Positions 1-64,000 of a stretch of DNA of 64,000 nt are shown here, piece by piece. Position numbers and translations under genes: made by a program. The DNA lies in NCBI GenBank assembly GCA_024402435.1, contig JAKSTU010000005.1:1-64000 (forward strand), given 5' to 3'. Source of the DNA: Treponemataceae bacterium. GTDB lineage: Bacteria; Spirochaetota; Spirochaetia; Treponematales; Treponemataceae. How positions within the stretch are numbered: position 1 is the stretch's first letter; each line of letters begins with the position of its first letter. Under the pieces are notes generated by a model. The model was given only the letters and a program-made list of their open reading frames with translations, did not search any database and was not told the origin of the DNA.

Positions 1-172
1 TCGCGTGTATGACAACGTGCTTTGTCAGTGTATAATGCCCCCGCTGTGTCATGCCGCCAAAAATGGACGCAGTAAATTCTCCAGTTTGTCATGTTGAGCG
101 GAGGCACAGCCGGAGTCGAAACATCCAACAAAGCGTATAAAGTTATGAGGAGATCCTTCGACTTCGCTCAGG
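1..172. repeat. Dispersed-repeat cluster before the tandem array
   Basis: Seen: several short motifs of the TGTCATG / ATGACA family, including a copy of TGTCATGTTGAGCG followed by GTCGAAACATC (about 88-125) and a copy of CCTTCGACTTCGCTCAGG leading into ATGACA (about 154-178). The first motif recurs at 39675-39702. No coding frame with a start signal is convincing here. The window opens inside similar sequence, so the cluster probably extends to the left. Function unknown; it behaves like a dispersed intergenic repeat. Confidence 0.75.
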
Positions 173-345
173 ATGACAATGCAGTTCGCGCGTATGACAA
201 AGCGTTGTCGCGTATGACAATGCAGTTCGGGCGTATGACAATGCAGTTCGCGCGTATGACAAAGCGTTGTCGCGTATGACAAAGCGTTGTCGGGTATGAC
301 AATGCAGTTCGCGCGTATGACAATGCAGTTCGCACGTATGACAAA
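173..345. repeat. Tandem array of two alternating 20/21-bp units
   Basis: Seen: eight complete units all starting with ATGACAA and a partial ninth. Type A (21 bp) reads ATGACAATGCAGTTCG plus a five-base tail CGCGT, GGCGT or CACGT. Type B (20 bp) reads ATGACAAAGCGTTGTCGCGT with minor changes. The order is A B A A B B A A then a partial B. The array begins exactly where the dispersed repeat ending CTCAGGATGACA ends, so it may have grown from that element. There are no spacers, so it is not a CRISPR array. Confidence 0.9.
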
Positions 346-390
346 GTTTTCTGCCGCGGGTACTGAATTGCCGGTGAGAGTCATATCCTG

Positions 391-419
391 TTGAAACAAA
401 CAAATCCATTCGATATAAT
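391..419 (+). promoter_or_regulatory. Consensus promoter of tpiA
   Basis: TTGAAA at 391-396, a 17-nt spacer and TATAAT at 414-419. It lies about 70 nt upstream of the tpiA start, so the transcript has a conventional leader with a Shine-Dalgarno. Confidence 0.8.
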
Positions 420-491
420 TTTATCCGTCATATGACTTTTGCCGCATGCAGCACTTTGCAGCGGATAAAACAATATTTACAGGAGACTCCT

Positions 492-1241
492 ATGAGACAG
501 ACGTATATCGCCGGTAACTGGAAAATGAACAAAACAAAGACTGAAGCTGTTGAGCTTGCAAAAGGTCTTGTTGAAGCCCTCAAAGACGGAAAAAACAAAT
601 ACATGATCGCTCCGTCATTTACAAATCTTGACGCTGTAGGACAGATCATCAAAGGATCAAATATCCGCCTTGGTGCACAGAACATGTCTACAGAAGAAAG
701 CGGAGCTCACACTGGTGAAGTTTCTGTTCTTATGCTCAAAGATCTGGGAGTTCAGTCTGTAATTCTCGGTCACTCAGAACGCCGCCACATTTACGGTGAA
801 GATGATGCAATGATCAACAAAAAAGTCAAACTGGCTTTGGCACATGGTCTTGAAGTTGTTCTCTGCATCGGAGAACTTCTTGAAGAACGCGAAGCCGGAA
901 AAGCAGAAGCTGTTTGTGAAGAGCAGACACGCAAAGGTCTTGAAGGCGTAACAGCTGAACAGATGGCAAATGTTGTTATCGCATACGAACCCGTTTGGGC
1001 AATCGGTACAGGAAAAACAGCAACTCCTGATGATGCAGAAGCAATCCACGCATACGTACGCAAAGTTCTTGCTGATATGTACGGTGCTGCTGTTGCTGAC
1101 AATGTAATCATTCAGTACGGCGGATCAATGAAACCCGAAAACGCAGCTGACCTTCTGGCAAAAGCTGATGTTGACGGCGGACTTATCGGTGGTGCTGCAC
1201 TCAAAGTAGATTCTTTCGAAAAAATCTGCAAAGCAAACTGA
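492..1241 (+). CDS. tpiA: Triosephosphate isomerase
   Basis: Interconverts dihydroxyacetone phosphate and glyceraldehyde 3-phosphate in the cytoplasm. The 249-residue length is normal for this TIM barrel. Visible family signatures are GNWKMN with substrate-binding Asn9 and Lys11, GHSERR with catalytic His94, and AYEPVWAIGTG with catalytic Glu166. The ATG at 492 is chosen because AGGAG at 481-485 lies six bases before it; an upstream in-frame extension to 432 is not supported by similarity. The gene stands alone between a consensus promoter and a strong hairpin terminator. Identification is secure. Confidence 0.98.
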   Translation: MRQTYIAGNWKMNKTKTEAVELAKGLVEALKDGKNKYMIAPSFTNLDAVGQIIKGSNIRLGAQNMSTEESGAHTGEVSVLMLKDLGVQSVILGHSERRHIYGEDDAMINKKVKLALAHGLEVVLCIGELLEEREAGKAEAVCEEQTRKGLEGVTAEQMANVVIAYEPVWAIGTGKTATPDDAEAIHAYVRKVLADMYGAAVADNVIIQYGGSMKPENAADLLAKADVDGGLIGGAALKVDSFEKICKAN

Positions 1242-1281
1242 TTTGTGATTCTGCGGCGGGTTGAAAAGCCCGCTCAGTTGC

Positions 1282-1334
1282 AAAAAAGGCTTGGTCATCA
1301 CGCAACTGTGTTGAACAAGCCTTTTTTGTTTTTT
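1282..1334 (+). terminator. Rho-independent terminator after tpiA
   Basis: Perfect 12-bp arms AAAAAAGGCTTG and CAAGCCTTTTTT around a 22-nt loop, ending in a T tract. The A-rich left arm lets it also stop leftward transcription from the convergent GGDEF gene. Confidence 0.9.
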
Positions 1335-1383
1335 GCCCGGTTTATCGGTTTTTCCTGCCACAGCCGGATCGGGTTTTTCAGCT

Positions 1384-3336
1384 TTATTTGCGGCCTTTGT
1401 GTCTCATCCGCTTGATCTGATACTGTTTGTTGTCCGCCAGTGTGAGAAGCCGTTTCAGTTCGTAATGGTACTCGTCATAAACTGCCGCGCCCATACTTAT
1501 GGAAATGTCAAAATCCATTGAATTGACCCTGCAGTATTCTTTTGTAGTGTCTTCAATTTTCTTCTCTACGGCGCTGATCTGATATTCTTTAAGACCGTTT
1601 GCTACAATTGCGAATTCATCACCGCCCATGCGTGCAACAACATCGTTCTGCCGGAAACAGTTCTTAAGCACGTCAGCAACGGCTTTTATCGCCTTGTCAC
1701 CCGCATCATGACCGAATGTGTCGTTGATGACTTTAAGGTTGTCCATGTCGCAGTAAAAAATCAGTCCGCTGGACTTCATCCCGAGAGAAAAATCAATCAG
1801 TCTCTGTCCGTAGTCCATAAAGCCGCGTCTGTTGAAAATACCTGTAAGTTCATCGGTTCTGCTGACTTCGGAAAGCTTGAGGTTTTCTTCCATCAGTTCG
1901 GTGTTCTTCTTCTGTTTTTCGGTGTAATTGAATGCATTTACAATGGAGTTTGAAAGAGCTTTCATATACACGTTGTAAAGTGTCAGGTCACGTCTGCCAA
2001 GTTTGTAAATCATGTATCCGTAAATCAGCTTTCCGTAAAAAATCGGCTGAAGAACAAACTGTTCAAATCCCTCAGAGGCATTTTCCCTGATGAAGAATTT
2101 TTCGGAAGGATTGACGAATCTTGTGTCATCGATTGTGACTACGCCCTGTTCCGTATCAATGTAGGCATAAAGCTGCGCTTTTTCAGGAATGATGAAACCG
2201 TCTCCACGCTCATGGAGAAAAGGCTTTTTGTACAGATAGACACTCATGAAAGAAATATCAACTTCGTTCAGAAGTTTGGGAAGCCGCATGAAAAGGTTGT
2301 CAAGAATTTCGGTATTCTGGATGAAGTCCATCATGTAATACAGATTCATCATGTCTATGTTCTGCTGCATGATGCTCAAAGTCTGGGGATGCTGTCTGTT
2401 CCGCAGTGTCTTTTTGCCCTTTGAATCGATATAACGTGTAATGGGATCAAAAAGATCAACACATCCGCATGATTTTCTGTAAAAAGGCGCTGCATTGACT
2501 TTGCATGCATGGGTTTCCGATTTTCCGCCTTCGATTTTCTGCATCAGAAGTTCTGTGGCTTTTGCTCCCTGTTCTTCTATCTGCTGACTAATTGTTGAAA
2601 GTGTAATGGGAAAGGATTCGCAGTCATCGCAGTTGTCATAACCTACGACAATAACGTCTTTCGGAACTGCGACCCCCAGCTCGGTGAGCACGTCGATTGC
2701 CGCAATGGCCATACGGTCGTTTGCACAGATAAAAGCATCAAAATTGACGTCTTCACGGGATTTGAGTCTTTCCCTCAGAAAAATTGTCGTGTTGGAATGG
2801 GTAAAATCACCGTCAAAAACCAGATTCTGGTCAAAGTGCATTCCGTATTCGGAAATCAGTTTTCGGTACATTTCATACCGTTCTTCAGCTTCCACAGAAT
2901 GTGTCATGCTTGCTGAAAGAAAAGCGATTTTTTTGCAGCCGTGGACTTTTGTCAGATGATCAAAAACCTGTCTGAAACCGGCTTCGCAGTCAACGTAGGT
3001 GTAGTCAATTTCTTTGATGCCAAGATCAACACCAACTGAAACAATGGGCTTGTGAAGAAAGGGCGAAAGAAGTTCGGAAAATTCTTTTTGTGAAAAGGCG
3101 CTCAGAAAAACGCCGCTTATTATGATGATTCCGTCAATTTCTTTCAGTTTCAGGAATTCAGAGCCGGTCCAGAACTGATATTCGAACATTCCGTAAGGAT
3201 ATTCCGGAAGTTTTACGGGACAAACAAGGAGTGTGACTGGCTTGTCTTCACAGAACTGCTTGATTCCGCGTATGACGTCACCGGTGTATGAATCGTTGAG
3301 ATCCTGAACCATTATGGCCAATGTGTATCGTTTCAT
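1384..3336 (-). CDS. Diguanylate cyclase with LacI-type periplasmic-binding-fold sensor
   Basis: Predicted cytoplasmic c-di-GMP synthase of 650 residues. Residues about 5-290 look like the sugar-binding domain of LacI/GalR regulators (for example ANDRMAIAAIDVL and VPKDVIVVGYDN), but no helix-turn-helix precedes it and there is no signal peptide. A linker of about 190 residues follows. Residues about 485-650 are a GGDEF domain with DELTGIFNRRGF, GGDEF at 571-575 and an RxxD (RQND) inhibitory site five residues upstream, so activity and product inhibition are both expected. Start supported by GGAGGG about eight bases before ATG. Inference: a small ligand, perhaps a sugar, controls c-di-GMP output. 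The ligand cannot be read from sequence. Confidence 0.88.
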   Translation of the reverse strand: MKRYTLAIMVQDLNDSYTGDVIRGIKQFCEDKPVTLLVCPVKLPEYPYGMFEYQFWTGSEFLKLKEIDGIIIISGVFLSAFSQKEFSELLSPFLHKPIVSVGVDLGIKEIDYTYVDCEAGFRQVFDHLTKVHGCKKIAFLSASMTHSVEAEERYEMYRKLISEYGMHFDQNLVFDGDFTHSNTTIFLRERLKSREDVNFDAFICANDRMAIAAIDVLTELGVAVPKDVIVVGYDNCDDCESFPITLSTISQQIEEQGAKATELLMQKIEGGKSETHACKVNAAPFYRKSCGCVDLFDPITRYIDSKGKKTLRNRQHPQTLSIMQQNIDMMNLYYMMDFIQNTEILDNLFMRLPKLLNEVDISFMSVYLYKKPFLHERGDGFIIPEKAQLYAYIDTEQGVVTIDDTRFVNPSEKFFIRENASEGFEQFVLQPIFYGKLIYGYMIYKLGRRDLTLYNVYMKALSNSIVNAFNYTEKQKKNTELMEENLKLSEVSRTDELTGIFNRRGFMDYGQRLIDFSLGMKSSGLIFYCDMDNLKVINDTFGHDAGDKAIKAVADVLKNCFRQNDVVARMGGDEFAIVANGLKEYQISAVEKKIEDTTKEYCRVNSMDFDISISMGAAVYDEYHYELKRLLTLADNKQYQIKRMRHKGRK

Positions 3337-3579
3337 CAGACAAGCCCTCCCGCGTCCATTCTAATACGATTTTCTTCTTGAAGCAACACGAATGAATTCT
3401 GCAGGCCATATATGAAAAAATAACTGCACTTACGCCGAAATCCTGACAAAAAATTGCGGTGCAACAAGTTGCAAGTGATTTCCTGTCAGGCTCCGGGTGC
3501 GTTCCGTTATTTTTCCACTGCAAACAGTATTCACAAAACTCGGCATTGGAACCTGTATGCATAAAACACGCCAAACCGC

Positions 3580-3608
3580 TTGAACTGGCTCTTTTTTCAT
3601 GGTATTTT
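3580..3608 (+). promoter_or_regulatory. Promoter giving a probable leaderless mRNA
   Basis: TTGAAC at 3580-3585, 17-nt spacer, TATTTT at 3603-3608. The first plausible ATG (3615) lies six bases after the -10 box, where transcription would start. No Shine-Dalgarno is present. Confidence 0.65.
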
Positions 3609-3614
3609 TTCTTT

Positions 3615-4277
3615 ATGTTTATTTATCTGCTCTGTGCAATACCAGCTGTTTCACTTTTGCTCCATCAGTCTGTTCCGGACAAAACTTCCCGTGCCGCACG
3701 CCGGGGAATTTTTTATCTTGGTCTGGTACTTTCTTTCCTGTATACATTGGCTTCTGTTTTTCTCTTCAGTTCATACCGTCTTGCCCCTGAAGACTTTTAC
3801 AGCAACTGGTTTTTCTGCTTTTCCATGGAGACCGCAATTCCTCTGGCTCTCTGCTTTGTTTTCTTTGCTGTTTTCGGACGCGGAAGCCTTTCTTTCAAAC
3901 TTGACAACGCCGTAGCCTACATTCTGGGATTTTATGCCATTTTCCTGCCTTTCAGGATTATTTCGATGAACAAAAGCTATGATGCATTTCTGCTTTTCTG
4001 GTATCCGTCCCTTATTGTGGCAATGGTACTGCTCATCCGTTTTGCATGCCTTTTCATCCGCCTGCTGAATCCTTCCCGAACATCTCTGAAAGTTGTTTCA
4101 ATTATTCTGACTGTTTTTGCCGTGCTGATTGCACTGATAATGCCTTCTCTCATCTGGACCATGTATTTTCTTTGCATCAAGCCGGGCCTTTATCTTGCAC
4201 TTTCCATTGTCACACTGGTTCTTGCAGTTGCAGGAAACGGAGTAGTGCAGTTTTTTGTGATTAAAAACCATGAATGA
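3615..4277 (+). CDS. Multi-pass membrane protein, probable 7TM sensor partner of the next GGDEF gene
   Basis: A hydrophobic protein of 220 residues with about seven membrane segments and short polar loops. It resembles the 7TM sensory modules often found at the N-terminus of bacterial histidine kinases and diguanylate cyclases, but I cannot assign a named family with certainty. The ATG at 3615 is chosen because a good promoter ends six bases before it; a longer frame from 3459 would start upstream of that promoter. The 3' end overlaps the following diguanylate cyclase by eight bases, implying translational coupling. Inference: the pair is a split version of a membrane-bound cyclase. Confidence 0.7.
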   Translation: MFIYLLCAIPAVSLLLHQSVPDKTSRAARRGIFYLGLVLSFLYTLASVFLFSSYRLAPEDFYSNWFFCFSMETAIPLALCFVFFAVFGRGSLSFKLDNAVAYILGFYAIFLPFRIISMNKSYDAFLLFWYPSLIVAMVLLIRFACLFIRLLNPSRTSLKVVSIILTVFAVLIALIMPSLIWTMYFLCIKPGLYLALSIVTLVLAVAGNGVVQFFVIKNHE

Positions 4278-5412
4278 TTTTTCCGCCGGCAATCTTGAAA
4301 AGTATGATTATCTGCAGCAGACCGGAATCCTTGCTTCTCTTGAAAACCTGAAGCGCGAAAACAGGGAACTTAAGCGCACTGTCCGTGATATTTCCAGTCT
4401 GATTTCTTTTACTGATATTGATTCCATGCTGGATTATCTGATCGGACAGTTTCTTGATTATTTCATGCCGCAGTCCGTGCTTTTTGTGGTAAAAATTCCG
4501 CGGAAAGAGGAATTGAGGCAGTTTTTTTATCAGCGGATGACCCGTTCAAACTACCGGCTTCCCGCCGGATCTTTTGAAACTCTGTTCAAATATTTTTCCG
4601 GATTTACACCTTCTGAACTTTACGGAAAAACTTTTTCTTCTGATGAAATCCGTTCCGAACTGGACAGCTCTGTTCTGGACACACTTTATTCAGATCTCAA
4701 ACCCAAGTTCATCATTCCGCTGGTCGGAATCGGCGGCGTTTACGGAATAAGCATAATCAGCGAAAGAATTGTGGGAAACGACTACTCGGCTGCAGAACTT
4801 GATTATATGCACCGGATGTTTTCTGTGCTGTCGGTTACAATGCAGAACGGCCTTCATTACGAATCATCGATTTCTGACCCGAAGACAGGGCTTTATACCT
4901 GCGACTACTTTTTTACCCGTCTTGCAAACAGCATTGCCGCAAGCCGCCGTTATGGACGGACTTCTGCAATGCTCATGCTGGATATAGACCATTTCAAGCG
5001 GTTCAATGATACATACGGGCATCTTGTGGGCGACAAAGTTCTGATTGCTTTGTCAGAAACTTTGAAGCGCGTTGTCCGGGCTGGGGACTGTGTGGCCCGT
5101 TTTGGCGGCGAAGAATTTTCAGTTCTGCTGTCCGAGTGCCGCAGGGACAATGTGTTTCCTGTTGCGGAAAGAATCCGTAAGGCCGTGGAAAACATGAACT
5201 TTCAGGACAAAGGACAGGTTATTCCGGTTACGGTCAGCATCGGCGGCTTCTTTTTTTCCGACATGCCGAACATTACACCTGACTACATTACTTCCCGCGC
5301 TGACAAAGCTTTGTATTATTCCAAGGAGCACGGACGGAACAGAACCACGGTTTTCATGCCGGGACTTCTGGACCGGGCAAACCTGGAACTGAATCAGGAA
5401 CAGACAGACTGA
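4270..5412 (+). CDS. Diguanylate cyclase (GGDEF domain)
   Basis: Predicted c-di-GMP synthase of 380 residues. The N-terminus has a short coiled-coil-like stretch (about 15-45), then a GAF-like region (about 45-210) without recognisable ligand residues. The GGDEF domain begins near 215 with SDPKTGLYTCDYF. The signature is GGEEF at 279-283, with an RxxD inhibitory site (RAGD) five residues before it. It has no membrane segment of its own and starts inside the preceding 7TM gene, so it probably receives its signal from that protein. No Shine-Dalgarno; expression relies on coupling. Confidence 0.88.
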   Translation: MNDFSAGNLEKYDYLQQTGILASLENLKRENRELKRTVRDISSLISFTDIDSMLDYLIGQFLDYFMPQSVLFVVKIPRKEELRQFFYQRMTRSNYRLPAGSFETLFKYFSGFTPSELYGKTFSSDEIRSELDSSVLDTLYSDLKPKFIIPLVGIGGVYGISIISERIVGNDYSAAELDYMHRMFSVLSVTMQNGLHYESSISDPKTGLYTCDYFFTRLANSIAASRRYGRTSAMLMLDIDHFKRFNDTYGHLVGDKVLIALSETLKRVVRAGDCVARFGGEEFSVLLSECRRDNVFPVAERIRKAVENMNFQDKGQVIPVTVSIGGFFFSDMPNITPDYITSRADKALYYSKEHGRNRTTVFMPGLLDRANLELNQEQTD

Positions 5413-5451
5413 ACTGCCGGAACTTTTGGGCAGGTGAGGAAAGTTTCGGTA

Positions 5452-6042
5452 TTATTTGGCTGCTTCCCTAAGTTCCTTCTTTTCAAGAACATTTCTTGTT
5501 CTCATGAGGCGGGGCAGGTTATACCGCAGAATCATGTAAGGCATCATGCTCAATACAAAGTTTATGATGCATAATGGAAAGGGAATAAAGAAACACAGGT
5601 TTCTTGGGTAAAAAAGAATCAGCAGAAAACCCAGAATTGCGTTTGAAAGATGAATTGCAGCACCGTAATTGCATTCAAGAATAAATCTTTCGATATATTC
5701 CCGGCTTCTTGGATCAGCGATTGTCTTCTTGCTGAAATTCGTAAAAACACCAAGTTCCAGAACATGATCCTTCCAATTTTTTACACCGAGTTTTTCGTAA
5801 AGTTTTACTTCCCATTCAGGAACAGTGTGGATTTTGGCTTTGTAGTCAAACCATTTTTCAGGCAGAGCACGGCGGATAAAAGTTGCAAGGATTCCGTCAA
5901 TGGCAATTACACCCACAGCACCAAGTATGGAAGAAAGGATTATGTAAAGAGCGGAAAGATTGTAAAACTGACTGTTGATCAGCAGATTTACGAGTGCAAC
6001 AATACCGACACCACCCAATATGGAAACAAGATATAAAGCCAT
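5452..6042 (-). CDS. CrtO-like membrane acyltransferase (putative)
   Basis: A protein of 196 residues with two hydrophobic hairpins flanking a conserved-looking core (about 60-105) that reads LPEKWFDYK, then WEVKLYEKLGVKNWK. This is the pattern I associate with the glycosyl-4,4'-diaponeurosporenoate acyltransferase (CrtO) family, which acylates a glycosylated lipid. Last gene of an operon with GT8 and PlsC-like genes: its ATG lies one base after the preceding stop, with GAGG upstream. Inference: it acylates a glycolipid made by its neighbours rather than a carotenoid, since no carotenoid genes are seen. Confidence 0.55.
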   Translation of the reverse strand: MALYLVSILGGVGIVALVNLLINSQFYNLSALYIILSSILGAVGVIAIDGILATFIRRALPEKWFDYKAKIHTVPEWEVKLYEKLGVKNWKDHVLELGVFTNFSKKTIADPRSREYIERFILECNYGAAIHLSNAILGFLLILFYPRNLCFFIPFPLCIINFVLSMMPYMILRYNLPRLMRTRNVLEKKELREAAK

Positions 6043-6043
6043 G

Positions 6044-6913
6044 TTAATCCTCTGTAATATAAGTTAAAGGCATTTTGTAAAAATCTTCGTAGCAGTTTTT
6101 CCAGACTTCGTAGTTTTTGCTTCTGAGGTAATCAATGTTTTCTCTTTCTGATTTTTCCGGGTCGGGATAAATTGGCTCAAGAATATTCACCGTATATTCC
6201 TGAACAGGAAAACCGTCATTATCAACATCATCCGAATCAGTCATTGTAATGAAAACCGGCAGAACAGGAGCAGCTGCTTTTGCCGCAAAGAGAAAAGCAC
6301 CTCTTTCCATGGGGCGGGGTTTTCTGTAATTCCACCACATTCCCTGTTCAGCATAAACAAGAATTTTTTTCTTTTTTGAAAGAAGTTCTGTTATGGCCTC
6401 TCTGAAAAGCTTCATGCATGAAAGATTGGAACTGAGGGGCAGAGTGTTGCAGTGCCGGAACAGAAGTCCGTAAAATCCCGGGAATGAAGTAAAGTTGCCT
6501 TCGCGGATCACTTTGTAAAGATTTGCCTTGATGTAGGGATAAAAAGCATAGTGAAGTGCAAAGTTGTCAAAAGCATTGAAGTGATTGCAGGTGATGATCA
6601 CACCTTTGTCAAGGACAGCTTCAAAATTTTCGATTCCCTTGATTTCTTTTATCCTGAGAGCCTTTTGCTTTACCAGCTTTTTTATGAAATTCCAGGCAAT
6701 TTTATTGACAAAAAAAGTGAGTATCTTGTTCGAAAACTTTTTGTTGAGGTAATCCACTTTGTCTGCAGTAAGCGGAACTGTGGGAGGATCATCTTCAACA
6801 TCCTTGGACCACCAGCCTTTCTTTTCATACTCATCTATGCGTTCAAGAATCTTGAGCCGGTCCGTTTCCTTTTTTACCACTTGCTGTATTTTATTTGCTG
6901 CCATTTCAGTCAT
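6044..6913 (-). CDS. PlsC-type lysophospholipid/glycerolipid acyltransferase
   Basis: A 289-residue protein with the acyltransferase signature NHFNAFD (HX4D), followed by a glycine-containing YAEQGMW block and a PVLPVFI segment typical of 1-acylglycerol-3-phosphate acyltransferase-like enzymes. It would transfer an acyl chain to a lipid acceptor at the inner face of the membrane. The start overlaps the end of the glycosyltransferase gene by eight bases and the next gene starts one base after its stop, so the three are co-translated. A second possible start lies nine bases further in. The acceptor is unknown. Confidence 0.8.
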   Translation of the reverse strand: MTEMAANKIQQVVKKETDRLKILERIDEYEKKGWWSKDVEDDPPTVPLTADKVDYLNKKFSNKILTFFVNKIAWNFIKKLVKQKALRIKEIKGIENFEAVLDKGVIITCNHFNAFDNFALHYAFYPYIKANLYKVIREGNFTSFPGFYGLLFRHCNTLPLSSNLSCMKLFREAITELLSKKKKILVYAEQGMWWNYRKPRPMERGAFLFAAKAAAPVLPVFITMTDSDDVDNDGFPVQEYTVNILEPIYPDPEKSERENIDYLRSKNYEVWKNCYEDFYKMPLTYITED

Positions 6914-7928
6914 TTGATTTGAACCTTTCTTTTAAGCCGATAAGTTTTGAAATCAACTTAAGGTTGTTGATTCTTACAAGACCTTTTGCTTTCTGGTTTT
7001 CAAATTTCACCACTGTATTGCAGTAGTTGTTGGGATTATTTGAATCTTCAATAGCCATCTGAACAAGATTTTCATACTGTTTTCGGTCTCTGGCCTTAAG
7101 ATCGTCACCATAAGCATCCCGCATTGCAAGAATCTGGTCATAAAAATCAGTTTCTTTCGCATATTTCCAGAAATATTCCTGGTAGAGCACGTTGTCATAA
7201 TGCCAAGGCTTCCAGTTGATCTTGTAATGAATCAGTTTAAGGTCTTTGTCATCAAAGTCAGGATTTTTGTACGCGGTTTTGTTCCATCCCAAGTCCACAA
7301 GTTTGACTTTTCCTTTGAGAAGAACATTCAGGTAGTCTTCGTCCTGAGTAACTCGGAAAGTGTACTGCTTTGAAAGCTCAACGAATTTTTCCGCAATCTT
7401 GAATTTTAGGAAGCGTTTGTTGTTGATGAGCAGAACACCTGCATTGAAATATGTTTCTGTTGGCACTCCAAGATTTTTGACCGTGTAGTCACCGAAAACT
7501 TTTACAGTCTGCATTACTTCTTCAACCGCTGCGGCCGCATAGTAATCATTGATATCCGTGTTGTAAAGTTTTGAAATGTCATCAAGAACGATAATGTCGC
7601 AGTCAAGATAAAGGACTTTGTCATAATCAGGGAACAGATCAGGAATAAAGAATCTGTAATAAGTTTCCTTTGAATAATAATCCCTCAAATGGAACAGATC
7701 CTGGATTTTGTCAAGTTCATTTTTGAGTGAAATGAATTCGATGCTGGAATTTTTTGTCAGAACTTTACGGATTCTTTCTTGGAGCGATTCCTCAAGAGAT
7801 GTTGTAAGAACATAAATCTTGTAAAAATAATCTTCAGATGCATTCTGCAAAAGGGAATTCAAACTGACTGTCAAAAAAGGGGCGTAATTAGCGTCGGTAG
7901 CAAAAAAGATAGGTATTTCTCTGGTCAT
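6906..7928 (-). CDS. Family 8 glycosyltransferase
   Basis: A 340-residue retaining glycosyltransferase. Seen: an N-terminal IPIFFATDANYAPFL block, the metal-binding DxD motif in YLDCDIIVLDDISKLY, and a C-terminal LIHYKINWKPWHY segment, all as in GT8 enzymes of the LgtC/galactinol synthase type. The start at 7928 is preferred over a 20-residue longer frame because a promoter (TTGACT, 18 nt, TACTAT) ends six bases before this ATG, implying a leaderless transcript. First gene of the operon with PlsC-like and CrtO-like acyltransferases. Likely role: glycolipid or surface glycan synthesis; sugar donor unknown. Confidence 0.85.
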   Translation of the reverse strand: MTREIPIFFATDANYAPFLTVSLNSLLQNASEDYFYKIYVLTTSLEESLQERIRKVLTKNSSIEFISLKNELDKIQDLFHLRDYYSKETYYRFFIPDLFPDYDKVLYLDCDIIVLDDISKLYNTDINDYYAAAAVEEVMQTVKVFGDYTVKNLGVPTETYFNAGVLLINNKRFLKFKIAEKFVELSKQYTFRVTQDEDYLNVLLKGKVKLVDLGWNKTAYKNPDFDDKDLKLIHYKINWKPWHYDNVLYQEYFWKYAKETDFYDQILAMRDAYGDDLKARDRKQYENLVQMAIEDSNNPNNYCNTVVKFENQKAKGLVRINNLKLISKLIGLKERFKSND

Positions 7929-7934
7929 TTTGAC

Positions 7935-7964
7935 ATAGTAACTTAGTTTTGTTGAATAAGTCAA
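7935..7964 (-). promoter_or_regulatory. Promoter of the GT8-PlsC-CrtO operon
   Basis: On the minus strand TTGACT (7964-7959), 18-nt spacer, TACTAT (7940-7935), then six bases to the ATG at 7928. No Shine-Dalgarno fits in that gap. Confidence 0.65.
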
Positions 7965-8000
7965 CAAATGGGATTGCGGATGCTGCACGTTTTTCAGTTG

Positions 8001-8324
8001 CTACAGACTGTGGGATTTCATTTCTTTTACCAGTGCCAGAACTGATTTTTTGTCACTTTCGGAAAGGGTGTCAAAAGTTTCTGCCACAAAGCGGGCATCA
8101 GAGGAAAAGGATTTTCCGTGTTCGTTTTTTCCGGTGACAAGGTATTCCACAGTAACGCCCAAAGCCTTTGCAATCGTTACTGCGTTCGTAGCCTTGGGTT
8201 CAACTGAATTGGTCTTCAAATAAGTTTTCAATGTATTTTCACTAATTCTAGTTTTCGATGCCAGTTCTTTTATAAGCCAGCCTTTAGAATCCAGCATAAA
8301 TCGAAGGTTTTCTTTGAAGCTCAT
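8001..8324 (-). CDS. XRE-family transcriptional regulator, probable controller of the adjacent R-M gene
   Basis: A 107-residue protein with a helix-turn-helix at about residues 15-65 (IKELASKTRISENTLKTYL, then ALGVTVEYLVTG), as in Cro/C1 and restriction controller proteins, plus a short acidic C-terminal tail. It is divergent from the restriction-modification gene. The 130-bp gap holds a perfect 22-bp palindrome and several half-sites, the arrangement expected of an autoregulating controller. TAATCT lies six bases before the ATG, so its mRNA may be leaderless. The target is inferred from position only. Confidence 0.8.
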   Translation of the reverse strand: MSFKENLRFMLDSKGWLIKELASKTRISENTLKTYLKTNSVEPKATNAVTIAKALGVTVEYLVTGKNEHGKSFSSDARFVAETFDTLSESDKKSVLALVKEMKSHSL

Positions 8325-8343
8325 ACGACGAGATTAGTTAAAA

Positions 8344-8452
8344 ATTATCCTTAGATACTAGAAAAGGATTAAATATAATTCTATATTGATGTTAAAGGAT
8401 TAAGTTTAATCCTTTGTGTTTTGTAAAGTTTATTTTCTTACCCTTAAGGATA
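8344..8452. promoter_or_regulatory. Palindromic operator and half-sites between regulator and R-M gene
   Basis: Seen: a perfect 22-bp palindrome at 8394-8415 with arms AAAGGATTAA and TTAATCCTTT, plus related half-sites at about 8346-8353 (TATCCTTA), 8373-8382 (AAAAGGATTA) and 8443-8452 (CTTAAGGATA). The last overlaps the Shine-Dalgarno of the R-M gene. Likely binding sites of the XRE protein, controlling both directions. Confidence 0.7.
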
Positions 8453-8456
8453 ACAA

Positions 8457-10847
8457 ATGTCTCTTTATGATGAACTGCAGAAAACAACTTCGGAAGAAGA
8501 TGTAAAAGACCTTTACATAAAAGCCCTTAAACTTAAAGGCTATCAGAAAAATCTTATAGATATTCAGACAAAAGAAATCTGGTTTGAAGCAAAACATGGT
8601 GGCGGACATTCCACTTATGAAATGTTCACACAGTTGTTGAGATATGTGTTCGTGGCTTTGAAAAATGGAGAAGAAATCCCTCCGTTTTTATGTGTTATAG
8701 ATACGAAAAAAGCTGCCCTCATGAAAACAGAGACTGTACTGCCTTTTCTGAAGGACAAAAATATTGATATCAAGTGGGGAAAATCTGCCAGCGATGTTAC
8801 TCAGGACGCACTGGATAAAGTAAGCCAGTTTATTGGTACGCATTTTGTTTCCTATAATATTCAGCTGAACGAAAATGAATTTATTGAAGCTGTTCATAAT
8901 GCAATAGAAAAAGGCGAAATTATACGAACCCAGATTACGCCGGACAACTTGAAGCAGGTTTTTGACAAATGGGTTGAAATGATCGGGAAAGAAATCAAGG
9001 GCGTCTCTCAGGAAGATTATGCCCTGCTTTTTTATGCTGACATTATGAACGACGGAACTGTAAGCACTCACGAAAATCTTCCGGCGGAACTTTTGCACAA
9101 GGGAACAAAACCTGTTTTTTCTCTGAACGGAAAACTTTATGAACTTGGAAGCGTAGAAGGCTATAGAAAATTCTGGGCAATTTTCGACAGGCCTCCGAAG
9201 GAAGAATACAGAAACTATCTTTTGGAACGCCGCGACAGTCTGATTCCTTATGACGAAAGAAGTTTTAAAGGCGCATATTACACGCCGCTGCATGTTGTAG
9301 ACAAAGCCTATGAGCTGCTGAACAAAACGCTGGGTAACGGCTGGCAGAAAGAATACATTGTCTGGGATATGTGCTGCGGTGTTGGCAATCTTGAAACGAA
9401 ACACTCAAATCCTCGCAATATTTTTATGAGCACGCTGGATCAGGCTGATGTGGACGTGATGAAAGCTGCAAAAACCTGTGTTGCTGCCCAAAGGTTTCAG
9501 TACGACTATTTGAATGACGACATTACAGACGACGGAGAAATTGATTATTCGCTTACAAATAAAGTGCCGGAAAGCTTAAGAAAAATCATCGCCGACGCAA
9601 AAGCCGGGAAAAAGAAAATACTGGTGCTGATAAATCCGCCTTATGCGGAAAGTGGTGAAGGTTTTAATCAGGGCAATAAGGAAAAAGTAGCCAAAACAAA
9701 ATTTGCAGCTATGTGTATGAATAGATACGGTAAAGCAACGAATGAACTTTTTACTCAGTTTGTAGCAAGAATAGCTTTAGAAATTCCTAATGCAACACTG
9801 GCAATGTTTTCAACACTTAAATATATCAATTCCAATAATTTTGAAAATTTTAGGAATGTTTGGAATGCAAAATATTTAAATGGTTTTATTGTTCATTCAA
9901 AATCATTTGATGGATTGGATGGCGATTTTCCAATTGGATTTCTCATTTGGAAAACGAAAAATGATAATGAAACTAAATATCAAATTTCAGAAATTTCATG
10001 TGAAATATTAAATAAAAATGCAGAAGCAGAAGGTGAAAAGAAATTTTATAATATTGCTACTTCAAACTTTTTAAGTAAATGGATAAAAAGACCAAAGATA
10101 AATGATGAAAACGTAATTGCATTAAAAAATGCTGTAACTGTAGCTGGGGTAGGAAAATGGTCTGATGGTGCGATTGGTCATTTATTATGTGATAGTAATG
10201 ATTTACAAAATTCAGGACAAGCTACATCAATTTTTAGCTCTACCGTTAAAATAGGACATAAAGGAACTTGTTATGTTACTTCTGAAAACTTATGGCAAAT
10301 TGCTGTAATTTTTACAGTAAGACAAATAATAAGGCATACATGGAAAAATCATAATGACCAGTTTTTGATTCCAAATAAAGAATTAGATGAAGAATTTATA
10401 AACGACTGCTTAATATGGATGTTATTTAACGGCAAAAACCTTACCGCCAGCGCCGATAACCTTGAATGGAACGGTCAGAAATGGTCAATCGTAAATCACT
10501 TTATTCCTTTCACAGAAGCAGAAGTAAATGCGCCGGACAGGTTTGAAAGCGATTTTATGGTTCAGTATATGGCAGGCAAAACGTTCTCAGCAGAATCACA
10601 GAATGTACTGGAGCAGGGCAGACTCCTCTGGAAGAAATATTTTGAGATTGATATAAACCATTCAATACGCGAAGAATTAAAACTGAACCGTGCAGACGTA
10701 GGCTGGTATCAGATAAGGCAGGCAATAAAACGCTACAACGAAAACGGCGAAAACATTCCCGTCCGGTTTGACGATTTTGAAAATGCCTATGCAATTCTAA
10801 CGGAAAAGTTAAGACCCCAAGTCTACGAATACGGCTTTTTGAAATAA
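8457..10847 (+). CDS. Single-chain restriction endonuclease and N6-adenine methyltransferase (Type IIG-like)
   Basis: A 796-residue protein. Residues about 20-110 contain D35 and E44-A45-K46 in an arrangement resembling a PD-(D/E)XK nuclease core. The methyltransferase region carries GAYYTP (272-277), SAM-binding motif I DMCCGVGNLE (304-312) and catalytic NPPY (393-396), the gamma-type adenine methylase order. Residues about 400-655 should include target recognition; residues 655-796 form a C-terminal helical region. Start supported by AAGGA eight bases upstream. The DNA from about 9660 to 10425 is far richer in A and T than the rest of the gene. Recognition sequence unknown. It could be a methylase with a degenerate nuclease. 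Confidence 0.85.
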   Translation: MSLYDELQKTTSEEDVKDLYIKALKLKGYQKNLIDIQTKEIWFEAKHGGGHSTYEMFTQLLRYVFVALKNGEEIPPFLCVIDTKKAALMKTETVLPFLKDKNIDIKWGKSASDVTQDALDKVSQFIGTHFVSYNIQLNENEFIEAVHNAIEKGEIIRTQITPDNLKQVFDKWVEMIGKEIKGVSQEDYALLFYADIMNDGTVSTHENLPAELLHKGTKPVFSLNGKLYELGSVEGYRKFWAIFDRPPKEEYRNYLLERRDSLIPYDERSFKGAYYTPLHVVDKAYELLNKTLGNGWQKEYIVWDMCCGVGNLETKHSNPRNIFMSTLDQADVDVMKAAKTCVAAQRFQYDYLNDDITDDGEIDYSLTNKVPESLRKIIADAKAGKKKILVLINPPYAESGEGFNQGNKEKVAKTKFAAMCMNRYGKATNELFTQFVARIALEIPNATLAMFSTLKYINSNNFENFRNVWNAKYLNGFIVHSKSFDGLDGDFPIGFLIWKTKNDNETKYQISEISCEILNKNAEAEGEKKFYNIATSNFLSKWIKRPKINDENVIALKNAVTVAGVGKWSDGAIGHLLCDSNDLQNSGQATSIFSSTVKIGHKGTCYVTSENLWQIAVIFTVRQIIRHTWKNHNDQFLIPNKELDEEFINDCLIWMLFNGKNLTASADNLEWNGQKWSIVNHFIPFTEAEVNAPDRFESDFMVQYMAGKTFSAESQNVLEQGRLLWKKYFEIDINHSIREELKLNRADVGWYQIRQAIKRYNENGENIPVRFDDFENAYAILTEKLRPQVYEYGFLK

Positions 10848-10861
10848 CACCAAAAAATCCC

Positions 10862-10889
10862 GCTGTACTGATCAGCTGCCTTTTTTGTG
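10862..10889 (+). terminator. Weak terminator after the R-M gene
   Basis: GCTG, seven-base loop, CAGC and then a T tract. The surrounding sequence is related to the better terminator at 11843-11881 (shared CTGATCAGC), suggesting duplication of this end during island turnover. Confidence 0.45.
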
Positions 10890-11126
10890 CACCATCACGA
10901 TAGTAGAGTCCGCACCATCACGGTAATCCGTTTCGCCTTCCGAGGATATTCAATCAGTTCGCGCGAGTGAAAATCAAAATGAATTTTGATTTAATCATTT
11001 TTGTGCGAACAAGATTAATGACTTTTTTAGACAAACTGTTTCCTTTGCAACAATATTATCAAATATATTTTTTGCATGATATACATGATATAATAGAAGA
11101 AAATGAGCTTTCCCTGGAGATACATT
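10890..11126. other. AT-rich non-coding stretch with dyads
   Basis: No gene seen. It contains two copies of GCACCATCACG(A/G)TA (about 10888-10930), a perfect dyad ATCAAAAT-GA-ATTTTGAT near 10975-10992 nested between imperfect GTTCGC and GCGAAC arms (about 10958-11011), and AT-rich DNA with TATAAT-like strings (about 11085-11095) that could be the promoter for the remnant genes downstream. Confidence 0.5.
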
Positions 11127-11242
11127 ATGAGTGAAAACCCTCTTCCGGAACAAAAAGCCGGGCAGAAATCTCTAAGGCAACTGCGGTTTTCAAAAATTTG
11201 CTCAAAGATGTAAAAAACGATATTGAAGAGATTGAAGAATAA
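11127..11242 (+). pseudogene. Small degenerate gene upstream of the rhuM remnant
   Basis: An ATG at 11127 with GGAG eight bases upstream starts MSENPLPEQKAGQ. Reading then continues sensibly only after a frame change near 11165, as AEISKATAVFKNLLKDV and further acidic residues, ending at a stop (11240-11242) that overlaps the next ATG as TAATG. The intact product would be about 38 residues. Function unknown. The overlap suggests it was once co-translated with rhuM. Confidence 0.5.
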
Positions 11243-11785
11243 TGGAAAATCCAAACAAAAGTTACATCGTAATTTATCAGACACAGGATGGTCTTGCCAA
11301 AATAAATGTAAAAATTTGAAGATGAAACTGAATGGCTTACTCAAGCACAGCTTGTGGAATTGTATCAGTCAAGTAAGGCAAATATCAGTGAACATATAAA
11401 GCACATTTTTGAAGAAGGCGAACTTACTGAAGAGTCAACTGTTCGGAATTTCCGAACAGTTCAGATTGAAGGCGATTTTCCGACAAAAAAAGATATCTAG
11501 ATCGCAAAAAATAATCTTACACAAGATGAATTGAAAATCTTAAACAATCTGGTTTCAGCATATTTTGATTTGGCAGAAATTAACGCAATTGAACACAAAA
11601 CTATGTACATGAGTGACTATGTTGAACATCTGGACAGAATTCTTTCTTCAACAGGAAAAGAAGTTCTGGACAACGCCGGATCCATCAGTCATAAGCAGAC
11701 CATGGAAAAAGCAGAAGCGGAATACCAGAAGTTTATTCAGAAAAATCTATCTCCTGTGGAAAAAACTGCGAAGGACGCTGAATAA
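11242..11785 (+). pseudogene. rhuM: RhuM-family protein remnant (frameshift, stop and internal deletion)
   Basis: Three pieces of a RhuM-family protein lie in order. The N-terminus (11242-11318) reads MENPNKSYIVIYQTQDGLAK and is cut by one extra A in a poly-A run at about 11310. Restoring the frame gives FEDETEWLTQAQLVELYQSS through HIKHIFEEGELTEEST. An in-frame TAG follows at about 11499. The C-terminal segment then continues in the same frame with YFDLAEINAIEHKTMYMSDY and ISHKQTMEKAEAEYQKF. The central part of the family, which I recall as well over 100 residues, is missing. RhuM genes are often found beside restriction systems; their function is poorly known. Confidence 0.8.
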
Positions 11786-11842
11786 TTAAAGTTGGTCTGC
11801 AATTCCTCATTTGAATAAGCTCTTTCATAGACCACTTTTGTA

Positions 11843-11881
11843 AAAAAAAAAGACCGCTGACTGATCAGCGGCCTTTTTTTT
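11843..11881. terminator. Bidirectional terminator between rhuM remnant and fba
   Basis: Arms CCGCTGA and TCAGCGG around a CTGA loop, with an A tract on the left and a T tract on the right, so it can stop transcription from both sides. Confidence 0.85.
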
Positions 11882-11909
11882 ATGAACCGGCTTTATTTCC
11901 GGCAGTCAA

Positions 11910-12905
11910 TCAAAGTTTGTCGTTTGATCCGAGAACTTCAACAATTTTGTGCTCGTACATCTTCTGCATGTTTTCGCGTGCAGGTTTCAGGTACTGGCGG
12001 GGATCGAAGTGTTCGGGATGTTCGTTGAAGTATTTGCGTACAGCAGCTGTCATTGCAAGGCGTGAGTCAGAGTCAATGTTGATTTTGCAAACTGCTGATT
12101 TTGAAGCTTCGCGGAGCTGTTCTTCGGGGATACCGACTGCATCGGGAAGTTTACCGCCGTTTGCGTTGATTGTATCAACTTCTTCCTGAGGAACTGATGA
12201 AGATCCGTGGAGAACAATCGGGAATCCGGGGATTCTCTTTTCGATTTCGTGCAGTACGTCAAAAGCGAGCGGCGGAGGAACCAGTTTTCCTTCTGCGTTG
12301 CGTGTGCACTGTTCGGGTTTGAATTTGTATGCACCGTGTGATGTACCGATTGAAATAGCCAGTGAGTCACAGCCTGTGCGTTTTGAGAAGTCTTCAACTT
12401 CTTCAGGTTTTGTGTAGTGTGAAACTTCTGAAGCAACTTCGTCTTCTACACCGGCGAGAACACCGAGCTCAGCTTCTACAGTAACATCGTGTGCGTGAGC
12501 GTATTCAACTACTTTTTTTGTAAGAGCAATGTTTTCTTCGTAGGGCAGTGCAGAACCGTCGATCATTACTGAAGAGAATCCGTTGTCAATACAATCTTTG
12601 CAGAGTTCGAATGAATCACCGTGGTCCAGGTGAAGAACGATCTGGGGATTTGCACAGCCCAGTTCTTTTGCATATTCAACAGCACCCTGTGCCATGTAGC
12701 GGAGGATTGTTCCGTTTGCATAGTTGCGAGCACCTTTTGAAACCTGCATGATAACGGGTGATTTTGTTTTAACTGCAGCCTGAACAATAGCCTGCATCTG
12801 TTCCATTGTGTTGAAGTTGAAAGCAGGAATAGCGTATCCGCCTTTAACAGCCTTTGCAAACATTTCTTTTGTGTTTACCAGGCCGAGTTCTTTGTAACTG
12901 GTCAT
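11910..12905 (-). CDS. fba: Class II fructose-bisphosphate aldolase
   Basis: A 331-residue metal-dependent aldolase that cleaves fructose 1,6-bisphosphate into the triose phosphates used by TpiA. Visible signatures are IVLHLDHGDSFE with the zinc-binding and catalytic His/Asp, AELGVLAGVEDEV, and IGTSHGAYKF followed by VLHGSSSVP with further zinc ligands. The start at 12905 follows AAGGAG by six bases; a ten-residue longer frame has no such signal. A dyad (CAATCTCT / AGAGATTG) lies in its promoter region. Ends at a bidirectional terminator. Secure. Confidence 0.97.
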   Translation of the reverse strand: MTSYKELGLVNTKEMFAKAVKGGYAIPAFNFNTMEQMQAIVQAAVKTKSPVIMQVSKGARNYANGTILRYMAQGAVEYAKELGCANPQIVLHLDHGDSFELCKDCIDNGFSSVMIDGSALPYEENIALTKKVVEYAHAHDVTVEAELGVLAGVEDEVASEVSHYTKPEEVEDFSKRTGCDSLAISIGTSHGAYKFKPEQCTRNAEGKLVPPPLAFDVLHEIEKRIPGFPIVLHGSSSVPQEEVDTINANGGKLPDAVGIPEEQLREASKSAVCKINIDSDSRLAMTAAVRKYFNEHPEHFDPRQYLKPARENMQKMYEHKIVEVLGSNDKL

Positions 12906-12932
12906 GTCTGACTCCTTGGTTTGATAACAGAT

Positions 12933-12963
12933 CAATCTCTAAAAATTTATATAATAGAGATTG
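12933..12963. promoter_or_regulatory. Dyad in the fba upstream region
   Basis: Perfect 8-bp arms CAATCTCT and AGAGATTG separated by 15 AT-rich bases containing -10-like sequence on the minus strand. Either an operator over the promoter or a leader hairpin of fba. Confidence 0.45.
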
Positions 12964-13025
12964 GTTTATATTAAATAATTGCAGTAAAATAATCAAGTCG
13001 GAAGGTCCAAGTGCCGATATTGAGT

Positions 13026-13054
13026 TTGACAAAGTATGTGTCAACAAATATAAT
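13026..13054 (+). promoter_or_regulatory. Perfect consensus promoter of the FlaA pair
   Basis: TTGACA at 13026-13031, exactly 17 nt, TATAAT at 13049-13054. Full match to the vegetative sigma consensus suggests strong constitutive expression. Confidence 0.88.
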
Positions 13055-13131
13055 TCAAGCCGATAATATTGAAGAAATGTGACAGAATCACAGTCTGATT
13101 GCCTTTCGCTTGAAAATTAAAGGAGTTTTGG

Positions 13132-13890
13132 ATGAAACAGGGCGGTTTAATCTGCATTTGTCTCGTACTCGTAAGTTTGCTTTGTGTGCCTGTTTTTGCA
13201 CAGCCCAACACAAAAAGTGTCGAGACTATTCTCATTGACAATTTCGATGACCCTGATGCAAAAGACTGGGTGTGGGATGTATCTGCCAGCCGGTCAATTC
13301 ACGTCGAAAAAGACAGCAATGGTGATGTAATTGCTGCCAAATCATATCCGCAGTTCGGTTATGCAGAAGGAATCCCGAATTCACTTCGTGCTTATCGTAC
13401 AGCTGCTGACGGAACACCTTTTGTTCTTGGTGCCCAGGTTTCTTATGACCGCAAGGGTGACAACTGGTTTGAAGTCTATCCCGCAGACCGCGATACAGGT
13501 GCTGTGTACGAAATCCCCCTTATGGGTCAGGTTTCTCAGATTGACTTTTGGACATGGGGTGCAAACTATCTGTACTACCTGGAAGTAATCATCCGTGATG
13601 CTTACGGAACAGTACATGTTCTTCCTGCAACCACAATGAATTTTGAAGGATGGAGAAACATTATTGTTCAGATTCCTACATATATTCGCCAGCAGTCAAA
13701 GCTGCGTTCAGGTCCGGAAAATCTGACTTTCATCGGATTCAGAGTACGTGCAGATGCAAATGAATATGCAGATGACTTTGCTATTTACTTTGATCAGCTG
13801 CGCTATACAACTTACACAATGAACTTTATTTACGATGGTTATGAGCTGCGCAAACCTAACTTTGCTGCTCAGGAGGAGTCCGGTAAATGA
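13132..13890 (+). CDS. FlaA-type flagellar filament sheath protein
   Basis: Exported protein of 252 residues with an N-terminal signal peptide (hydrophobic 5-22, cleavage near VFAQ). It matches the spirochaete FlaA outer-layer family: acidic start with ILIDNFDDPDAKDWVWDVSA, then IDFWTWGANYLYYLEVII, GWRNIIVQIPTYI and LTFIGFRVRAD. FlaA proteins coat the periplasmic flagellar filament. Shine-Dalgarno AAGGAG lies six bases before ATG. The last codons overlap the start of the second FlaA gene, so they are coupled. The tandem arrangement resembles the paired FlaA-like genes of other treponemes. Confidence 0.85.
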   Translation: MKQGGLICICLVLVSLLCVPVFAQPNTKSVETILIDNFDDPDAKDWVWDVSASRSIHVEKDSNGDVIAAKSYPQFGYAEGIPNSLRAYRTAADGTPFVLGAQVSYDRKGDNWFEVYPADRDTGAVYEIPLMGQVSQIDFWTWGANYLYYLEVIIRDAYGTVHVLPATTMNFEGWRNIIVQIPTYIRQQSKLRSGPENLTFIGFRVRADANEYADDFAIYFDQLRYTTYTMNFIYDGYELRKPNFAAQEESGK

Positions 13891-14624
13891 AAAAATTAGC
13901 TGCTGTTATTGCAATTCTGTGCCTTGCCGGTTCAGTTTTTGCCCAGTATTCACTGACTGATCCCAATCCTGCAGAAAGCGCTGATTCTGCACGCCAGGCT
14001 CTGCGTGAGATTTCTCTGGATTTGTTTGAACGTGAAGGTTCCTGGAACTGCCGCATCTCTTCTGATGACGGTGTAATTACAGGACGCCTTTTTGACGGTG
14101 GACCTTATTCCAATCTGGAAGCAGAAGAACGTGCTGATATGGTTGCCCTGCCTTCTGAAGTAGCCGGTGCAACAAATACAAAAGTATATGGTGTTAAAGT
14201 TGAATTCTTCCACCGCGGAATCAATTCATTCTTTATTACCGCTGCACGCCCCATTCCGATTGAAGGTGTTACAAAGACAGTTTCTGTTTGGGTTGCAGGA
14301 CGCAATCAGGCTCATTCTCTGACACTTCTGGTTCAGGACTACTTCGGAAACAATTTTGAAGTATATATGGGTTCTCTTGCATTCTCAGGCTGGAGAAAGC
14401 TTACAGTTGCCATTCCGCCTTCATCAGACGGAAAACGCGGTATCGTTCAGCAGAGCGCATACTGGGGTGAACGTCCCGGACTCCGCATTGTCGGTTTCCG
14501 CGTAGACTGCGATCCTGAGACAGCTTACGGTCAGTACTACATGTACATGGACGACTTGCGCGCCATTACAGACCTGTATGACATGGAAAACCGTGATGCT
14601 GACAACCCCAGTGACAACTGGTAA
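13887..14624 (+). CDS. Second FlaA-type flagellar filament sheath protein
   Basis: Exported paralogue of 245 residues, signal peptide with cleavage near VFAQ. It shares the architecture of its neighbour: a central VSVWVAGRNQAHSLTLLV strand region, AFSGWRKLTVAIP and LRIVGFRVDCDPETAYGQ near the C-terminus. Starts four bases before the upstream stop (ATGA overlap), with GGAGG a few bases before, so the two sheath proteins are made in a fixed ratio. A hairpin terminator follows directly. The specific FlaA subtype cannot be fixed from sequence. Confidence 0.85.
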   Translation: MKKLAAVIAILCLAGSVFAQYSLTDPNPAESADSARQALREISLDLFEREGSWNCRISSDDGVITGRLFDGGPYSNLEAEERADMVALPSEVAGATNTKVYGVKVEFFHRGINSFFITAARPIPIEGVTKTVSVWVAGRNQAHSLTLLVQDYFGNNFEVYMGSLAFSGWRKLTVAIPPSSDGKRGIVQQSAYWGERPGLRIVGFRVDCDPETAYGQYYMYMDDLRAITDLYDMENRDADNPSDNW

Positions 14625-14645
14625 ATTCCTTTAGTTTGTATATAC

Positions 14646-14685
14646 AGCCCTGAGTTTGTGTCAAAACAGCTCAGGGCTTTTTTTA
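14646..14685 (+). terminator. Terminator after the FlaA pair
   Basis: Perfect 9-bp arms AGCCCTGAG and CTCAGGGCT followed by seven T; it reaches into the 3' end of the convergent hypothetical gene. Confidence 0.9.
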
Positions 14686-15362
14686 TACTCAATCAGTTTT
14701 CCGTTTTGTCCGCATTTTTCTATTGCATTCATGTGGAAGAGAACCCAGAGAATCAAGTTTGCTTCTTTGTTGCAGCCCATTTCTTTCAGTGTCCGTGATG
14801 AAAAAACTTCCGGAAGGGACTCGGGCAGCAATGCAAAATAATCTTCCGCATTTGTAAAAACTTTCCTGTCTGTAATTGCAATCAGCTCTTTGTCCGATTT
14901 GTACCAGTTCTTGCGGAACCGCCGGCTTTTGTTTTTCAGCTGAACCGGTTCTTCCGTGCGGATCCGGTGTTCTTCCTGTGTTATCTGAATCACTTCCAGC
15001 GAAAAACCCGGCTTCAGCAGAAGCTCTGTCAGGCCTGTAATCTGTGAAAAAAGAGAAATCCAGTTCTGTTTTTTGGGACTTTTCCGCCTTGAAATCTTTT
15101 CCCCGTTTTCATCTGTAAGATGAATGTAATTGCATGTAACCATCGGATAAACCACGCGGACTTTGCGGTTTTTCAAGAAAACAGTGCATTTTTCCTTCAG
15201 TTTTCCCAAGTTCCCGGTCTGAATTTCGATCACAGAATCGTCTTCTGCCAGAATGTCACAAATGAATCCGTCCAGTTTAACTTCCTGTTTCCCGTTGAAT
15301 TCCAGGGAATACATGGTTTTGAGAGTGTGATGCAGTTTTGATTCGTTGTAAGTGTTGATCAT
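14661..15362 (-). CDS. Hypothetical protein with a possible PD-(D/E)XK-like N-terminal fold
   Basis: A 233-residue soluble protein. The N-terminal third (about 20-60) has the spacing of a nuclease-like core: LDGFICDIL, then SVIEIQTGNLGKL, where D..E-x-Q replaces the usual D..E-x-K. The rest is basic (KNKSRRFRKNWYKSDKEL) and ends with a small helical domain (SLPEVFSSRTLKEMGCNKEA). I do not recognise a named family; similar proteins occur in treponemes as far as I recall. A start at 15362 is preferred because AGGA lies six bases upstream. A GTG/ATG at 15401 sits almost on a TATAGT -10 box. Confidence 0.65.
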   Translation of the reverse strand: MINTYNESKLHHTLKTMYSLEFNGKQEVKLDGFICDILAEDDSVIEIQTGNLGKLKEKCTVFLKNRKVRVVYPMVTCNYIHLTDENGEKISRRKSPKKQNWISLFSQITGLTELLLKPGFSLEVIQITQEEHRIRTEEPVQLKNKSRRFRKNWYKSDKELIAITDRKVFTNAEDYFALLPESLPEVFSSRTLKEMGCNKEANLILWVLFHMNAIEKCGQNGKLIEYKKSPELF

Positions 15363-15467
15363 ATCCGGTCCTGTCCATAATTTATCAGACTTTTTCATCA
15401 CTATACAAGCGTCGTTAAGTAAATGTTGATTTTTTTGATTTTTTTGGAAAGTGGGAGTTGTGATACG

Positions 15468-15495
15468 TTGACATGAAATAAAAATGTATTAAAAT
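15468..15495 (+). promoter_or_regulatory. Promoter of the division (dcw) operon
   Basis: TTGACA at 15468-15473, 16-nt spacer, TAAAAT at 15490-15495. Transcription would start at about 15502, just before the MraZ boxes. Confidence 0.85.
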
Positions 15496-15503
15496 GGTTA
15501 ACA

Positions 15504-15538
15504 AGTGGGAAATAGTGGAGATTAGTGGTAATAAGTGG
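15504..15538 (+). promoter_or_regulatory. MraZ operator: four AGTGG boxes with 10-bp period
   Basis: AGTGG begins at 15504, 15514, 15524 and 15534, exactly one helical turn apart, and a fifth AGTGGG lies upstream at about 15450. MraZ of other bacteria represses its own operon by binding direct GTGG-type repeats spaced this way. The last box ends one base before the mraZ ATG, so it overlaps the ribosome-binding region. Confidence 0.88.
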
Positions 15539-15539
15539 T

Positions 15540-15983
15540 ATGGAATTGTTGACCGGTGAATACCGCAACACGCTGGATGAGAAAGGGCGAATCCTTTTTC
15601 CGGCAAGATTGCGGCAGGAGATAACAGGAAATGTTCTCATCATCACCCAGGCATTGGATCACTGCTTGTGGCTCTATACTCCCGAAGAATGGAAAAATCT
15701 GTCATCTAAACTGATGGAATCTGCTTCGCCTTTTGACCCGAAAGCCCGTCTTGTAGTGCGTCGTCTTGTGGCGCCTGCGCAGGAAGTGGAATTTGACAAA
15801 GCAGGCCGTCTTTCTATCCCTCAAAGTTTGCGCCAATATGCCGGCCTTACCAAGGAATGCGTTGTATTGGGAATCAACAAGTACATGGAGCTTTGGGATT
15901 CCGAAAAATACCGCGAATACCTTGCTGAAAGTGAAGATTCTTTCATGGAAGCAACGGAAGGTCTTAGGGATATTTGCTTTTAA
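15540..15983 (+). CDS. mraZ: Transcriptional regulator MraZ
   Basis: A 147-residue protein with two AbrB-like halves. The first has TGEYRNTLDEKGRILFPARL; the second has VEFDKAGRLSIPQSLRQYAG. These are the paired DxxGR DNA-binding signatures of MraZ. It controls the division and cell-wall cluster by binding direct repeats, and four such boxes lie directly upstream of its start. The ATG at 15540 is chosen because the MraZ family starts there and the promoter lies upstream of it. First gene of the operon running through ftsZ. Confidence 0.95.
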   Translation: MELLTGEYRNTLDEKGRILFPARLRQEITGNVLIITQALDHCLWLYTPEEWKNLSSKLMESASPFDPKARLVVRRLVAPAQEVEFDKAGRLSIPQSLRQYAGLTKECVVLGINKYMELWDSEKYREYLAESEDSFMEATEGLRDICF

Positions 15984-15997
15984 AAACGGAGTGAATA

Positions 15998-16954
15998 GTG
16001 GAAATTGTCCATACGCCGGTGCTTCTGGCAGAAACCTTGGAATATCTGTCTCCAGTTGGTGAACCTTTTGAGCACGATGCATTCATGGTTGATTCAACCT
16101 TGGGTGAGGGCGGTCATTCCAACGCATTTTTAAGTCAGTTTGAAAATTTGCGTATAATCGGTTTGGATGCAGACCGGAATATTCAGGCTCGCGCCCGTGA
16201 GCGCCTAAGTGTTTACGGGGACCGGATGATGTTCCACTTGGGCTGGTTCAACGATTTTTATGCAAATTATCCTGAAAGTCTGCCGCGCCCCAATCTTATT
16301 CTTTTTGATTTGGGCATATCGGTCTTTCATTATGAAAGAAGCGGTCGCGGTTTTTCTTTCAGATATGACGAACCTTTGGACATGAGGCTCAGTCCTGATG
16401 CCGGAGATTCAGTTGAAGTTCTGGTAAATACGCTGCGTGAGGAAAAACTTGCGGATCTGATTTATCAGTACGGCGAAGAGCGCTACAGCAGGCGTATTGC
16501 AAAGGCGATTGTGGAGGCCAGAAAAAACTGCAGAATCGTTTCTTCAAAAGTGCTTGCTGAAATCATTTATGCGGCTGTTCCTGCTCAGTACCGTCACGGC
16601 AATATACATCCAGCCACAAAGACTTTTCAGGCTTTGCGGATTGCCGTAAACGGGGAATTGAACAGGCTGCCGGTTGCGCTTAACGATGCATTCAAAGATC
16701 TTGCAGTAGGCGGAAAATTGGGAGTAATCACTTTCCATTCTCTGGAAGACCGTATTGTAAAGAATATGTTCCGGGATTGGGGCAAACAGTGTACTTGTCC
16801 GCCGGAACAGCCGATATGTACTTGTGGCGGAAAACCGCACGGAACTTTGCTTACGAGAAAACCTGTAGGTCCTACAGAAAGTGAAGTGTCCGAAAATTCG
16901 CCGTCCCGCAGCGCGAAATTGCGGGTAATCCGAAAGGAAAGGGAGTTGGAATAG
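15998..16954 (+). CDS. rsmH: 16S rRNA m4C1402 methyltransferase RsmH
   Basis: A 318-residue SAM-dependent methyltransferase that modifies 16S rRNA in the ribosomal P site; always found after mraZ in dcw clusters. Seen: HTPVLLAETLEYLSP at the N-terminus, DSTLGEGGHS (SAM motif), LFDLGISVFHYERSGRGFSF, and ITFHSLEDRIVKNMFRDW. A cysteine-rich insertion (CTCPPEQPICTCGGKP) near residue 275 is usual for the family. GTG start with GGAG seven bases before. It ends directly at the next ATG. Confidence 0.96.
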   Translation: MEIVHTPVLLAETLEYLSPVGEPFEHDAFMVDSTLGEGGHSNAFLSQFENLRIIGLDADRNIQARARERLSVYGDRMMFHLGWFNDFYANYPESLPRPNLILFDLGISVFHYERSGRGFSFRYDEPLDMRLSPDAGDSVEVLVNTLREEKLADLIYQYGEERYSRRIAKAIVEARKNCRIVSSKVLAEIIYAAVPAQYRHGNIHPATKTFQALRIAVNGELNRLPVALNDAFKDLAVGGKLGVITFHSLEDRIVKNMFRDWGKQCTCPPEQPICTCGGKPHGTLLTRKPVGPTESEVSENSPSRSAKLRVIRKERELE

Positions 16955-17251
16955 ATGAGTGCGAAAATGTCCGGTTTTCTGAAAACTGTTCTGATTGTCA
17001 TGCTGATTCTTTGCATTCCGCTTTCATTTGTTCTTGCCGGAATCCAGATTCACAGTTATGCGAACCTGAATCGGGAAGTAAAGGCTTTGAACGAAAAACA
17101 GTACAAACTTATTGACGAAAACAGACGCCTTGTAAGCGAAATCAGTGTTCTTACAGGCTCTGAGCGTATAGAAAAAATTGCTCAGGAGGAATATGGAATG
17201 CGCGCGGCAGAAAGTTCAGAAATTCTTCGCGTGAATATTGTAGGAGACTGA
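16955..17251 (+). CDS. ftsL: FtsL-like division protein
   Basis: A 98-residue bitopic membrane protein: short cytoplasmic N-terminus, one membrane segment (about 9-29), then a periplasmic coiled coil with leucine heptads (LNREVKALNEKQYKLIDENR) and RIEKIAQEEYGMR, the C-terminal pattern of FtsL/DivIC. It bridges early and late divisome proteins. The ATG follows the rsmH stop with no gap and has GGGAG upstream. Sequence identity in this family is low; the call rests on position, topology and coiled coil. No FtsI gene follows, unlike most dcw clusters. Confidence 0.8.
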   Translation: MSAKMSGFLKTVLIVMLILCIPLSFVLAGIQIHSYANLNREVKALNEKQYKLIDENRRLVSEISVLTGSERIEKIAQEEYGMRAAESSEILRVNIVGD

Positions 17252-17330
17252 GCGAAAAGTAAAAAATAATAGAACCTTGTGGACTTTTGTCCATTGGGGA
17301 CTGACACAAAAAATCTGATAATGAGAAAAC

Positions 17331-18776
17331 ATGGTGGTGGGTGTGAATTCTCTTTTGACATTGGATGAGTTGTGTTCCGCAACAGAAGGAAAGTTGTGGA
17401 ATACAGCTGTCTGCAGTACGAATTTCTCTTTTACAAACGTTGCGACAGACAGTCGTAATGTGACTGAGCATACTCTTTTTGTGCCTCTGATCGGTGAGAA
17501 TCAGGACGGGCACGCTTATATTCAGCAGGCTTTTGACAAAGGTGCTTCTGCGGTGTTTGCAGCAGAGGTGTCTTCTGACAGATTCGGGCCGGTTTATGAC
17601 AAACTGACTGAAAAAGGGCTTTTTGTAATCATCGTAAAAAACACTTTGACAGCTTTGCAGAAAGCGGCTGCACGTTATGTGGAAAAATTTCCGGAACTCA
17701 TAAAAATCGGCATCACAGGAAGCAACGGCAAGACAACCACCAAAGAACTTGCAAAAAATGTTGTCGGTGCAAAATACAATGTGATTGCCACGGAAGGAAA
17801 CTTCAATTCGGAGACAGGGCTGCCTTTGTCTGTATTCAGAATCCGGCGGTCACATGAAGCCGGAATTTTTGAAATGGGCATGAACCGTGTTGATGAAATT
17901 GGGGAACTTGCTGCAGTCCTCAAACCGCGTTATGCAATCATTACAAATGTGGGCACAGCCCATATCGGAATTTTGGGAAGCAGAGAAGCTATTGCAGCAG
18001 AAAAGAAAAAGATTTTTTCATTTTTTGACGGTGCTTCTGTGGGTTTTGTTCCCGAAGATGATTCTTTTGTTGAATTCCTTAAGAATGTGACCGCCGGCAC
18101 TGTAAAAACTTTCGGAATCAGTTCCATGAACGAAATTTCAGAAGTGAAGGATCTTGGTTTTGCCGGAACAGAATTCGCTTTGAAAAACCGTAAAATCACT
18201 TTGTCGTTGAACGGTTCCTATAATTTCAAGAATTGTCTTGGCGTTGTGGCTTTGGCTGAAGAACTGGGCCTTTCTCCGGAAGAAATAAAAGCCGGTATTG
18301 AAAAAACTGTTCCTTTGTTCGGAAGAAGTGCTGTTAAACACGGAAAATTTACTGTGGTGGAAGACTGTTACAATGCCAACGGAGATTCCATGGAAGCTGC
18401 AATCGGGTATTACGGTTCCATGCAGGTTCCCGGGAAAAAAGTGCTGGTTCTTGGCGACATGTTTGAGCTTGGTGAGCATTCTGATGCTGTTCACAAAAAA
18501 ATGGCCCGCTGTGCAAAGGATTCCGGTGCGGACACTGTTGTCTTTGTTGGTGAGGCCATGACAAAGGCCTTCAATGCTGTGGAAAAAGAAAACAGTTTTT
18601 CTGCAGCGGGTGTAAATGCAATGTGCTGTCCTTCTGCTGATGACGGGGCAGTTTCTTCGTTGTGTGACAGTTTGTGCGCCCTTCTTGAAGAAGGTGATCT
18701 GGTTCTTGTAAAAGGTTCCCGTGGAATGAAACTGGAACGCATTACTGACAGATTGGAGAAGGAGGCGGGTGTTTGA
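17331..18776 (+). CDS. murF: UDP-MurNAc-tripeptide-D-Ala-D-Ala ligase
   Basis: A 481-residue ATP-dependent Mur ligase adding D-Ala-D-Ala to UDP-MurNAc-tripeptide in the cytoplasm. Seen: N-terminal DSRNVTEHTLFVPLIGE substrate-binding segment, P-loop GITGSNGKTTTKEL (128-140), central EMGMNRVDEIGEL, and EDCYNANGDSMEAAI typical of MurF. Its own possible promoter (TTGGGG, 17 nt, GATAAT at 17317-17322) ends eight bases before the ATG. A GTG 12 bases later is an alternative start. The 3' end overlaps ftsW. murE, mraY, murD, murG and murC are absent from this cluster. Confidence 0.95.
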   Translation: MVVGVNSLLTLDELCSATEGKLWNTAVCSTNFSFTNVATDSRNVTEHTLFVPLIGENQDGHAYIQQAFDKGASAVFAAEVSSDRFGPVYDKLTEKGLFVIIVKNTLTALQKAAARYVEKFPELIKIGITGSNGKTTTKELAKNVVGAKYNVIATEGNFNSETGLPLSVFRIRRSHEAGIFEMGMNRVDEIGELAAVLKPRYAIITNVGTAHIGILGSREAIAAEKKKIFSFFDGASVGFVPEDDSFVEFLKNVTAGTVKTFGISSMNEISEVKDLGFAGTEFALKNRKITLSLNGSYNFKNCLGVVALAEELGLSPEEIKAGIEKTVPLFGRSAVKHGKFTVVEDCYNANGDSMEAAIGYYGSMQVPGKKVLVLGDMFELGEHSDAVHKKMARCAKDSGADTVVFVGEAMTKAFNAVEKENSFSAAGVNAMCCPSADDGAVSSLCDSLCALLEEGDLVLVKGSRGMKLERITDRLEKEAGV

Positions 18777-20032
18777 ACGACAGTCATTCCGGAAATGATT
18801 TTTATTCACTTCCGCCTTATATCACGCAATCCGTGCCTTATCAGAATCAGCCTCAGAATCAGCTGACAAATGTGAGCAGTACAAACAAGACATATTCTGT
18901 CAGACCGGAACGTCCTCTCAACAGAAAAAAGATGGATCTGGGACTTGTTGTCTCCATTGTTCTTCTGCTGGGTCTCGGGCTGATTACGCTTTACGCAAGT
19001 TCTCAAAGTTATGCGCTCCGTTTAAAGGATGACGCACTGTATTTTGTAAAAAGGCAGCTGCTTTTTCTTTTCTGCGGACTTGCAATGATGGTCGTAACCG
19101 TGTGTCTCGACATGAATTATATCCGACGTATTCTGCCTTTCCTTGTTATCGGGACTTTTGTGCTTTGTCTTCTGACGTTTTTTCCCGGAATAGGGCAGGA
19201 GCGTAACGGCGCAAGACGATGGATAAATGTTCCCGGCGGAGGAACTCTTCAGCCTTCGGAATTTGCAAAGCTTGCTCTGATTCTTTTTTGCGCGAATCTT
19301 TTCGACAAAAAAGCGGACCGTCTGGATAATCCTGCAGTCAGTATTTATCCTGCTGCACTCGGACTTTTTCTTTTTGTTGTTGTTGTATATCTTCAGGATG
19401 ATTTTTCAACTTCAATGTTTCTTCTGCTGCTTGGACTTTGCATGTTCTATATTGCCGGTGTAAAACTTCGCTGGTTTTTTGCTTTTCTTGTGTTTGCAAT
19501 ACCGATTGCGATACTTTTCATTTTTACATCGGAATTCCGTGTTGAAAGACTGATTGCTTTCCTTGTTCCTGACTACGATGTGAACGGAATGAATTTTCAG
19601 GTGAACAATGCAAAACGGGCTATTACAGCAGGTGGAATGTGGGGAAACGGATTCGGAACCGGCTTGTCATACGTCAGCCGCATTCCTGAAGTTCAGGCTG
19701 ATTTTATTTTTGCAGGATTTGCGGAAGCAATGGGATTTGTGGGTGTCATAGGGTATTTCATCGTTTTGGGGTATTTTTATGTGCGCACAATGATAATCGC
19801 AGCAAAATGTGCAGACAGATTCCGAAGTCTTCTGGCATTCGGCTGCGGCACATTGATTTTTTTTCAGTCCCTTATGAATTGCGCTGTTTCAAGCGGTGCA
19901 ATGCCGGCAACAGGTATTCCTCTGCCGTTTTTTTCTGCGGGAGGAACATCCGTTATTGTGATGATGCTTGCCTGCGGACTTATAATTAATGTTTCACAGT
20001 ACAAAACTGTATCGGAGAATGAATATGAGTGA
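18773..20032 (+). CDS. ftsW: Septal peptidoglycan glycosyltransferase FtsW
   Basis: A 419-residue SEDS-family membrane protein polymerising septal glycan strands. About ten membrane segments; signatures include RRWINVPGGGTLQPSEFAKL, QVNNAKRAITAGGMWGNGFG, VQADFIFAGFAEAMGF and GIPLPFFSAGGTSV. An unusual polar N-terminal extension of about 50 residues rich in Asn, Gln and Ser precedes the first membrane segment. TTG start overlapping the murF stop (TTGA), preceded by GGAGG. The cognate transpeptidase FtsI is not in the window. Confidence 0.95.
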   Translation: MNDSHSGNDFYSLPPYITQSVPYQNQPQNQLTNVSSTNKTYSVRPERPLNRKKMDLGLVVSIVLLLGLGLITLYASSQSYALRLKDDALYFVKRQLLFLFCGLAMMVVTVCLDMNYIRRILPFLVIGTFVLCLLTFFPGIGQERNGARRWINVPGGGTLQPSEFAKLALILFCANLFDKKADRLDNPAVSIYPAALGLFLFVVVVYLQDDFSTSMFLLLLGLCMFYIAGVKLRWFFAFLVFAIPIAILFIFTSEFRVERLIAFLVPDYDVNGMNFQVNNAKRAITAGGMWGNGFGTGLSYVSRIPEVQADFIFAGFAEAMGFVGVIGYFIVLGYFYVRTMIIAAKCADRFRSLLAFGCGTLIFFQSLMNCAVSSGAMPATGIPLPFFSAGGTSVIVMMLACGLIINVSQYKTVSENEYE

Positions 20033-20846
20033 TGACTATTTCTATACTGGATATGAGCAGTATTATGCTGAAGAAAAGTCAAAAACGGCAAAAAAAACGA
20101 GAATCCTCAAAATCCTCATGGGAATTCTTATCTCCGTCCTCCTTGTTGAAGCTTTGCTTTATACAGTTGTATTCCCGTGTCTTAAGCCGGTAGAGTATTC
20201 GTTTGTGGGCCTCAAGAATCTGTCTCCGGATTCTCTTCTCCGTTATGTTAATGCCTGGGAGCAGACTTCATGGATGAAATTTGATACAGCATCATTCTCT
20301 GCCCGTCTTGCAGGAAACAGTGCAATTGAATCAATCAGTGTGGAGAAAAAATTCCCCAACATTATTCTTGTAAACGTAGAAGAACGGGAGCCGGTGGCAT
20401 ACAGTCTTGTAAATATTGGCGGACGGACTCAGCCTGTTCTTATTGACAGAAGAGGTAATATTTTTTCTGTTGAAAATTTTGCGGTTAACGAATCTGTGCC
20501 GCTGATTTCAGGACTTGATATAGAACGGTTCAACGACGGTTATAAACTTTCTACAGATATTCATGAACTTCTTGACCAGATCCGCTTTCTGAGGAAGGAT
20601 TATCCGAAATTTTTGGCAGCTCTTTCTGAAATTCATGTAGTACCAACAGAATTCGGCAGTTATGAGCTTATTTTATATCCAATTCATTCTCATATCCCAG
20701 TGCTTTCTGACCGAAATTTAGGTGATGAGACAATGGAAGCAGTAATGGTTATGGTTGATGTGTTCGAGAAAACCTATAGTGACGTTACTGAAATTGACAC
20801 GCGTTACGGTTCTTATTCTTACAGGTTTGGAGGGGCTGCGTTATGA
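20025..20846 (+). CDS. ftsQ: Divisome protein FtsQ
   Basis: A 273-residue bitopic protein: charged cytoplasmic N-terminus (KSKTAKKTRILK), one membrane segment at about 30-50, then a POTRA-like periplasmic domain (VEYSFVGLKNLSPDSLLRYV) and the beta domain (AIESISVEKKFPNIILVNV, REPVAYSLV, VLIDRRGNIFSVEN). These are FtsQ/DivIB features. The start at 20025 overlaps the ftsW stop by eight bases and has GGAG upstream. The stop overlaps the ftsA start (ATGA). Confidence 0.88.
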   Translation: MSDDYFYTGYEQYYAEEKSKTAKKTRILKILMGILISVLLVEALLYTVVFPCLKPVEYSFVGLKNLSPDSLLRYVNAWEQTSWMKFDTASFSARLAGNSAIESISVEKKFPNIILVNVEEREPVAYSLVNIGGRTQPVLIDRRGNIFSVENFAVNESVPLISGLDIERFNDGYKLSTDIHELLDQIRFLRKDYPKFLAALSEIHVVPTEFGSYELILYPIHSHIPVLSDRNLGDETMEAVMVMVDVFEKTYSDVTEIDTRYGSYSYRFGGAAL

Positions 20847-22114
20847 GTGATTTGATTGTTGGTCTTGATATCGGGACTTCCAATGTTCGTTGTTTGATTG
20901 GAGAAGTGACAGTAAATGCTCAGACACTTGAAAAGGAATTCCAGATTACTGGTGTAGGTGTTGCACAGTCTACAGGCCTTCGGAACGGAACTATTGTTAA
21001 CATTGAATCAACCAGTCAGGCTATAAAAAGAGCGATTGAAGATGCTGAGCTGATGAGCGGAAATCAGGTTTATACGGTTTATACGCAGATAAACGGATGT
21101 CAGGTTGTGACACAGGATTCTCACGGAGCAGTTGCTGTCGTTCAGAAAGATCCCAACAGCAATACACGGGAAATTTCAGAAGAGGACAAAGAGCGTGTTC
21201 TTGAGTCCGCAACGGCTGTTCCTCTTTCTGTAGACCGAACATTGATTTCTCATGTGGTTCAGAACTATACGGTAAACGAAACTGCTGTGGTAAAAGATCC
21301 CATAAACATGATCGGTGTGCGTTTGGAAGCAAGTGTGCATCTGATTACGGCTTCCTCCACCCCTTTGCAGAACATTTACAGATGCATTCAGCGGGCCGGA
21401 TTTGACACTGCTGAGATTCAGCTGAATACTCTGGTAGCTGCACAGGCGGCGACAACAAAAGATGAAAGAGATGTGGGATCAATTCTGATTGATATGGGCG
21501 GCGGATCCACTGATGCAATTGCTTTTTGGGATGATGCGCCGATCTGTACTGCATCCGTAAATTACGGCGGAGACATCATTACAAAAGATATTGCCATTGT
21601 CTGCGGAATCAGTTTTGAAGCGGCTGAAAGGATAAAGTGTCTGTCAGGCTGTGCCTGGGAGCCTATTCTTGAAAACTATGAACCTGTAATGATTCCCGGT
21701 GTTGGAGGAGATTCTCCCAAGGAAAGAAGCAGAAATGATATTTGCCGTATCATTCAGCCACGTGTGCTGGAAATTTTTTCCATGCTGAGGGAAAAAATAA
21801 TCCAGAACTTGGGTGAAAATGCCAGAAAAATGAAGGGAAATATTATTCTTGTAGGTGGAGGCGCAAAACTGCCGGGTGTTATGGAGTGTGCACAAATGAT
21901 TTTTGAACCGCCTCATATCCACATCAGCAATTTCAGCGGTATCAACGCTCTTCCGACAGAATACAGAAGTCCGGAATTTGCGACAGCTCTTGGTCTTGTC
22001 GTAAGCAATCTGGACAAGCACAATAAAAGTGCTTCTATTCCGGAAATAGTTGAAGAGGAAAAAGGAAAAGGATTTTTTTCTTCAATTTCCGGTTGGTTCA
22101 AAGAACTTTTTTGA
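20843..22114 (+). CDS. ftsA: Cell division protein FtsA
   Basis: A 423-residue actin-like ATPase that tethers FtsZ to the membrane. Phosphate 1 loop VGLDIGTSNVRCLIGE at the N-terminus, phosphate 2 loop SILIDMGGGSTDAIAFW near residue 215, adenosine motif NIILVGGGAKLPGV near 335, and an amphipathic C-terminal tail GKGFFSSISGWFKELF that inserts into the membrane. Coupled to ftsQ by a four-base overlap. The 73 bp before ftsZ holds only its G-rich ribosome-binding site. Confidence 0.97.
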   Translation: MSDLIVGLDIGTSNVRCLIGEVTVNAQTLEKEFQITGVGVAQSTGLRNGTIVNIESTSQAIKRAIEDAELMSGNQVYTVYTQINGCQVVTQDSHGAVAVVQKDPNSNTREISEEDKERVLESATAVPLSVDRTLISHVVQNYTVNETAVVKDPINMIGVRLEASVHLITASSTPLQNIYRCIQRAGFDTAEIQLNTLVAAQAATTKDERDVGSILIDMGGGSTDAIAFWDDAPICTASVNYGGDIITKDIAIVCGISFEAAERIKCLSGCAWEPILENYEPVMIPGVGGDSPKERSRNDICRIIQPRVLEIFSMLREKIIQNLGENARKMKGNIILVGGGAKLPGVMECAQMIFEPPHIHISNFSGINALPTEYRSPEFATALGLVVSNLDKHNKSASIPEIVEEEKGKGFFSSISGWFKELF

Positions 22115-22187
22115 TTTTTTTCTGAAGAAAAAGCGATAATAAATGTGTCTGCTTTTTCGATTGAATATTTTTTTTGGGGGGGATGAC

Positions 22188-23420
22188 ATGGATTTTTCAG
22201 TTTTAAATGAAAGGGAAGCAAATCCTACGATTATTAAGGTTTTCGGTTGCGGCGGAGCGGGTTCCAATGCTGTCAACAGAATGATTGATGCCGGTGTGAC
22301 CGGTGTGGACTTTATTGTTGCAAACACAGATCTGCAGGCTCTTTCCCGTTCAAAAGCCCCGGAAAAACTGGATATCGGAGCAAAAACTACCGGTGGTCTT
22401 GGTGCCGGTGGAAATCCGGATGTAGGTGAGGCCGCCGCAACTGAAGATATTGAAAAAATCAAGAATTCGCTCAAAGGTGCAGACATGGTTTTCATTACTG
22501 CAGGAATGGGCGGCGGTACAGGAACCGGATCTGCGCCTGTAGTTGCAAGAATTGCCAAGGAATTGGGTGCCCTTACTGTAGGTGTTGTGACAAAGCCTTT
22601 TTCTTTTGAAGGAAAGGTAAAGATGCGCATTGCTGATACGGGTATCGAAAAACTGCATAATGAAGTAGACACTCTTATCGTTATTCCCAGCGACCTGCTC
22701 AAGAAAGTAATTGACAAAAAAACTTCTGCCCGTGAAGCATTTGTTATTGCAGACGATGTTCTCCGTCAGGGTGTTCAGGGAATTTCAGACCTGATTACTA
22801 AACCGGGTGACATCAATATTGACTTTGCTGACGTAAAGACAACCATGAAAGGCAAAGGAGACGCAATTCTCGGTGTTGGTATCGGCCATGGTGACAACAG
22901 AGCTGTGGATGCTGCAACTTACTCAATCAACAATCCTCTTCTGGAAGATTCCAATATTGAAGGTGCAAAGAATATTCTCATCAATATTACAGGCAGCGAA
23001 GATTTGGGAATGTTTGAAGTTGAAGAAATCGTAAATACGATCCGGGCATCTGCTGATGAAGATGTGCTTCTGATTTATGGAACCGCAGTTGATCCTGACA
23101 TGCAGGATAAAGTTTCTGTAACTGTCATTGCAACAGGTTTCCCTGATGACAGCGCTTCTGTTCATACCCGCAAGGATAACGAAGAAGAAAAAAAGGCGGA
23201 ACCAAAACCTGTTTCAAAAGAACCTTCCGTTGACGAAAGCGGAAATCAGTTTTTCTCACTCAATCAGTGGAAAAACATGAACAAAACGTCATCTGGTTCT
23301 AATGGACTTACAGGCGGAATTTTTGCGCCAGGTTCAAAAGGCGTTTTTGTTGATAATGATTTGGAAATTCCTGCAGCATTGCGCAACAACGGTTTCCGCC
23401 CGGACAACGACAAAAAATAA
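22188..23420 (+). CDS. ftsZ: Cell division GTPase FtsZ
   Basis: A 410-residue tubulin homologue forming the Z ring. Seen: [12 protein letters not shown], the tubulin signature GGGTGTGS (108-115), and the T7-type region with [17 protein letters not shown]. The C-terminal tail ends with [12 protein letters not shown], the conserved peptide that binds FtsA. The start at 22188 follows a GGGGGG Shine-Dalgarno; a longer frame from 22143 lacks one and does not match the family. Last dcw gene in the operon. Confidence 0.98.
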
Positions 23421-23459
23421 GTCCCGGGGACAGTAAACAAATCCTGTGGAAAACAAGAA

Positions 23460-24371
23460 ATGAAAGACGAATTTGAGCCGCTTCTTCTGGAGTTTTACGA
23501 TGACTTGCGCATGGTAGAAAGCAAAGCGGCTCAAACTGCAGAAACTTATCTGCTTGCTGCGGAACAGCTGTGCCTTTGGTGCAAGGAAAAACAGCATTCC
23601 ATAAAAAATCTTGATGTTCATCTGCTTACGGAATATTTTGCAGTGCGCAGTCTGGGTGCTGATGAACAGACTGTAGCAAAGGACATATCTGCTTTGCGTT
23701 CTTTCGGCTCGTTCCTCTGCAGAAAACAGATTTGGCCCCAGAACCATTGTCTGCTGCTGCAGAAGCCGCGCCTTACGAGAGCGTTGCCCCGCGTGCTGAC
23801 TGTGGAACAGATCGAACTTCTTCTGGAATCCATTGATGTGTCAAATCCTTTGGGAATTCGTGACAGGGCTCTTTTTGAACTGATTTATTCTTCCGGTCTT
23901 CGGATAAGTGAAGTTTCGTCTCTGCTGATGGCAAACATGCACATTGATGACAGACTTCTGTGGGTTCGGGGAAAAGGCGACAAAGAGAGGATGGTGCCTT
24001 TCGGCGATGAGGCGGTCAGATGGATGACCCGTTATCTGGATGATGCGAGGCCTGCTCTTGTAAACGGAAAAAATGTTCCCTGGGTTTTTGTAACACGGAG
24101 AGGCGAGCATTTTTCACGGAAAGGGATTTGGAAACGTTTTCATGAACTGGAAGAAATGTGCGGCCTGAATGCAAAAGTTCATACTTTGAGGCATTCTTTT
24201 GCTACTCATCTTCTTGCAGGCGGTGCGGATCTGCGTTCTGTGCAGGAACTTCTGGGCCATGCTGATTTGTCTACAACCCAGATTTACACTCATATTACTG
24301 ATGACGAACTGGAATCCTATCACAGACAGTTCCTGCCCGATGTTGCCGGACATAATGATAAAACTGATTGA
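23460..24371 (+). CDS. Tyrosine recombinase XerD/XerC
   Basis: A 303-residue site-specific recombinase resolving chromosome dimers. N-terminal SAM-like core-binding domain (residues 5-95). Catalytic set visible: Arg148 (SSGLRISE), Lys172 (GKGDKER), His241 and Arg244 (HTLRHSFATHLL), His267 (LGHADLSTT) and Tyr276 nucleophile (QIYTH). It pairs with a second Xer at 28415. Which of the two is XerC or XerD cannot be decided by eye; this one reads more XerD-like. No strong Shine-Dalgarno. A structured repeat cluster follows its stop. Confidence 0.93.
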   Translation: MKDEFEPLLLEFYDDLRMVESKAAQTAETYLLAAEQLCLWCKEKQHSIKNLDVHLLTEYFAVRSLGADEQTVAKDISALRSFGSFLCRKQIWPQNHCLLLQKPRLTRALPRVLTVEQIELLLESIDVSNPLGIRDRALFELIYSSGLRISEVSSLLMANMHIDDRLLWVRGKGDKERMVPFGDEAVRWMTRYLDDARPALVNGKNVPWVFVTRRGEHFSRKGIWKRFHELEEMCGLNAKVHTLRHSFATHLLAGGADLRSVQELLGHADLSTTQIYTHITDDELESYHRQFLPDVAGHNDKTD

Positions 24372-24383
24372 ATGAAGCCTGTA

Positions 24384-24574
24384 TAGGAGACATGATAAAA
24401 ATTACGTTCATGGCTTGCCGTTAACGCGGGGGTTTTGTTTAAGTTTAATAGGAGGCGTGATAAAAATTACGTCCATGTAATTTTTATCACTTCAGTTTGT
24501 TCGCGCGTTGCGCTCTCAAACTGATTATTCTCGCCTTCCATGGCTCGCCGCTAACGCGGAGTTTTTATAGGAGA
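24384..24574 (+). repeat. SD-linked structured repeat, one truncated and one full copy
   Basis: The truncated copy (about 24384-24446) starts with TATAGGAGACATGATAAAAATTACG and lacks the middle hairpins. The full copy (about 24447-24568) has hairpin 1 with perfect arms TGATAAAAATTAC (24458-24470) and GTAATTTTTATCA (24477-24489), hairpin 2 with arms CAGTTTG (24493-24499) and CAAACTG (24517-24523), and a final CCGC-TAAC-GCGG stem. It ends in TATAGGAG, which is the Shine-Dalgarno of the lipoprotein gene at 24579. Two more copies lie at 63687-63930. Confidence 0.88.
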
Positions 24575-24578
24575 TAAT

Positions 24579-25310
24579 ATGAATAGAAACAAAGCTTTTG
24601 TTCTGTTTTGCCTGATTTTTTGCGGTGCAATGTTTTTTTCATCTTGCGGACCCAATACTAATTACATAAAGCGGGTTCAGTCTCTGGAAGAAAATGTTTC
24701 CAGCCCTACAACAATTGACGAACTGAAAGATGCGATCAAAAAATATCAGGATCGTGTAGAAGATATTATTGCTGCGGAATCTCAGACTGGAATCTGGTAC
24801 AAAATCCTTGCAACCCGTTACATTGACAACAAAATGTACGCAGAAGCTCTTAATGCTCTGCAGCGTGCAATCACATATTATCCGACAAATCAGAACTTGT
24901 ATTACTATGTGGGCGTCTGTGCAGGTTACATGGCCAATTCCGCACTGGATTTTGATGTGGACGGCTATAATCCTGAGCGGATCAATTATCTCAAACTGTC
25001 AGAATCCGGGTATCTCCGTGCTTTGGAACTTGAAAGCACTTATGCACGTGCTTTGTATGGTTTGAGCGTTCTTTACGTTTATGAGCTTGACAGAAGTTAT
25101 GATGCAATTCCTCTTCTTGAAAAACTTTTGACAATTGATACAAAAGATGTGGACGCAATGTTCCTGCTTGGTCATGCATATTATCTGAACTACGAATTCC
25201 AGCTGGCCGCAGACATGTATGAGCGTGTTGCAAAGACTACCACATCCGACAAAACCCGGCAGGAAGCAGAAGCAGACAAGAAAATTGCTTTGGACGCTCT
25301 TTACGGATAA
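24579..25310 (+). CDS. TPR-repeat lipoprotein
   Basis: A 243-residue lipoprotein. The signal peptide ends with the lipobox FFSSC, lipidated Cys23, so it should be membrane-anchored facing the periplasm. Three to four tetratricopeptide-like repeats follow (for example WYKILATRYIDNKMYAEALN, ALYGLSVLYVYELDRSYDAI, AMFLLGHAYYLNYEFQLAAD), suggesting a scaffolding or assembly role. The Shine-Dalgarno TAGGAG comes from the end of the structured repeat. It sits between xer and dprA but need not be functionally linked to them. Substrate or partner unknown. Confidence 0.8.
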   Translation: MNRNKAFVLFCLIFCGAMFFSSCGPNTNYIKRVQSLEENVSSPTTIDELKDAIKKYQDRVEDIIAAESQTGIWYKILATRYIDNKMYAEALNALQRAITYYPTNQNLYYYVGVCAGYMANSALDFDVDGYNPERINYLKLSESGYLRALELESTYARALYGLSVLYVYELDRSYDAIPLLEKLLTIDTKDVDAMFLLGHAYYLNYEFQLAADMYERVAKTTTSDKTRQEAEADKKIALDALYG

Positions 25311-25330
25311 TTCTGCTTTGGACGGGGTTT

Positions 25331-26296
25331 ATGGAACATATTCAGGAATTCACTGAAAAAAAACAGATGTTGCGGTGTGCTTTGGCACGGATCAGATTTC
25401 TGCACGCAATGGAGAAGGCTTCTCTTCTGGAAGAAATTGATTCTGCTGAAGATCTGGCCTCTCTTGAAAAATCTGATTTTGAAAAAAAATTCCGCAGAAC
25501 AATCAGGTCTTCTTTATGGGACCGGTCGCAGGTTGTGGACCGGGCAAAACGTGATGCTGCTTTGCTCCGTGTTCAGAAAATCGGCCTTGTTCTGTTTGCT
25601 GAAAAAAATTATCCGCCCTTGCTCCGTGAAATAGGACAGCCCCCTTTCAGTCTTTTTTATCGTGGAAATTTTCAGGCCTGTCTTGAGCCTTCAATTGCTG
25701 TTGTGGGAACAAGAACCCCTTCAACAGGCGGTTTGCGGGCAGCTTTCGATTTTTCAAAGGAATGCGCCCTGATGGGAGTGACTGTGGTAAGCGGACTTGC
25801 CATGGGAATTGATGCGGCTGCCCATAAAGGTGCATTGTCTGCCTGGTCAACCGAAAAAAAATCTTTCGGAACTACTGTTGCTGTGTGCGGAACCGGCATT
25901 GATCAGAGCGGTCCGAGACTCAATCGTAAACTGGCGGAACAGATTCTGCAGAAAGGCGGCTGCATTGTCAGTGAATATCCGCCTGAATTCCCCGGTTCCC
26001 ACTGGACATTCCCTGAACGAAACCGCATAATTTCAGGGTTGTCAAAAGGTACTGCCGTAATTGAAGCACCGGAAAAGTCAGGTTCTTTGATTACTGCTGA
26101 TTTTGCACTTGAACAAAACCGCGATTTGTTTATACATAATAATGCAGTGGATTTTGCCCGCAGACAATCCCATAAGGGTGGCGTGCTGTCTTTTGTAGAA
26201 GACGGTGCTCTTGTGGTCGGCAATGCGGAAGAAGCGTGCAGAGAAGCTTTCTGCACCGGAAAATGCAGAACGGTGCAAGGTACATTTGATTTTTGA
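25331..26296 (+). CDS. dprA: DNA processing protein DprA
   Basis: A 321-residue protein that loads RecA on incoming single-stranded DNA during transformation. N-terminal SAM-like region, then the Rossmann-type core: YPPLLREIGQPPFSLFYRG, IAVVGTRTPSTGG, VSGLAMGIDAAAHKGAL, GSHWTFPERNRIISGLS and EKSGSLITADFALEQNRD. The C-terminal winged-helix domain of longer DprA proteins is not evident. The 3' end is within 25 bases of topA, as in other treponemal genomes where dprA (smf) precedes topA. Confidence 0.95.
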   Translation: MEHIQEFTEKKQMLRCALARIRFLHAMEKASLLEEIDSAEDLASLEKSDFEKKFRRTIRSSLWDRSQVVDRAKRDAALLRVQKIGLVLFAEKNYPPLLREIGQPPFSLFYRGNFQACLEPSIAVVGTRTPSTGGLRAAFDFSKECALMGVTVVSGLAMGIDAAAHKGALSAWSTEKKSFGTTVAVCGTGIDQSGPRLNRKLAEQILQKGGCIVSEYPPEFPGSHWTFPERNRIISGLSKGTAVIEAPEKSGSLITADFALEQNRDLFIHNNAVDFARRQSHKGGVLSFVEDGALVVGNAEEACREAFCTGKCRTVQGTFDF

Positions 26297-26316
26297 GATT
26301 CAAGAAGGGATTGGTT

Positions 26317-28428
26317 ATGGCTACAGCAAAGAAGACTACAAAAAAATCATCAAAAAAACAGACCCTGGTAATAGTAGAATCTCCTGCCAAAGCAAAAACA
26401 ATTGAAAAATATCTGGGATCCGGATATACGGTCCGGGCATCCATGGGACATTTGATAGACTTGCCCAAAAGCCGCATTGCAATTGATGTGGATCATGGGT
26501 TTCAGCCTGAATACATTACAGTTCGCGGCCGTTCTGCCATGCTCAAGGAACTGCAGAAAGAAGCAAAAAAAGCAGACATTGTTCTCTTGGCATCTGATAA
26601 TGACCGTGAAGGAGAGGCAATTGCCTATCATTTGCGGAATGCATTTGAAGACAAGACAGATGCTTCCATAAGCCGCATTGTTTTCAATGAAATTACTCCG
26701 GTGGCAATCAAAGCTGCCGTAAAACAGCCTCAGGAAATTGATGAGTTCAAGGTAAACGCTCAGAAAGCCCGCCGTGTTCTTGACAGACTGGTGGGTTACA
26801 ATCTTTCACCTCTTCTTTGGAAAAAGGTAAAGAACGGACTTTCTGCAGGCCGCGTTCAGTCTGTTGCTTTGCGTCTGATCTGTGAACGTGAAAAAGAAGT
26901 GGAAGAGTTCATTCCTGAAGAATTCTGGACTTTGGAAACAGAATTCAGCAAAAAGCGTGTGAATTTCGGTGCACAGCTGATTCTTTACAAAGGTGAGAAA
27001 GTAGATCTCAAGACACAGGCTGAGGTTGATGCCATTATTGAGCAGATTCGCGGCGCCGAATGCGTAGTAACTGACATTAAAACCCAGGAACGCACTCTTA
27101 AACCCAAGGCTCCTTTTACAACTTCAAAACTTCAGCAGGCAGCCGCAAACAGATTGGGCTTTACTTCACGCAAAACCATGCAGGTTGCCCAGCAGCTTTA
27201 CGAAGGTGTGGCAATCGGTTCAAACCGTGTCGGTCTTATTACGTACATGCGTACTGACTCAACCCGCATTTCTGACACTGCAATCAATGATGTGCGTGAG
27301 TGGTTGAGTGCCAATTATCCGGATCAGCTTCCTGAAAAGCCCATTGTCTACACTGTAGGCGCAAAAGCACAGGATGCCCATGAAGCAATCCGTCCCACAT
27401 ACACAAAATACACTCCCGATTACGTAAAAGAGTATCTTACGAAGGATCAGCACCGTCTTTACCAGCTGATTTGGGAAGCTTTTGTTTCAAGCCAGATGAA
27501 CAGTGCAAAAAGCTGTACTGTAAGTATAGATATTTCAGCAGGGGATGCAGTTTTCAGGGCTTCTGCCGGAAAAATTACAGAAAAAGGTTTTTATCATGTA
27601 ATCAAACTGCTGTCTTCAAAAGAAGAAGTGTCCGGAAGCATTCCTTCACTGGAAAAAGGTGATGTGCTTGAGCCCAAGGAATTCAAGCCGGAACAGCATT
27701 TTACACAGGGACCTTCCAGATATACGGATGCTTCCATTGTAAAAACATTGGAAGAAAAGGGAATCGGCCGGCCTTCTACTTATGCGCCGATCATTTCTGT
27801 GCTTCTGGACCGCTATTACATAAACAGAGCGAACAAGCAGCTGGTTCCGACTCAGTTGGGCCGCATGATAAACGATATTCTTGTTGAATCTTTTCCTGAC
27901 GTAATCAATGAGAATTTTACAGCAGATGTGGAGACAAAGCTTGACGGCGTTGCAGAAGGTCAGATTGAATGGCCCAAAATGATGTCCGACTTTTATTTTC
28001 CCTTCAAAAACCATCTTGATAAAATCATGGAATCTTTGGAAAGCGTAAAAGGCTCAATGGATGAAGTTTCTGACGAAAAATGTGAAAAATGCGGAAGACC
28101 CATGCTGAAAAAGTTGGGACGTTTCGGACGTTTCCTGGCATGTTCCGGTTTTCCTGAATGCCGCAACACAAAATCCATTCCTCTTGCAAAATGCCCCAGA
28201 TGCGGCGGCGATGTAGTTGAACGCAAGTCAAAGGGCAGGGGAAAATCATTCTTCGGGTGTACAAATTATCCCACTTGTGATTTCCTTACCCATTTCAAAC
28301 CCATCAATGCAAAGTGTCCTCAGTGCGGACAGTTCATGGTGGAAAAATACGACAAGAAGCATGGTTCCTTCAAGTCATGCATAAACCCTGACTGCAATTA
28401 TCTGCACACGATTGATGATGAAGAATGA
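26317..28428 (+). CDS. topA: DNA topoisomerase I
   Basis: A 703-residue type IA topoisomerase relaxing negative supercoils. TOPRIM domain at the N-terminus (LVIVESPAKAKTIEKYL, LLASDNDREGEAIAYH), active-site tyrosine in GLITYMRTDSTRISD near residue 310, and three C-terminal four-cysteine zinc fingers (CEKCG..C..C, CPRCG..C..C, CPQCG..C..C). The start at 26317 follows AAGGGA; an eight-residue longer frame lacks a signal. The N-terminus after Met is lysine-rich (TAKKTTKKSSKK). Overlaps the start of the second Xer gene. Confidence 0.97.
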   Translation: MATAKKTTKKSSKKQTLVIVESPAKAKTIEKYLGSGYTVRASMGHLIDLPKSRIAIDVDHGFQPEYITVRGRSAMLKELQKEAKKADIVLLASDNDREGEAIAYHLRNAFEDKTDASISRIVFNEITPVAIKAAVKQPQEIDEFKVNAQKARRVLDRLVGYNLSPLLWKKVKNGLSAGRVQSVALRLICEREKEVEEFIPEEFWTLETEFSKKRVNFGAQLILYKGEKVDLKTQAEVDAIIEQIRGAECVVTDIKTQERTLKPKAPFTTSKLQQAAANRLGFTSRKTMQVAQQLYEGVAIGSNRVGLITYMRTDSTRISDTAINDVREWLSANYPDQLPEKPIVYTVGAKAQDAHEAIRPTYTKYTPDYVKEYLTKDQHRLYQLIWEAFVSSQMNSAKSCTVSIDISAGDAVFRASAGKITEKGFYHVIKLLSSKEEVSGSIPSLEKGDVLEPKEFKPEQHFTQGPSRYTDASIVKTLEEKGIGRPSTYAPIISVLLDRYYINRANKQLVPTQLGRMINDILVESFPDVINENFTADVETKLDGVAEGQIEWPKMMSDFYFPFKNHLDKIMESLESVKGSMDEVSDEKCEKCGRPMLKKLGRFGRFLACSGFPECRNTKSIPLAKCPRCGGDVVERKSKGRGKSFFGCTNYPTCDFLTHFKPINAKCPQCGQFMVEKYDKKHGSFKSCINPDCNYLHTIDDEE

Positions 28429-29365
28429 TTCTGCCTCTGACTTGGATTTTGATGAGTTAAAAGCCGAATTTATCGAATATCAGCGCAGTGTGCGCATGCT
28501 TTCTCCTCATTCTGTAAAAGCTCTTTCCCTTGATTTGCGGAAACTGACCGAACTGCTGCTGCCCCAGGAATGTACTGAAAACGGAAAAATCAATGTTCAT
28601 AAAATTTCCTTCATGATGCTTCGTTCCTGTGTGGGAACAATGGTCCGCCAGGGCTCTGCGCCTGCAAGTGTCAACAGATTCATATCTTCCGTGCGATCTT
28701 TATTTGCCTATTTCTTCCGTCTTGAGTATATTTATATGGATCCCTCTCTGGAGTTGAAGAATGTCAAGAATCCTGTGCGTCTGCCCCGGTTCATGACTCC
28801 TTCCGAAACTGCGGAACTTGTGGCTCAGCCTGAAGAAAAACAGCTGATTTGGCCTTTGCGTGACAAAGCTTTGTTTCTCATGCTTTATTCATCAGGGTGC
28901 CGTGTTTCCGAGATGGCCGGACTTGAACTGTCTGATTTTTATGACGGTTATAAATGTGCGGTTGTGCTTGGAAAAGGGCGTAAAGAAAGGCGTGTATTCT
29001 TTTCAGAAGAGGCGGTTGAAGCTCTAAAGGCTTATCTGCCGGAAAGACAGGCTGCTGTCGGAGAGGAAAAATCTGTCAGAAGTGTTTTTGTTACAAAGCG
29101 CGGAAACTCCTTGAGCGACAGGGGAATCCGTGAAGTTGTTGCCCGGTATTCTTCTTCAGAAGGAACTGGCAATCATGTGTCACCTCATGCATTCAGACAC
29201 ACTTTTGCAACCAGTCTGCTGAACAACGGTGCAGACATCCGCGTGGTGCAGGAACTGCTTGGTCATTCAAGCATTTCAACTACGCAACGCTATACCCATG
29301 TGTCAAAAGACAGGCTGATTGACGTATATAATCAGGCTCATCCACATGGAAAACCGGAAGAATGA
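28415..29365 (+). CDS. Tyrosine recombinase XerC/XerD (second copy)
   Basis: A 316-residue tyrosine recombinase. Catalytic residues visible: Arg in YSSGCRVSEM, Lys in LGKGRKERR, His and Arg in HAFRHTFATSLL, His in LGHSSISTT and Tyr in QRYTHV. Together with the Xer at 23460 it would form the XerC/XerD pair acting at dif. The ATG lies inside the end of topA (14-base overlap), so it is translationally coupled. The order topA-xer-hslV-hslU matches the topA-codV-codW-codX block of Bacillus subtilis, which favours XerC for this copy. Confidence 0.93.
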   Translation: MMKNDSASDLDFDELKAEFIEYQRSVRMLSPHSVKALSLDLRKLTELLLPQECTENGKINVHKISFMMLRSCVGTMVRQGSAPASVNRFISSVRSLFAYFFRLEYIYMDPSLELKNVKNPVRLPRFMTPSETAELVAQPEEKQLIWPLRDKALFLMLYSSGCRVSEMAGLELSDFYDGYKCAVVLGKGRKERRVFFSEEAVEALKAYLPERQAAVGEEKSVRSVFVTKRGNSLSDRGIREVVARYSSSEGTGNHVSPHAFRHTFATSLLNNGADIRVVQELLGHSSISTTQRYTHVSKDRLIDVYNQAHPHGKPEE

Positions 29366-29444
29366 TTTTTTTCCGGCATTCTGATTTGATTACGATTTGC
29401 GGACATATGGAACCGTCCGATTATTTTTTTAGGAGTGATAAATA

Positions 29445-29984
29445 ATGAGTTACGAAAAAGTCAGAAGTACCACAGTAATTGCTGTAAAAAAAGACGGACA
29501 CGTTGCAATGGCCGGTGACGGTCAGGTTACTATGGGTGATACAGTCATGAAAGGAAATGCCCGCAAGGTACGCCGCATGTATGACGGAAAAGTTCTTACC
29601 GGATTTGCCGGTGCCACAGCTGATGCTTTCAATCTTTTTGACAAATTTGAGTCAAAATTGGGCGAATACAGCGGAGACATTACCCGTGCAGCCGTAGAAC
29701 TTGCAAAAATGTGGAGAACGGATAAAGCTCTCCGCAATCTGGAAGCACTGCTTCTGGTTGCAAACAAGGATAAAATTCTTCTGATCAGCGGAAACGGTGA
29801 CGTAATTGAACCGGAGCATGACATTCTTGCAATCGGTTCCGGCGGAAACTATGCTTATTCAGCAGCCCTTGCTTATATGGAATCTTCATCTTTGAGCGCC
29901 CGTGAAATTGCAGAAAAAAGTCTGAAAATTGCTGGAAGCATCTGTATTTACACCAACGACCATATCACAGTAGAAGAACTTTAA
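29445..29984 (+). CDS. hslV: ATP-dependent protease subunit HslV
   Basis: A 179-residue proteolytic subunit of the HslUV protease, an N-terminal nucleophile hydrolase. Core motifs [51 protein letters not shown] and ICIYTNDHI are intact. Residues before the canonical catalytic Thr form a seven-to-eight-residue extension (MSYEKVRS then TTV). It would either be removed to expose Thr9 or, as reported for B. subtilis CodW, an N-terminal Ser could act. Shine-Dalgarno AGGAG nearby. hslU follows after ten bases. Confidence 0.96.
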
Positions 29985-29994
29985 GAGGAATAAA

Positions 29995-31506
29995 ATGGAA
30001 ACAGAAAAAAATCTTGAAAATCTGACACCGAAGCAGATTGTTGAAAAACTTGACAAATATATTGTCGGCCAGACAAAGGCAAAAAAAAGTGTGGCCATTG
30101 CACTTCGCAACAGAACACGCCGCCTCAAACTGCCGGAAGAAATCCGTGATGAAATTGCGCCGAAAAACATTCTGATGATCGGTCCTACAGGTGTGGGTAA
30201 AACAGAAATTGCACGCAGACTTGCAAAAATGGTCGGTGCGCCTTTCCTTAAAGTTGAAGCTACAAAGTATACGGAAGTAGGTTATGTGGGCCGGGATGTT
30301 GAATCAATGGTCCGGGATCTTATGGCCGTAGGTTACAATCTTGTAAAAGCTGAAATGCAGGACACTCTGAAAACTGCTGCTGCTGAAAAAGTGGAAGAAG
30401 AACTTCTTGATCTGCTTTTGCCCGGAAGCGGCTCAAAAAAGCAGAAGGTTCACGGAACCGGCGGAAATGAGGCTTCAAACGGATTTTCTTTTCCTGTGCC
30501 GGGCGGAATGGCCAGTGTAATGGCTTTGCCTGTAAATCTCAAGAACGACGATGATTCTGAAAACGAAGAAAAAGAGGATAATGCTTCCAAAGAAGAAAAT
30601 CCTGAAGAAAAAAGCCGGATGAGCGAGACACGGGAAAAATTCCGTGCAATGCTCCGTGAAGGCAAACTGGAAGAGCGTCCTGTAGAAATTATTGTCCAGA
30701 AACGGAGCAGAATGCCTTCAATGGAAGTTATTTCCGGCGGAAACATGGAAGACATCGGAAATGCAATGCAGGATCTTTCTTCAATGCTGAGCGGCCCCAG
30801 AACAAGGCGCAAGACTGTAACAGTGGCAGAAGCAAGAAATATTCTGATGGAAGAGCAGTTGGAGCGTCTGACTGATCCGGAAAAAGTCAGTGACGAGGCA
30901 AAAAAACGTGTCGAAGAAATGGGAATCATTTTTATCGATGAAATTGACAAAATTGCAGCTGGCGGAGGAAGCAGAAGCGGTCAGGACGTAAGCCGCGAAG
31001 GTGTTCAGCGGGATATTCTTCCCATTGTTGAAGGTTCCAATGTCAACACAAAATACGGAGTTGTGGACACGACACATATTCTGTTCATTGCTGCAGGTGC
31101 ATTCAATGTTTCAAAACCCAGCGACCTTATTCCTGAACTGCAGGGACGTTTCCCGCTTCGTGTGGAATTGGAATCACTTCATGCTGAAGATTTCAGGAAG
31201 ATTCTTACAGAACCTCAGAATTCGCTGACAAAGCAGTATGTAAGTCTGCTTTCAACTGAAAACGTTGATCTCAAGTTCAGTCCTGAAGCCATTGACCGCA
31301 TGAGCGCATTGGCGGAAGAAGTGAACACAAGGGTTGAAAACATCGGTGCCCGCCGTCTGCACACAATTATGGAGACACTGCTTGAAGACTTGTCTTTTGA
31401 AGCTGACGAGCATTCCGGGGAAACAATTGAGATTACACGGGAATATGTGGATGAAAAACTGAGCGGCGTAGCCCAGAATCAGGATTTGTCAAAGTATATT
31501 CTCTAA
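29995..31506 (+). CDS. hslU: HslU ATPase of the HslUV protease
   Basis: A 503-residue AAA+ unfoldase that feeds substrates to HslV. Walker A GPTGVGKTE (63-71), VGYVGRDVESMVRDL pore loop region, Walker B IIFIDEIDKIA near 310 and a C-terminal VDEKLSGVAQNQDLSKYIL that docks into HslV. It is about 60 residues longer than the E. coli protein. The extra length lies in the I domain as a low-complexity acidic stretch (NDDDSENEEKEDNASKEEN, about 183-205). Shine-Dalgarno AGAGGAA. Followed by a strong terminator. Confidence 0.97.
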   Translation: METEKNLENLTPKQIVEKLDKYIVGQTKAKKSVAIALRNRTRRLKLPEEIRDEIAPKNILMIGPTGVGKTEIARRLAKMVGAPFLKVEATKYTEVGYVGRDVESMVRDLMAVGYNLVKAEMQDTLKTAAAEKVEEELLDLLLPGSGSKKQKVHGTGGNEASNGFSFPVPGGMASVMALPVNLKNDDDSENEEKEDNASKEENPEEKSRMSETREKFRAMLREGKLEERPVEIIVQKRSRMPSMEVISGGNMEDIGNAMQDLSSMLSGPRTRRKTVTVAEARNILMEEQLERLTDPEKVSDEAKKRVEEMGIIFIDEIDKIAAGGGSRSGQDVSREGVQRDILPIVEGSNVNTKYGVVDTTHILFIAAGAFNVSKPSDLIPELQGRFPLRVELESLHAEDFRKILTEPQNSLTKQYVSLLSTENVDLKFSPEAIDRMSALAEEVNTRVENIGARRLHTIMETLLEDLSFEADEHSGETIEITREYVDEKLSGVAQNQDLSKYIL

Positions 31507-31526
31507 TTTTCTGTTCACAGCAGAAA

Positions 31527-31565
31527 AACTTCGGGAATCTTTGCAGGCTCCCGAAGTTTTTTTTC
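31527..31565 (+). terminator. Terminator after hslU
   Basis: Perfect 10-bp arms AACTTCGGGA and TCCCGAAGTT around a 12-nt loop, followed by an uninterrupted T run. Confidence 0.92.
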
Positions 31566-31566
31566 T

Positions 31567-34500
31567 TTACAGGACTACATCAACAGTAATTTCTTTTATT
31601 CTGCCGTCACGTGCAAAAAGTGAAGCGGTTTCCTCAGCGGTAAGAGAGTTTCCGCTTCTGCATTCAAGGCCTTTGTCTGTTGAAACGGCAATTGCGGAGT
31701 TTTCTGCAAGACGGTAGACAATCTTTGTTCCGCACCAGGTAAAACTCAGCTTTCTTTCTGAACCTGCGATTTCCGCGTCCCCGATTTCTCCGGACTTTAC
31801 CGATCTGATGAATTCAGTTTTTTCAAGAAGCCATGGCATGAATACAGCTTTCTGGTCACGGACACAAAGTCCCAGTTCATTGAAGCGGGCAAGAATCTCT
31901 TCTTTTACCTGACCTGTCATTCCCGGCTGTTTTGCTCCCTGTCCTTTTGGAGTGTGGGAATAAGGATCCGCAGGGAAAGCACCGTAAACTTCCGGAGTTT
32001 TTCTGAAACTGAGTCCTTCCTGAATTTTCCTGAAAGCTTTTGCAAGAAGATCCGCTTCTTTTTCAAGACCGGCTTCTTTTGCAGAAAGTGCATTTTCCTG
32101 AACTGCAAGAAGAAGTTTGGACACCATGTGCCAGTAGATGCTGCCGATTCCTTCGTATGCAAAGAAAGTTCCTGAACGGCCGGTAAAACTTCTGTGATTG
32201 AATGTATTTTCATACAATGCAAAAAGTTCTGCTTCTTCTTCAGGACTCGGGCGTTTTTCGCCTTCAATTCCGTTTATAAAATCTTTCATCACGTTTCTGT
32301 TTCTGAACAATCCGTTGAAGTGATAAACACCTTTGCAGTCTTCTTTAAGATAAAGCCCGCCGGAACGTGCAATCAGATTCCGGAGTTTTTCCGCATCTTT
32401 TTTTGCAATGCAGTTTTTCTCCGCAAAATCCCTGAGTTTTTTGTCAGGATAAAGCATGTATGCATTCTGACGCGGCTCGTAAAGTGAACTTGCAGCAAGT
32501 TTTTCGGTCAGATCCAGTGCTTCCTGAGGAGAAAGGAGTCCGCTTGAAAGAACTGCAACCTGTCCTTCAAGCATGGGTTCCAAAAACTCAATTTCCATTG
32601 AAGAATCATCGTGAAGCACGTTGTAGGAATGGTACAGTCCGTCATCACGTCTGTTCTTCAGAATCGTGTGTTCTGCGTGACAGATGATTGCTTCCAGTGC
32701 CTGAATCAGGTTTTTCTTTTCTGCTTTTATTTCTCCTGAAGCAAAACCGTGTGCATAAAGTTCAGTCCGTTCAGCTTCGAAAATTGCACCCTGTCTGTCC
32801 ATGAACTCAGTTCTTGTCTCTGCATCAGAAGCGGCTTTTTCAAAGTCAGTGTTCCGGTAGAGAGAACCAAGTTCATCAAAACATCTGTAAACCGCGAGAG
32901 AAACTGAAAATTCTTCCTGAGGCGCACTTTCAAGAAGTTCTTTGAGGAATACAAGATATCTGTAAAGATAACAGAGCGTTACCATGGAAAGACCGTTTCC
33001 TGCCAAAGCGTTGTTTGCATCGTTCCATTCAGGACGCTGCGTATTGAGCCAGATTCCGCCGCCTGCCACAAAGTTTGCCGCTTTGCAGACAACAATCTGC
33101 AGAAGTTTGGAAATCATTGTTACCAAAGCCGGATTTCCGTCTTTATCAGCAAAAAGTTTTGCGTCATTTCCGTAAGTTTTTGTTTTTGCAAAAAGATCCG
33201 CATGAAGTGCTTTGTCAAAAACAATTGTGTTGTGAGGATTTCTGCGTATTTCTTCATAGGATTTGAGTCTGTAGGGAACATTTGCAGTGGAGAAAATCTT
33301 CTGGTCAAGCATTCCGTAAAGTTCAGAAGGAGAAATCATTCTGAAGAATTCAAGAAGTTTTTCAAGATAAATTACCTGATGGTCGCCCCAATAACCGATC
33401 TGTGCCCAAGGATTTGTAGGATCCGGAACTTCCCAGTTGAGTCCGTCTTTTGAAATATGGTAAGGATTGAAGCCGTCAATTGTCATAGCATTGAGGAACT
33501 TTGCCACCATGTTTTTCGTGTAGACAGGGTAAGACCAGGCAAGGGCTTCCCAGTTCTGAAAAATGTCACGCCAGTTTCCCTGATAGTTGAGAATGGGTTT
33601 TTCGTCCGCGTCTTTGAGGATGATTGAAAACTGATTCCATGGGCGGCTCGGGTCACCGTGACGGCGTGAAAATGTAAGAGGCATGTACTCAAGGAAAAGC
33701 CGCACCAACTGTGGATTGTCGCATTTTGAAACAATTTCATGAAACTGATTGTACGGAACCGGCTTGGAAACTGATTCATTTCCCGCAAAACGTTCTGCAA
33801 GTTCTGCCGCCTGTGCTTTTAATGCTTTGTTCCTGATTCCGACAAAGCCCACAAAATCCTTAGGTTCAATAAAACCCTGGTTTGCAAAAATGCCGCCGCG
33901 CATAATGTTGAACATTACGTTTGCACTGTGGTGGACGCATGCCATTTTGTCCGCTGTTTCCTGCAGTCCGTCGGCAGCACCTATCAGCTGATTCTGCAGC
34001 ATGGATTTGCCTTCTGCAATGTCCTTTGCCAGGTCAGAAACCGTGCTGGCTTTGTCCTCAAGGCGGGTAATCAGCCGTGCAACTGCCGAATGGTCAAGAT
34101 TCGTGTCAAAAACCTGGCACCATTCTTCGCTTTTTCCGGCGTCCAGTGTAATGTTTCTGCAAATCCATGCGGCCGGGCGGGAACCTTCCGTTGTGTGCAT
34201 TACTTCCGGAGCGAATTCATTTTCTGCGCTGAGTCCGGTTCCTGAGTCTTTAATGTTGCCATACCAGGCTGCAAACTTTTTGGGGAGGGCCGGATCAAGA
34301 TAAAGGGGAGAATCGCCGGTGAACCAGCAGATGTTTGCAAAAAGCCCTTCGTTGGGTTCGGCTTTGTCCGAAACGATTGAAGAAACTGTGAACAATGCCA
34401 GATTCTGGTCTTCAATCAGATCAGTTTTTTTGTAGGCATCAAGAAGAACGCTATTGTCATTCTGGAAGGCGCTTGTACAGCATGCAGGAAGAATGTTGCG

Positions 34501-35037
34501 GGCTCCGTCAATAAAGCGGATTTTTTTCTGTTCCGAAGTATTGTTGATAATGGAAACTGTGCGCACAAGTCCGTATTTTTCGCTGCTTGTCCATCCGTAA
34601 CGGAATGTCAGTCCCAGTTTAAGGTTTTCTTCTTCAAACCATACATGAGTTCCTGTAACATTTTTATAGATGTTGCGGATAAAATTCTTTTTTCCGCCTG
34701 TTTCTTCACGGGAACTTGTATAGAAGCATGAAAAAGGTTCCCAGAATTCTGCACCGTTTTCGTCTTCTGCAACGATTGCGGTGTAAGCTCCAGTGGAATA
34801 TTTCACATCCTGAATTTTGTCGGCGGTGTAGTAAGGAAAAATGCTGTGGTTGCTGTCCACTCTTCCGGCCGTAAGACCGCCTTTTGACCAGCAGAAGTTC
34901 CATACGTCACTTGAACTGGTAATAGTCATGAAAAAATCATCCATTCTGTCAAAATTGGAAATCTTATAGAATTCTTCTCCGTCAAGAAGGACAAAATCTC
35001 CTTTTACGGAAAACAGATCATCATTTGTGTTGGTCAT
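31567..35037 (-). CDS. Large carbohydrate-active protein, glycosidase/phosphorylase-like
   Basis: A 1156-residue protein with no signal peptide. The N-terminal 330 residues look like a beta-sandwich. The middle (about 350-900) has aromatic- and acid-rich segments typical of (alpha/alpha)6-barrel glycosidases and phosphorylases: WNQFSIILKDADEKPILNYQ, NWEALAWSYP, GYWGDHQVIYLEKLLEF and NTQRPEWNDANNALAGNGL. The remainder is helical with a small C-terminal beta domain. I cannot assign a CAZy family; amylo-1,6-glucosidase-like or GH94-like proteins are the nearest that come to mind. The ATG at 35037 follows TGAGGC. Divergent from a sugar ABC transporter, so it probably acts on the imported oligosaccharide. 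Confidence 0.6.
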   Translation of the reverse strand: MTNTNDDLFSVKGDFVLLDGEEFYKISNFDRMDDFFMTITSSSDVWNFCWSKGGLTAGRVDSNHSIFPYYTADKIQDVKYSTGAYTAIVAEDENGAEFWEPFSCFYTSSREETGGKKNFIRNIYKNVTGTHVWFEEENLKLGLTFRYGWTSSEKYGLVRTVSIINNTSEQKKIRFIDGARNILPACCTSAFQNDNSVLLDAYKKTDLIEDQNLALFTVSSIVSDKAEPNEGLFANICWFTGDSPLYLDPALPKKFAAWYGNIKDSGTGLSAENEFAPEVMHTTEGSRPAAWICRNITLDAGKSEEWCQVFDTNLDHSAVARLITRLEDKASTVSDLAKDIAEGKSMLQNQLIGAADGLQETADKMACVHHSANVMFNIMRGGIFANQGFIEPKDFVGFVGIRNKALKAQAAELAERFAGNESVSKPVPYNQFHEIVSKCDNPQLVRLFLEYMPLTFSRRHGDPSRPWNQFSIILKDADEKPILNYQGNWRDIFQNWEALAWSYPVYTKNMVAKFLNAMTIDGFNPYHISKDGLNWEVPDPTNPWAQIGYWGDHQVIYLEKLLEFFRMISPSELYGMLDQKIFSTANVPYRLKSYEEIRRNPHNTIVFDKALHADLFAKTKTYGNDAKLFADKDGNPALVTMISKLLQIVVCKAANFVAGGGIWLNTQRPEWNDANNALAGNGLSMVTLCYLYRYLVFLKELLESAPQEEFSVSLAVYRCFDELGSLYRNTDFEKAASDAETRTEFMDRQGAIFEAERTELYAHGFASGEIKAEKKNLIQALEAIICHAEHTILKNRRDDGLYHSYNVLHDDSSMEIEFLEPMLEGQVAVLSSGLLSPQEALDLTEKLAASSLYEPRQNAYMLYPDKKLRDFAEKNCIAKKDAEKLRNLIARSGGLYLKEDCKGVYHFNGLFRNRNVMKDFINGIEGEKRPSPEEEAELFALYENTFNHRSFTGRSGTFFAYEGIGSIYWHMVSKLLLAVQENALSAKEAGLEKEADLLAKAFRKIQEGLSFRKTPEVYGAFPADPYSHTPKGQGAKQPGMTGQVKEEILARFNELGLCVRDQKAVFMPWLLEKTEFIRSVKSGEIGDAEIAGSERKLSFTWCGTKIVYRLAENSAIAVSTDKGLECRSGNSLTAEETASLFARDGRIKEITVDVVL

Positions 35038-35210
35038 AAATGCCTCAATAAAAGAATTTATTGCTGCCAGAGTAGGGTGTGACAACAAAACTGACATTAA
35101 AGGATGATTTTGGACATGTCAATTTTGGTTTTTGAAAAACAGAAAAAATCACACCTTTTTGAAATTTTTGATTCTAGCAGTCATGAGGTTGCAGACATAT
35201 ACTGCAAACC
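35038..35210. promoter_or_regulatory. Divergent promoter region of the sugar transporter and large glycosidase-like gene
   Basis: Holds TATACT at 35198-35203, seven bases before the permease ATG at 35211, with no good -35 box at the usual distance; this suggests an activator-dependent, nearly leaderless start. AT-rich DNA with TTTTGG / CCAAAA-like strings lies between. No Shine-Dalgarno precedes the permease. Confidence 0.5.
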
Positions 35211-36191
35211 ATGAAGACAACAGAAGAAAACATTGCAATTAGAAAACCTCTGGGAAAGAAATCCTTTTGGACCAGACTCAGAGAAGAAAAATATCTGCAG
35301 TTCATGGCCCTTTGCGGTGTAGTTTGGATGCTGGTATTCAATTATGCACCTATGTACGGAATCCTGATTGCGTTCAAAAAGAACTATAAGATCACGACTC
35401 CGCTTTTCAGCCTGAAATTCCTTCAGTCTGAATGGGCTGACAAAGGCGGTTTTTTGCACTTCATCAATTTTTTCAAAGATGAAGAGTTTTGGCCGATCAT
35501 TACAAACACTTTGGGAATCAGCCTTCTGAAGCTGGTAATCAACTTTCCGCTGCCCATTGTTTTTGCACTGATGCTCAACGAAGTGCGCAACCAGAAGTTC
35601 AAGAAAGTCGTGCAGACAATTTCTTATCTTCCGCACTTTCTTTCATGGGTTGTTCTTGGCGGTATTCTTACCACATGGCTCGGTGAAACAGGTCTGTTCA
35701 ATGAAATACTGATAGATTTGGGAATAATCGAACATGGCAAGACTTATCTTGCTTATCCCCAGTATTTTTGGGCAATCATCGTTATCAGTGACTTGTGGAA
35801 AGAACTTGGCTGGTCTGCAATCATTTATCTTGCAGCAATTTCCGGCATTGACCAGGAAATGTACGAAGCTGCCCGCGTTGACGGTGCAAGCCGCTGGAGA
35901 CAGATCTGGTCAATCACTCTGCCTTCAATCGCTCCTACTATTACGATTCTGCTGATTCTGCAGGTAGGAAGCCTTCTGAATACAAACTTTGACCAGATTT
36001 TCGTTCTGTGGAACCCGCTCAACTCCGAACGCAGCAACGTAATCGACATCTATACGTACAATACGGCCATGCGGAGCATGCGTTATTCATACGCGGCAGC
36101 AATCGGGCTTTTCAAATCAGTAGTGGCTTTCATCCTGCTGTTCATTGCGAACCAGGTTTCCAAGCGGCTTAACGACACATCACTTTTTTAA
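35211..36191 (+). CDS. ABC transporter permease, LplB family
   Basis: A 326-residue inner-membrane permease with six membrane segments and a long polar N-terminus. The EAA loop that contacts the ATPase is YEAARVDGASRWRQIWSITLPSI. The segment NYAPMYGILIAFKKNY is characteristic of LplB-type permeases for complex oligosaccharides in the CUT1 class. First gene of a three-gene operon with a second permease and a binding protein; no ATPase gene is present, as usual when a shared MsmK-like ATPase is encoded elsewhere. Confidence 0.9.
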   Translation: MKTTEENIAIRKPLGKKSFWTRLREEKYLQFMALCGVVWMLVFNYAPMYGILIAFKKNYKITTPLFSLKFLQSEWADKGGFLHFINFFKDEEFWPIITNTLGISLLKLVINFPLPIVFALMLNEVRNQKFKKVVQTISYLPHFLSWVVLGGILTTWLGETGLFNEILIDLGIIEHGKTYLAYPQYFWAIIVISDLWKELGWSAIIYLAAISGIDQEMYEAARVDGASRWRQIWSITLPSIAPTITILLILQVGSLLNTNFDQIFVLWNPLNSERSNVIDIYTYNTAMRSMRYSYAAAIGLFKSVVAFILLFIANQVSKRLNDTSLF

Positions 36192-36210
36192 GGTAAAGGA
36201 AGGCGATTTT

Positions 36211-37101
36211 ATGGCAGGTAAAATGAAAAAGCTTGGCAGTGCTACAACTGCTGATTACATACTGACCGTGCTGATGCTGGTACTTTGCTTCATCACATTG
36301 TATCCCGTCTGGTACACAGTGGTAATTTCATTCAACGATTCAAGTGATGCACTCCGCGGAGGAATCAAATGGTTTCCGCGCAAGTTCTCCCTTGAAAGTT
36401 ACCGCACCGTATTTCTGGACAAATCAATCATCAATGCTTTTACGGTAACTGTTCTCCGTACTGTGATCGGTACAGTGGCAAGCGTTTTCTTCACCGGAAT
36501 GGTAGGATACGCTTTTTCAAAGAAACACATCATGGGAAACAAGTTCTACACGATTCTTGGAACCATAACAATGTTCTTCAACGGAGGTCTGATTCCGTAC
36601 TTCATTCTGATCAAAAACATCGGATTGTATGACAGCTTCTGGGTTTACATCATTCCGGGTCTGTTCAGTTTCTACAACATGATCATCTTCATGTCCTTTT
36701 TCAGGGAACTTCCTCCAGGACTTGAAGAATCTGCCAAACTGGACGGTGCAAATGACATGGTGATTTTCATCCGCATTGTCATTCCGCTTTCCATGCCGGT
36801 AATGGCCACAATTGCACTGTTCAACGGTGTTGGCCACTGGAACGATTACTTTACCGGAGTCATGTACATCAACAAAAGCAGTCTGCAGCCGATTCAGACA
36901 TTCCTGTATAGAATCGTTGCAAGTGCAAGTGCTTCCCGTGCCGTTGTAGCACTGCCGGCCGGTATTTCAGCACAGCAGGTAAGTTCTTCCAGTGTGCGTC
37001 TTGCCACAATGGTTGTAACAACTGCACCAATTATCTGCGTATATCCTTTTATGCAGAAATACTTTGTAAAAGGTATGATGATCGGTTCAATCAAAGGCTG
37101 A
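36211..37101 (+). CDS. ABC transporter permease, YtcP/MalG-like
   Basis: A 296-residue permease with six membrane segments. ITLYPVWYTVVISFNDSSDA in the first periplasmic loop and the EAA motif EESAKLDGANDMVIFIRIVIPLSMP mark it as the CarB-type partner of LplB permeases. The start at 36211 is fixed by GGAAGG a few bases upstream; the longer frame overlaps the previous gene without signal. It forms the heterodimeric channel with its neighbour. Confidence 0.9.
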   Translation: MAGKMKKLGSATTADYILTVLMLVLCFITLYPVWYTVVISFNDSSDALRGGIKWFPRKFSLESYRTVFLDKSIINAFTVTVLRTVIGTVASVFFTGMVGYAFSKKHIMGNKFYTILGTITMFFNGGLIPYFILIKNIGLYDSFWVYIIPGLFSFYNMIIFMSFFRELPPGLEESAKLDGANDMVIFIRIVIPLSMPVMATIALFNGVGHWNDYFTGVMYINKSSLQPIQTFLYRIVASASASRAVVALPAGISAQQVSSSSVRLATMVVTTAPIICVYPFMQKYFVKGMMIGSIKG

Positions 37102-37198
37102 TCAAAGGAAACAAAACAGTTCAGAACCCGGGTTGAGTAGGGAATAATCCGGGAAATGATAAAGAAAATTAAAGGACTTCAAATTCAGGAGGATTAAG

Positions 37199-38839
37199 AT
37201 GAAGAAGTTTCTTACAGTTGTTCTGATGCTCTGCATGATTGCAACATCAGTGGTTTTTGCCGCCGGCAAAAAAGACACAGCAAAGAATGCAGCTACAGTT
37301 GCAGGAACAAAGGATGTGGCCGGATGGACACTCAACAAAGACACACCCATTACTTTTGACTGGTACATTCACTTCAGCTGGTTTGCACGTCATTGGGGAG
37401 ATTCAGAAATTTCCAAATACATCACTGAAAAAACCGGTGTAAATGTAAACTTTGTTGTTCCCGCAGGTAACGAAGCAGAACGCCTTAACGCAATGATTGC
37501 CGGTGATGCACTGCCGGACCTGATCACACTGGGCTGGTATGAAGGCCAGGTTCCCATGATGATCGATTCAGAACTGGTTTTTGCACTTGATGAACTGGCT
37601 GAAAAATATGATCCTTACTTCTTTGCAATTGCAAACAATGACAAAATGGGATGGTACAGACAGGCAGACGGTCACGTTTACGGTTACCCCAACTCATCAT
37701 ATACACCTTCTGACTATGAAATGTATCGCGGAAAACTCACTTCCAACGAAACATTCCTGGTCCGCAAAGATATGTACGAAGCACTGGGATGCCCTGACAT
37801 GACAACACCGGAGGGATTTGTTGCTGCTCTCGAAAAAGCACGCGAAATGTTCCCCACAGTTAACGGTCAGCCCCTTATTCCTTTCGGAGCAAACGAATTT
37901 GGTGATGTAGGATGCAACTCTTTTGAAGAATACCTGATGCACTTCCTGGCAATTGCTCCCGAAGAAAACGGAAAATTCCAGAACTTTGATGTTGGTCTTA
38001 CAGAAAACGAAGAATATGTCCGCTGGCTCAAAGCATTCCGCCTGGCACATGAAAAAGGTCTGATTCCTACAGACATGTTCGTTGACAAACGTTCACAGAT
38101 TGAAGAAAAAGCTGCTCAAGGACGCTACTTTGCAATGCTGTACCAGAACTGGGATATGCAGGCTGCACAGAATGCCCGTTATGCAGAAGACCCCAACTCA
38201 ATCTACATTGCAGTTGAAGGTCCCAAAAACTCAAAAGGCGATGATCACAAACTGGCCGGAAGCGGTATTGCAGGTTGGACAATCACACTGATTTCCAAAA
38301 ACTGTAAAGATCCTGCACGTGCAATGCAGTTCCTTACTTACCTGATTTCTGAAGAAGGACAGATGGATACAAACTTCGGTATTCAGGGAAAACATTGGAA
38401 CTACAATGCAGCAGGTATTCCTGAACTGATTCCTGAACTTAAAGAACTGGATCAGACTGACCATAACAAACAGGAAGACACAATCGGTGTTCAGTATACA
38501 TACTGGATGCTTATGGACACAGCTTGGCAGGCACAGTTCGGTGTTGAATATTCACCTTCTCTGGAACAGCCCCAGCTTTGGACACGTCCTTATGTAACTT
38601 CTTATGCTGCATACGACGGTCTTACACTGGAAGTCGGTTCTGACGAAGCACTGATTTGTGAAGAATGCCAGCGCCGTTGGGGTAAAGTTCTTCCCGCACT
38701 TATCCGTGCAGAAACTGAAGCAGAATTCGATTCTATCCTTGCTGAGTTCAACAAATACAAGAAAGACAAAGGCATGGACAAAGTAATCGATGCTCAGACA
38801 AAACTGATGAATATCAACAAGGCAAAACTCGGTATGTAA
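37199..38839 (+). CDS. Extracellular solute-binding protein of the sugar ABC transporter
   Basis: A 546-residue exported protein: signal peptide with hydrophobic core at 5-20 and cleavage near VFAAG; no lipobox cysteine, so probably free in the periplasm. The mature part matches the LplA/YtcQ class: ITFDWYIHFSWFARHWGDSE, IAGDALPDLITLGWYEG, GWTITLISKNCKDPARAMQF. Substrate unknown, likely an oligosaccharide given the neighbouring glycosidase-like and pectin genes. Shine-Dalgarno AGGAGG. Followed by two hairpin terminators. GC3-rich, uniform codon use suggests high expression. Confidence 0.9.
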   Translation: MKKFLTVVLMLCMIATSVVFAAGKKDTAKNAATVAGTKDVAGWTLNKDTPITFDWYIHFSWFARHWGDSEISKYITEKTGVNVNFVVPAGNEAERLNAMIAGDALPDLITLGWYEGQVPMMIDSELVFALDELAEKYDPYFFAIANNDKMGWYRQADGHVYGYPNSSYTPSDYEMYRGKLTSNETFLVRKDMYEALGCPDMTTPEGFVAALEKAREMFPTVNGQPLIPFGANEFGDVGCNSFEEYLMHFLAIAPEENGKFQNFDVGLTENEEYVRWLKAFRLAHEKGLIPTDMFVDKRSQIEEKAAQGRYFAMLYQNWDMQAAQNARYAEDPNSIYIAVEGPKNSKGDDHKLAGSGIAGWTITLISKNCKDPARAMQFLTYLISEEGQMDTNFGIQGKHWNYNAAGIPELIPELKELDQTDHNKQEDTIGVQYTYWMLMDTAWQAQFGVEYSPSLEQPQLWTRPYVTSYAAYDGLTLEVGSDEALICEECQRRWGKVLPALIRAETEAEFDSILAEFNKYKKDKGMDKVIDAQTKLMNINKAKLGM

Positions 38840-38848
38840 TTGAAAAGG

Positions 38849-38900
38849 AAAAGTCCGGAAAAGACAGAGCTGTGATTCAGCTTGGTTCCGGACTTTTCTC
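38849..38900 (+). terminator. First terminator after the binding-protein gene
   Basis: Perfect 12-bp arms AAAAGTCCGGAA and TTCCGGACTTTT around a 25-nt loop with a small inner stem. Confidence 0.9.
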
Positions 38901-38922
38901 CCGATTATTTGTTTTTTGAATG

Positions 38923-38968
38923 AACCCCGGATTAAGAATCACTCACCTTAGTCCGGGGTTTTCTTTTG
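38923..38968 (+). terminator. Second, tandem terminator
   Basis: Perfect 9-bp arms AACCCCGGA and TCCGGGGTT followed by TTTTCTTTT. Two terminators in series suggest strong upstream transcription. Confidence 0.88.
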
Positions 38969-38980
38969 TCTTTCAAACTT

Positions 38981-39469
38981 TCAGATGATTCCTGAAAACA
39001 AAGCAATAAGAAACTCAAAAGTAAAAATCGTAAGAGGTGTCAGAATGGAAAAAGCTCTGCGAAGAGGTTTTGATTCTGTACTGCTGAGGAATTCCAGTTC
39101 CCAGAAAAAAGTTGCAAGAATCATGATTAGAACAAAAACTGTCAGAAGAACTGCAAAAACAGAACCTGATGCAATTTCTTCACTGCCTGATGTTATGACT
39201 TTGTAAGTCAGAATCACTGCACTCTGCAGAAAAACCATGGCGACTACAAAAAAGGGAACAAGTGCCTTGATGTTGGACTTGATCAGTTTTCTGCTGCTTT
39301 TTCTTCCTTTGGAAAGTGCCAGAAAACCGTTGACTCCCAAAAAGATTTTGTACCCGAAGGAAAAAATGAATCCCAGAAACCATATCGGGGTTGAAATGAA
39401 CATTCCGGAAAGAATGCCTGCAATAAAGGAAAAAATCCATGAATAAACGTAATTTTCTTTTTTAAGCAT
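38981..39469 (-). CDS. Small membrane protein of unknown function
   Basis: A 162-residue protein with four predicted membrane segments (about 8-28, 30-45, 68-90, 100-125) and a fifth near the C-terminus (138-160). A basic loop KGRKSSRKLIKSNIK lies in the middle. No family recognised. TACAAT, as part of the extended -10 TGCTACAAT, lies five bases before the ATG, and AAGGC sits between them, so it may be leaderless or use a very close Shine-Dalgarno. Upstream is a dyad CAGATGA / TCATCTG (39492-39511) and a repeat island. Confidence 0.6.
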   Translation of the reverse strand: MLKKENYVYSWIFSFIAGILSGMFISTPIWFLGFIFSFGYKIFLGVNGFLALSKGRKSSRKLIKSNIKALVPFFVVAMVFLQSAVILTYKVITSGSEEIASGSVFAVLLTVFVLIMILATFFWELEFLSSTESKPLRRAFSILTPLTIFTFEFLIALFSGII

Positions 39470-39538
39470 GCCTTATTGTAGCATAAATAATCAGATGAAA
39501 AAACTCATCTGGCTAATAACAATTGGAGCGATGTTGCA

Positions 39539-39705
39539 CACAAGTTTGTCATGCCGAGCGGAATGAGCGAAGTACCCCCGCCCCTGTCATGCGGGCACAA
39601 AGCGCACAAGTTTGTCATGCCGAGCAGAATGAGCGAAGTACACCTGTCCCCTGTCATGCGGGCACAAAGCCCATGTCATGTTGAGCGCAGTCGAAACATC
39701 TTGAT
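39539..39705. repeat. Dispersed-repeat island: two 66-bp units plus a copy of the left-end repeat
   Basis: Two near-identical units start at CACAAG 39539 and 39605 (66-bp period). Each holds TTTGTCATGCCGAGC(G/A)GAATG, then AGCGAAGTAC and CCTGTCATGCGGGCACAAAGC. A copy of TGTCATGTTGAGCG plus AGTCGAAACATC follows (39675-39702); the same element occurs at 88-125. A frame opens through this island but has no ribosome-binding site and is repeat-derived. Confidence 0.85.
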
Positions 39706-39724
39706 CACAGCATTCAGTGTGTCA

Positions 39725-41377
39725 TCAAATTTTTACCGATTCCAAAAAGTCTGCTGCAATGCGCCGGGTAATGGCAGCGTTTCCAGTTTTCAGGAGAAAA
39801 TCCTTTGTGTCCAGTTTGTCGCTTTTGCGGCTTTTGTATCCGTTTTCAACAAACTCAAGAAAATCCGCCGCAGAAACCGGTTCTTCAGGCCGGAACAGCT
39901 TTGCCTCCACATCCCGCACGGGAATGATTCCGTTCTGATAAGCGCACTCCACAGCACCGGCATAGGTTTCATGCCCCGCAATGTCAGTAAAAACATCGTT
40001 GTACACGTTTGTCGGAAAAAACTTCATCGCCCTGATCACAAACTCCAGTGCTTCAGAGCGGGTAAGCTTGTCGTCCGGCCGTTCAAGACCGTCAAAGATA
40101 ACCTGCTTCGGCGGCACCTGTGTCTCAAGACCGGCTGGCGCTTTCGGAAGTTCTATCACATGGGGAGCAACCCATAAAGGCTTTGTTGCAACAGGCGGAA
40201 GAATGTCATTAGCCATCGGGCACACTGAAATATCAAGCTGATGACTTACATAATGTGCAAAATGAAAAGCCCCGAAATCATTGGAATGAGTGTAATCCGA
40301 AGGGAAAAAGTATGGCTTTGCGCCATCAACGCCCCGGTCTGTCACAAAATCCATTGCAAACTTATGAAGATCCACAACAGGCACATTCATATCTTTCCCA
40401 AGTTCCAAAACAACTTCCGCATATTCTGCAAGCAGGTCGTTATAAAAATCACCTTTCCATGTATTCCGTGCAAGAGGAGTAACGAGAACCGGTACTGCGT
40501 TTTTTTCCCGGATGTCATTTATGTAGTTTATAAGATTGTTGCGATAACCTTCTTTTGCCTTAAGGTGTGCAAGTTTCTGGTCATTGTGAGCAAACTGAAA
40601 AAGAACAATATCGCCTGCTTTTACTCTTGGCAGCATGATTGCATAATGGCCTTCGCTTTTAAAACTTTCTGTCGTCAGGCCTGAATGTGCATGATTTGAA
40701 ACAGCAAAGTCTTTTTTCAGAAAAGCGCTTAGCATTTGTCCCCAACCGCAATAACTTGCACCCGGCGTGTAAGGATACTCCGCGCTCTGGTCAGTAACAG
40801 TGGAGTCACCGGCAATCCATACAGTTTTTACAGTTTCCGGTGCCGGCTCAACAATGATTCTCTGGAGACAAACTCCGTTTTTCCCTCCTGTTACGGCAAT
40901 GTCCGCAGAAGTGCAGGCTTCTTCGGCAGTTGTTCCCCGTGGAATAATCGGGCTGCAGTTCAATGCAAAAGTTCCGGAGAAAGTTTCTCCGGCTTTCAAC
41001 GCACCTTTCCAGGCAAGGCGGCGTCTTCCGAGAAAAATCAGGACTTCGGAGGCATCTTTTTCTGCAAAAAGCCGTACTGTTACAAGAATGTTTCCTTCTG
41101 TCCGAGGTTTCTCAAAAGGAAGGGGACATTTGAAGCATAAAGGAAAATCGCCTTCAAAATCTGAAACCGCTTTTGCGCCGTTTTCAGTAAGTTCTATGCG
41201 TGTGGCAGGAATTTCTCTGAACCATGGTGCGCTGTCAAAACCTGTGTTCAGTTCTGGAATTTGAAGAGCTGGAACAGCAGCACGGTTAGTCTCTGTTACA
41301 AAACCATAACCGCGCTCCTGCGAAAAAATAATTTCCGGAAGAGAAAGATTGTCAGTAAAATCAAAAGAGAGTGTCAT
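39725..41377 (-). CDS. Rhamnogalacturonan acetylesterase-like SGNH hydrolase with SLH-like C-terminus
   Basis: A 550-residue protein. Residues 40-180 form a beta-sandwich-like domain. Residues about 185-400 are an SGNH/GDSL esterase: nucleophile Ser192 in WIAGDSTVTD, SGLTTESF, HND at 264-266, and the late DYTHSNDFGA block with catalytic Asp/His, matching CE12 rhamnogalacturonan acetylesterases. It would remove acetyl groups from pectic oligomers. Residues 430-550 contain two SLH-like repeats (LTRSEALEFVIRAM, VFTDIAGHETYAGAVECAY). No signal peptide is visible. Three bases after the GH28 stop and without its own Shine-Dalgarno, so coupled. Last gene of the pectin operon. Confidence 0.82.
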   Translation of the reverse strand: MTLSFDFTDNLSLPEIIFSQERGYGFVTETNRAAVPALQIPELNTGFDSAPWFREIPATRIELTENGAKAVSDFEGDFPLCFKCPLPFEKPRTEGNILVTVRLFAEKDASEVLIFLGRRRLAWKGALKAGETFSGTFALNCSPIIPRGTTAEEACTSADIAVTGGKNGVCLQRIIVEPAPETVKTVWIAGDSTVTDQSAEYPYTPGASYCGWGQMLSAFLKKDFAVSNHAHSGLTTESFKSEGHYAIMLPRVKAGDIVLFQFAHNDQKLAHLKAKEGYRNNLINYINDIREKNAVPVLVTPLARNTWKGDFYNDLLAEYAEVVLELGKDMNVPVVDLHKFAMDFVTDRGVDGAKPYFFPSDYTHSNDFGAFHFAHYVSHQLDISVCPMANDILPPVATKPLWVAPHVIELPKAPAGLETQVPPKQVIFDGLERPDDKLTRSEALEFVIRAMKFFPTNVYNDVFTDIAGHETYAGAVECAYQNGIIPVRDVEAKLFRPEEPVSAADFLEFVENGYKSRKSDKLDTKDFLLKTGNAAITRRIAADFLESVKI

Positions 41378-41380
41378 AAA

Positions 41381-42733
41381 TCAATGTAAAAGAAAAGGCT
41401 CTTTTGGACCGATTATGGAAACGTTGTCAAAAACCGGATTTTCTGCGTTGAGAATACGGAAAGATTTTTCAGAAGTTTCAGGAATCCCTGAGAACATGTC
41501 TGAAAGATCCGGTTTTTCAGGTGCGTTTTCATCAGTTTCAAAGATGCAGTTCTGAATGATCAGATTTGTAAGAGGAGCTTCCGGCAAAGCGGCAATAAAT
41601 CCGGCACTTGCCTTGCACCCTGTTGCATGGACATTTCTGATTGTAATGTCTGTCAGATGCGGTGTTGCTTCGTTTACAGGAAGTGCTTCCTGACTGAAGA
41701 ATTCAGGTTCGCAGCGTTTTGTTCCGCAGCAGTAGAACATGTTGATTGCAAAGGGACAAAGACAACCGGTGATTTTCAAATTGTCAAAATGCAGATTGTG
41801 GACTGTTCCCCCTCTTCCGCGTCGTGTTTTGAGTCTTATGCCTCTGTCCGTGCCGCAGAAAGTGCAGTTTGTTACTGTAACATCTTCTATGCCGGCCGCA
41901 GTTTCGCTTCCCAGTACAATTCCGCCGTGTCCTTTGTTGACTGTGCAATTGTCAACGAGAACATGCCGTGACTTCCTGTTGATGCGGATTCCGTCTTCGC
42001 CTGCACCAGCTTTGATTGCGATGCCGTCGTCTCCAACGCTTACTGTGCAGTTTCTGATTGACACGTTTTCGCAGGAGTCAATGTCCATGCCGTCTGTGTT
42101 CGGGGCATCTTCAGGATTTGAAATGCAAATGCCTTCAACGGTGAGATTTTTCGTAAATACCGGATGAAAAGTCCAGAAAGGAGAATTTTTAAGTGTAATG
42201 CCTTCAACTTTTACGTTTTCGCATTCATAAAACTGCATGAGTGCAGGGCGCAAAAACTGAGTCTCTCGGCCGCCGCCACCGCCGGGCTGCTTTTCGTATC
42301 CGGGATTAAGAGCCGCAAGTTCAAGTTCGAAAGGTTCTACAGGTTTTGTCTGTGTCTTTTTGCGGCGTTTTTCTGCCCACCAGAAAGAACCGTTGCCGTC
42401 AAAAGTCCCTTTGCCGCGGACTGTAACATCCGTTGCATTGGCCGCAAAAATGCACGGATGCATTGCGTGGCAGACAACCCCTTCCCAGCGGGTTTTTACA
42501 GGTTTGTAACGGGCAGGTTCTGCAATGAACTGTATTACGGCATTTTCTTCCAGTGTAAGTGTCATGCCGCTGCACAGATCAATGGGACCAGTCCGCCATG
42601 TTCCTGCAGAAATAATCAGCTCGCCGCCTTTGTTCCGTGAAAAAAAATCAAAGGCAGCGGCAAAAACTTCTGAGTTGTCAAAGGTGGCTTCAGATTTTCC
42701 GCCGAATTCTGTCAAATTTTTCGTGATGTTCAT
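41381..42733 (-). CDS. Family 28 glycoside hydrolase (polygalacturonase-like)
   Basis: A 450-residue right-handed beta-helix enzyme hydrolysing galacturonan or rhamnogalacturonan. GH28 catalytic set is complete: NTDGMD (212-217), DDG (235-237, two catalytic Asp), GHGG (268-271, His) and RLKTRRG near 306. No signal peptide, so it is expected to act on imported oligogalacturonides in the cytoplasm. The start at 42733 follows AGGGGGC; a six-residue longer frame is less likely. Lies between eda and the CE12-like gene in the pectin operon. Confidence 0.93.
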   Translation of the reverse strand: MNITKNLTEFGGKSEATFDNSEVFAAAFDFFSRNKGGELIISAGTWRTGPIDLCSGMTLTLEENAVIQFIAEPARYKPVKTRWEGVVCHAMHPCIFAANATDVTVRGKGTFDGNGSFWWAEKRRKKTQTKPVEPFELELAALNPGYEKQPGGGGGRETQFLRPALMQFYECENVKVEGITLKNSPFWTFHPVFTKNLTVEGICISNPEDAPNTDGMDIDSCENVSIRNCTVSVGDDGIAIKAGAGEDGIRINRKSRHVLVDNCTVNKGHGGIVLGSETAAGIEDVTVTNCTFCGTDRGIRLKTRRGRGGTVHNLHFDNLKITGCLCPFAINMFYCCGTKRCEPEFFSQEALPVNEATPHLTDITIRNVHATGCKASAGFIAALPEAPLTNLIIQNCIFETDENAPEKPDLSDMFSGIPETSEKSFRILNAENPVFDNVSIIGPKEPFLLH

Positions 42734-42752
42734 AAAGCCCCCTTCAGGCAAA

Positions 42753-43718
42753 TCAGATTTTGTTCAAATGAACGGCAAAGCCACCGATCATGATTGTTGT
42801 ATAAACAAAAGAAAGAGGTGATTTTCCTGCTTCTCCTGTGTATTTTGCTGTAGACATGTCAGGCTCTACACCAAACTGCTTCAAATATGCGAGAGCGCGT
42901 TCAATGTTCCATGTTTTGATGCAGATATGTCCGTGAGTTCCGCGTCCGGATCCTTTCATTACTTCAAAAGAAGTTGAATCAACCGGTGAATTTGCAAACC
43001 ATGAAGAATTGCCTTCTTTTCCTACAAGACCGAAAGCTTCAAGCAGTCTTACGATTTTTGCAGCGTCTTCTGCATCTTCTCCGTTGATTCCGATGTGTCC
43101 CAGTGTAAATCCGTGCATCAGGCTGACAGCTTCTTTGCTGAGTTTTGTAACCAGTTCAGTGTCATCTTTAACCATCCAGCTTCCGCCGATAGCAATGATG
43201 TTCTTGCGCTTGAAGTAGTCACCCATATTCTTTGCATTGATTCCGCCTGTTGCCATGAATTTGACGTTGGGGAAGGGGCCTGCAAAGGCATCAAGCATTG
43301 CTACACCGCCGGCTGCTTCTGCCGGGAAGAACTTGAGAACGTTAAGGCCTTTGCCCAATGCCTGTTCAATTTCTCCGGGAGTTGCTACGCCGGGAATCAT
43401 GGGAACGCCTTTTGAAATTACAAAGTCGATTACCTCAGGATTGAAACCGGGTGCAACAATGAATTCTGCACCGGCATCAATTGCTTTCTGTGCATATTCT
43501 TTGTTGATTACTGTTCCGGCTCCCAAAAGCATTTCAGGGTATGCTTCTTTGATTGCCTTGATTCCGTCTGCAGCTGCTGCTGTGCGGAATGTAACTTCTG
43601 CAGCGGGAATTCCGCCGTCAATCAGGGCTTTTGCAAGAGGAACAGCCTGTTCTACGCTGTTCAGTTTGATTACGGGAATAATTCCGATGTCACGGATTCT
43701 GTCCAACAATTCACTCAT
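42753..43718 (-). CDS. eda: KDPG/KHG aldolase fused to a VOC-like domain
   Basis: A 321-residue protein. Residues 1-205 are 2-dehydro-3-deoxy-phosphogluconate aldolase: catalytic Glu41 (AEVTFRT), LLGAGTV, and Schiff-base Lys129 in VLKFFPAEA. It cleaves KDPG to pyruvate and glyceraldehyde 3-phosphate, the last step after KduI and KdgK. The normal enzyme ends near residue 210. Here about 110 more residues (FTLGHIGINGEDAEDAAKIV through GGFAVHLNKI) look like one vicinal-oxygen-chelate (glyoxalase) module. Shine-Dalgarno AAGGA. Follows kdgK after 85 bases occupied by two hairpins. Confidence 0.92.
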   Translation of the reverse strand: MSELLDRIRDIGIIPVIKLNSVEQAVPLAKALIDGGIPAAEVTFRTAAAADGIKAIKEAYPEMLLGAGTVINKEYAQKAIDAGAEFIVAPGFNPEVIDFVISKGVPMIPGVATPGEIEQALGKGLNVLKFFPAEAAGGVAMLDAFAGPFPNVKFMATGGINAKNMGDYFKRKNIIAIGGSWMVKDDTELVTKLSKEAVSLMHGFTLGHIGINGEDAEDAAKIVRLLEAFGLVGKEGNSSWFANSPVDSTSFEVMKGSGRGTHGHICIKTWNIERALAYLKQFGVEPDMSTAKYTGEAGKSPLSFVYTTIMIGGFAVHLNKI

Positions 43719-43744
43719 AGATCATTCCTTAAAAAAAAGTGAGA

Positions 43745-43808
43745 CAGAATTTTTCTGAGTATCAGAAAAATTCTGTATGTTAAAAAACTGCCTGTGCAGT
43801 TTTTTAAC
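43745..43808 (-). promoter_or_regulatory. Two tandem perfect hairpins between kdgK and eda
   Basis: Hairpin A 43779-43808: 12-bp arms GTTAAAAAACTG and CAGTTTTTTAAC, containing the kdgK stop codon. Hairpin B 43745-43775: 13-bp arms CAGAATTTTTCTG and CAGAAAAATTCTG. No clean T run follows B in the direction of transcription. Likely mRNA-stability or partial-termination elements that set the ratio of kdgK to downstream genes. Confidence 0.75.
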
Positions 43809-44841
43809 GCTGTACCCGTCCGCTTCCGTCACCGCCGGCCAATGCCAGCACTTCGCTTTTGCGTGTAAGGTTGAAGTCTCCGGGAATTGTGTGTTTCAGT
43901 GCAGAAGCTGCAACTGCAAATTCCAGAGCCTGCTGTTCGTTGTCTGCATATTCCTGCAGTCCGTAAATGATTCCTGCGCTGAAAGAATCACCGCCACCTA
44001 CGCGGTCAATAATGTCGTTGATTGCATATTTCTTTGATGAATAAAAGCCTGTTTTTCCGGAAAGAACTGCTGACCATCCGTTTGTGTCTGCAGATTTTGA
44101 TTCGCGGAGTGTAACTGCAACGATTTTTACGTTGGGGAATTCAGCTTTTACTTTGTCAGTAAGTTTGCGGTAATCTTCTGTTTCCAGGTGTCCTTTTGTA
44201 ACGTCTACACTGTCGGCAGTAATTCCGAGACACATCTGAATGTCTTCTTCGTTTGCAATGACAACGTCTGTGTATTTTACCAGTTCGCGCATTACTTCAG
44301 GTGCTTTTTTGCCGTAGTTCCACAGCTTTTTGCGGTAGTTCAGGTCCATTGAAACTGTAACGCCTGCGCTTTTTGCAATTTTCATTGCATCCAGTGCTGC
44401 GTCTGCTGCATCCTGAGAAAGGGCAGGAGTAATTCCTGTAACGTGGAACCATTCTGCATCCTTAAGGATTGAATTCCAGTCAAAATCACTTGCTTTTGCT
44501 TTTGCAATGCAGCTTTCTGCGCGGTCATAAACTACCAGAGAAGGACGTGCGCATGCACCTGTTTCCAGGAAATAAATACCAAGACGTCCGCCTTTTACTT
44601 TGTTGATGAATTTTGTATCAACGCCGTGTTTGCGAAGTTCGTCAATTGCAGCTTCACCGACTGCATTGTCCGGTACTGATGTTACAAAAGCTGCATCCTT
44701 CCCGAAAATTGAAAGTGAAACTGCAACGTTTGCTTCTCCACCGCCGAAAGTTGCTTCAAGAAGCGGTGACTGGAAAAGTCTTTCATGTTCAGGTGATTTA
44801 AGGCGGAGCATGATCTCGCCGAATGTTACTGTCTTTGCCAT
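43804..44841 (-). CDS. kdgK: 2-dehydro-3-deoxygluconate kinase (PfkB family)
   Basis: A 345-residue ribokinase-like enzyme that phosphorylates KDG to KDPG. Seen: N-terminal FGEIMLRLKSP, FGGGEANVAVSLSIFG substrate-binding segment, and the C-terminal PfkB signature DRVGGGDSFSAGIIYGL with catalytic Asp. The family also includes fructokinases; the context between kduI and eda fixes the substrate. Shine-Dalgarno AGGAG. Starts 29 bases after kduI. Confidence 0.93.
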   Translation of the reverse strand: MAKTVTFGEIMLRLKSPEHERLFQSPLLEATFGGGEANVAVSLSIFGKDAAFVTSVPDNAVGEAAIDELRKHGVDTKFINKVKGGRLGIYFLETGACARPSLVVYDRAESCIAKAKASDFDWNSILKDAEWFHVTGITPALSQDAADAALDAMKIAKSAGVTVSMDLNYRKKLWNYGKKAPEVMRELVKYTDVVIANEEDIQMCLGITADSVDVTKGHLETEDYRKLTDKVKAEFPNVKIVAVTLRESKSADTNGWSAVLSGKTGFYSSKKYAINDIIDRVGGGDSFSAGIIYGLQEYADNEQQALEFAVAASALKHTIPGDFNLTRKSEVLALAGGDGSGRVQR

Positions 44842-44870
44842 TGTTTTTCTCCTATTTATCGTGAGTCTTA

Positions 44871-45713
44871 TTATCTCATGTCAGTAATTGCAATTTCGTC
44901 CATGTCGTCAAATTCGCGGTTCTCACCGGCCATTGCCCAAATGAAAGTGTAATTGCTTGTTCCGCAGCCGGAGTGAATTGACCAGCTGGGTGAAATCACG
45001 GCTTCTTCATTCTGCATGACGATATGTCTTGTCTCCTGACCTTCTCCCATCATGTGGAATACAACGTTGTTTTCAGGAATGTTGAAGTACAGATAAACTT
45101 CCATGCGGCGTTCGTGTGTATGTGCGGGCATGGTGTTCCATACTGATCCCGGTTCCAGTTCTGTGCAGCCCATTGAAAGCTGGCATGTTTCAAGAACAGC
45201 AGGATGAATGAACTGATTGATTGTACGTTCATTGGCTGTTTCTTTTGAACCCAGGTGTTTATGGTTGGCCTGTTCCTTGGTAATCAGTTTTGCAGGGAAG
45301 GGTCTGTGTGCAGGGGATGAGCACATGTAGAATTTAGCAGGATTTTTGGAATCTGCACTTGAAAGAAGGACTTTTTTTGTTCCCATGGGAAGGTACAAAG
45401 CATTCAGATTTTCAAGTGTGTATTCAGTATCATCAGCTTTGACGGTTCCTTTTCCGCCGATGTTGATGATTCCAAGCTCACGGCGCTCCAAAAGGTAATG
45501 CACACCGAAGTTTTTCCAGCAGTCGATATTTTTTTCAATATCGAGTGTCTGTGTAACCGGCATTGCGCCCATGGTAACCATGCGGTCAACATGTGAATAT
45601 ACTGCGGAAACATCATCTGCAACAAAAACATTGCTGATGTGAAATTCTTTCCGTGTCTCTTCTGTTGTGTAGCGTTTGAAGTCACGCTGATTGACTGAAT
45701 AGCGAATATCCAT
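44871..45713 (-). CDS. kduI: 5-dehydro-4-deoxy-D-glucuronate isomerase KduI
   Basis: A 280-residue cupin enzyme converting 5-keto-4-deoxyuronate from pectin breakdown to 2,5-diketo-3-deoxygluconate. Typical start MDIRYSVNQRDFKRYTTEE and the zinc site in MPAHTHERRMEVYLYF with further His in SPSWSIHSGCGTSNYTFIW. First gene of the pectin operon. The following reductase KduD is not in the window. Shine-Dalgarno GGGGG directly follows a dyad. Its leader of about 145 nt is highly structured. Confidence 0.96.
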   Translation of the reverse strand: MDIRYSVNQRDFKRYTTEETRKEFHISNVFVADDVSAVYSHVDRMVTMGAMPVTQTLDIEKNIDCWKNFGVHYLLERRELGIINIGGKGTVKADDTEYTLENLNALYLPMGTKKVLLSSADSKNPAKFYMCSSPAHRPFPAKLITKEQANHKHLGSKETANERTINQFIHPAVLETCQLSMGCTELEPGSVWNTMPAHTHERRMEVYLYFNIPENNVVFHMMGEGQETRHIVMQNEEAVISPSWSIHSGCGTSNYTFIWAMAGENREFDDMDEIAITDMR

Positions 45714-45724
45714 CTATTCCCCCT

Positions 45725-45864
45725 ACTGTAAATACAGTTAAATTCATTGACTCCCCAAAAATCAGTTTTGGAGCCAACTGTTTTATGCGATGTTTAAAAC
45801 GCCGTTTCTGCTGTTTTAAACTCACCGGGCATCTCAAGTCGAATTTAAGAGATGCTTCATTATA
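45725..45864 (-). promoter_or_regulatory. Structured leader and promoter of the pectin operon
   Basis: Minus strand: TATAAT at 45864-45859 without a good -35 at 17 nt (TTGTCA lies at 23 nt). The leader then holds four inverted repeats in order: GCATCTC / GAGATGC (45829-45855), GTTTAAAAC / GTTTTAAAC (45792-45821), CCAAAA / TTTTGG (about 45755-45772) and ACTGTA / TACAGT (45725-45738), the last touching the Shine-Dalgarno. Candidate activator-dependent promoter with a regulatory RNA leader or several operators. Confidence 0.65.
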
Positions 45865-45979
45865 TGAGCGGAATGGTCTTGTTTGCTTGACAATTTCCGC
45901 CCATTTTTTGACATTTTCTGATTGTACTTAAATTCCGGGGTAAAGTGAATTCCGATGGATAATTATTGAAGAAATTGTG

Positions 45980-46579
45980 CTATTTTTGGGTGTTATCGTA
46001 ATATCCGGAATCTTCAAGGAACTTGCGCCGTGTCATGACCAGAGAAATAAGTTCCTGATACATGTTGTAGTCAACTTCCAGCGCAATGGGGAATATGAAG
46101 AATTCGGTTTCGTCACAGTAGCGCTCTATAAAAGCAGTGTCCGTTACAAAACCCAGAGTGATCATGTTGCTGATTCTGTCCGCACATTTCAGAATTTTTG
46201 CCTTTTCACTGCCTTTTTCGATTATGCCTTTCAGAAACTGCTGTTTTGTCTGGCCTTCTTTCTTTGTAACTTCCATGACAAGGTCAAGAACTTCCTGCGC
46301 ATCACCGCCGATATCAAGAATCTTCTGTTTGTCGTATCCGGGTATGTCTTCAACCAGATCATGAATGCAGGATGCCTTGAGCAGTGTGCTGTCGATGTAT
46401 CCGTAGTCAATAAGGATTGCCATGGTGTCCAACTGGTGACGGAACATGTTTCCGCCTGCATGACGGGCTTTGCCTATCAGCGCAGTTGCCAGTTGAATAT
46501 AAGGAGCAAGAAAAATCTCTTTCAACTCAAGCATTTTTTCCGTATTCATGTGAGTCGGCTTTTCTGTATTCATTCCCAT
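45980..46579 (-). CDS. HD-domain protein, (p)ppGpp hydrolase-like
   Basis: A 199-residue protein whose HD domain resembles the hydrolase half of RelA/SpoT: metal-binding His in MFRHQLDTMAIL, His-Asp in CIHDLVEDIPGY, and Asp in KCADRISNMITLG. No synthetase domain is present. Likely cleaves (p)ppGpp or a related nucleotide, but substrate is inferred from motif likeness. The start at 46579 is chosen because AAGGAGG precedes it by five bases; the longer frame to 46612 includes that site. It lies 34 bases after valS, likely in one transcript. Confidence 0.75.
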   Translation of the reverse strand: MGMNTEKPTHMNTEKMLELKEIFLAPYIQLATALIGKARHAGGNMFRHQLDTMAILIDYGYIDSTLLKASCIHDLVEDIPGYDKQKILDIGGDAQEVLDLVMEVTKKEGQTKQQFLKGIIEKGSEKAKILKCADRISNMITLGFVTDTAFIERYCDETEFFIFPIALEVDYNMYQELISLVMTRRKFLEDSGYYDNTQK

Positions 46580-46612
46580 GGCATCCTCCTTGGATTTGTT
46601 ATTTACTGTCAA

Positions 46613-49381
46613 TCAAAGTGATTCAATGTAGCCCTTCAACTTTTCAGCGCGGCGTGCACTTTCTTCACGTTTTGCTTTTTCAGCCTCTACAACTTCTGCA
46701 GGAGCATGTTCTGCAAATTTTCCGTTGAGTTTTGCGTCGATTCTTGCGATTGAAGATTCTTCCAGCTGCAGCGCTTTTGTAAAGCGTGCTTTAAGGGCGG
46801 CAGAATCAACAGTTCCGTCAATCAGGATAAAGGCTTCAAAACCGGTTCCCACTGTTCCGATTGCACCGGCTGGTTTGCTTTCTACGAACTCGATTTCTGC
46901 AAGACCGGCCAGCAGCTTGATTATGTCAGTTTTTTCGCGGCAGACTTCTGCAGGACTACCGGCAGAAATAACCAGTGCAATGTTGATTTTGTTTGCCGGG
47001 TCAATACCGCATTCTGCACGGAGAGCACGAACCTGGCGTACAAGTTCCTGAAGTGTTTCAAAACGTTTGGAAACTGTCTCGTCTTTTCTCCAGTCAAGAA
47101 CTTCAGGATAAGGTGCTGCAATCAGCATTCCTGTATACAAAGAAGGACAAACAGCTTTGTCTCCGGCAGTTCTGCGGCTTTCTGCAATTTCTGCAAGAGG
47201 AAGTTTCTGATAAATCTCTTCTGTTACAAAAGGCAGATAAGGGTGGAGCAGACGGAGGCTTTCTTCCAGAATGTTCATGAGAACACTTGCTGCTCTGTCT
47301 TTTTCCGCATCATCACCGTTCTTGAATGAAAGTTTTGTTGCTTCAACATACCAGTCACAGAATTCAGTCCAGAAGAACTCGTAGAGTGCCTGTGCACCGT
47401 CATTGTAGCGGTAACCGTCAAGGGCTGCGCGTACTGTCTGGGCACAATTGTCAAGACGTGCATAAATCCATTTGTCCAGCTCTGTCAGATCATTCTGAGT
47501 AACGGGTTTGAGTGTGCGGCCTTCAAGGTTGCCAAGAAGATAACGGCTTGCGTTCCAGATTTTGTTTGCAAAACGGCTTCCAAGTTTGAAAGAGTCTTTG
47601 TCTACAAGAACGTCCTGTCCCTGAGCACACATGAATCCAAGAGTATATTTGACAGCATCGGAGCCGTACTGCTCAATCAGTTCAAGCGGATCCATTCCGT
47701 TGCCCAAAGATTTGCTCATTTTGCGGCCCTGTTTGTCGCGTACCAGACCATGAATGTAAATGTCGCGGAAAGGTGCTTTTCCTGTAAATTCCAGACCGGC
47801 CATAATCATGCGGCTTACCCAGAAGAAGATGATGTCATAGGCGGTAACCAGTGCCGTAGTGGGGTAGAAGTGCTGAACATCAGAAGTGTTTTCAGGCCAT
47901 CCAAGTGTACTGAAAGGCCAAAGCCAGGAACTGAACCATGTATCAAGAACATCAGGATCCTGTTTCAGTTTGTCAGCTTTTGCACCGCATTTCGGACAGC
48001 AGCAGGGATCTTCCCGGCTTACAATCATTTCTCCGCAGTCTTCGCAGTACCACACCGGAATGCGGTGTCCCCACCAGAGCTGGCGGCTGATACACCAGTC
48101 GCGGATGTTTTCAAGCCAACGCTGATATGTGTTTTCCCATTTGCGGGGATAGAATACGATTTCGCCGTCGCGCCATGCTTTGAGTGCTTTGTCAGCAAGG
48201 GGCTTCATGCGTACGAACCACTGTTCGCTCAAATAAGGCTCAACAACTGTGTGACAACGGTAACAATGTCCTACCGGGTGAGTGATTTTTTCTTCTTCTT
48301 TGTAAAGTCCGCATGCTTTCAAATCTTCAATTACAAGAGGACGTGCGTCTTTGCAGCTCATGCCACGGTATTTTTCAGGAACATTTTCGTTGAGTGTTCC
48401 GTCAGGGTTGAGCACGTTGATTACGGGCAGATCGTGACGTTTTCCGACTTCCCAGTCGTTGGGATCGTGTGCAGGAGTGATTTTTACGACACCGGTTCCG
48501 AAAGCGCGGTCAACATAGCTGTCTGCAACAACCGGAATGATTTTGTCTGTCAGAGCAAGCTTAACACTTTTCCCGACCAGTGCTTTGTAGCGGGGGTCCT
48601 CTGGATGAACTGCAATTGCCGTATCACCGAAAAGTGTTTCCGGACGTGTTGTTGCAATCTCGATGCGGTTCCCGCCCTGAAAAACTGTTCCGTCTTCCAG
48701 TGTAACATCGGGGATTGATGAACCGTCGGCAATTTCGTAGTACATATGGTACATTGCACCGGGTGTATCCTCATGTTCAACTTCGTCATCTGCAAGAGCA
48801 GTTCCGCATGAAGGACACCAGTTTACAAGATAGTTTCCTTTGTAGATCAGGTCACGTTCGTAAAGAGTAACAAAAACATTGCGTACTGCCTTGCTTAAAC
48901 CTTCATCCATTGTAAAGCGCTCACGGGTCCAGTCTACGCTGTTGCCCAATTTGCGCTGCTGTTTTGTAATGATTGCGTGATGCTCGTTTTTTACTTCCCA
49001 AGTGCGTTCAAGGAATTTGTCACGACCCAGATCCTGTCGGCGAAGTCCTTCTTTCTTGAGACGGCGCTCAACAACGTTCTGTGTTGCAATTCCTGCATGG
49101 TCTGTTCCGGGCAGCCAGAGCGTGTCGTCACCCTTCATGCGGTGATAACGCACAACAATGTCCTGAAGTGTATTGTTCAGTCCGTGTCCCATGTGGAGCA
49201 CGCCTGTAACATTTGGAGGGGGAATGACGACTGTGTATGAACTTGATTTTTTGCCTTCTGTGTGAACGGGAGAATCTGCGTCGCTGGCCGGTTTAAAATA
49301 GCCTTTGGTTTCCCATTCGTTGTAAATGCGGTCTTCAAAATCCGCCGGATTGTAAGCTTTTTCCAATTCAATGCCTTTCAT
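46613..49381 (-). CDS. valS: Valyl-tRNA synthetase
   Basis: A 922-residue class I aminoacyl-tRNA synthetase. HIGH motif as HMGHG in PPPNVTGVLHMGHGLN, editing-domain segment IATTRPETLFGDTAIAV, KMSKS motif in GRKMSKSLGNGMDPLE, valine-specific DVLDTWFSSWLWPFST, anticodon-binding domain after residue 620, and a C-terminal coiled-coil arm (about 860-922). Two Cys clusters (NWCPSCG, CCCPKCG) suggest zinc knuckles. Shine-Dalgarno AAAGGA seven bases before ATG. Co-directional with the HD gene. Confidence 0.98.
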   Translation of the reverse strand: MKGIELEKAYNPADFEDRIYNEWETKGYFKPASDADSPVHTEGKKSSSYTVVIPPPNVTGVLHMGHGLNNTLQDIVVRYHRMKGDDTLWLPGTDHAGIATQNVVERRLKKEGLRRQDLGRDKFLERTWEVKNEHHAIITKQQRKLGNSVDWTRERFTMDEGLSKAVRNVFVTLYERDLIYKGNYLVNWCPSCGTALADDEVEHEDTPGAMYHMYYEIADGSSIPDVTLEDGTVFQGGNRIEIATTRPETLFGDTAIAVHPEDPRYKALVGKSVKLALTDKIIPVVADSYVDRAFGTGVVKITPAHDPNDWEVGKRHDLPVINVLNPDGTLNENVPEKYRGMSCKDARPLVIEDLKACGLYKEEEKITHPVGHCYRCHTVVEPYLSEQWFVRMKPLADKALKAWRDGEIVFYPRKWENTYQRWLENIRDWCISRQLWWGHRIPVWYCEDCGEMIVSREDPCCCPKCGAKADKLKQDPDVLDTWFSSWLWPFSTLGWPENTSDVQHFYPTTALVTAYDIIFFWVSRMIMAGLEFTGKAPFRDIYIHGLVRDKQGRKMSKSLGNGMDPLELIEQYGSDAVKYTLGFMCAQGQDVLVDKDSFKLGSRFANKIWNASRYLLGNLEGRTLKPVTQNDLTELDKWIYARLDNCAQTVRAALDGYRYNDGAQALYEFFWTEFCDWYVEATKLSFKNGDDAEKDRAASVLMNILEESLRLLHPYLPFVTEEIYQKLPLAEIAESRRTAGDKAVCPSLYTGMLIAAPYPEVLDWRKDETVSKRFETLQELVRQVRALRAECGIDPANKINIALVISAGSPAEVCREKTDIIKLLAGLAEIEFVESKPAGAIGTVGTGFEAFILIDGTVDSAALKARFTKALQLEESSIARIDAKLNGKFAEHAPAEVVEAEKAKREESARRAEKLKGYIESL

Positions 49382-49507
49382 ACTGTCGTCCTTTTTCTAA
49401 GTTCTTGCACGTTTTAAATCGTACAGAAAAATCTTCCGTATTTTACTCTTTTTGAGCGTGTTATACAAGAAAGACCTGACGGAATTCTGAGTCCCCGTGA
49501 ATTGCAC

Positions 49508-49536
49508 TTGAGTTTTTGACCTTACCGCTGTATGCT
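49508..49536 (+). promoter_or_regulatory. Promoter giving a probable leaderless mRNA
   Basis: TTGAGT at 49508-49513, 17-nt spacer, TATGCT at 49531-49536, then six bases to ATG 49543. Confidence 0.65.
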
Positions 49537-49542
49537 TTTTTC

Positions 49543-50304
49543 ATGACTCTGAATTCCAGAAATCGGATTATAAAAATCAGCCTTGCAATTGTAATTTTCT
49601 ATATTGTAAGTGTTGTTGCTGCTTTGCTGCTTCTGTTTTTTTTCGGAAACAAGCCGGAACTGCCGGATTTTTCCTACATTTGGGGAATTGCAGGCATTTC
49701 CTACGTTGCAATTTTTGTTCCTGTGTCCTTATTCAGTATTTTTTTTCATTTCGAAAAAACTCATTCGCCGGAAATTTTCTACTTTGCAGCTTTTGTGGCC
49801 GGATCATTCTGCGAACTTTTCCGCATTCTGATTTTTCTCTTCAATCTTTGGGACGGTTATTCCGTTTTTTTGAACTATATCGGCCGCGCGGTCTACAGCG
49901 GACGTGTTTTTTCGCTGCTTGCATTTTTGTTTGCCATGCTTACCAATGAAGAAACACAGGTTCAGGACTGCGACAAAACACTTCTTGTAATTCTGGGAGT
50001 GTCTCTGCTTTTTTCCGGAATTGTCCCGCTTAATACAGGAACTGTAAAATCTTATGCAATGATTTCCATAGGATACAACCGCACGTTTACGATAATCGTG
50101 ATTTTATCTTCTATTACTGCACTTGTTTCCGGATTGATTTACAAAAAAGGAAAACGTGCTTTTGCATTTCTGACACTTTATTCCGGTTATTGGCTTCTTG
50201 CTTATTCTGATTCACCTGTTCTGCTCGGTCTTGGCATTGTTCTTCTGTCAGGCGGTACAGCGTTGTATCTTCGGGCACTGCATTCCTATTATTTGTGGCA
50301 ATAG
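49543..50304 (+). CDS. Seven-transmembrane protein of unknown function
   Basis: A 253-residue hydrophobic protein with about seven membrane segments (near 10-33, 43-66, 77-100, 110-128, 143-160, 176-196, 210-250). Overall size and layout recall the 7TM protein at 3615, but no clear sequence signature is shared. No enzymatic motif seen. The start at 49543 is chosen because a promoter ends six bases before it, leaving no room for a Shine-Dalgarno. The stop abuts the stop of the convergent kinase gene with no terminator between them. Confidence 0.6.
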   Translation: MTLNSRNRIIKISLAIVIFYIVSVVAALLLLFFFGNKPELPDFSYIWGIAGISYVAIFVPVSLFSIFFHFEKTHSPEIFYFAAFVAGSFCELFRILIFLFNLWDGYSVFLNYIGRAVYSGRVFSLLAFLFAMLTNEETQVQDCDKTLLVILGVSLLFSGIVPLNTGTVKSYAMISIGYNRTFTIIVILSSITALVSGLIYKKGKRAFAFLTLYSGYWLLAYSDSPVLLGLGIVLLSGGTALYLRALHSYYLWQ

Positions 50305-50925
50305 TCAGAAAGTCAGCAGAAAATGTGAACAGAAGGCGATTGTCACCGGGATTATGAGGTTGTCAAAGTCTTTGAGGGGCAGAACTTCTATCAATGTTGC
50401 AACAACAGCCAGTACAAGAGAAACTGTGATTTTTTTTGTCACTGCAAAGGATGAAATAAAAACTGCAAGAAAACATGCCAAACTTCCTTCAACGGTTTTT
50501 CCGCAGGTGATTTTTTTGCAGCAAAGTTTGTGTTTCCCGAAAAGTTTTCCTGCAAGACTTGCAAAACCATCACCGAATGCAAGTGCGTAAATTCCGATGC
50601 TTGCCGGAACAGGTTGAAAAATCAGGGCAGTTGCAAGAATTCCCAAAACAAGCATTACAGGTCCAAGAACAAAACGTCCGTCGTCTCTTTTTCTTGCGGC
50701 AGTTTCAGTAACTGCAGAAATCAGGGGAACACGAATACCTTTGAGACGGAGAAATTCGCAGACAATGTACAGAACGGCCACTGAAGAAAGGGCTGTTATT
50801 GTAAATACAAAAAAATGTGCAAGAAAAAAGGGTACAAAACCTGCACAAAGATGAATTGATTTTCGGAAAATTTCTTTTTTCAAGTCATTCAGCATTTTCT
50901 GTCTTAAAACTCCGTCTTTTTCCAA
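50305..50925 (-). CDS. CTP-dependent dolichol/phytol kinase-like membrane protein
   Basis: A 206-residue integral membrane protein with about six segments. Motifs EIFRKSIHLCAGFVPFFL, YALAFGDGFASLAGKLFGKH, GKTVEGSLACF and ATLIEVLPLKDFDNLIIP match the SEC59/VTE5-type polyprenol kinases, distantly related to CdsA cytidylyltransferases. It would phosphorylate a lipid alcohol using CTP. TTG start at 50925 with AAGGA upstream is the likely initiation; an ATG ten codons later is an alternative. Substrate unknown. Confidence 0.75.
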   Translation of the reverse strand: MEKDGVLRQKMLNDLKKEIFRKSIHLCAGFVPFFLAHFFVFTITALSSVAVLYIVCEFLRLKGIRVPLISAVTETAARKRDDGRFVLGPVMLVLGILATALIFQPVPASIGIYALAFGDGFASLAGKLFGKHKLCCKKITCGKTVEGSLACFLAVFISSFAVTKKITVSLVLAVVATLIEVLPLKDFDNLIIPVTIAFCSHFLLTF

Positions 50926-50959
50926 AAAACAAATCCTTCTGATGTTCGTTACAAGCTGA

Positions 50960-53900
50960 TTACTTGATGGAAGACTGTGTCAGCATCTGTTCGTCACTCA
51001 GAATACGCGGCAATTGGGTGTAAATCTCAGGACTGTATCTGCTGTTGGGCACTGTAATGTAACGCAGGTTCTGTTCTGCAAGGTTCGTACCGCCCAGACG
51101 GATCATAGTATTCTGATTTCTGGTAAGCGCATCCCAAGCACGGATGGATTCCTGCAGATTGACCATTGCTTTTGCATTGAGCGATGAATTTCCGTTCTGC
51201 AGAGCGCTTCTGTACTGTACAACAGCCAGATTGTTTGCCGCTTTCATGTATAGATCCACCAAATCACCGTGTTCGTCATCAACCTGCGGATAAAGAACAC
51301 CGGCCTGAACACGCTGGAGATCCAGTGTTTCAAGGAGCAGTTCGTAATAGCTTTGAGAAGCTTCGTTGCTGTTGCGTATTGCAAGCGTATTTGCCAGCGC
51401 ATAAAGGGTGTTTTCTTCTGAAGGCCGGTCCTGCAATGTCCTGATGAAAGAATTCATTGCATCACTGTAGTTGCCTTTTGCGTACTCAATGTAACCCAGA
51501 CGGTAATGGATGGAAGGCGTGTCGTAAAGATTCTTCAGTGCGTTGCTGTAGTTTGAATAAGCACTGTCCAGATCATTTGAGATGAAATAGTCCAGGTCAC
51601 CCTGGTCAGAGTAAAGTTTTCCGATTTTTTCGTTGGTTGCCAAACCGCTGTACTGCTGTTCACGGGCAAAAAGTTCAAGACCCTCAGTATACATTTCTTC
51701 AGCCTGAACATATTCCTGATCAGCTGTGTGCAGTTCCCCGAGAATTCGGTATGTATCAATGTGGCGGAGAATTCTTGGCTTTGTCATTACGGTAGCATTG
51801 TCAAAATACTCCAAAGCCCGTGTCAGAATGTTTTTCGCTGCATTCTCATTGCCGGTTTCAACAAAATAGCGTCCGTAGTTGTACACAGATTCCGGCATTT
51901 CAGGCGCTGCTTTTACTGCCTTTTCAAGAAGATCACGCACGTCTTCAATGGAATTGCGGAGAAATTCATCTTTTGCAGGCAGTTCACCGTAAAGTTTTTC
52001 CATCAGATATCCGCTCAAATCCACAAGATCCTGTGCTTCAAGAGGATTTTTCTTTGCCGTCATCTTCGGATAGAAATAGTTTTTGAGAGGCAGAACTTCC
52101 CGTATGTTGTCAGTCCTGATGAAATAGCGCATCATCCGAGAAAGGTACAGATCCGACTGTCCGTAAATATTCATCAGAGTGGCATACTGTGTTCTTGCTT
52201 TGTCATAAAGTTCAGGATCTTCCGTTGCTGTTGCCCATTCAAGGTAAATGTCGCCCAAAAGAAGAATTGCATCCTTGTCATTGATATGATAATCCAGAAC
52301 ATAGCGTTTTGTAACTGTTTCAGCACGCTCATAGTTTGCAAGATCATTCAGTTCCATCTGCGCATATTCGATTCCGGCCTGTTTTTCGTAATTGTAACGT
52401 TTGAGAAGCCTCTCGAACATGTTTGCCGAACGTTCGTACTGTCTTTTTTCCTGATATGCGCGGGCATACTTGTAATACCAGCTTTTCTTTGCCTTGTAAG
52501 TTATGGCTTCGTTGAATCTGTACTCCGACTGCTGATAAAGGCCGTTTTCAATCAGTGTGTATCCTTCCTTGTAAAGGAGTTCGGCTTTTACCGGGCGGAC
52601 AACAAAACGTGCAATCAGGAAAATGAAGATTCCAAGAACAAGAAGGGATGCAAGTCCTGCCAGAGTAAAAGGAATGATTCTGTTTTTAAGGTGATATTCA
52701 AAGGACTGTTTGTAGGATTCGTATTCCTGTGCAGTGCGCTTTTCGTAATTTGCAGGAACCGGAATTGATTTGTCCAGAATTTTTTCCGCATGAGTGGCCA
52801 GCTGACGTGCCGGCACACGTTTCAGAACTTTGTTTATCACTTCCAGGGTGACTTCATCACTGAATTCGTTTCCGACGATCAGTTCCTGAATTGCAATGCG
52901 AAGGTTCAGCGGATAATAATTAAGATTGTCGCGGAACTGTTTGTATTCTTCTTCCGTCAGTTCTGTTTTGAGCGGTTCGGTTTTCTTGCCTTTGCCTTTT
53001 CCGCCGGAAGAAGATGCTGTTGTTTTGGGAGAAGCCTGTTCCTGAGGAACAAAAGGTTCGTCAAGTTCAAAATCGGAATAGCCCGGAATTGAAAAATCAT
53101 TGTCGTCTGTTGCCCCGGCAGAAAAATCGTCTCCAGAGGCCATACTGCTGTTGTCAATGGATTCAAATCCGTCCCCGTCTCCGGCTCCTTCCGGAAGATT
53201 GAAGTCAAAGGAATCAAGTCCCGCCGTGTCAAATTCATCTGTTCCGGCTGAAAAGTCAGGGGAACTTTCAGTGTTTCCGAATGAATCCGGCATGTCAAAA
53301 GAATCATCAGAGCTGGAATCAGTAATGTCCGGAAGGTCAAAATCAGAAGAACCGTCGGCTGTTTCAGCGCCGAAATCTCCTGTCAGGTCAAGTTCGCCTG
53401 TGCTGCCAGCAAAGTCTGCGTTCATGTCAAAACCGGAGCTGTCCAAATCAGAAAGCCCTGTGTCTTGTTCTGTGTCCGCTGAATCAGCAGAAAAACTGCT
53501 TGTGTCAAAATCCGGAACTTCTGCTGAAAAATCGGTACTGTCTTCAAAGCCGGTAGGAGTCATGTCCAGTTCGCCGCCGGAAAAGTCTCCGTCAGGAAGT
53601 GCAAAATCATCAGTACCGTTTTCTGCACCGGAGTCTGCTTCCGCTTCCGGGAACATGTCCATTGGCGGAAGTTCAAAGTCTCCTTCTTTCAAGTCCGGGT
53701 CAACATGGAATGAAAACTTTTTGGCCGGCTGACTGGGCTCGGCTTCGTCAGAAATGTCTTCCAGTTCTTCTGCATCGGGAATGTCTGAAAAATCCCCGAT
53801 GTCCGTCATGTCCGGGACGTCACTTATATCACTGCTGTCTGCAATATCGCTTATGTCCGCAACATCTGCAATGTCAGGAATTGTACCGATTGTGTCATCA

Positions 53901-54880
53901 GCTGGCAGATCAAAGTCACCCGAAAGGTCAGAAACATCAGAAGTAACTTCGGCTGGTTCGTCCGGAACTGCAAAATCCGTAATGCCGGAAAAGTCAAAAT
54001 CAGTGTCAGAAGCTGTGTCACTGCCGGTTTCCGGTGAAAAATCATCGTTCAGAAGTGAATCTACGTCGGATGTGTCTGTCAGGTCTTCTGCAGTGGGAAC
54101 ATCATCAAAAAGTGAATCCAGACCGCCCAAAAGTGCATTTACATCAGAACCGTCACTGCTGTTTTCTGCATCAAAACTGCCCTGGTCAGAACCGAAATCA
54201 AAATCCGGAACTTCTCCAAAGCCGGGTAAATCCTGATCAGCTGTGTCTGCCTCCGGAACCAGTTCTTCTGCTTCTTCCAGTTCTTCAATTTCTTCAAGTT
54301 CGGGAATGTCATCCGCAGGCTGGTCATTGAAAGCTGCCAACGCATCAGGACTGAAAGAATCAAGGGAATCATTGAAAATGTCATCAAGACCGGGAATGTC
54401 AAAAGCCGTATTGTCCGGAACTGGGGCCGATGGTGCCTGTGAAGCTGAAGCAGCGGGAACACCTGCTGCCGGTTTTGCAGAAGGAGCTGCCTGTGCAGCT
54501 TGTTGGGGTGCCGGTTTTGGTTCCGTTTCGCCCCGGACTTCTGCCAGAATTGCGTCAAGATCAAAATCATCACCGGAAGAAGAATCTCCGGATGAAGCGG
54601 ATTCTGCAGCAATTCCGCTCAAAAGTGCATCAATGTCAACATCTTCTGTAGGTGCGGAAACAGAAGCGGCTTTGGAACCGCCACCTGATGAAGAAGCAGT
54701 TGATCCGCCGTTGTTCTGAGGAAGCCCGAATACAAAATCATCAGAATCGTCTGCAATGGAAGCGTTTGCCGGTAAACTGACTTTAGGCATGATTTCATGC
54801 TTCTGCTGACGTCTTGCAGGCTCGTTTCCGATGAGTGTAATTTCTTCAGTAAATTTTTTTAGTTGGTTCAGTCCGGGCAT
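50960..54880 (-). CDS. Giant acidic TPR membrane protein, possibly a periplasmic flagellar collar component
   Basis: A 1306-residue protein in three parts. Residues 1-640 are low-complexity, dominated by Asp, Ser, Phe, Gly and Pro in repeated short motifs such as FDLPD, SDISD and DFDL, with Ala-rich patches near 135-165. Residues 640-735 are helical and charged. One membrane segment (about 735-762, FTLAGLASLLVLGIFIFLIA) is followed by about 540 residues of TPR-like helices. This layout resembles the large TPR collar proteins (FlcA type) of Borrelia; that is an analogy from topology, not proven homology. A promoter with TTGTCA, 17 nt, TAAACT ends seven bases before the ATG. Confidence 0.6.
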   Translation of the reverse strand: MPGLNQLKKFTEEITLIGNEPARRQQKHEIMPKVSLPANASIADDSDDFVFGLPQNNGGSTASSSGGGSKAASVSAPTEDVDIDALLSGIAAESASSGDSSSGDDFDLDAILAEVRGETEPKPAPQQAAQAAPSAKPAAGVPAASASQAPSAPVPDNTAFDIPGLDDIFNDSLDSFSPDALAAFNDQPADDIPELEEIEELEEAEELVPEADTADQDLPGFGEVPDFDFGSDQGSFDAENSSDGSDVNALLGGLDSLFDDVPTAEDLTDTSDVDSLLNDDFSPETGSDTASDTDFDFSGITDFAVPDEPAEVTSDVSDLSGDFDLPADDTIGTIPDIADVADISDIADSSDISDVPDMTDIGDFSDIPDAEELEDISDEAEPSQPAKKFSFHVDPDLKEGDFELPPMDMFPEAEADSGAENGTDDFALPDGDFSGGELDMTPTGFEDSTDFSAEVPDFDTSSFSADSADTEQDTGLSDLDSSGFDMNADFAGSTGELDLTGDFGAETADGSSDFDLPDITDSSSDDSFDMPDSFGNTESSPDFSAGTDEFDTAGLDSFDFNLPEGAGDGDGFESIDNSSMASGDDFSAGATDDNDFSIPGYSDFELDEPFVPQEQASPKTTASSSGGKGKGKKTEPLKTELTEEEYKQFRDNLNYYPLNLRIAIQELIVGNEFSDEVTLEVINKVLKRVPARQLATHAEKILDKSIPVPANYEKRTAQEYESYKQSFEYHLKNRIIPFTLAGLASLLVLGIFIFLIARFVVRPVKAELLYKEGYTLIENGLYQQSEYRFNEAITYKAKKSWYYKYARAYQEKRQYERSANMFERLLKRYNYEKQAGIEYAQMELNDLANYERAETVTKRYVLDYHINDKDAILLLGDIYLEWATATEDPELYDKARTQYATLMNIYGQSDLYLSRMMRYFIRTDNIREVLPLKNYFYPKMTAKKNPLEAQDLVDLSGYLMEKLYGELPAKDEFLRNSIEDVRDLLEKAVKAAPEMPESVYNYGRYFVETGNENAAKNILTRALEYFDNATVMTKPRILRHIDTYRILGELHTADQEYVQAEEMYTEGLELFAREQQYSGLATNEKIGKLYSDQGDLDYFISNDLDSAYSNYSNALKNLYDTPSIHYRLGYIEYAKGNYSDAMNSFIRTLQDRPSEENTLYALANTLAIRNSNEASQSYYELLLETLDLQRVQAGVLYPQVDDEHGDLVDLYMKAANNLAVVQYRSALQNGNSSLNAKAMVNLQESIRAWDALTRNQNTMIRLGGTNLAEQNLRYITVPNSRYSPEIYTQLPRILSDEQMLTQSSIK

Positions 54881-54887
54881 TTCTTTC

Positions 54888-54916
54888 AGTTTACCTTACT
54901 AACAGATATATGACAA
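54888..54916 (-). promoter_or_regulatory. Promoter of the giant TPR gene
   Basis: Minus strand TTGTCA (54916-54911), 17-nt spacer, TAAACT (54893-54888), then seven bases to ATG at 54880. Near-leaderless arrangement. Confidence 0.6.
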
Positions 54917-55029
54917 TCCTTTACAATAATAGGAAAGTATTTGCAATCAAATTGTTTCATTCATATTTTCGGAAAATGAATAAATGTCTTTAGAAAAACT
55001 CCCCGTTGTCCGATTAAGAAAACACGACC

Positions 55030-55764
55030 ATGAAAACAAAAATTTATCCATTGATTTTTCTGCTGCTGATTTTTGCAGGAATTTCAGGCGCAAATGCACA
55101 AGAACTCACTTTTCCTGAATATGACGATCAGTACACCATTGACCGCATAATCACCGGTATTCAGACTGTGGTACCGCCTTACGTTTCCGGCGATTACGCA
55201 GTTTTCACCGCTGCAACGGATCACCGTTATGTAGGCATTGCCTTTGAATTCGAGGACTTTGCAACAATCCATCCTTTGGAAAAACTTGTTTCCTATGACT
55301 ATCTGTACGAAGAACTTGCTTCCGTGCTTTTCTACATTCTTCCGATTCCTGAAAACTGTTCCAAGATTTCGTACCGCATGGTCATTGACGGTCTTTGGAC
55401 AACAGACAAAAACAATCCGCAAAAAGAATTCGATTTTGAAAGCGGCACTTATTTTTCAACTCTTGCAGTGGACCGGCCTGTAGAATTCAAAACCCAGATT
55501 GAAGACAACCATGTGGTAAAATTTGTCTATGAAGGTGAAAGCGGCAAGCGCATAAGACTTGGCGGAAATTTCACCAACTGGGATTCATTCATCTACTATC
55601 TTCAGGAAATCTATCCCGGACGCTATGAACTTGCTCTGCCTTTGCCCAGCGGCACCTGGTATTACGCATATTATACCGGAATGAATTCCATGGTGGACAC
55701 TACGAATCCTCACAAAGTTTATACACCGGACGGACGGATGGCTTCCGTAATTATTGTAGACTGA
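55030..55764 (+). CDS. Exported protein with glycogen-binding-like (CBM48/E-set) domain
   Basis: A 244-residue protein with a signal peptide (hydrophobic 5-20, cleavage near ANAQ). The C-terminal 80 residues (VKFVYEGESGKRIRLGGNFTNW, YELALPLPSGTWYYAYYTG, NPHKVYTPDGRMASVIIVD) match the AMPK-type glycogen-binding/E-set fold. The N-terminal 140 residues are unfamiliar. Probably a periplasmic or surface protein; glycan binding is inferred. No clear Shine-Dalgarno before the ATG. Followed closely by a zinc-ribbon gene. Confidence 0.7.
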   Translation: MKTKIYPLIFLLLIFAGISGANAQELTFPEYDDQYTIDRIITGIQTVVPPYVSGDYAVFTAATDHRYVGIAFEFEDFATIHPLEKLVSYDYLYEELASVLFYILPIPENCSKISYRMVIDGLWTTDKNNPQKEFDFESGTYFSTLAVDRPVEFKTQIEDNHVVKFVYEGESGKRIRLGGNFTNWDSFIYYLQEIYPGRYELALPLPSGTWYYAYYTGMNSMVDTTNPHKVYTPDGRMASVIIVD

Positions 55765-55785
55765 TTTTTCTTTTTCAGGCAGAAT
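55757..55785 (+). promoter_or_regulatory. Possible promoter of the zinc-ribbon gene
   Basis: TAGACT at 55757-55762, 17-nt spacer, CAGAAT at 55780-55785, six bases to ATG 55792. Each box matches four of six consensus positions. Confidence 0.4.
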
Positions 55786-55791
55786 GTGACT

Positions 55792-56097
55792 ATGTGTTGG
55801 AAATGTGGAAAAACTCTTGATTTTACTGGCGTTGTAAGCCGCAGTGATGTATGTCCTTCCTGCGGGGCAGATGTGCGTTCCTGCAGAAACTGCACTTTTT
55901 ATGAGCCCGGCAGTCATTATGATTGTCATGAATCTGTAGACGAACTTGTAACCGACAAAGAACGCGCCAACTTCTGCGGTTTTTTCAGACTGAATGCTGA
56001 TGCGGGCAAATCCGGCGGATCCGGTTCCGGAAGCAGTTCCGCTCAAGACAAAGCTGCGGCCGCCCGTCAGGCCTTCAACAGCCTTTTCGGTGACTGA
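55792..56097 (+). CDS. Small zinc-ribbon protein
   Basis: A 101-residue protein with three Cys pairs in the first 40 residues (CWKCG, CPSCG, CRNC), then CHES and a further Cys in ANFCGFF, indicating one or two zinc sites. The C-terminus is a Gly/Ser linker and an Ala-rich helix (KAAAARQAFNSLFGD). No enzymatic motif. Possibly a nucleic-acid or protein adaptor. ATG 55792 is preferred over the GTG at 55786 because the putative promoter ends at 55785. murI starts five bases after its stop. Confidence 0.65.
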   Translation: MCWKCGKTLDFTGVVSRSDVCPSCGADVRSCRNCTFYEPGSHYDCHESVDELVTDKERANFCGFFRLNADAGKSGGSGSGSSSAQDKAAAARQAFNSLFGD

Positions 56098-56102
56098 ACA
56101 TA

Positions 56103-56909
56103 ATGTCTTCCGTTGATTTTGTTTTTCTGGATTCCGGCACGGGCGGAATTCCTTACATGCTTGATCTCGCCCGAAAGTGTCCTGATGCCCGCTGCATGTA
56201 CATCGGTGACACGGCTCATTTTCCCTACGGAGAACAGACACAGAATCAGATTCAGCACAATGCGGAAATACTGGTTCAGTGTGCAGAAAGACATTTTCAT
56301 CCAAAAGCCGTTGTAATTGCATGCAATACAATGTCTGTTGCCGCTCTGGAATTCCTCCGCGGCCGTTTCCCTGAACTGCCTTTTGTGGGCACTGTTCCTG
56401 CAATCAAACTTGCAGCATCTGTCACCCGCAACAAAAAAATCGGGCTTCTTGCAACAAATCAGTCGGTGAACAATCCGTACACACAGAAGCTTATTCAGAA
56501 TTTTGCGAGTGACTGCACTGTTGTAAGACGCGGAGACCCGGATCTTATTGCTTTTGTAGAAAAAAAACTTTTTACCGCAACAGAAAAAGAAAGACAGCTT
56601 GCTGTGGCTCCTGCGGCAGAATTTTTTCGTGAGGCTGATGTGGATACAGTCATTTTGGGTTGCACACATTTTACCCATATTGCCTCGGATGTGCAGAAAG
56701 CCATGGGATCCGCCGTAAAAGTAATAGACAGCCGCGACGGTGTTGCAAAACAGGCTCTCCGGATTCACCGGCCTTCGGAAAAATCAGACATGAATGACAA
56801 TCTTTCCCTGTTCTTTACGGCAGCCGCACCGGAACAGGAAAAAGAATACAGAACACTTGCAGACAATCTTTCAATTCCTTACGGCGGAATCATCAGCTTA
56901 TTTGACTAA
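56103..56909 (+). CDS. murI: Glutamate racemase
   Basis: A 268-residue enzyme making D-glutamate for peptidoglycan. Catalytic cysteines in VIACNTMS and LGCTHFTHI; N-terminal FLDSGTGGIPYM and GDTAHFPYGEQT are classic. The normal DSG..G phosphate-like loop and the CNT and GCTH motifs are intact. No Shine-Dalgarno; the ATG follows the upstream stop by five bases, so re-initiation is likely. Confidence 0.95.
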   Translation: MSSVDFVFLDSGTGGIPYMLDLARKCPDARCMYIGDTAHFPYGEQTQNQIQHNAEILVQCAERHFHPKAVVIACNTMSVAALEFLRGRFPELPFVGTVPAIKLAASVTRNKKIGLLATNQSVNNPYTQKLIQNFASDCTVVRRGDPDLIAFVEKKLFTATEKERQLAVAPAAEFFREADVDTVILGCTHFTHIASDVQKAMGSAVKVIDSRDGVAKQALRIHRPSEKSDMNDNLSLFFTAAAPEQEKEYRTLADNLSIPYGGIISLFD

Positions 56910-56930
56910 AGGCGCACAATGCCATACCAT
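56902..56930 (+). promoter_or_regulatory. Promoter giving a probable leaderless mRNA
   Basis: TTGACT at 56902-56907 (covering the murI stop), 17-nt spacer, TACCAT at 56925-56930, six bases to ATG 56937. Confidence 0.65.
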
Positions 56931-56936
56931 TAATCC

Positions 56937-57626
56937 ATGTTTTCTTTAGATACTTGTTCACACAGCGGTTGCGGAAAAGTTGCAGTAACTGTTTTTGATG
57001 ATAACGGAGAAATTGTTCCCGATTCTCTTGTCAAAGGTGATCATTACTGCATTGATCATATTGCAGACAAACAGGAATTTTCTGCCCGTGTAATTGATTA
57101 TATCAAAAATCATGACAAAATCGTGGGACTTTGCGCTCCGAACATTCACATCGCTGATCTGGATTTTACCGGCAAAAAGTTTTACGGCTGCAATTTCCAG
57201 CAGTGCATTTTCAGCAACATCCACTCGGAAAATTTCCGTTCACGAATTTCCTCTTTTGACTTTGCCGTTTTTTCCGACTGCAACCTGATCAAATCCAATT
57301 TCCAGTTCACTTCTTTTGCAGGTGCAGCTTTTTCTCATGTGCTTTTTACCGATTCGGACCTGATTCACAACAATTTTTGCGGAATAAAATCAGTTCAGTC
57401 TTCTTTTGACGATTCGGACCTGTACAATTCACGTTTTATCCGTGCAGAACTTTCCGACACATCATTCAGAAACTGCAACATAAAAAAGGCGAATTTTCTT
57501 GAAATCAAGCGGGAAAACGTTTCCTTCAACCTTTCCAATACAAGGGAAGCAATGTTTTCGCTGGACATTGAATCGGATGAAGCCAGAAAGAAGGCTGATT
57601 CTTCAAATGCTGCCAAACCAGAGTGA
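56937..57626 (+). CDS. Pentapeptide-repeat protein with N-terminal Cys/His segment
   Basis: A 229-residue protein. The first 45 residues hold CSHSGCG and HYCIDH, a possible metal site. Residues about 75-205 are pentapeptide repeats of the A(D/N)LXX type (DFTGKKFYGCNFQQCIF, FSDCNLIKSNFQFTSF, FDDSDLYNSRFIRAELSDTSF), forming a right-handed quadrilateral beta-helix. Such proteins can mimic DNA or act as scaffolds; no gyrase-protection context is visible. Followed after 15 bases by a metallo-hydrolase gene. Confidence 0.75.
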   Translation: MFSLDTCSHSGCGKVAVTVFDDNGEIVPDSLVKGDHYCIDHIADKQEFSARVIDYIKNHDKIVGLCAPNIHIADLDFTGKKFYGCNFQQCIFSNIHSENFRSRISSFDFAVFSDCNLIKSNFQFTSFAGAAFSHVLFTDSDLIHNNFCGIKSVQSSFDDSDLYNSRFIRAELSDTSFRNCNIKKANFLEIKRENVSFNLSNTREAMFSLDIESDEARKKADSSNAAKPE

Positions 57627-57641
57627 TTTTCGGGAGGAACT

Positions 57642-58241
57642 GTGAAGATTTATTTTTTCATGAATATTGACGGATTTTCCAACTGCTACATTGTTGCAAA
57701 TGAGCAGTGCAATGAAGCAATCATTGTGGATCCGGGCAAAGTAACAAAACCCATGATCCAGCTGATAGAAAAAAATCATTTTGACATAAAGGCTGTACTG
57801 ATTACTCACAATCACGGAAGTCATTCCCGCGGTCTTACAACATTGCGGAAAATTTATTCACCAAAAATCTATGCAGCAGATTACGAAGTTGCAGGAAGTG
57901 ATACCATTGTCCTGAAAGATGACGGTGTAATCAAAATGGCAGGCTTTACCGTCGGGTTCATGTCTGTTCCCGGCCATTCCAGCGATTCCATGTGCTACAA
58001 AATCGGAAAAGTCATTTTCACCGGAGATTCCATTACCGCAGGAAAAACCGGAGATACCAATACAAGTTATGCAAAACGGACTCTGATTTCCAACATTCAG
58101 GCAAAAATCCTTTCCCAGCAGGATGATACGGTTCTTATGCCCGGACACGGACCGCCAAGTACCGTGGCTGCAGAAAAACAGTTCAATCTGGATTTCGGCT
58201 GTCCGGGCCTGATAAGTCCTACAATGACTCAGGCAGACTGA
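57642..58241 (+). CDS. Metallo-beta-lactamase-fold hydrolase (glyoxalase II-like) with altered metal motif
   Basis: A 199-residue MBL-fold protein. Seen: YIVANEQCNEAIIVDPG, the metal motif THNHGSHSRG where the usual HxHxDH reads HxHxSH, VPGHSSDSMC, FTGDSITAG and GHGPPS. The missing Asp would weaken one zinc site, so it may bind a single metal or have an unusual activity. GTG start with GGGAGG four bases upstream. Function within hydroxyacylglutathione-hydrolase-like proteins unassigned. Confidence 0.82.
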   Translation: MKIYFFMNIDGFSNCYIVANEQCNEAIIVDPGKVTKPMIQLIEKNHFDIKAVLITHNHGSHSRGLTTLRKIYSPKIYAADYEVAGSDTIVLKDDGVIKMAGFTVGFMSVPGHSSDSMCYKIGKVIFTGDSITAGKTGDTNTSYAKRTLISNIQAKILSQQDDTVLMPGHGPPSTVAAEKQFNLDFGCPGLISPTMTQAD

Positions 58242-58372
58242 TTCTGTATGGAAATGTCTTGAGAGCATGCCACGTGAAAAAAACACTAATGCATTGCTGC
58301 CAAATTCCGACAATCAAAAGGAAAGAGTAGGGCTGTCTCCCGGACGGTTCCATTTTTACAGGCGGTATTTGT

Positions 58373-59074
58373 ATGAGAAAATTTTTTGTTGTGATTTTTG
58401 CTCTGCTTTGTTCTGCACTTGTTTTTGCAGGGGATGTTGCAGCGTTTGAAGATATCGGCATTTCCAAGGACGGCAAATATTATCTTTTCGGAACTTACGG
58501 AACCACGGACTCAAGTTTCTGCGGCTATGCAGAAATCTATACTGTAGACATTGCAAAAAATGTTTTTGTCAACTCCGCAGTTTTCAAGACACCTGATTCC
58601 GATGCAACAAAGGGCAAAAGCGGATATGGACTTTATCAGAGCCTCAAGTCAAAAAATCAGGCAGTAATTGATTCATATCAGGCAACACCCGCAACAATTT
58701 TTGACACGCTTTATCTCCGCATTGATGCCGCAAAAAAAGCAACAGAACCGGTAATCGTTACAGACTATGAACATTCAACTTTGGACAGCCCTGTAACTTA
58801 TTCATTTACCGTCATTCCTTTCATTGAAGGAAGCGGAAAAAACACTCTGTCTTCATTTTACATTGCAGTGGAGAAACGCAACAAAAACGGTGATGTGCTT
58901 GCAAAAAAAGTTGTTGGTTCTCCTTCTGTAAAACGTCAGAATGTTAATTCCTACAGAATCGACAAAATCATTACTGATTCTACAGGCACAAAATTCGTAA
59001 TTCTGATTGAAAAAACAATGCAGGACACAAACGGACCTTCCATCCGCTACATGGTAGAAACTTTTTCATTCTGA
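58373..59074 (+). CDS. Secreted protein, DUF2259 type
   Basis: A 233-residue exported protein with signal peptide (cleavage near VFAGD). The pattern FEDIGISKDGKYYLFGTYG, AEIYTVDIAKNVFV and FVILIEKTMQDTNGPSIRYMVETF matches what I recall of the DUF2259 family of predicted secreted proteins in treponemes. Function unknown. Weak Shine-Dalgarno AGGCGG before the ATG. Followed by terminators shared with the convergent PEPCK gene. Confidence 0.72.
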   Translation: MRKFFVVIFALLCSALVFAGDVAAFEDIGISKDGKYYLFGTYGTTDSSFCGYAEIYTVDIAKNVFVNSAVFKTPDSDATKGKSGYGLYQSLKSKNQAVIDSYQATPATIFDTLYLRIDAAKKATEPVIVTDYEHSTLDSPVTYSFTVIPFIEGSGKNTLSSFYIAVEKRNKNGDVLAKKVVGSPSVKRQNVNSYRIDKIITDSTGTKFVILIEKTMQDTNGPSIRYMVETFSF

Positions 59075-59111
59075 TTCTTAAATACTGAATTTGCAGACAA
59101 TCCTCCGGTGC

Positions 59112-59136
59112 ATCCCGCTTCGGGGGATTTTTTTTT
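59112..59136 (+). terminator. Terminator after the DUF2259 gene
   Basis: ATCCCG and CGGGGGAT form a short stem with a bulge, followed by ten T. Confidence 0.75.
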
Positions 59137-59146
59137 TAAACAAAGC

Positions 59147-59173
59147 AAAAAAAAACCGCCCGTTTCCGGGCGG
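59147..59173 (-). terminator. Terminator of pckG
   Basis: Perfect 7-bp GC-rich arms CCGCCCG and CGGGCGG around TTTC; on the minus strand the stem is followed by nine U. Confidence 0.88.
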
Positions 59174-59206
59174 CTTCTGCTGCAACCTTTCGGTTACGCA
59201 ATCAAC

Positions 59207-61057
59207 TTATTTTGAAAGACGTGCTTCCAGGTCATCCAAACAAGCTGTGAGTTCTTTGGGCAGGTGTGAACCGAACTTGGGATAGTGGTTCTCACGGATG
59301 TCTTTGATCTCTTTCTTCCATCCTTCAACATCAACTTTGAGGATTTCAGGCAGTGTTTTCTTGTAGTAGTCTGCAAGACCTTCTGTGTTGAGAGCACCTT
59401 CAGCGGGCATAAATCCGATGGGTGTGTCAACATAGTTTTCAACACCGTTACAGCGGTCGAAGATCCAAGCCAGAACGCGTGAGTTGTCACCGTATCCGGG
59501 CCACATGAATCCGCCGGGCAGATCTGCATTGTTCTCGTCTTTGCGGAACCAGTTAACGTAGAAGATCTTGGGCAGTTTGTCCTGATCTTTTGCAGATGCT
59601 CCAACGTTGATCCAGTGCTGGAAGTAGTCACCCATGTTGTATCCGCAGAAAGGCAGGATAGCGAAGGGGTCACGGCGGATTTTTCCGACTTCAGCAGCAT
59701 TGATTGTAGAAGCAGCTGTGATTTCTGAACCTACGATAGAACCGAGGAATACACCGTGGTTCCAGTTGCGGCTCTGGTGTACGAGAGGTACAGTTGAGGG
59801 GCGGCGTCCACCGAAGAGAATTGCGCTGATCGGTACACCTTTGGGATCTTCCCAGTCAGATGCGATACAAGGACACTGACCTGCAGGTGCTGTAAAGCGT
59901 GCGTTGGGGTGTGCCATTTCTTCGCCCTTAGGAGCTTTGTCTTTGGGAAGAGCGTCACGTGTGTTGCCTTTCCAGTCAACCAGTTTTCCTGTTGCAGGAT
60001 AACCGATTCCTTCCCACCAAACGTCTCCGTCTTCTGTAAGAGCACAGTTTGTATAAATTGTGTTCTTTTCTGCAGAAATAAGAGCGTTCTTGTTTGATTC
60101 AGCTGATGTTCCGGGAGCAACACCGAAGAAACCTGCTTCGGGGTTGATAGCATAAAGGCGTCCGTCTTCACCGAATTTCATCCATGCAATGTCGTCACCG
60201 ACTGTCTCAACTTTCCATCCGGGGATAGTAGGAATAAGCATAGCCAGGTTTGTTTTTCCACAAGCTGAGGGGAAAGCACCTGTTACATATTTTACTTCGC
60301 CTTTGGGGTTAGTAAGTTTCAGGATGAGCATGTGCTCTGCCAGCCAGCCTTCTTTGCGGGCCAGAACAGTTGCAATGCGGAGTGCGAAACATTTTTTACC
60401 AAGAAGAGCGTTTCCACCGTAACCTGATCCGTATGACCAGATGAGTCCTTCGTCAGGGAACTGTGAAATGTATTTGTGTTCAACGTCAGCACAGGGCCAA
60501 ACTCCGTTGTCTTTTTCACCATTGTTAAGAGGTTTACCTACTGAATGGAGACAAGGAACGAATTCACCGTCTGTTCCGAGCAGATCAAGAACTTTTGAAC
60601 CTGCACGTGTCATGATGTCCATGTTCAGAACAACGTATTCAGAGTCTGTGATTTCGATACCGTTTTTGGAGATGTTTGATCCCAGAGGTCCCATGCAGAA
60701 AGGAATGACGTACATTGTACGTCCGTGCATACAGCCTTTGTAAAGACCTTTCATTGTTGCTTTCAGTTCAACAGGATCAATCCAGTGGTTTGTAGGACCT
60801 GCATCTTCTTCTTTTACAGAAGAAATGAAAGTGCGTGATTCAACACGTGCAACGTCAGAGGGCAGTGAGCGGAACAGGAAGCTGTTCTCTTTTTTTGTCA
60901 GAGGAGTAGCGAGACCGGCGTCAACGCATTTCTTCATCAAGCGGTCGTATTCTGCCTGAGATCCGTCGCAAACATATACCTCATCAGGTTCACACATTGC
61001 GATACATTCTTCAACCCAAGCTTTGATTTTTGGGTGTTTAATGTCATTAAGTGTCAT
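59207..61057 (-). CDS. pckG: Phosphoenolpyruvate carboxykinase (GTP)
   Basis: A 616-residue GTP-dependent PEPCK interconverting oxaloacetate and PEP. Visible: [17 protein letters not shown] (P-loop and reactive cysteine), [21 protein letters not shown] (metal and GTP site), [12 protein letters not shown] and NWFRKDENN. In fermentative gut bacteria it often runs in the carboxylating direction toward succinate or fumarate; that direction is inference. Shine-Dalgarno AAGGAG. Monocistronic, with its own terminator. Confidence 0.97.
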
Positions 61058-61188
61058 AACAATAACTCCTTGTCATGCGCCGGCAAAAAAAATTCATCCC
61101 GCGCAATCGTTAAAAATATATCTTTTTTTAAGGGTAAAGACAAGTATGGAATCCCCGAAAAAAAAGAGTTTTGCGACTATAGAAAGTC

Positions 61189-62097
61189 TCAGTGCCAAAG
61201 TTTTGAAGGGTAGTAGCCCTGGGTGATTTTTTCCGCAATCTGTTTTCTTACTTCAGCCCTGTCTTCCGGATAAGTCATTCCGAACCAGCTTTCTGCTGTT
61301 GTAAAAAACTTCAGCTGTCCGGCACCTTTTTCTATCATGTCACCGGTTGTTGCAGAAAGAATTGCCTCTGCTTTTGGAGCCGAAGCGTTTTTTGTCATGA
61401 ACTGATCCCAGTAAGTGTGGAAATGTTCAAAAGCTTTAGGTGAAAAACCGAAGAGATTCATGCTTACCCATTCATCACCTGAAAAAACAACCTTCGAACC
61501 GTCCGCCTTCTCACTGATGATTTTTTCGCCTTCATAATAAATCTTCAGGTTTTCTTCTATAGAAGAAAGTTTGTCATTCTGAACTGTGCACACTCCGCGG
61601 CTTACGGAACCGCTTCGGCTCATGGTGTTTTTGAGGACATATCCGACCATTGCATGCTCAGTGGACTCGTTGGAAATTGATTCCAAGTATTTTCCCAAAG
61701 TAGCAAGGGCTTCCCGACCGTAATAATCATCAGAATTGATTACCGCAAAGGGCGCATCAATCAGTTTTTCAGCGCAGAGAACTGCATGTGTTGTGCCCCA
61801 GGGTTTTGTGCGTCCTGCAGAAGCAGCTTTCTGAGCATCTGTCAGAAGACTGTCATTGCTTTGAAAAACGTATTCCGCATCAAAATTCTTTGAGACATTG
61901 TCAAAAATCCGTTCGCGAAAATCTTTTTCAATGTCTTTTCTGATGATGAACACAACTTTTTTGTATCCGCATTCTTTTGCGTCGTAGGTTGCAAAATCCA
62001 GGAGGCATTCATTGTTGAGGCCAACTGCCTCAATCTGTTTTACTCCGCCATAACGGCTGCCCATTCCGGCAGCCAGAACTAAAAGAATTGGTTTCAT
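61189..62097 (-). CDS. Sugar-1-phosphate nucleotidyltransferase-like protein
   Basis: A 302-residue nucleotidyltransferase. The nucleotide-binding signature LVLAAGMGSRYGGVKQIEAVG starts at residue 5, FAVINSDDYYGREAL holds the metal-binding Asp pair, and DEWVSMNLFGFSP and TTAESWFGMTYPED lie later. Probably charges a sugar phosphate with NTP; sugar unknown. The start at 62097 is preferred over a nine-residue longer frame because TTGTTG, 17 nt, TACTAT ends six bases before this ATG, implying a leaderless transcript. Immediately downstream of GH8. Confidence 0.82.
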   Translation of the reverse strand: MKPILLVLAAGMGSRYGGVKQIEAVGLNNECLLDFATYDAKECGYKKVVFIIRKDIEKDFRERIFDNVSKNFDAEYVFQSNDSLLTDAQKAASAGRTKPWGTTHAVLCAEKLIDAPFAVINSDDYYGREALATLGKYLESISNESTEHAMVGYVLKNTMSRSGSVSRGVCTVQNDKLSSIEENLKIYYEGEKIISEKADGSKVVFSGDEWVSMNLFGFSPKAFEHFHTYWDQFMTKNASAPKAEAILSATTGDMIEKGAGQLKFFTTAESWFGMTYPEDRAEVRKQIAEKITQGYYPSKLWH

Positions 62098-62103
62098 ATC
62101 TGA

Positions 62104-62132
62104 ATAGTAAAACAAATAAACCAAATCAACAA
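62104..62132 (-). promoter_or_regulatory. Promoter of the nucleotidyltransferase gene
   Basis: Minus strand TTGTTG (62132-62127), 17-nt spacer, TACTAT (62109-62104), six bases to ATG at 62097. No Shine-Dalgarno. Confidence 0.6.
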
Positions 62133-62144
62133 GTCACCGGAAAA

Positions 62145-63290
62145 TCACAAAGGTACCGGAAAATCATCAAAATCGGGTCTTTCTCCGTGGGGCAGAAATT
62201 CGTATTTTCCGCTGAGAGCAAGCATTGCAAACATGTAAAGACAGTTGTCGTAATAACGGCGCTCACCTTTTCTGAGTGGGGTTTCCCAAAAACGGCGGAC
62301 AATTTTTTCAGCAGCATCAGAAGCTTTTTCCGTGCATGCAAGGGTTGTCTGGGCAAGTGTTGAAAGCAGAGCTACAGGGTGAAGTGCTTTTTCTTCTGTC
62401 GGTTTACCGTCAACATGATATTTTCTGTAATCAGCGGGATCAATGTCTGCAAAATATGAAACAAGATTGTCTGCAATTTCAGAAAGAGCAGCGTTTTTTC
62501 CGCACCAGAGAGCATCAAGTCCGATATTTGCACCGGTTCTGTATGCATCTGAATAAAAATCCCCGTGTCCTTCCGGCGGTCCGAATTTTTCGGGTTTTCC
62601 TTCAAAGGTTCCGTATTCAGGACTCATTCCGGTTTTCGGGTCACAGGCTTTTACAAGATAATCGCGGCTTGCTTTTTCTGCTTTTTCCCAGAAAAATGCG
62701 TCCACATCCCTTTTGCCATGCAAAAAATCTGCAAACGCTCTGTAAAAATGCATCAGATGATAGGAAGGATCGCTGAATCTGCAGGCGGGAACAAAAAGTA
62801 CCAGGTGATTTTCCCTGTTGAACATGGGCAGCTGGTGATGAACCATTGTGTGGAGAATTTTCTGAGCCCATGCGGAGTATTCATAAATTCCGTCTTTGTT
62901 TCCCCATTTTTTTGAGGCAAAAATCAGTGACATTGCAAAGAATTCTTCTCCGTCCGGTGCCGGTCCGAAAGAGTTCTTCTTCCCGTCAGGAGCCACGGAC
63001 CAGGCGAAATATCCTTTGAAAGGACCTTCTTCCATATACATGAATTCCATGGCGAATTTCCAAAGTCTGTCAAAATAGTCCTGTCTGTCCATCATGACGC
63101 ACATCATCATTGCATAGGAAATTCCTTCGGTACGGGCATCACAGTTGCCTGTGTCCATAAAATAGCCGGTGTCTCGGAGCCCTTCAAAGTAAAAACGGTC
63201 CATTCCTTCAAAAATCGCTTCGAAAGTGTCATTCACACGGTTTTCTACTTCAATTTCCGTGTAACCATAATCCAAAAAAGTGTTTTTCAT
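62145..63290 (-). CDS. Family 8 glycoside hydrolase, reducing-end exo-oligoxylanase-like
   Basis: A 381-residue (alpha/alpha)6-barrel enzyme releasing xylose from the reducing end of xylo-oligosaccharides. GH8 features: CDARTEGISYAMMMCVMMDR with the catalytic acid Glu near residue 55, GPFKGYFAWSVAPDG, and FYSDAYRTGANIGLDALW with the catalytic Asp region near 250. No signal peptide, which fits intracellular Rex enzymes. Start supported by GAGGA eight bases upstream. Endoxylanase GH8 members are secreted, so Rex is favoured. Confidence 0.9.
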   Translation of the reverse strand: MKNTFLDYGYTEIEVENRVNDTFEAIFEGMDRFYFEGLRDTGYFMDTGNCDARTEGISYAMMMCVMMDRQDYFDRLWKFAMEFMYMEEGPFKGYFAWSVAPDGKKNSFGPAPDGEEFFAMSLIFASKKWGNKDGIYEYSAWAQKILHTMVHHQLPMFNRENHLVLFVPACRFSDPSYHLMHFYRAFADFLHGKRDVDAFFWEKAEKASRDYLVKACDPKTGMSPEYGTFEGKPEKFGPPEGHGDFYSDAYRTGANIGLDALWCGKNAALSEIADNLVSYFADIDPADYRKYHVDGKPTEEKALHPVALLSTLAQTTLACTEKASDAAEKIVRRFWETPLRKGERRYYDNCLYMFAMLALSGKYEFLPHGERPDFDDFPVPL

Positions 63291-63686
63291 AAGTAAAATC
63301 CTCTGTCTGTATCAGGTATGCATATTTGTTCATGCATGATTTTTGTCATCTCCGGCAATTCCAAATCAGGCTGTACGAATTAATAAGAAATGATTCGTAC
63401 ACTTCGGAACATGATTTTTCAGAGATGAATGATTCAATTGTGTTTCTGACTTACAAGTTTAATGGTATTCAGGGAATAATGAAATAGGGAGATGCGGAAT
63501 AAGTTTTTTTCAGAAAAAAACTGACACGAACTGTCGGAAATTTACTATATTATGGTGTTGAAAGAACCAGCTTTAAGGTTCTTTCAATGATGTGAATGTA
63601 AAATTCACTTCCAAAAGATGACAAAAAGCCAATCCGGAATCTTATGTTCTGTTACTGGCTTTTTATCTATACAAAACAGATTTTTT
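63291..63686. promoter_or_regulatory. Intergenic region with two hairpins, probable promoter and leader of the gene at 63938
   Basis: No gene seen. A perfect 11-bp dyad TTGAAAGAACC / GGTTCTTTCAA lies at 63558-63587 and GTGAAT / ATTCAC follows near 63593-63610. TATATTAT near 63545-63553 could be a -10 region. If so, the mRNA has a leader of about 380 nt that also contains both copies of the 118-bp repeat. Confidence 0.5.
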
Positions 63687-63930
63687 TAATAGGAGGCATG
63701 ATAAAAATTACGTCCGTGAAATTTTTATCATTCAAGTTTGTTGCTGCGTTGCATCCACAAACTTGGATTCTCGCCATCCGTGGCTCGCCGCTAACGCGGG
63801 GTTTTAATAGGAGGCATGATAAAAATTACGTCCGTGTAATTTTTTTCATTCAAGTTTGTTGCTGCGTTGCATCCACAAATTTGGATTCTCGCCATCCGTG
63901 GCTCGCCGCTAACGCGGGGTTTTAATAGGA
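63687..63930 (+). repeat. SD-linked structured repeat, two 118-bp copies in tandem
   Basis: Units begin with TTAATAGGAGGCATGATAAAAATTACG; their ATG triplets are at 63698 and 63816 (118-bp period). Each has hairpin 1 (TGATAAAAATTAC and its near-complement), hairpin 2 with arms CAAGTTTGT / ACAAACTTG (63733-63741 and 63757-63765; second copy ACAAATTTG keeps pairing through G-U) and the CCGC-TAAC-GCGG stem. The array ends in TTTTAATAGGAG, the Shine-Dalgarno of the gene at 63938. Homologous to the copies at 24384-24574. Confidence 0.9.
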
Positions 63931-63937
63931 GTTTGTT

Positions 63938-64000
63938 ATGAAATCATTTGTAAAAGGTCTGCTTTCTGTTGCCGGAGTAGCGGCTGTTGCATTTCTGCTT
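63938..64000 (+). CDS. Exported protein, 5' part only (cut by the window end)
   Basis: Only 21 codons are visible, MKSFVKGLLSVAGVAAVAFLL, a typical signal peptide start. The Shine-Dalgarno AGGAG at 63927-63931 is the end of the second 118-bp repeat. Nothing more can be said about function. Confidence 0.7.
   Translation, partial: MKSFVKGLLSVAGVAAVAFLL

Follow-up and report, generated by a model that had tools for sequence, protein, structure and literature searches.

The repeat under study lies on contig 76 of a draft genome of 2.62 Mb (G000), within a window of 64,000 nucleotides, the whole stretch of DNA that was analyzed. A decayed and a full-length unit adjoin each other directly upstream of a gene for a lipoprotein-like protein, and the window holds a tandem pair of further full-length copies. 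The full-length unit is called element A below. The features are as follows.

24384..24448, plus strand: decayed older copy, consisting of TAGGAG and the start of hairpin 1, then the end of hairpin 2b, hairpin 3 (CCGTTAACGCGG) and a T-rich tail
24449..24573, plus strand: full-length copy (element A), from TAGGAG to TAGGAG, identified by direct reading, blastn and the covariance model (144.7 bits)
24457..24490, plus strand: hairpin 1 (H1), a 14-bp perfect palindrome GTGATAAAAATTAC-GTCCAT-GTAATTTTTATCAC with the loop NTCCNT (ANGGAN on the minus strand)
24493..24523, plus strand: hairpin 2 (H2), CAGTTTG..CAAACTG with the inner part GCGC-GTT-GCGC
24530..24547, plus strand: hairpin 2b (H2b), CTCGCC-TTCCAT-GGCTCG, with the loop NTCCNT as in hairpin 1
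24548..24559, plus strand: hairpin 3 (H3), CCGC-TAAC-GCGG, followed by a T-run at 24562-24566
24568..24573, plus strand: TAGGAG, 3' boundary of element A and Shine-Dalgarno (SD) sequence of the gene that follows, separated by 5 nt from the ATG at 24579
24579..25310, plus strand: downstream gene, a lipoprotein-like TPR protein of 243 aa
63690..63813, plus strand: full-length copy of a second subfamily (stem 2 CAAGTTTGT/ACAAACTTG), first of the tandem pair
63808..63931, plus strand: full-length copy, second of the tandem pair, TAGGAG at 63808-63813 being common to both units

The unit at 63808-63931 has its own GGAG (63928-63931), with an ATG 6 nt further on at 63938. Full copies of element A measure about 106-126 bp, are made up of four hairpins, end at the 3' side in a T-run and TAGGAG, and carry GGAG at the 5' end as well. 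A sequence-only reading had described three stems in this repeat. All the details it named are present, namely the stem 2 arms CAGTTTG/CAAACTG replaced by CAAGTTTGT/ACAAACTTG in the 63690 copy, a pairing-preserving change in the second tandem copy (the 63808 copy reads ACAAATTTG, with a G:T pair), and stem 3 with its CCGTTAACGCGG counterpart in the decayed copy; in reality, however, there are four hairpins, H2b and the 5' GGAG having been overlooked. Elsewhere H2b reads CAGCGC-ATCCGT-GCGCTG (other genomes). The fold of the window copy has an MFE z-score of -5.2. In the decayed copy an internal deletion joins the loop region of H1 to that of H2b. Two decayed copies at other loci (L027, L028) have GCGCGRACAAACYG as hairpin 2, the reverse complement of the usual 5' arm, as though template switching inside the palindrome had copied the arm. 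At L047, an ABC-permease-like reading frame from upstream enters element A and finds its stop codon within hairpin 1.

Searching G000 by blastn with the 191-bp query returned 43 matching pieces at about 30 places (best E 7e-96), and nearly all of the approximately 30 copies read with their flanks run into TAGGAG-like sequence and then a start codon. The repeat was also found, by exact 30-mer search, in named Treponema MAGs (RUI232 and another) with about 30 pieces each. A covariance model built from 33 copies (R1) matched 143 of 245 sampled Treponemataceae genomes, which represent 12 of the 20 genera; up to 14 matches per genome were scored. In a phylum-wide sample, 39 of 393 genomes had R1 matches, all but two of them within Treponemataceae. 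Weak R1 matches in G399 (L208-L211, phylum level) were rejected as element A; they belong to a different, abundant palindromic repeat of about 150 bp (CAGGCTGCTGAAAAAGTCCATCCGTGGACTTTTTCAGC..) with an ATCCGT loop, which is not located at starts. A third variant, seen at L158-L160, L162-L165 and L221 (G108, G105, G092, G123), keeps hairpin 1 and the same SD boundary, and differs in the sequences of H2, H2b and H3 (GCAGTTGCGTTCTAAAGCC.., GGCTGCCGCCGNGGCTT). Outside Treponemataceae, G555 from another family of the class (L204-L207), one of the two exceptions in the phylum-wide sample, contains three-hairpin repeats with TCC loops; each of the four copies inspected has an SD and a possible start at or close to its end.

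Placement was scored for 101 copies. An ORF starts no more than 20 nt from the 3' end in 87 of them, 85 times with ATG and most often at a distance of 5-7 nt. The remaining 14 are mostly followed by another repeat; where this is element B, the start comes after B. Element B (about 155 bp) is a second structured repeat at SD sites (L118, L124, L131, L105, L108, L188, L190, L191), which occurs alone or, often, directly after A, and ends in GGGAG before a start. In a stricter test, which required an ATG 3-10 nt downstream and an ORF of at least 60 aa, 78 of the 101 copies of element A were positive, compared with 89 of 1592 (5.6%) other GGAG sites (binomial p 2e-76). Within G000, 26 of 27 copies precede an ORF of at least 60 aa that starts within 25 nt, and when the best copy from each of 28 genomes was taken, 25 lie before an ORF. 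A few copies are not at a start (L112, L121, L029), which counts against the rule. Overall the copies lie non-randomly relative to genes, and the random placement that would have spoken against the sequence-only reading is not seen.

Such placement could in principle arise if insertion were random and purifying selection then removed all copies except those at harmless, SD-replacing positions; an insertion between SD and start would be tolerable, as a new SD is supplied. Copies antisense to genes or in convergent intergenic regions should be equally harmless, yet are hardly seen. Full copies moreover have GGAG at their 5' ends: of 83 such copies, 77 carry GGAG-like sequence at either end, and the bases that precede the 5' one are host-variable. 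Random insertion is considered very improbable.

A cis-regulatory 5'-leader RNA has to be weighed more carefully. Hairpins and T-run beside the SD would adjust translation, termination or the stability of the RNA, and it is for regulation that many genes would have acquired a copy. The strict sense orientation and the SD boundary agree with this, as does the computed accessibility of the SD, which is somewhat higher than with a shuffled element body (0.40 vs 0.25). A moderate excess of secreted and lipoprotein genes downstream of copies in G000 (15/26 vs about 21/91, by a rough heuristic) points the same way. The downstream genes are, however, unrelated to each other within and between genomes; pgk, hsp20, a NUDIX hydrolase and a flagellar-like protein are among them (names assigned by sequence), and no common theme was seen across genomes.

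Two alignments were used to examine the pairing. In the first (A1; 33 copies, MAFFT, not fitted to structure) 96.6% of cells are paired, and 17 of 33 pairs are changed on both sides, compared with 2-5 in slid controls. In the second (A2; 101 copies, fitted to the covariance model) 97.3% of cells are paired, and 28 of 33 pairs are changed on both sides, compared with 9-14 in slid controls; two-sided changes occupy 329 cells and one-sided changes 34. Part of the changes occurs within one genome. Substitutions therefore keep pairing rather than break it, and the earlier description of a covarying structured repeat with the SD as its unit boundary is borne out by the covariation together with the placement at ORF starts.

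Covariation of this strength is also in favor of a leader RNA, and the sequence-only reading had taken it as support for structure at the RNA level. That step does not hold, since the wobble exceptions show no preference for the mRNA strand: G:T (wobble on the mRNA strand) was counted 22 times and A:C (wobble on the opposite strand) 26 times, about equal. Selection on an RNA from one strand would be expected to favor one of the two, so the counts speak against RNA but do not tell it apart from a DNA palindrome; a palindrome kept as DNA fits no worse than an RNA fold. As cells stand for sequences and not events, the counts are an indication of a DNA palindrome and not proof of it.

The loops of H1 and H2b are alike, with T-C-C-x-T in 81-83 of 83 rows and both N positions free. 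Read on the minus strand, each is an ANGGAN hexaloop placed directly on a C-G-closed stem, and the two occur as a pair. A hexaloop of this type on a stem is the high-affinity consensus of Csr/Rsm proteins (PMC4005645). The loop might serve CsrA as a genuine binding site, on an antisense RNA, or it might be where a DNA-binding protein makes base-specific contact at both hairpins. In the first case the opposite strand would be the functional one, as an antisense or small RNA with two ANGGAN loops that bind or sequester CsrA. This is suggested by the two hexaloops with exactly two free N, and by TD-2 (RF03162, Rfam clan CL00124, typed sRNA), which is the best Rfam match of many copies on the minus strand, at 30-40 bits and below its gathering score of 48.7. 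The related-looking TwoAYGGAY motif (RF01731), predicted to bind CsrA (PMC4333381), also matches the minus strand of the window repeat, partially and with 24.0 bits (gathering score 43). Several observations do not fit. The counts given above show no clear preference of wobble pairs for the minus strand, no promoter-like site was found on either strand, and the RNA would be antisense to every downstream gene. The SD boundary is left unexplained. Boundary and loops moreover dissociate: element B stands at SDs without obvious ANGGAN loops, and the TD-2 copies of the g15/g20 genomes have such loops and do not stand at SDs. A function of the minus-strand RNA is regarded as quite unlikely.

Copies from one genome are more alike than copies from different genomes. 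Their mean identity is 0.93 in G056 and 0.84 in G000, compared with 0.77 for copies of different genomes; the excess is clear in five of seven multi-copy genomes, G001 (0.70) being an exception. Element A is usually missing at the orthologues examined: among 12 pgk loci compared at the gene level it was found only in that of G056. Arrays are frequent, either as near-identical tandems or as a truncated, older copy followed by a full one, with the full copy adjoining the gene. Many copies are 5'-truncated and keep the 3' end with hairpin and SD, and some also have internal deletions. Absence from most orthologues and the free decay of the 5' parts, internal deletions included, count against the leader RNA, although the retention of the 3'-end hairpin and SD in truncated copies agrees with it. 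On balance a leader RNA is unlikely. A LINE-like 5' truncation at birth was considered and rejected; truncated copies also have internal deletions and keep the gene-proximal end, for which decay with a preserved SD is the simpler explanation. Half copies might have pointed to an autonomous element of greater length; those inspected turned out to be decayed or diverged whole copies beside starts.

A search for empty sites of element A gave none that was base-exact; the regions tried in the genome pair G074/G144 are absent from G144. Other loci of A and B tried in these two genomes had no counterpart in the partner genome. One syntenic pair was found for element B, filled in G144 and empty in G074, with an intergenic junction that has diverged and is not base-exact. 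Only GGAG is common to the two element ends, where a 4-bp duplication and a GGAG borne by the element look alike.

A mobilizing enzyme was sought among known types; no transposase or recombinase was found linked to the element, which counts against mobility. The Y1 transposase (PF01797) is absent from G000, from the copy-rich genomes G082, G105 and G092, and from others, and the element model had no match in the Y1 loci L168-L171. An enzyme of the IS200/IS605 or RAYT type was rejected as mobilizer, as the occurrence of the Y1 gene does not track the element; a Y1 enzyme may have been lost or missed in carrier genomes. A RAYT-like Y1 transposase is encoded in G001 (L175, 1465-2208), flanked by GGGGACGGTTCTC repeats and a CCAGGGCCATCCATGGCCCTGG hairpin; an ATCCAT-loop hairpin lies close by, yet the surroundings of the gene showed no element ends. 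Reverse transcription as the mover was rejected, no PF00078 (reverse transcriptase) being present in G000, G056 and G082.

Element A is probably a short, non-autonomous mobile DNA palindrome (MITE/REP-like) of the Treponemataceae, which inserts at the GGAG of Shine-Dalgarno sequences and replaces what it displaces. The unit would be a series of consecutive palindromes with GGAG at each edge. It would take the GGAG of an SD as target, in sense orientation, leaving the old GGAG at its 5' end and offering a new TAGGAG from its 3' end at the correct distance from the start codon, so that the gene would still be translated from the new site; the hairpins may in addition regulate expression. Because the 3' end presents a new TAGGAG, the insertion would be tolerated and the site could be targeted again, producing tandem and nested arrays. 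Movement is thought to be DNA-based, via single-stranded or extruded hairpins, with one protein binding the two hairpins that share the NTCCNT loop; the invariant loop in H1 and H2b would suit one dimeric protein that binds both ends. In favor of mobility are the structure and its covariation, the dispersal, the SD boundary and strict placement, the arrays, and the absence at most orthologues examined. Sites of this kind are also occupied by two relatives of distinct sequence, among them element B, which can follow A at one SD. Against mobility it can be said that selection on a functional leader would also give 5'-truncated copies with a kept 3' end.

The sequence-only reading had considered the family undescribed. 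The window repeat has no match in Rfam at the gathering thresholds, but relatives are already deposited there in clan CL00124, as TD-1 (RF03155) and TD-2 (RF03162). Against TD-2 the minus strand of the window copy scores 27.1 bits and the best element A copies 40.3, 37.3 and 35.3 bits, all below the gathering score. One copy of the G399 repeat comes near that threshold (46.7 bits), and the weak R1 matches in the g15/g20 genomes are true TD-2, with up to 96.6 bits. No match of element A to TD-1 was reported, even without hairpin 1; element B reaches 46.3-61.4 bits against TD-1, just below the gathering score of 64.5. Since the scores stay below the gathering thresholds, element A is placed outside both families, as a divergent relative of the clan. 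The literature searched, which did not include the presumed original description of TD-1 and TD-2, contained no account of such a repeat at SDs in Treponema.

The likeness to the two families is considerable. TD-2 has the same order of three hairpins as the minus strand of element A, and its outer two hairpins have ANGGAN-type loops, as found on that strand. Element A differs by the addition of hairpin 3, the T-run and the SD, and its TD-2-like strand is antisense to the gene start; the TD-2 copies seen in g15/g20 are, unlike element A, not at a start. TD-1 is typed Cis-reg, which favors the leader RNA, and its plus-strand consensus ends in a T-run and UAGGA (..uuuuuaUaggA) like the 3' end of element A. 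Element A, too, lies upstream of a gene and ends at UAGGA. A wider reading, tentative and perhaps somewhat short of an even chance, is that spirochetes contain a class of site-specific DNA palindromes that target and rebuild the SD and are moved by an enzyme recognizing two NTCCNT hairpins, with TD-1 and TD-2 as members and not as RNA regulators. If this is true, a repeat family can enter the ribosome-binding site, the part where a gene is most sensitive to insertion, by bringing a replacement. TD-1 and TD-2 would have to be read differently, and the 5'-UTR annotation of many gut Treponema genomes would be affected. Whether covarying "RNA" motifs of repeat families are DNA palindromes would become testable, and a mover that recognizes GGAG would represent a new kind of target choice.

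Among mobile repeats, element A resembles the bacterial MITE-like repeats BOX, RUP, Correia and bcr1, which are likewise short, structured, non-coding and dispersed in many copies; no link of these to Shine-Dalgarno sequences is known. It also resembles REP/BIME sequences with RAYT and PATE-like derivatives of IS200/IS605, all of them imperfect palindromes that occur dispersed and have invariant bases in the loop or foot. Insertion of IS200/IS605 elements takes place beside a short fixed target and causes no duplication, and the elements have hairpins near both ends. Element A differs from REP/BIME and IS200/IS605 in that it has no linked Y1 gene and no recognized guide sequence. Its hairpin 1 begins only 2-3 nt after GGAG, unlike in IS200/IS605-type elements, and it stands in a single orientation at SDs, whereas BIMEs lie in convergent intergenic regions.
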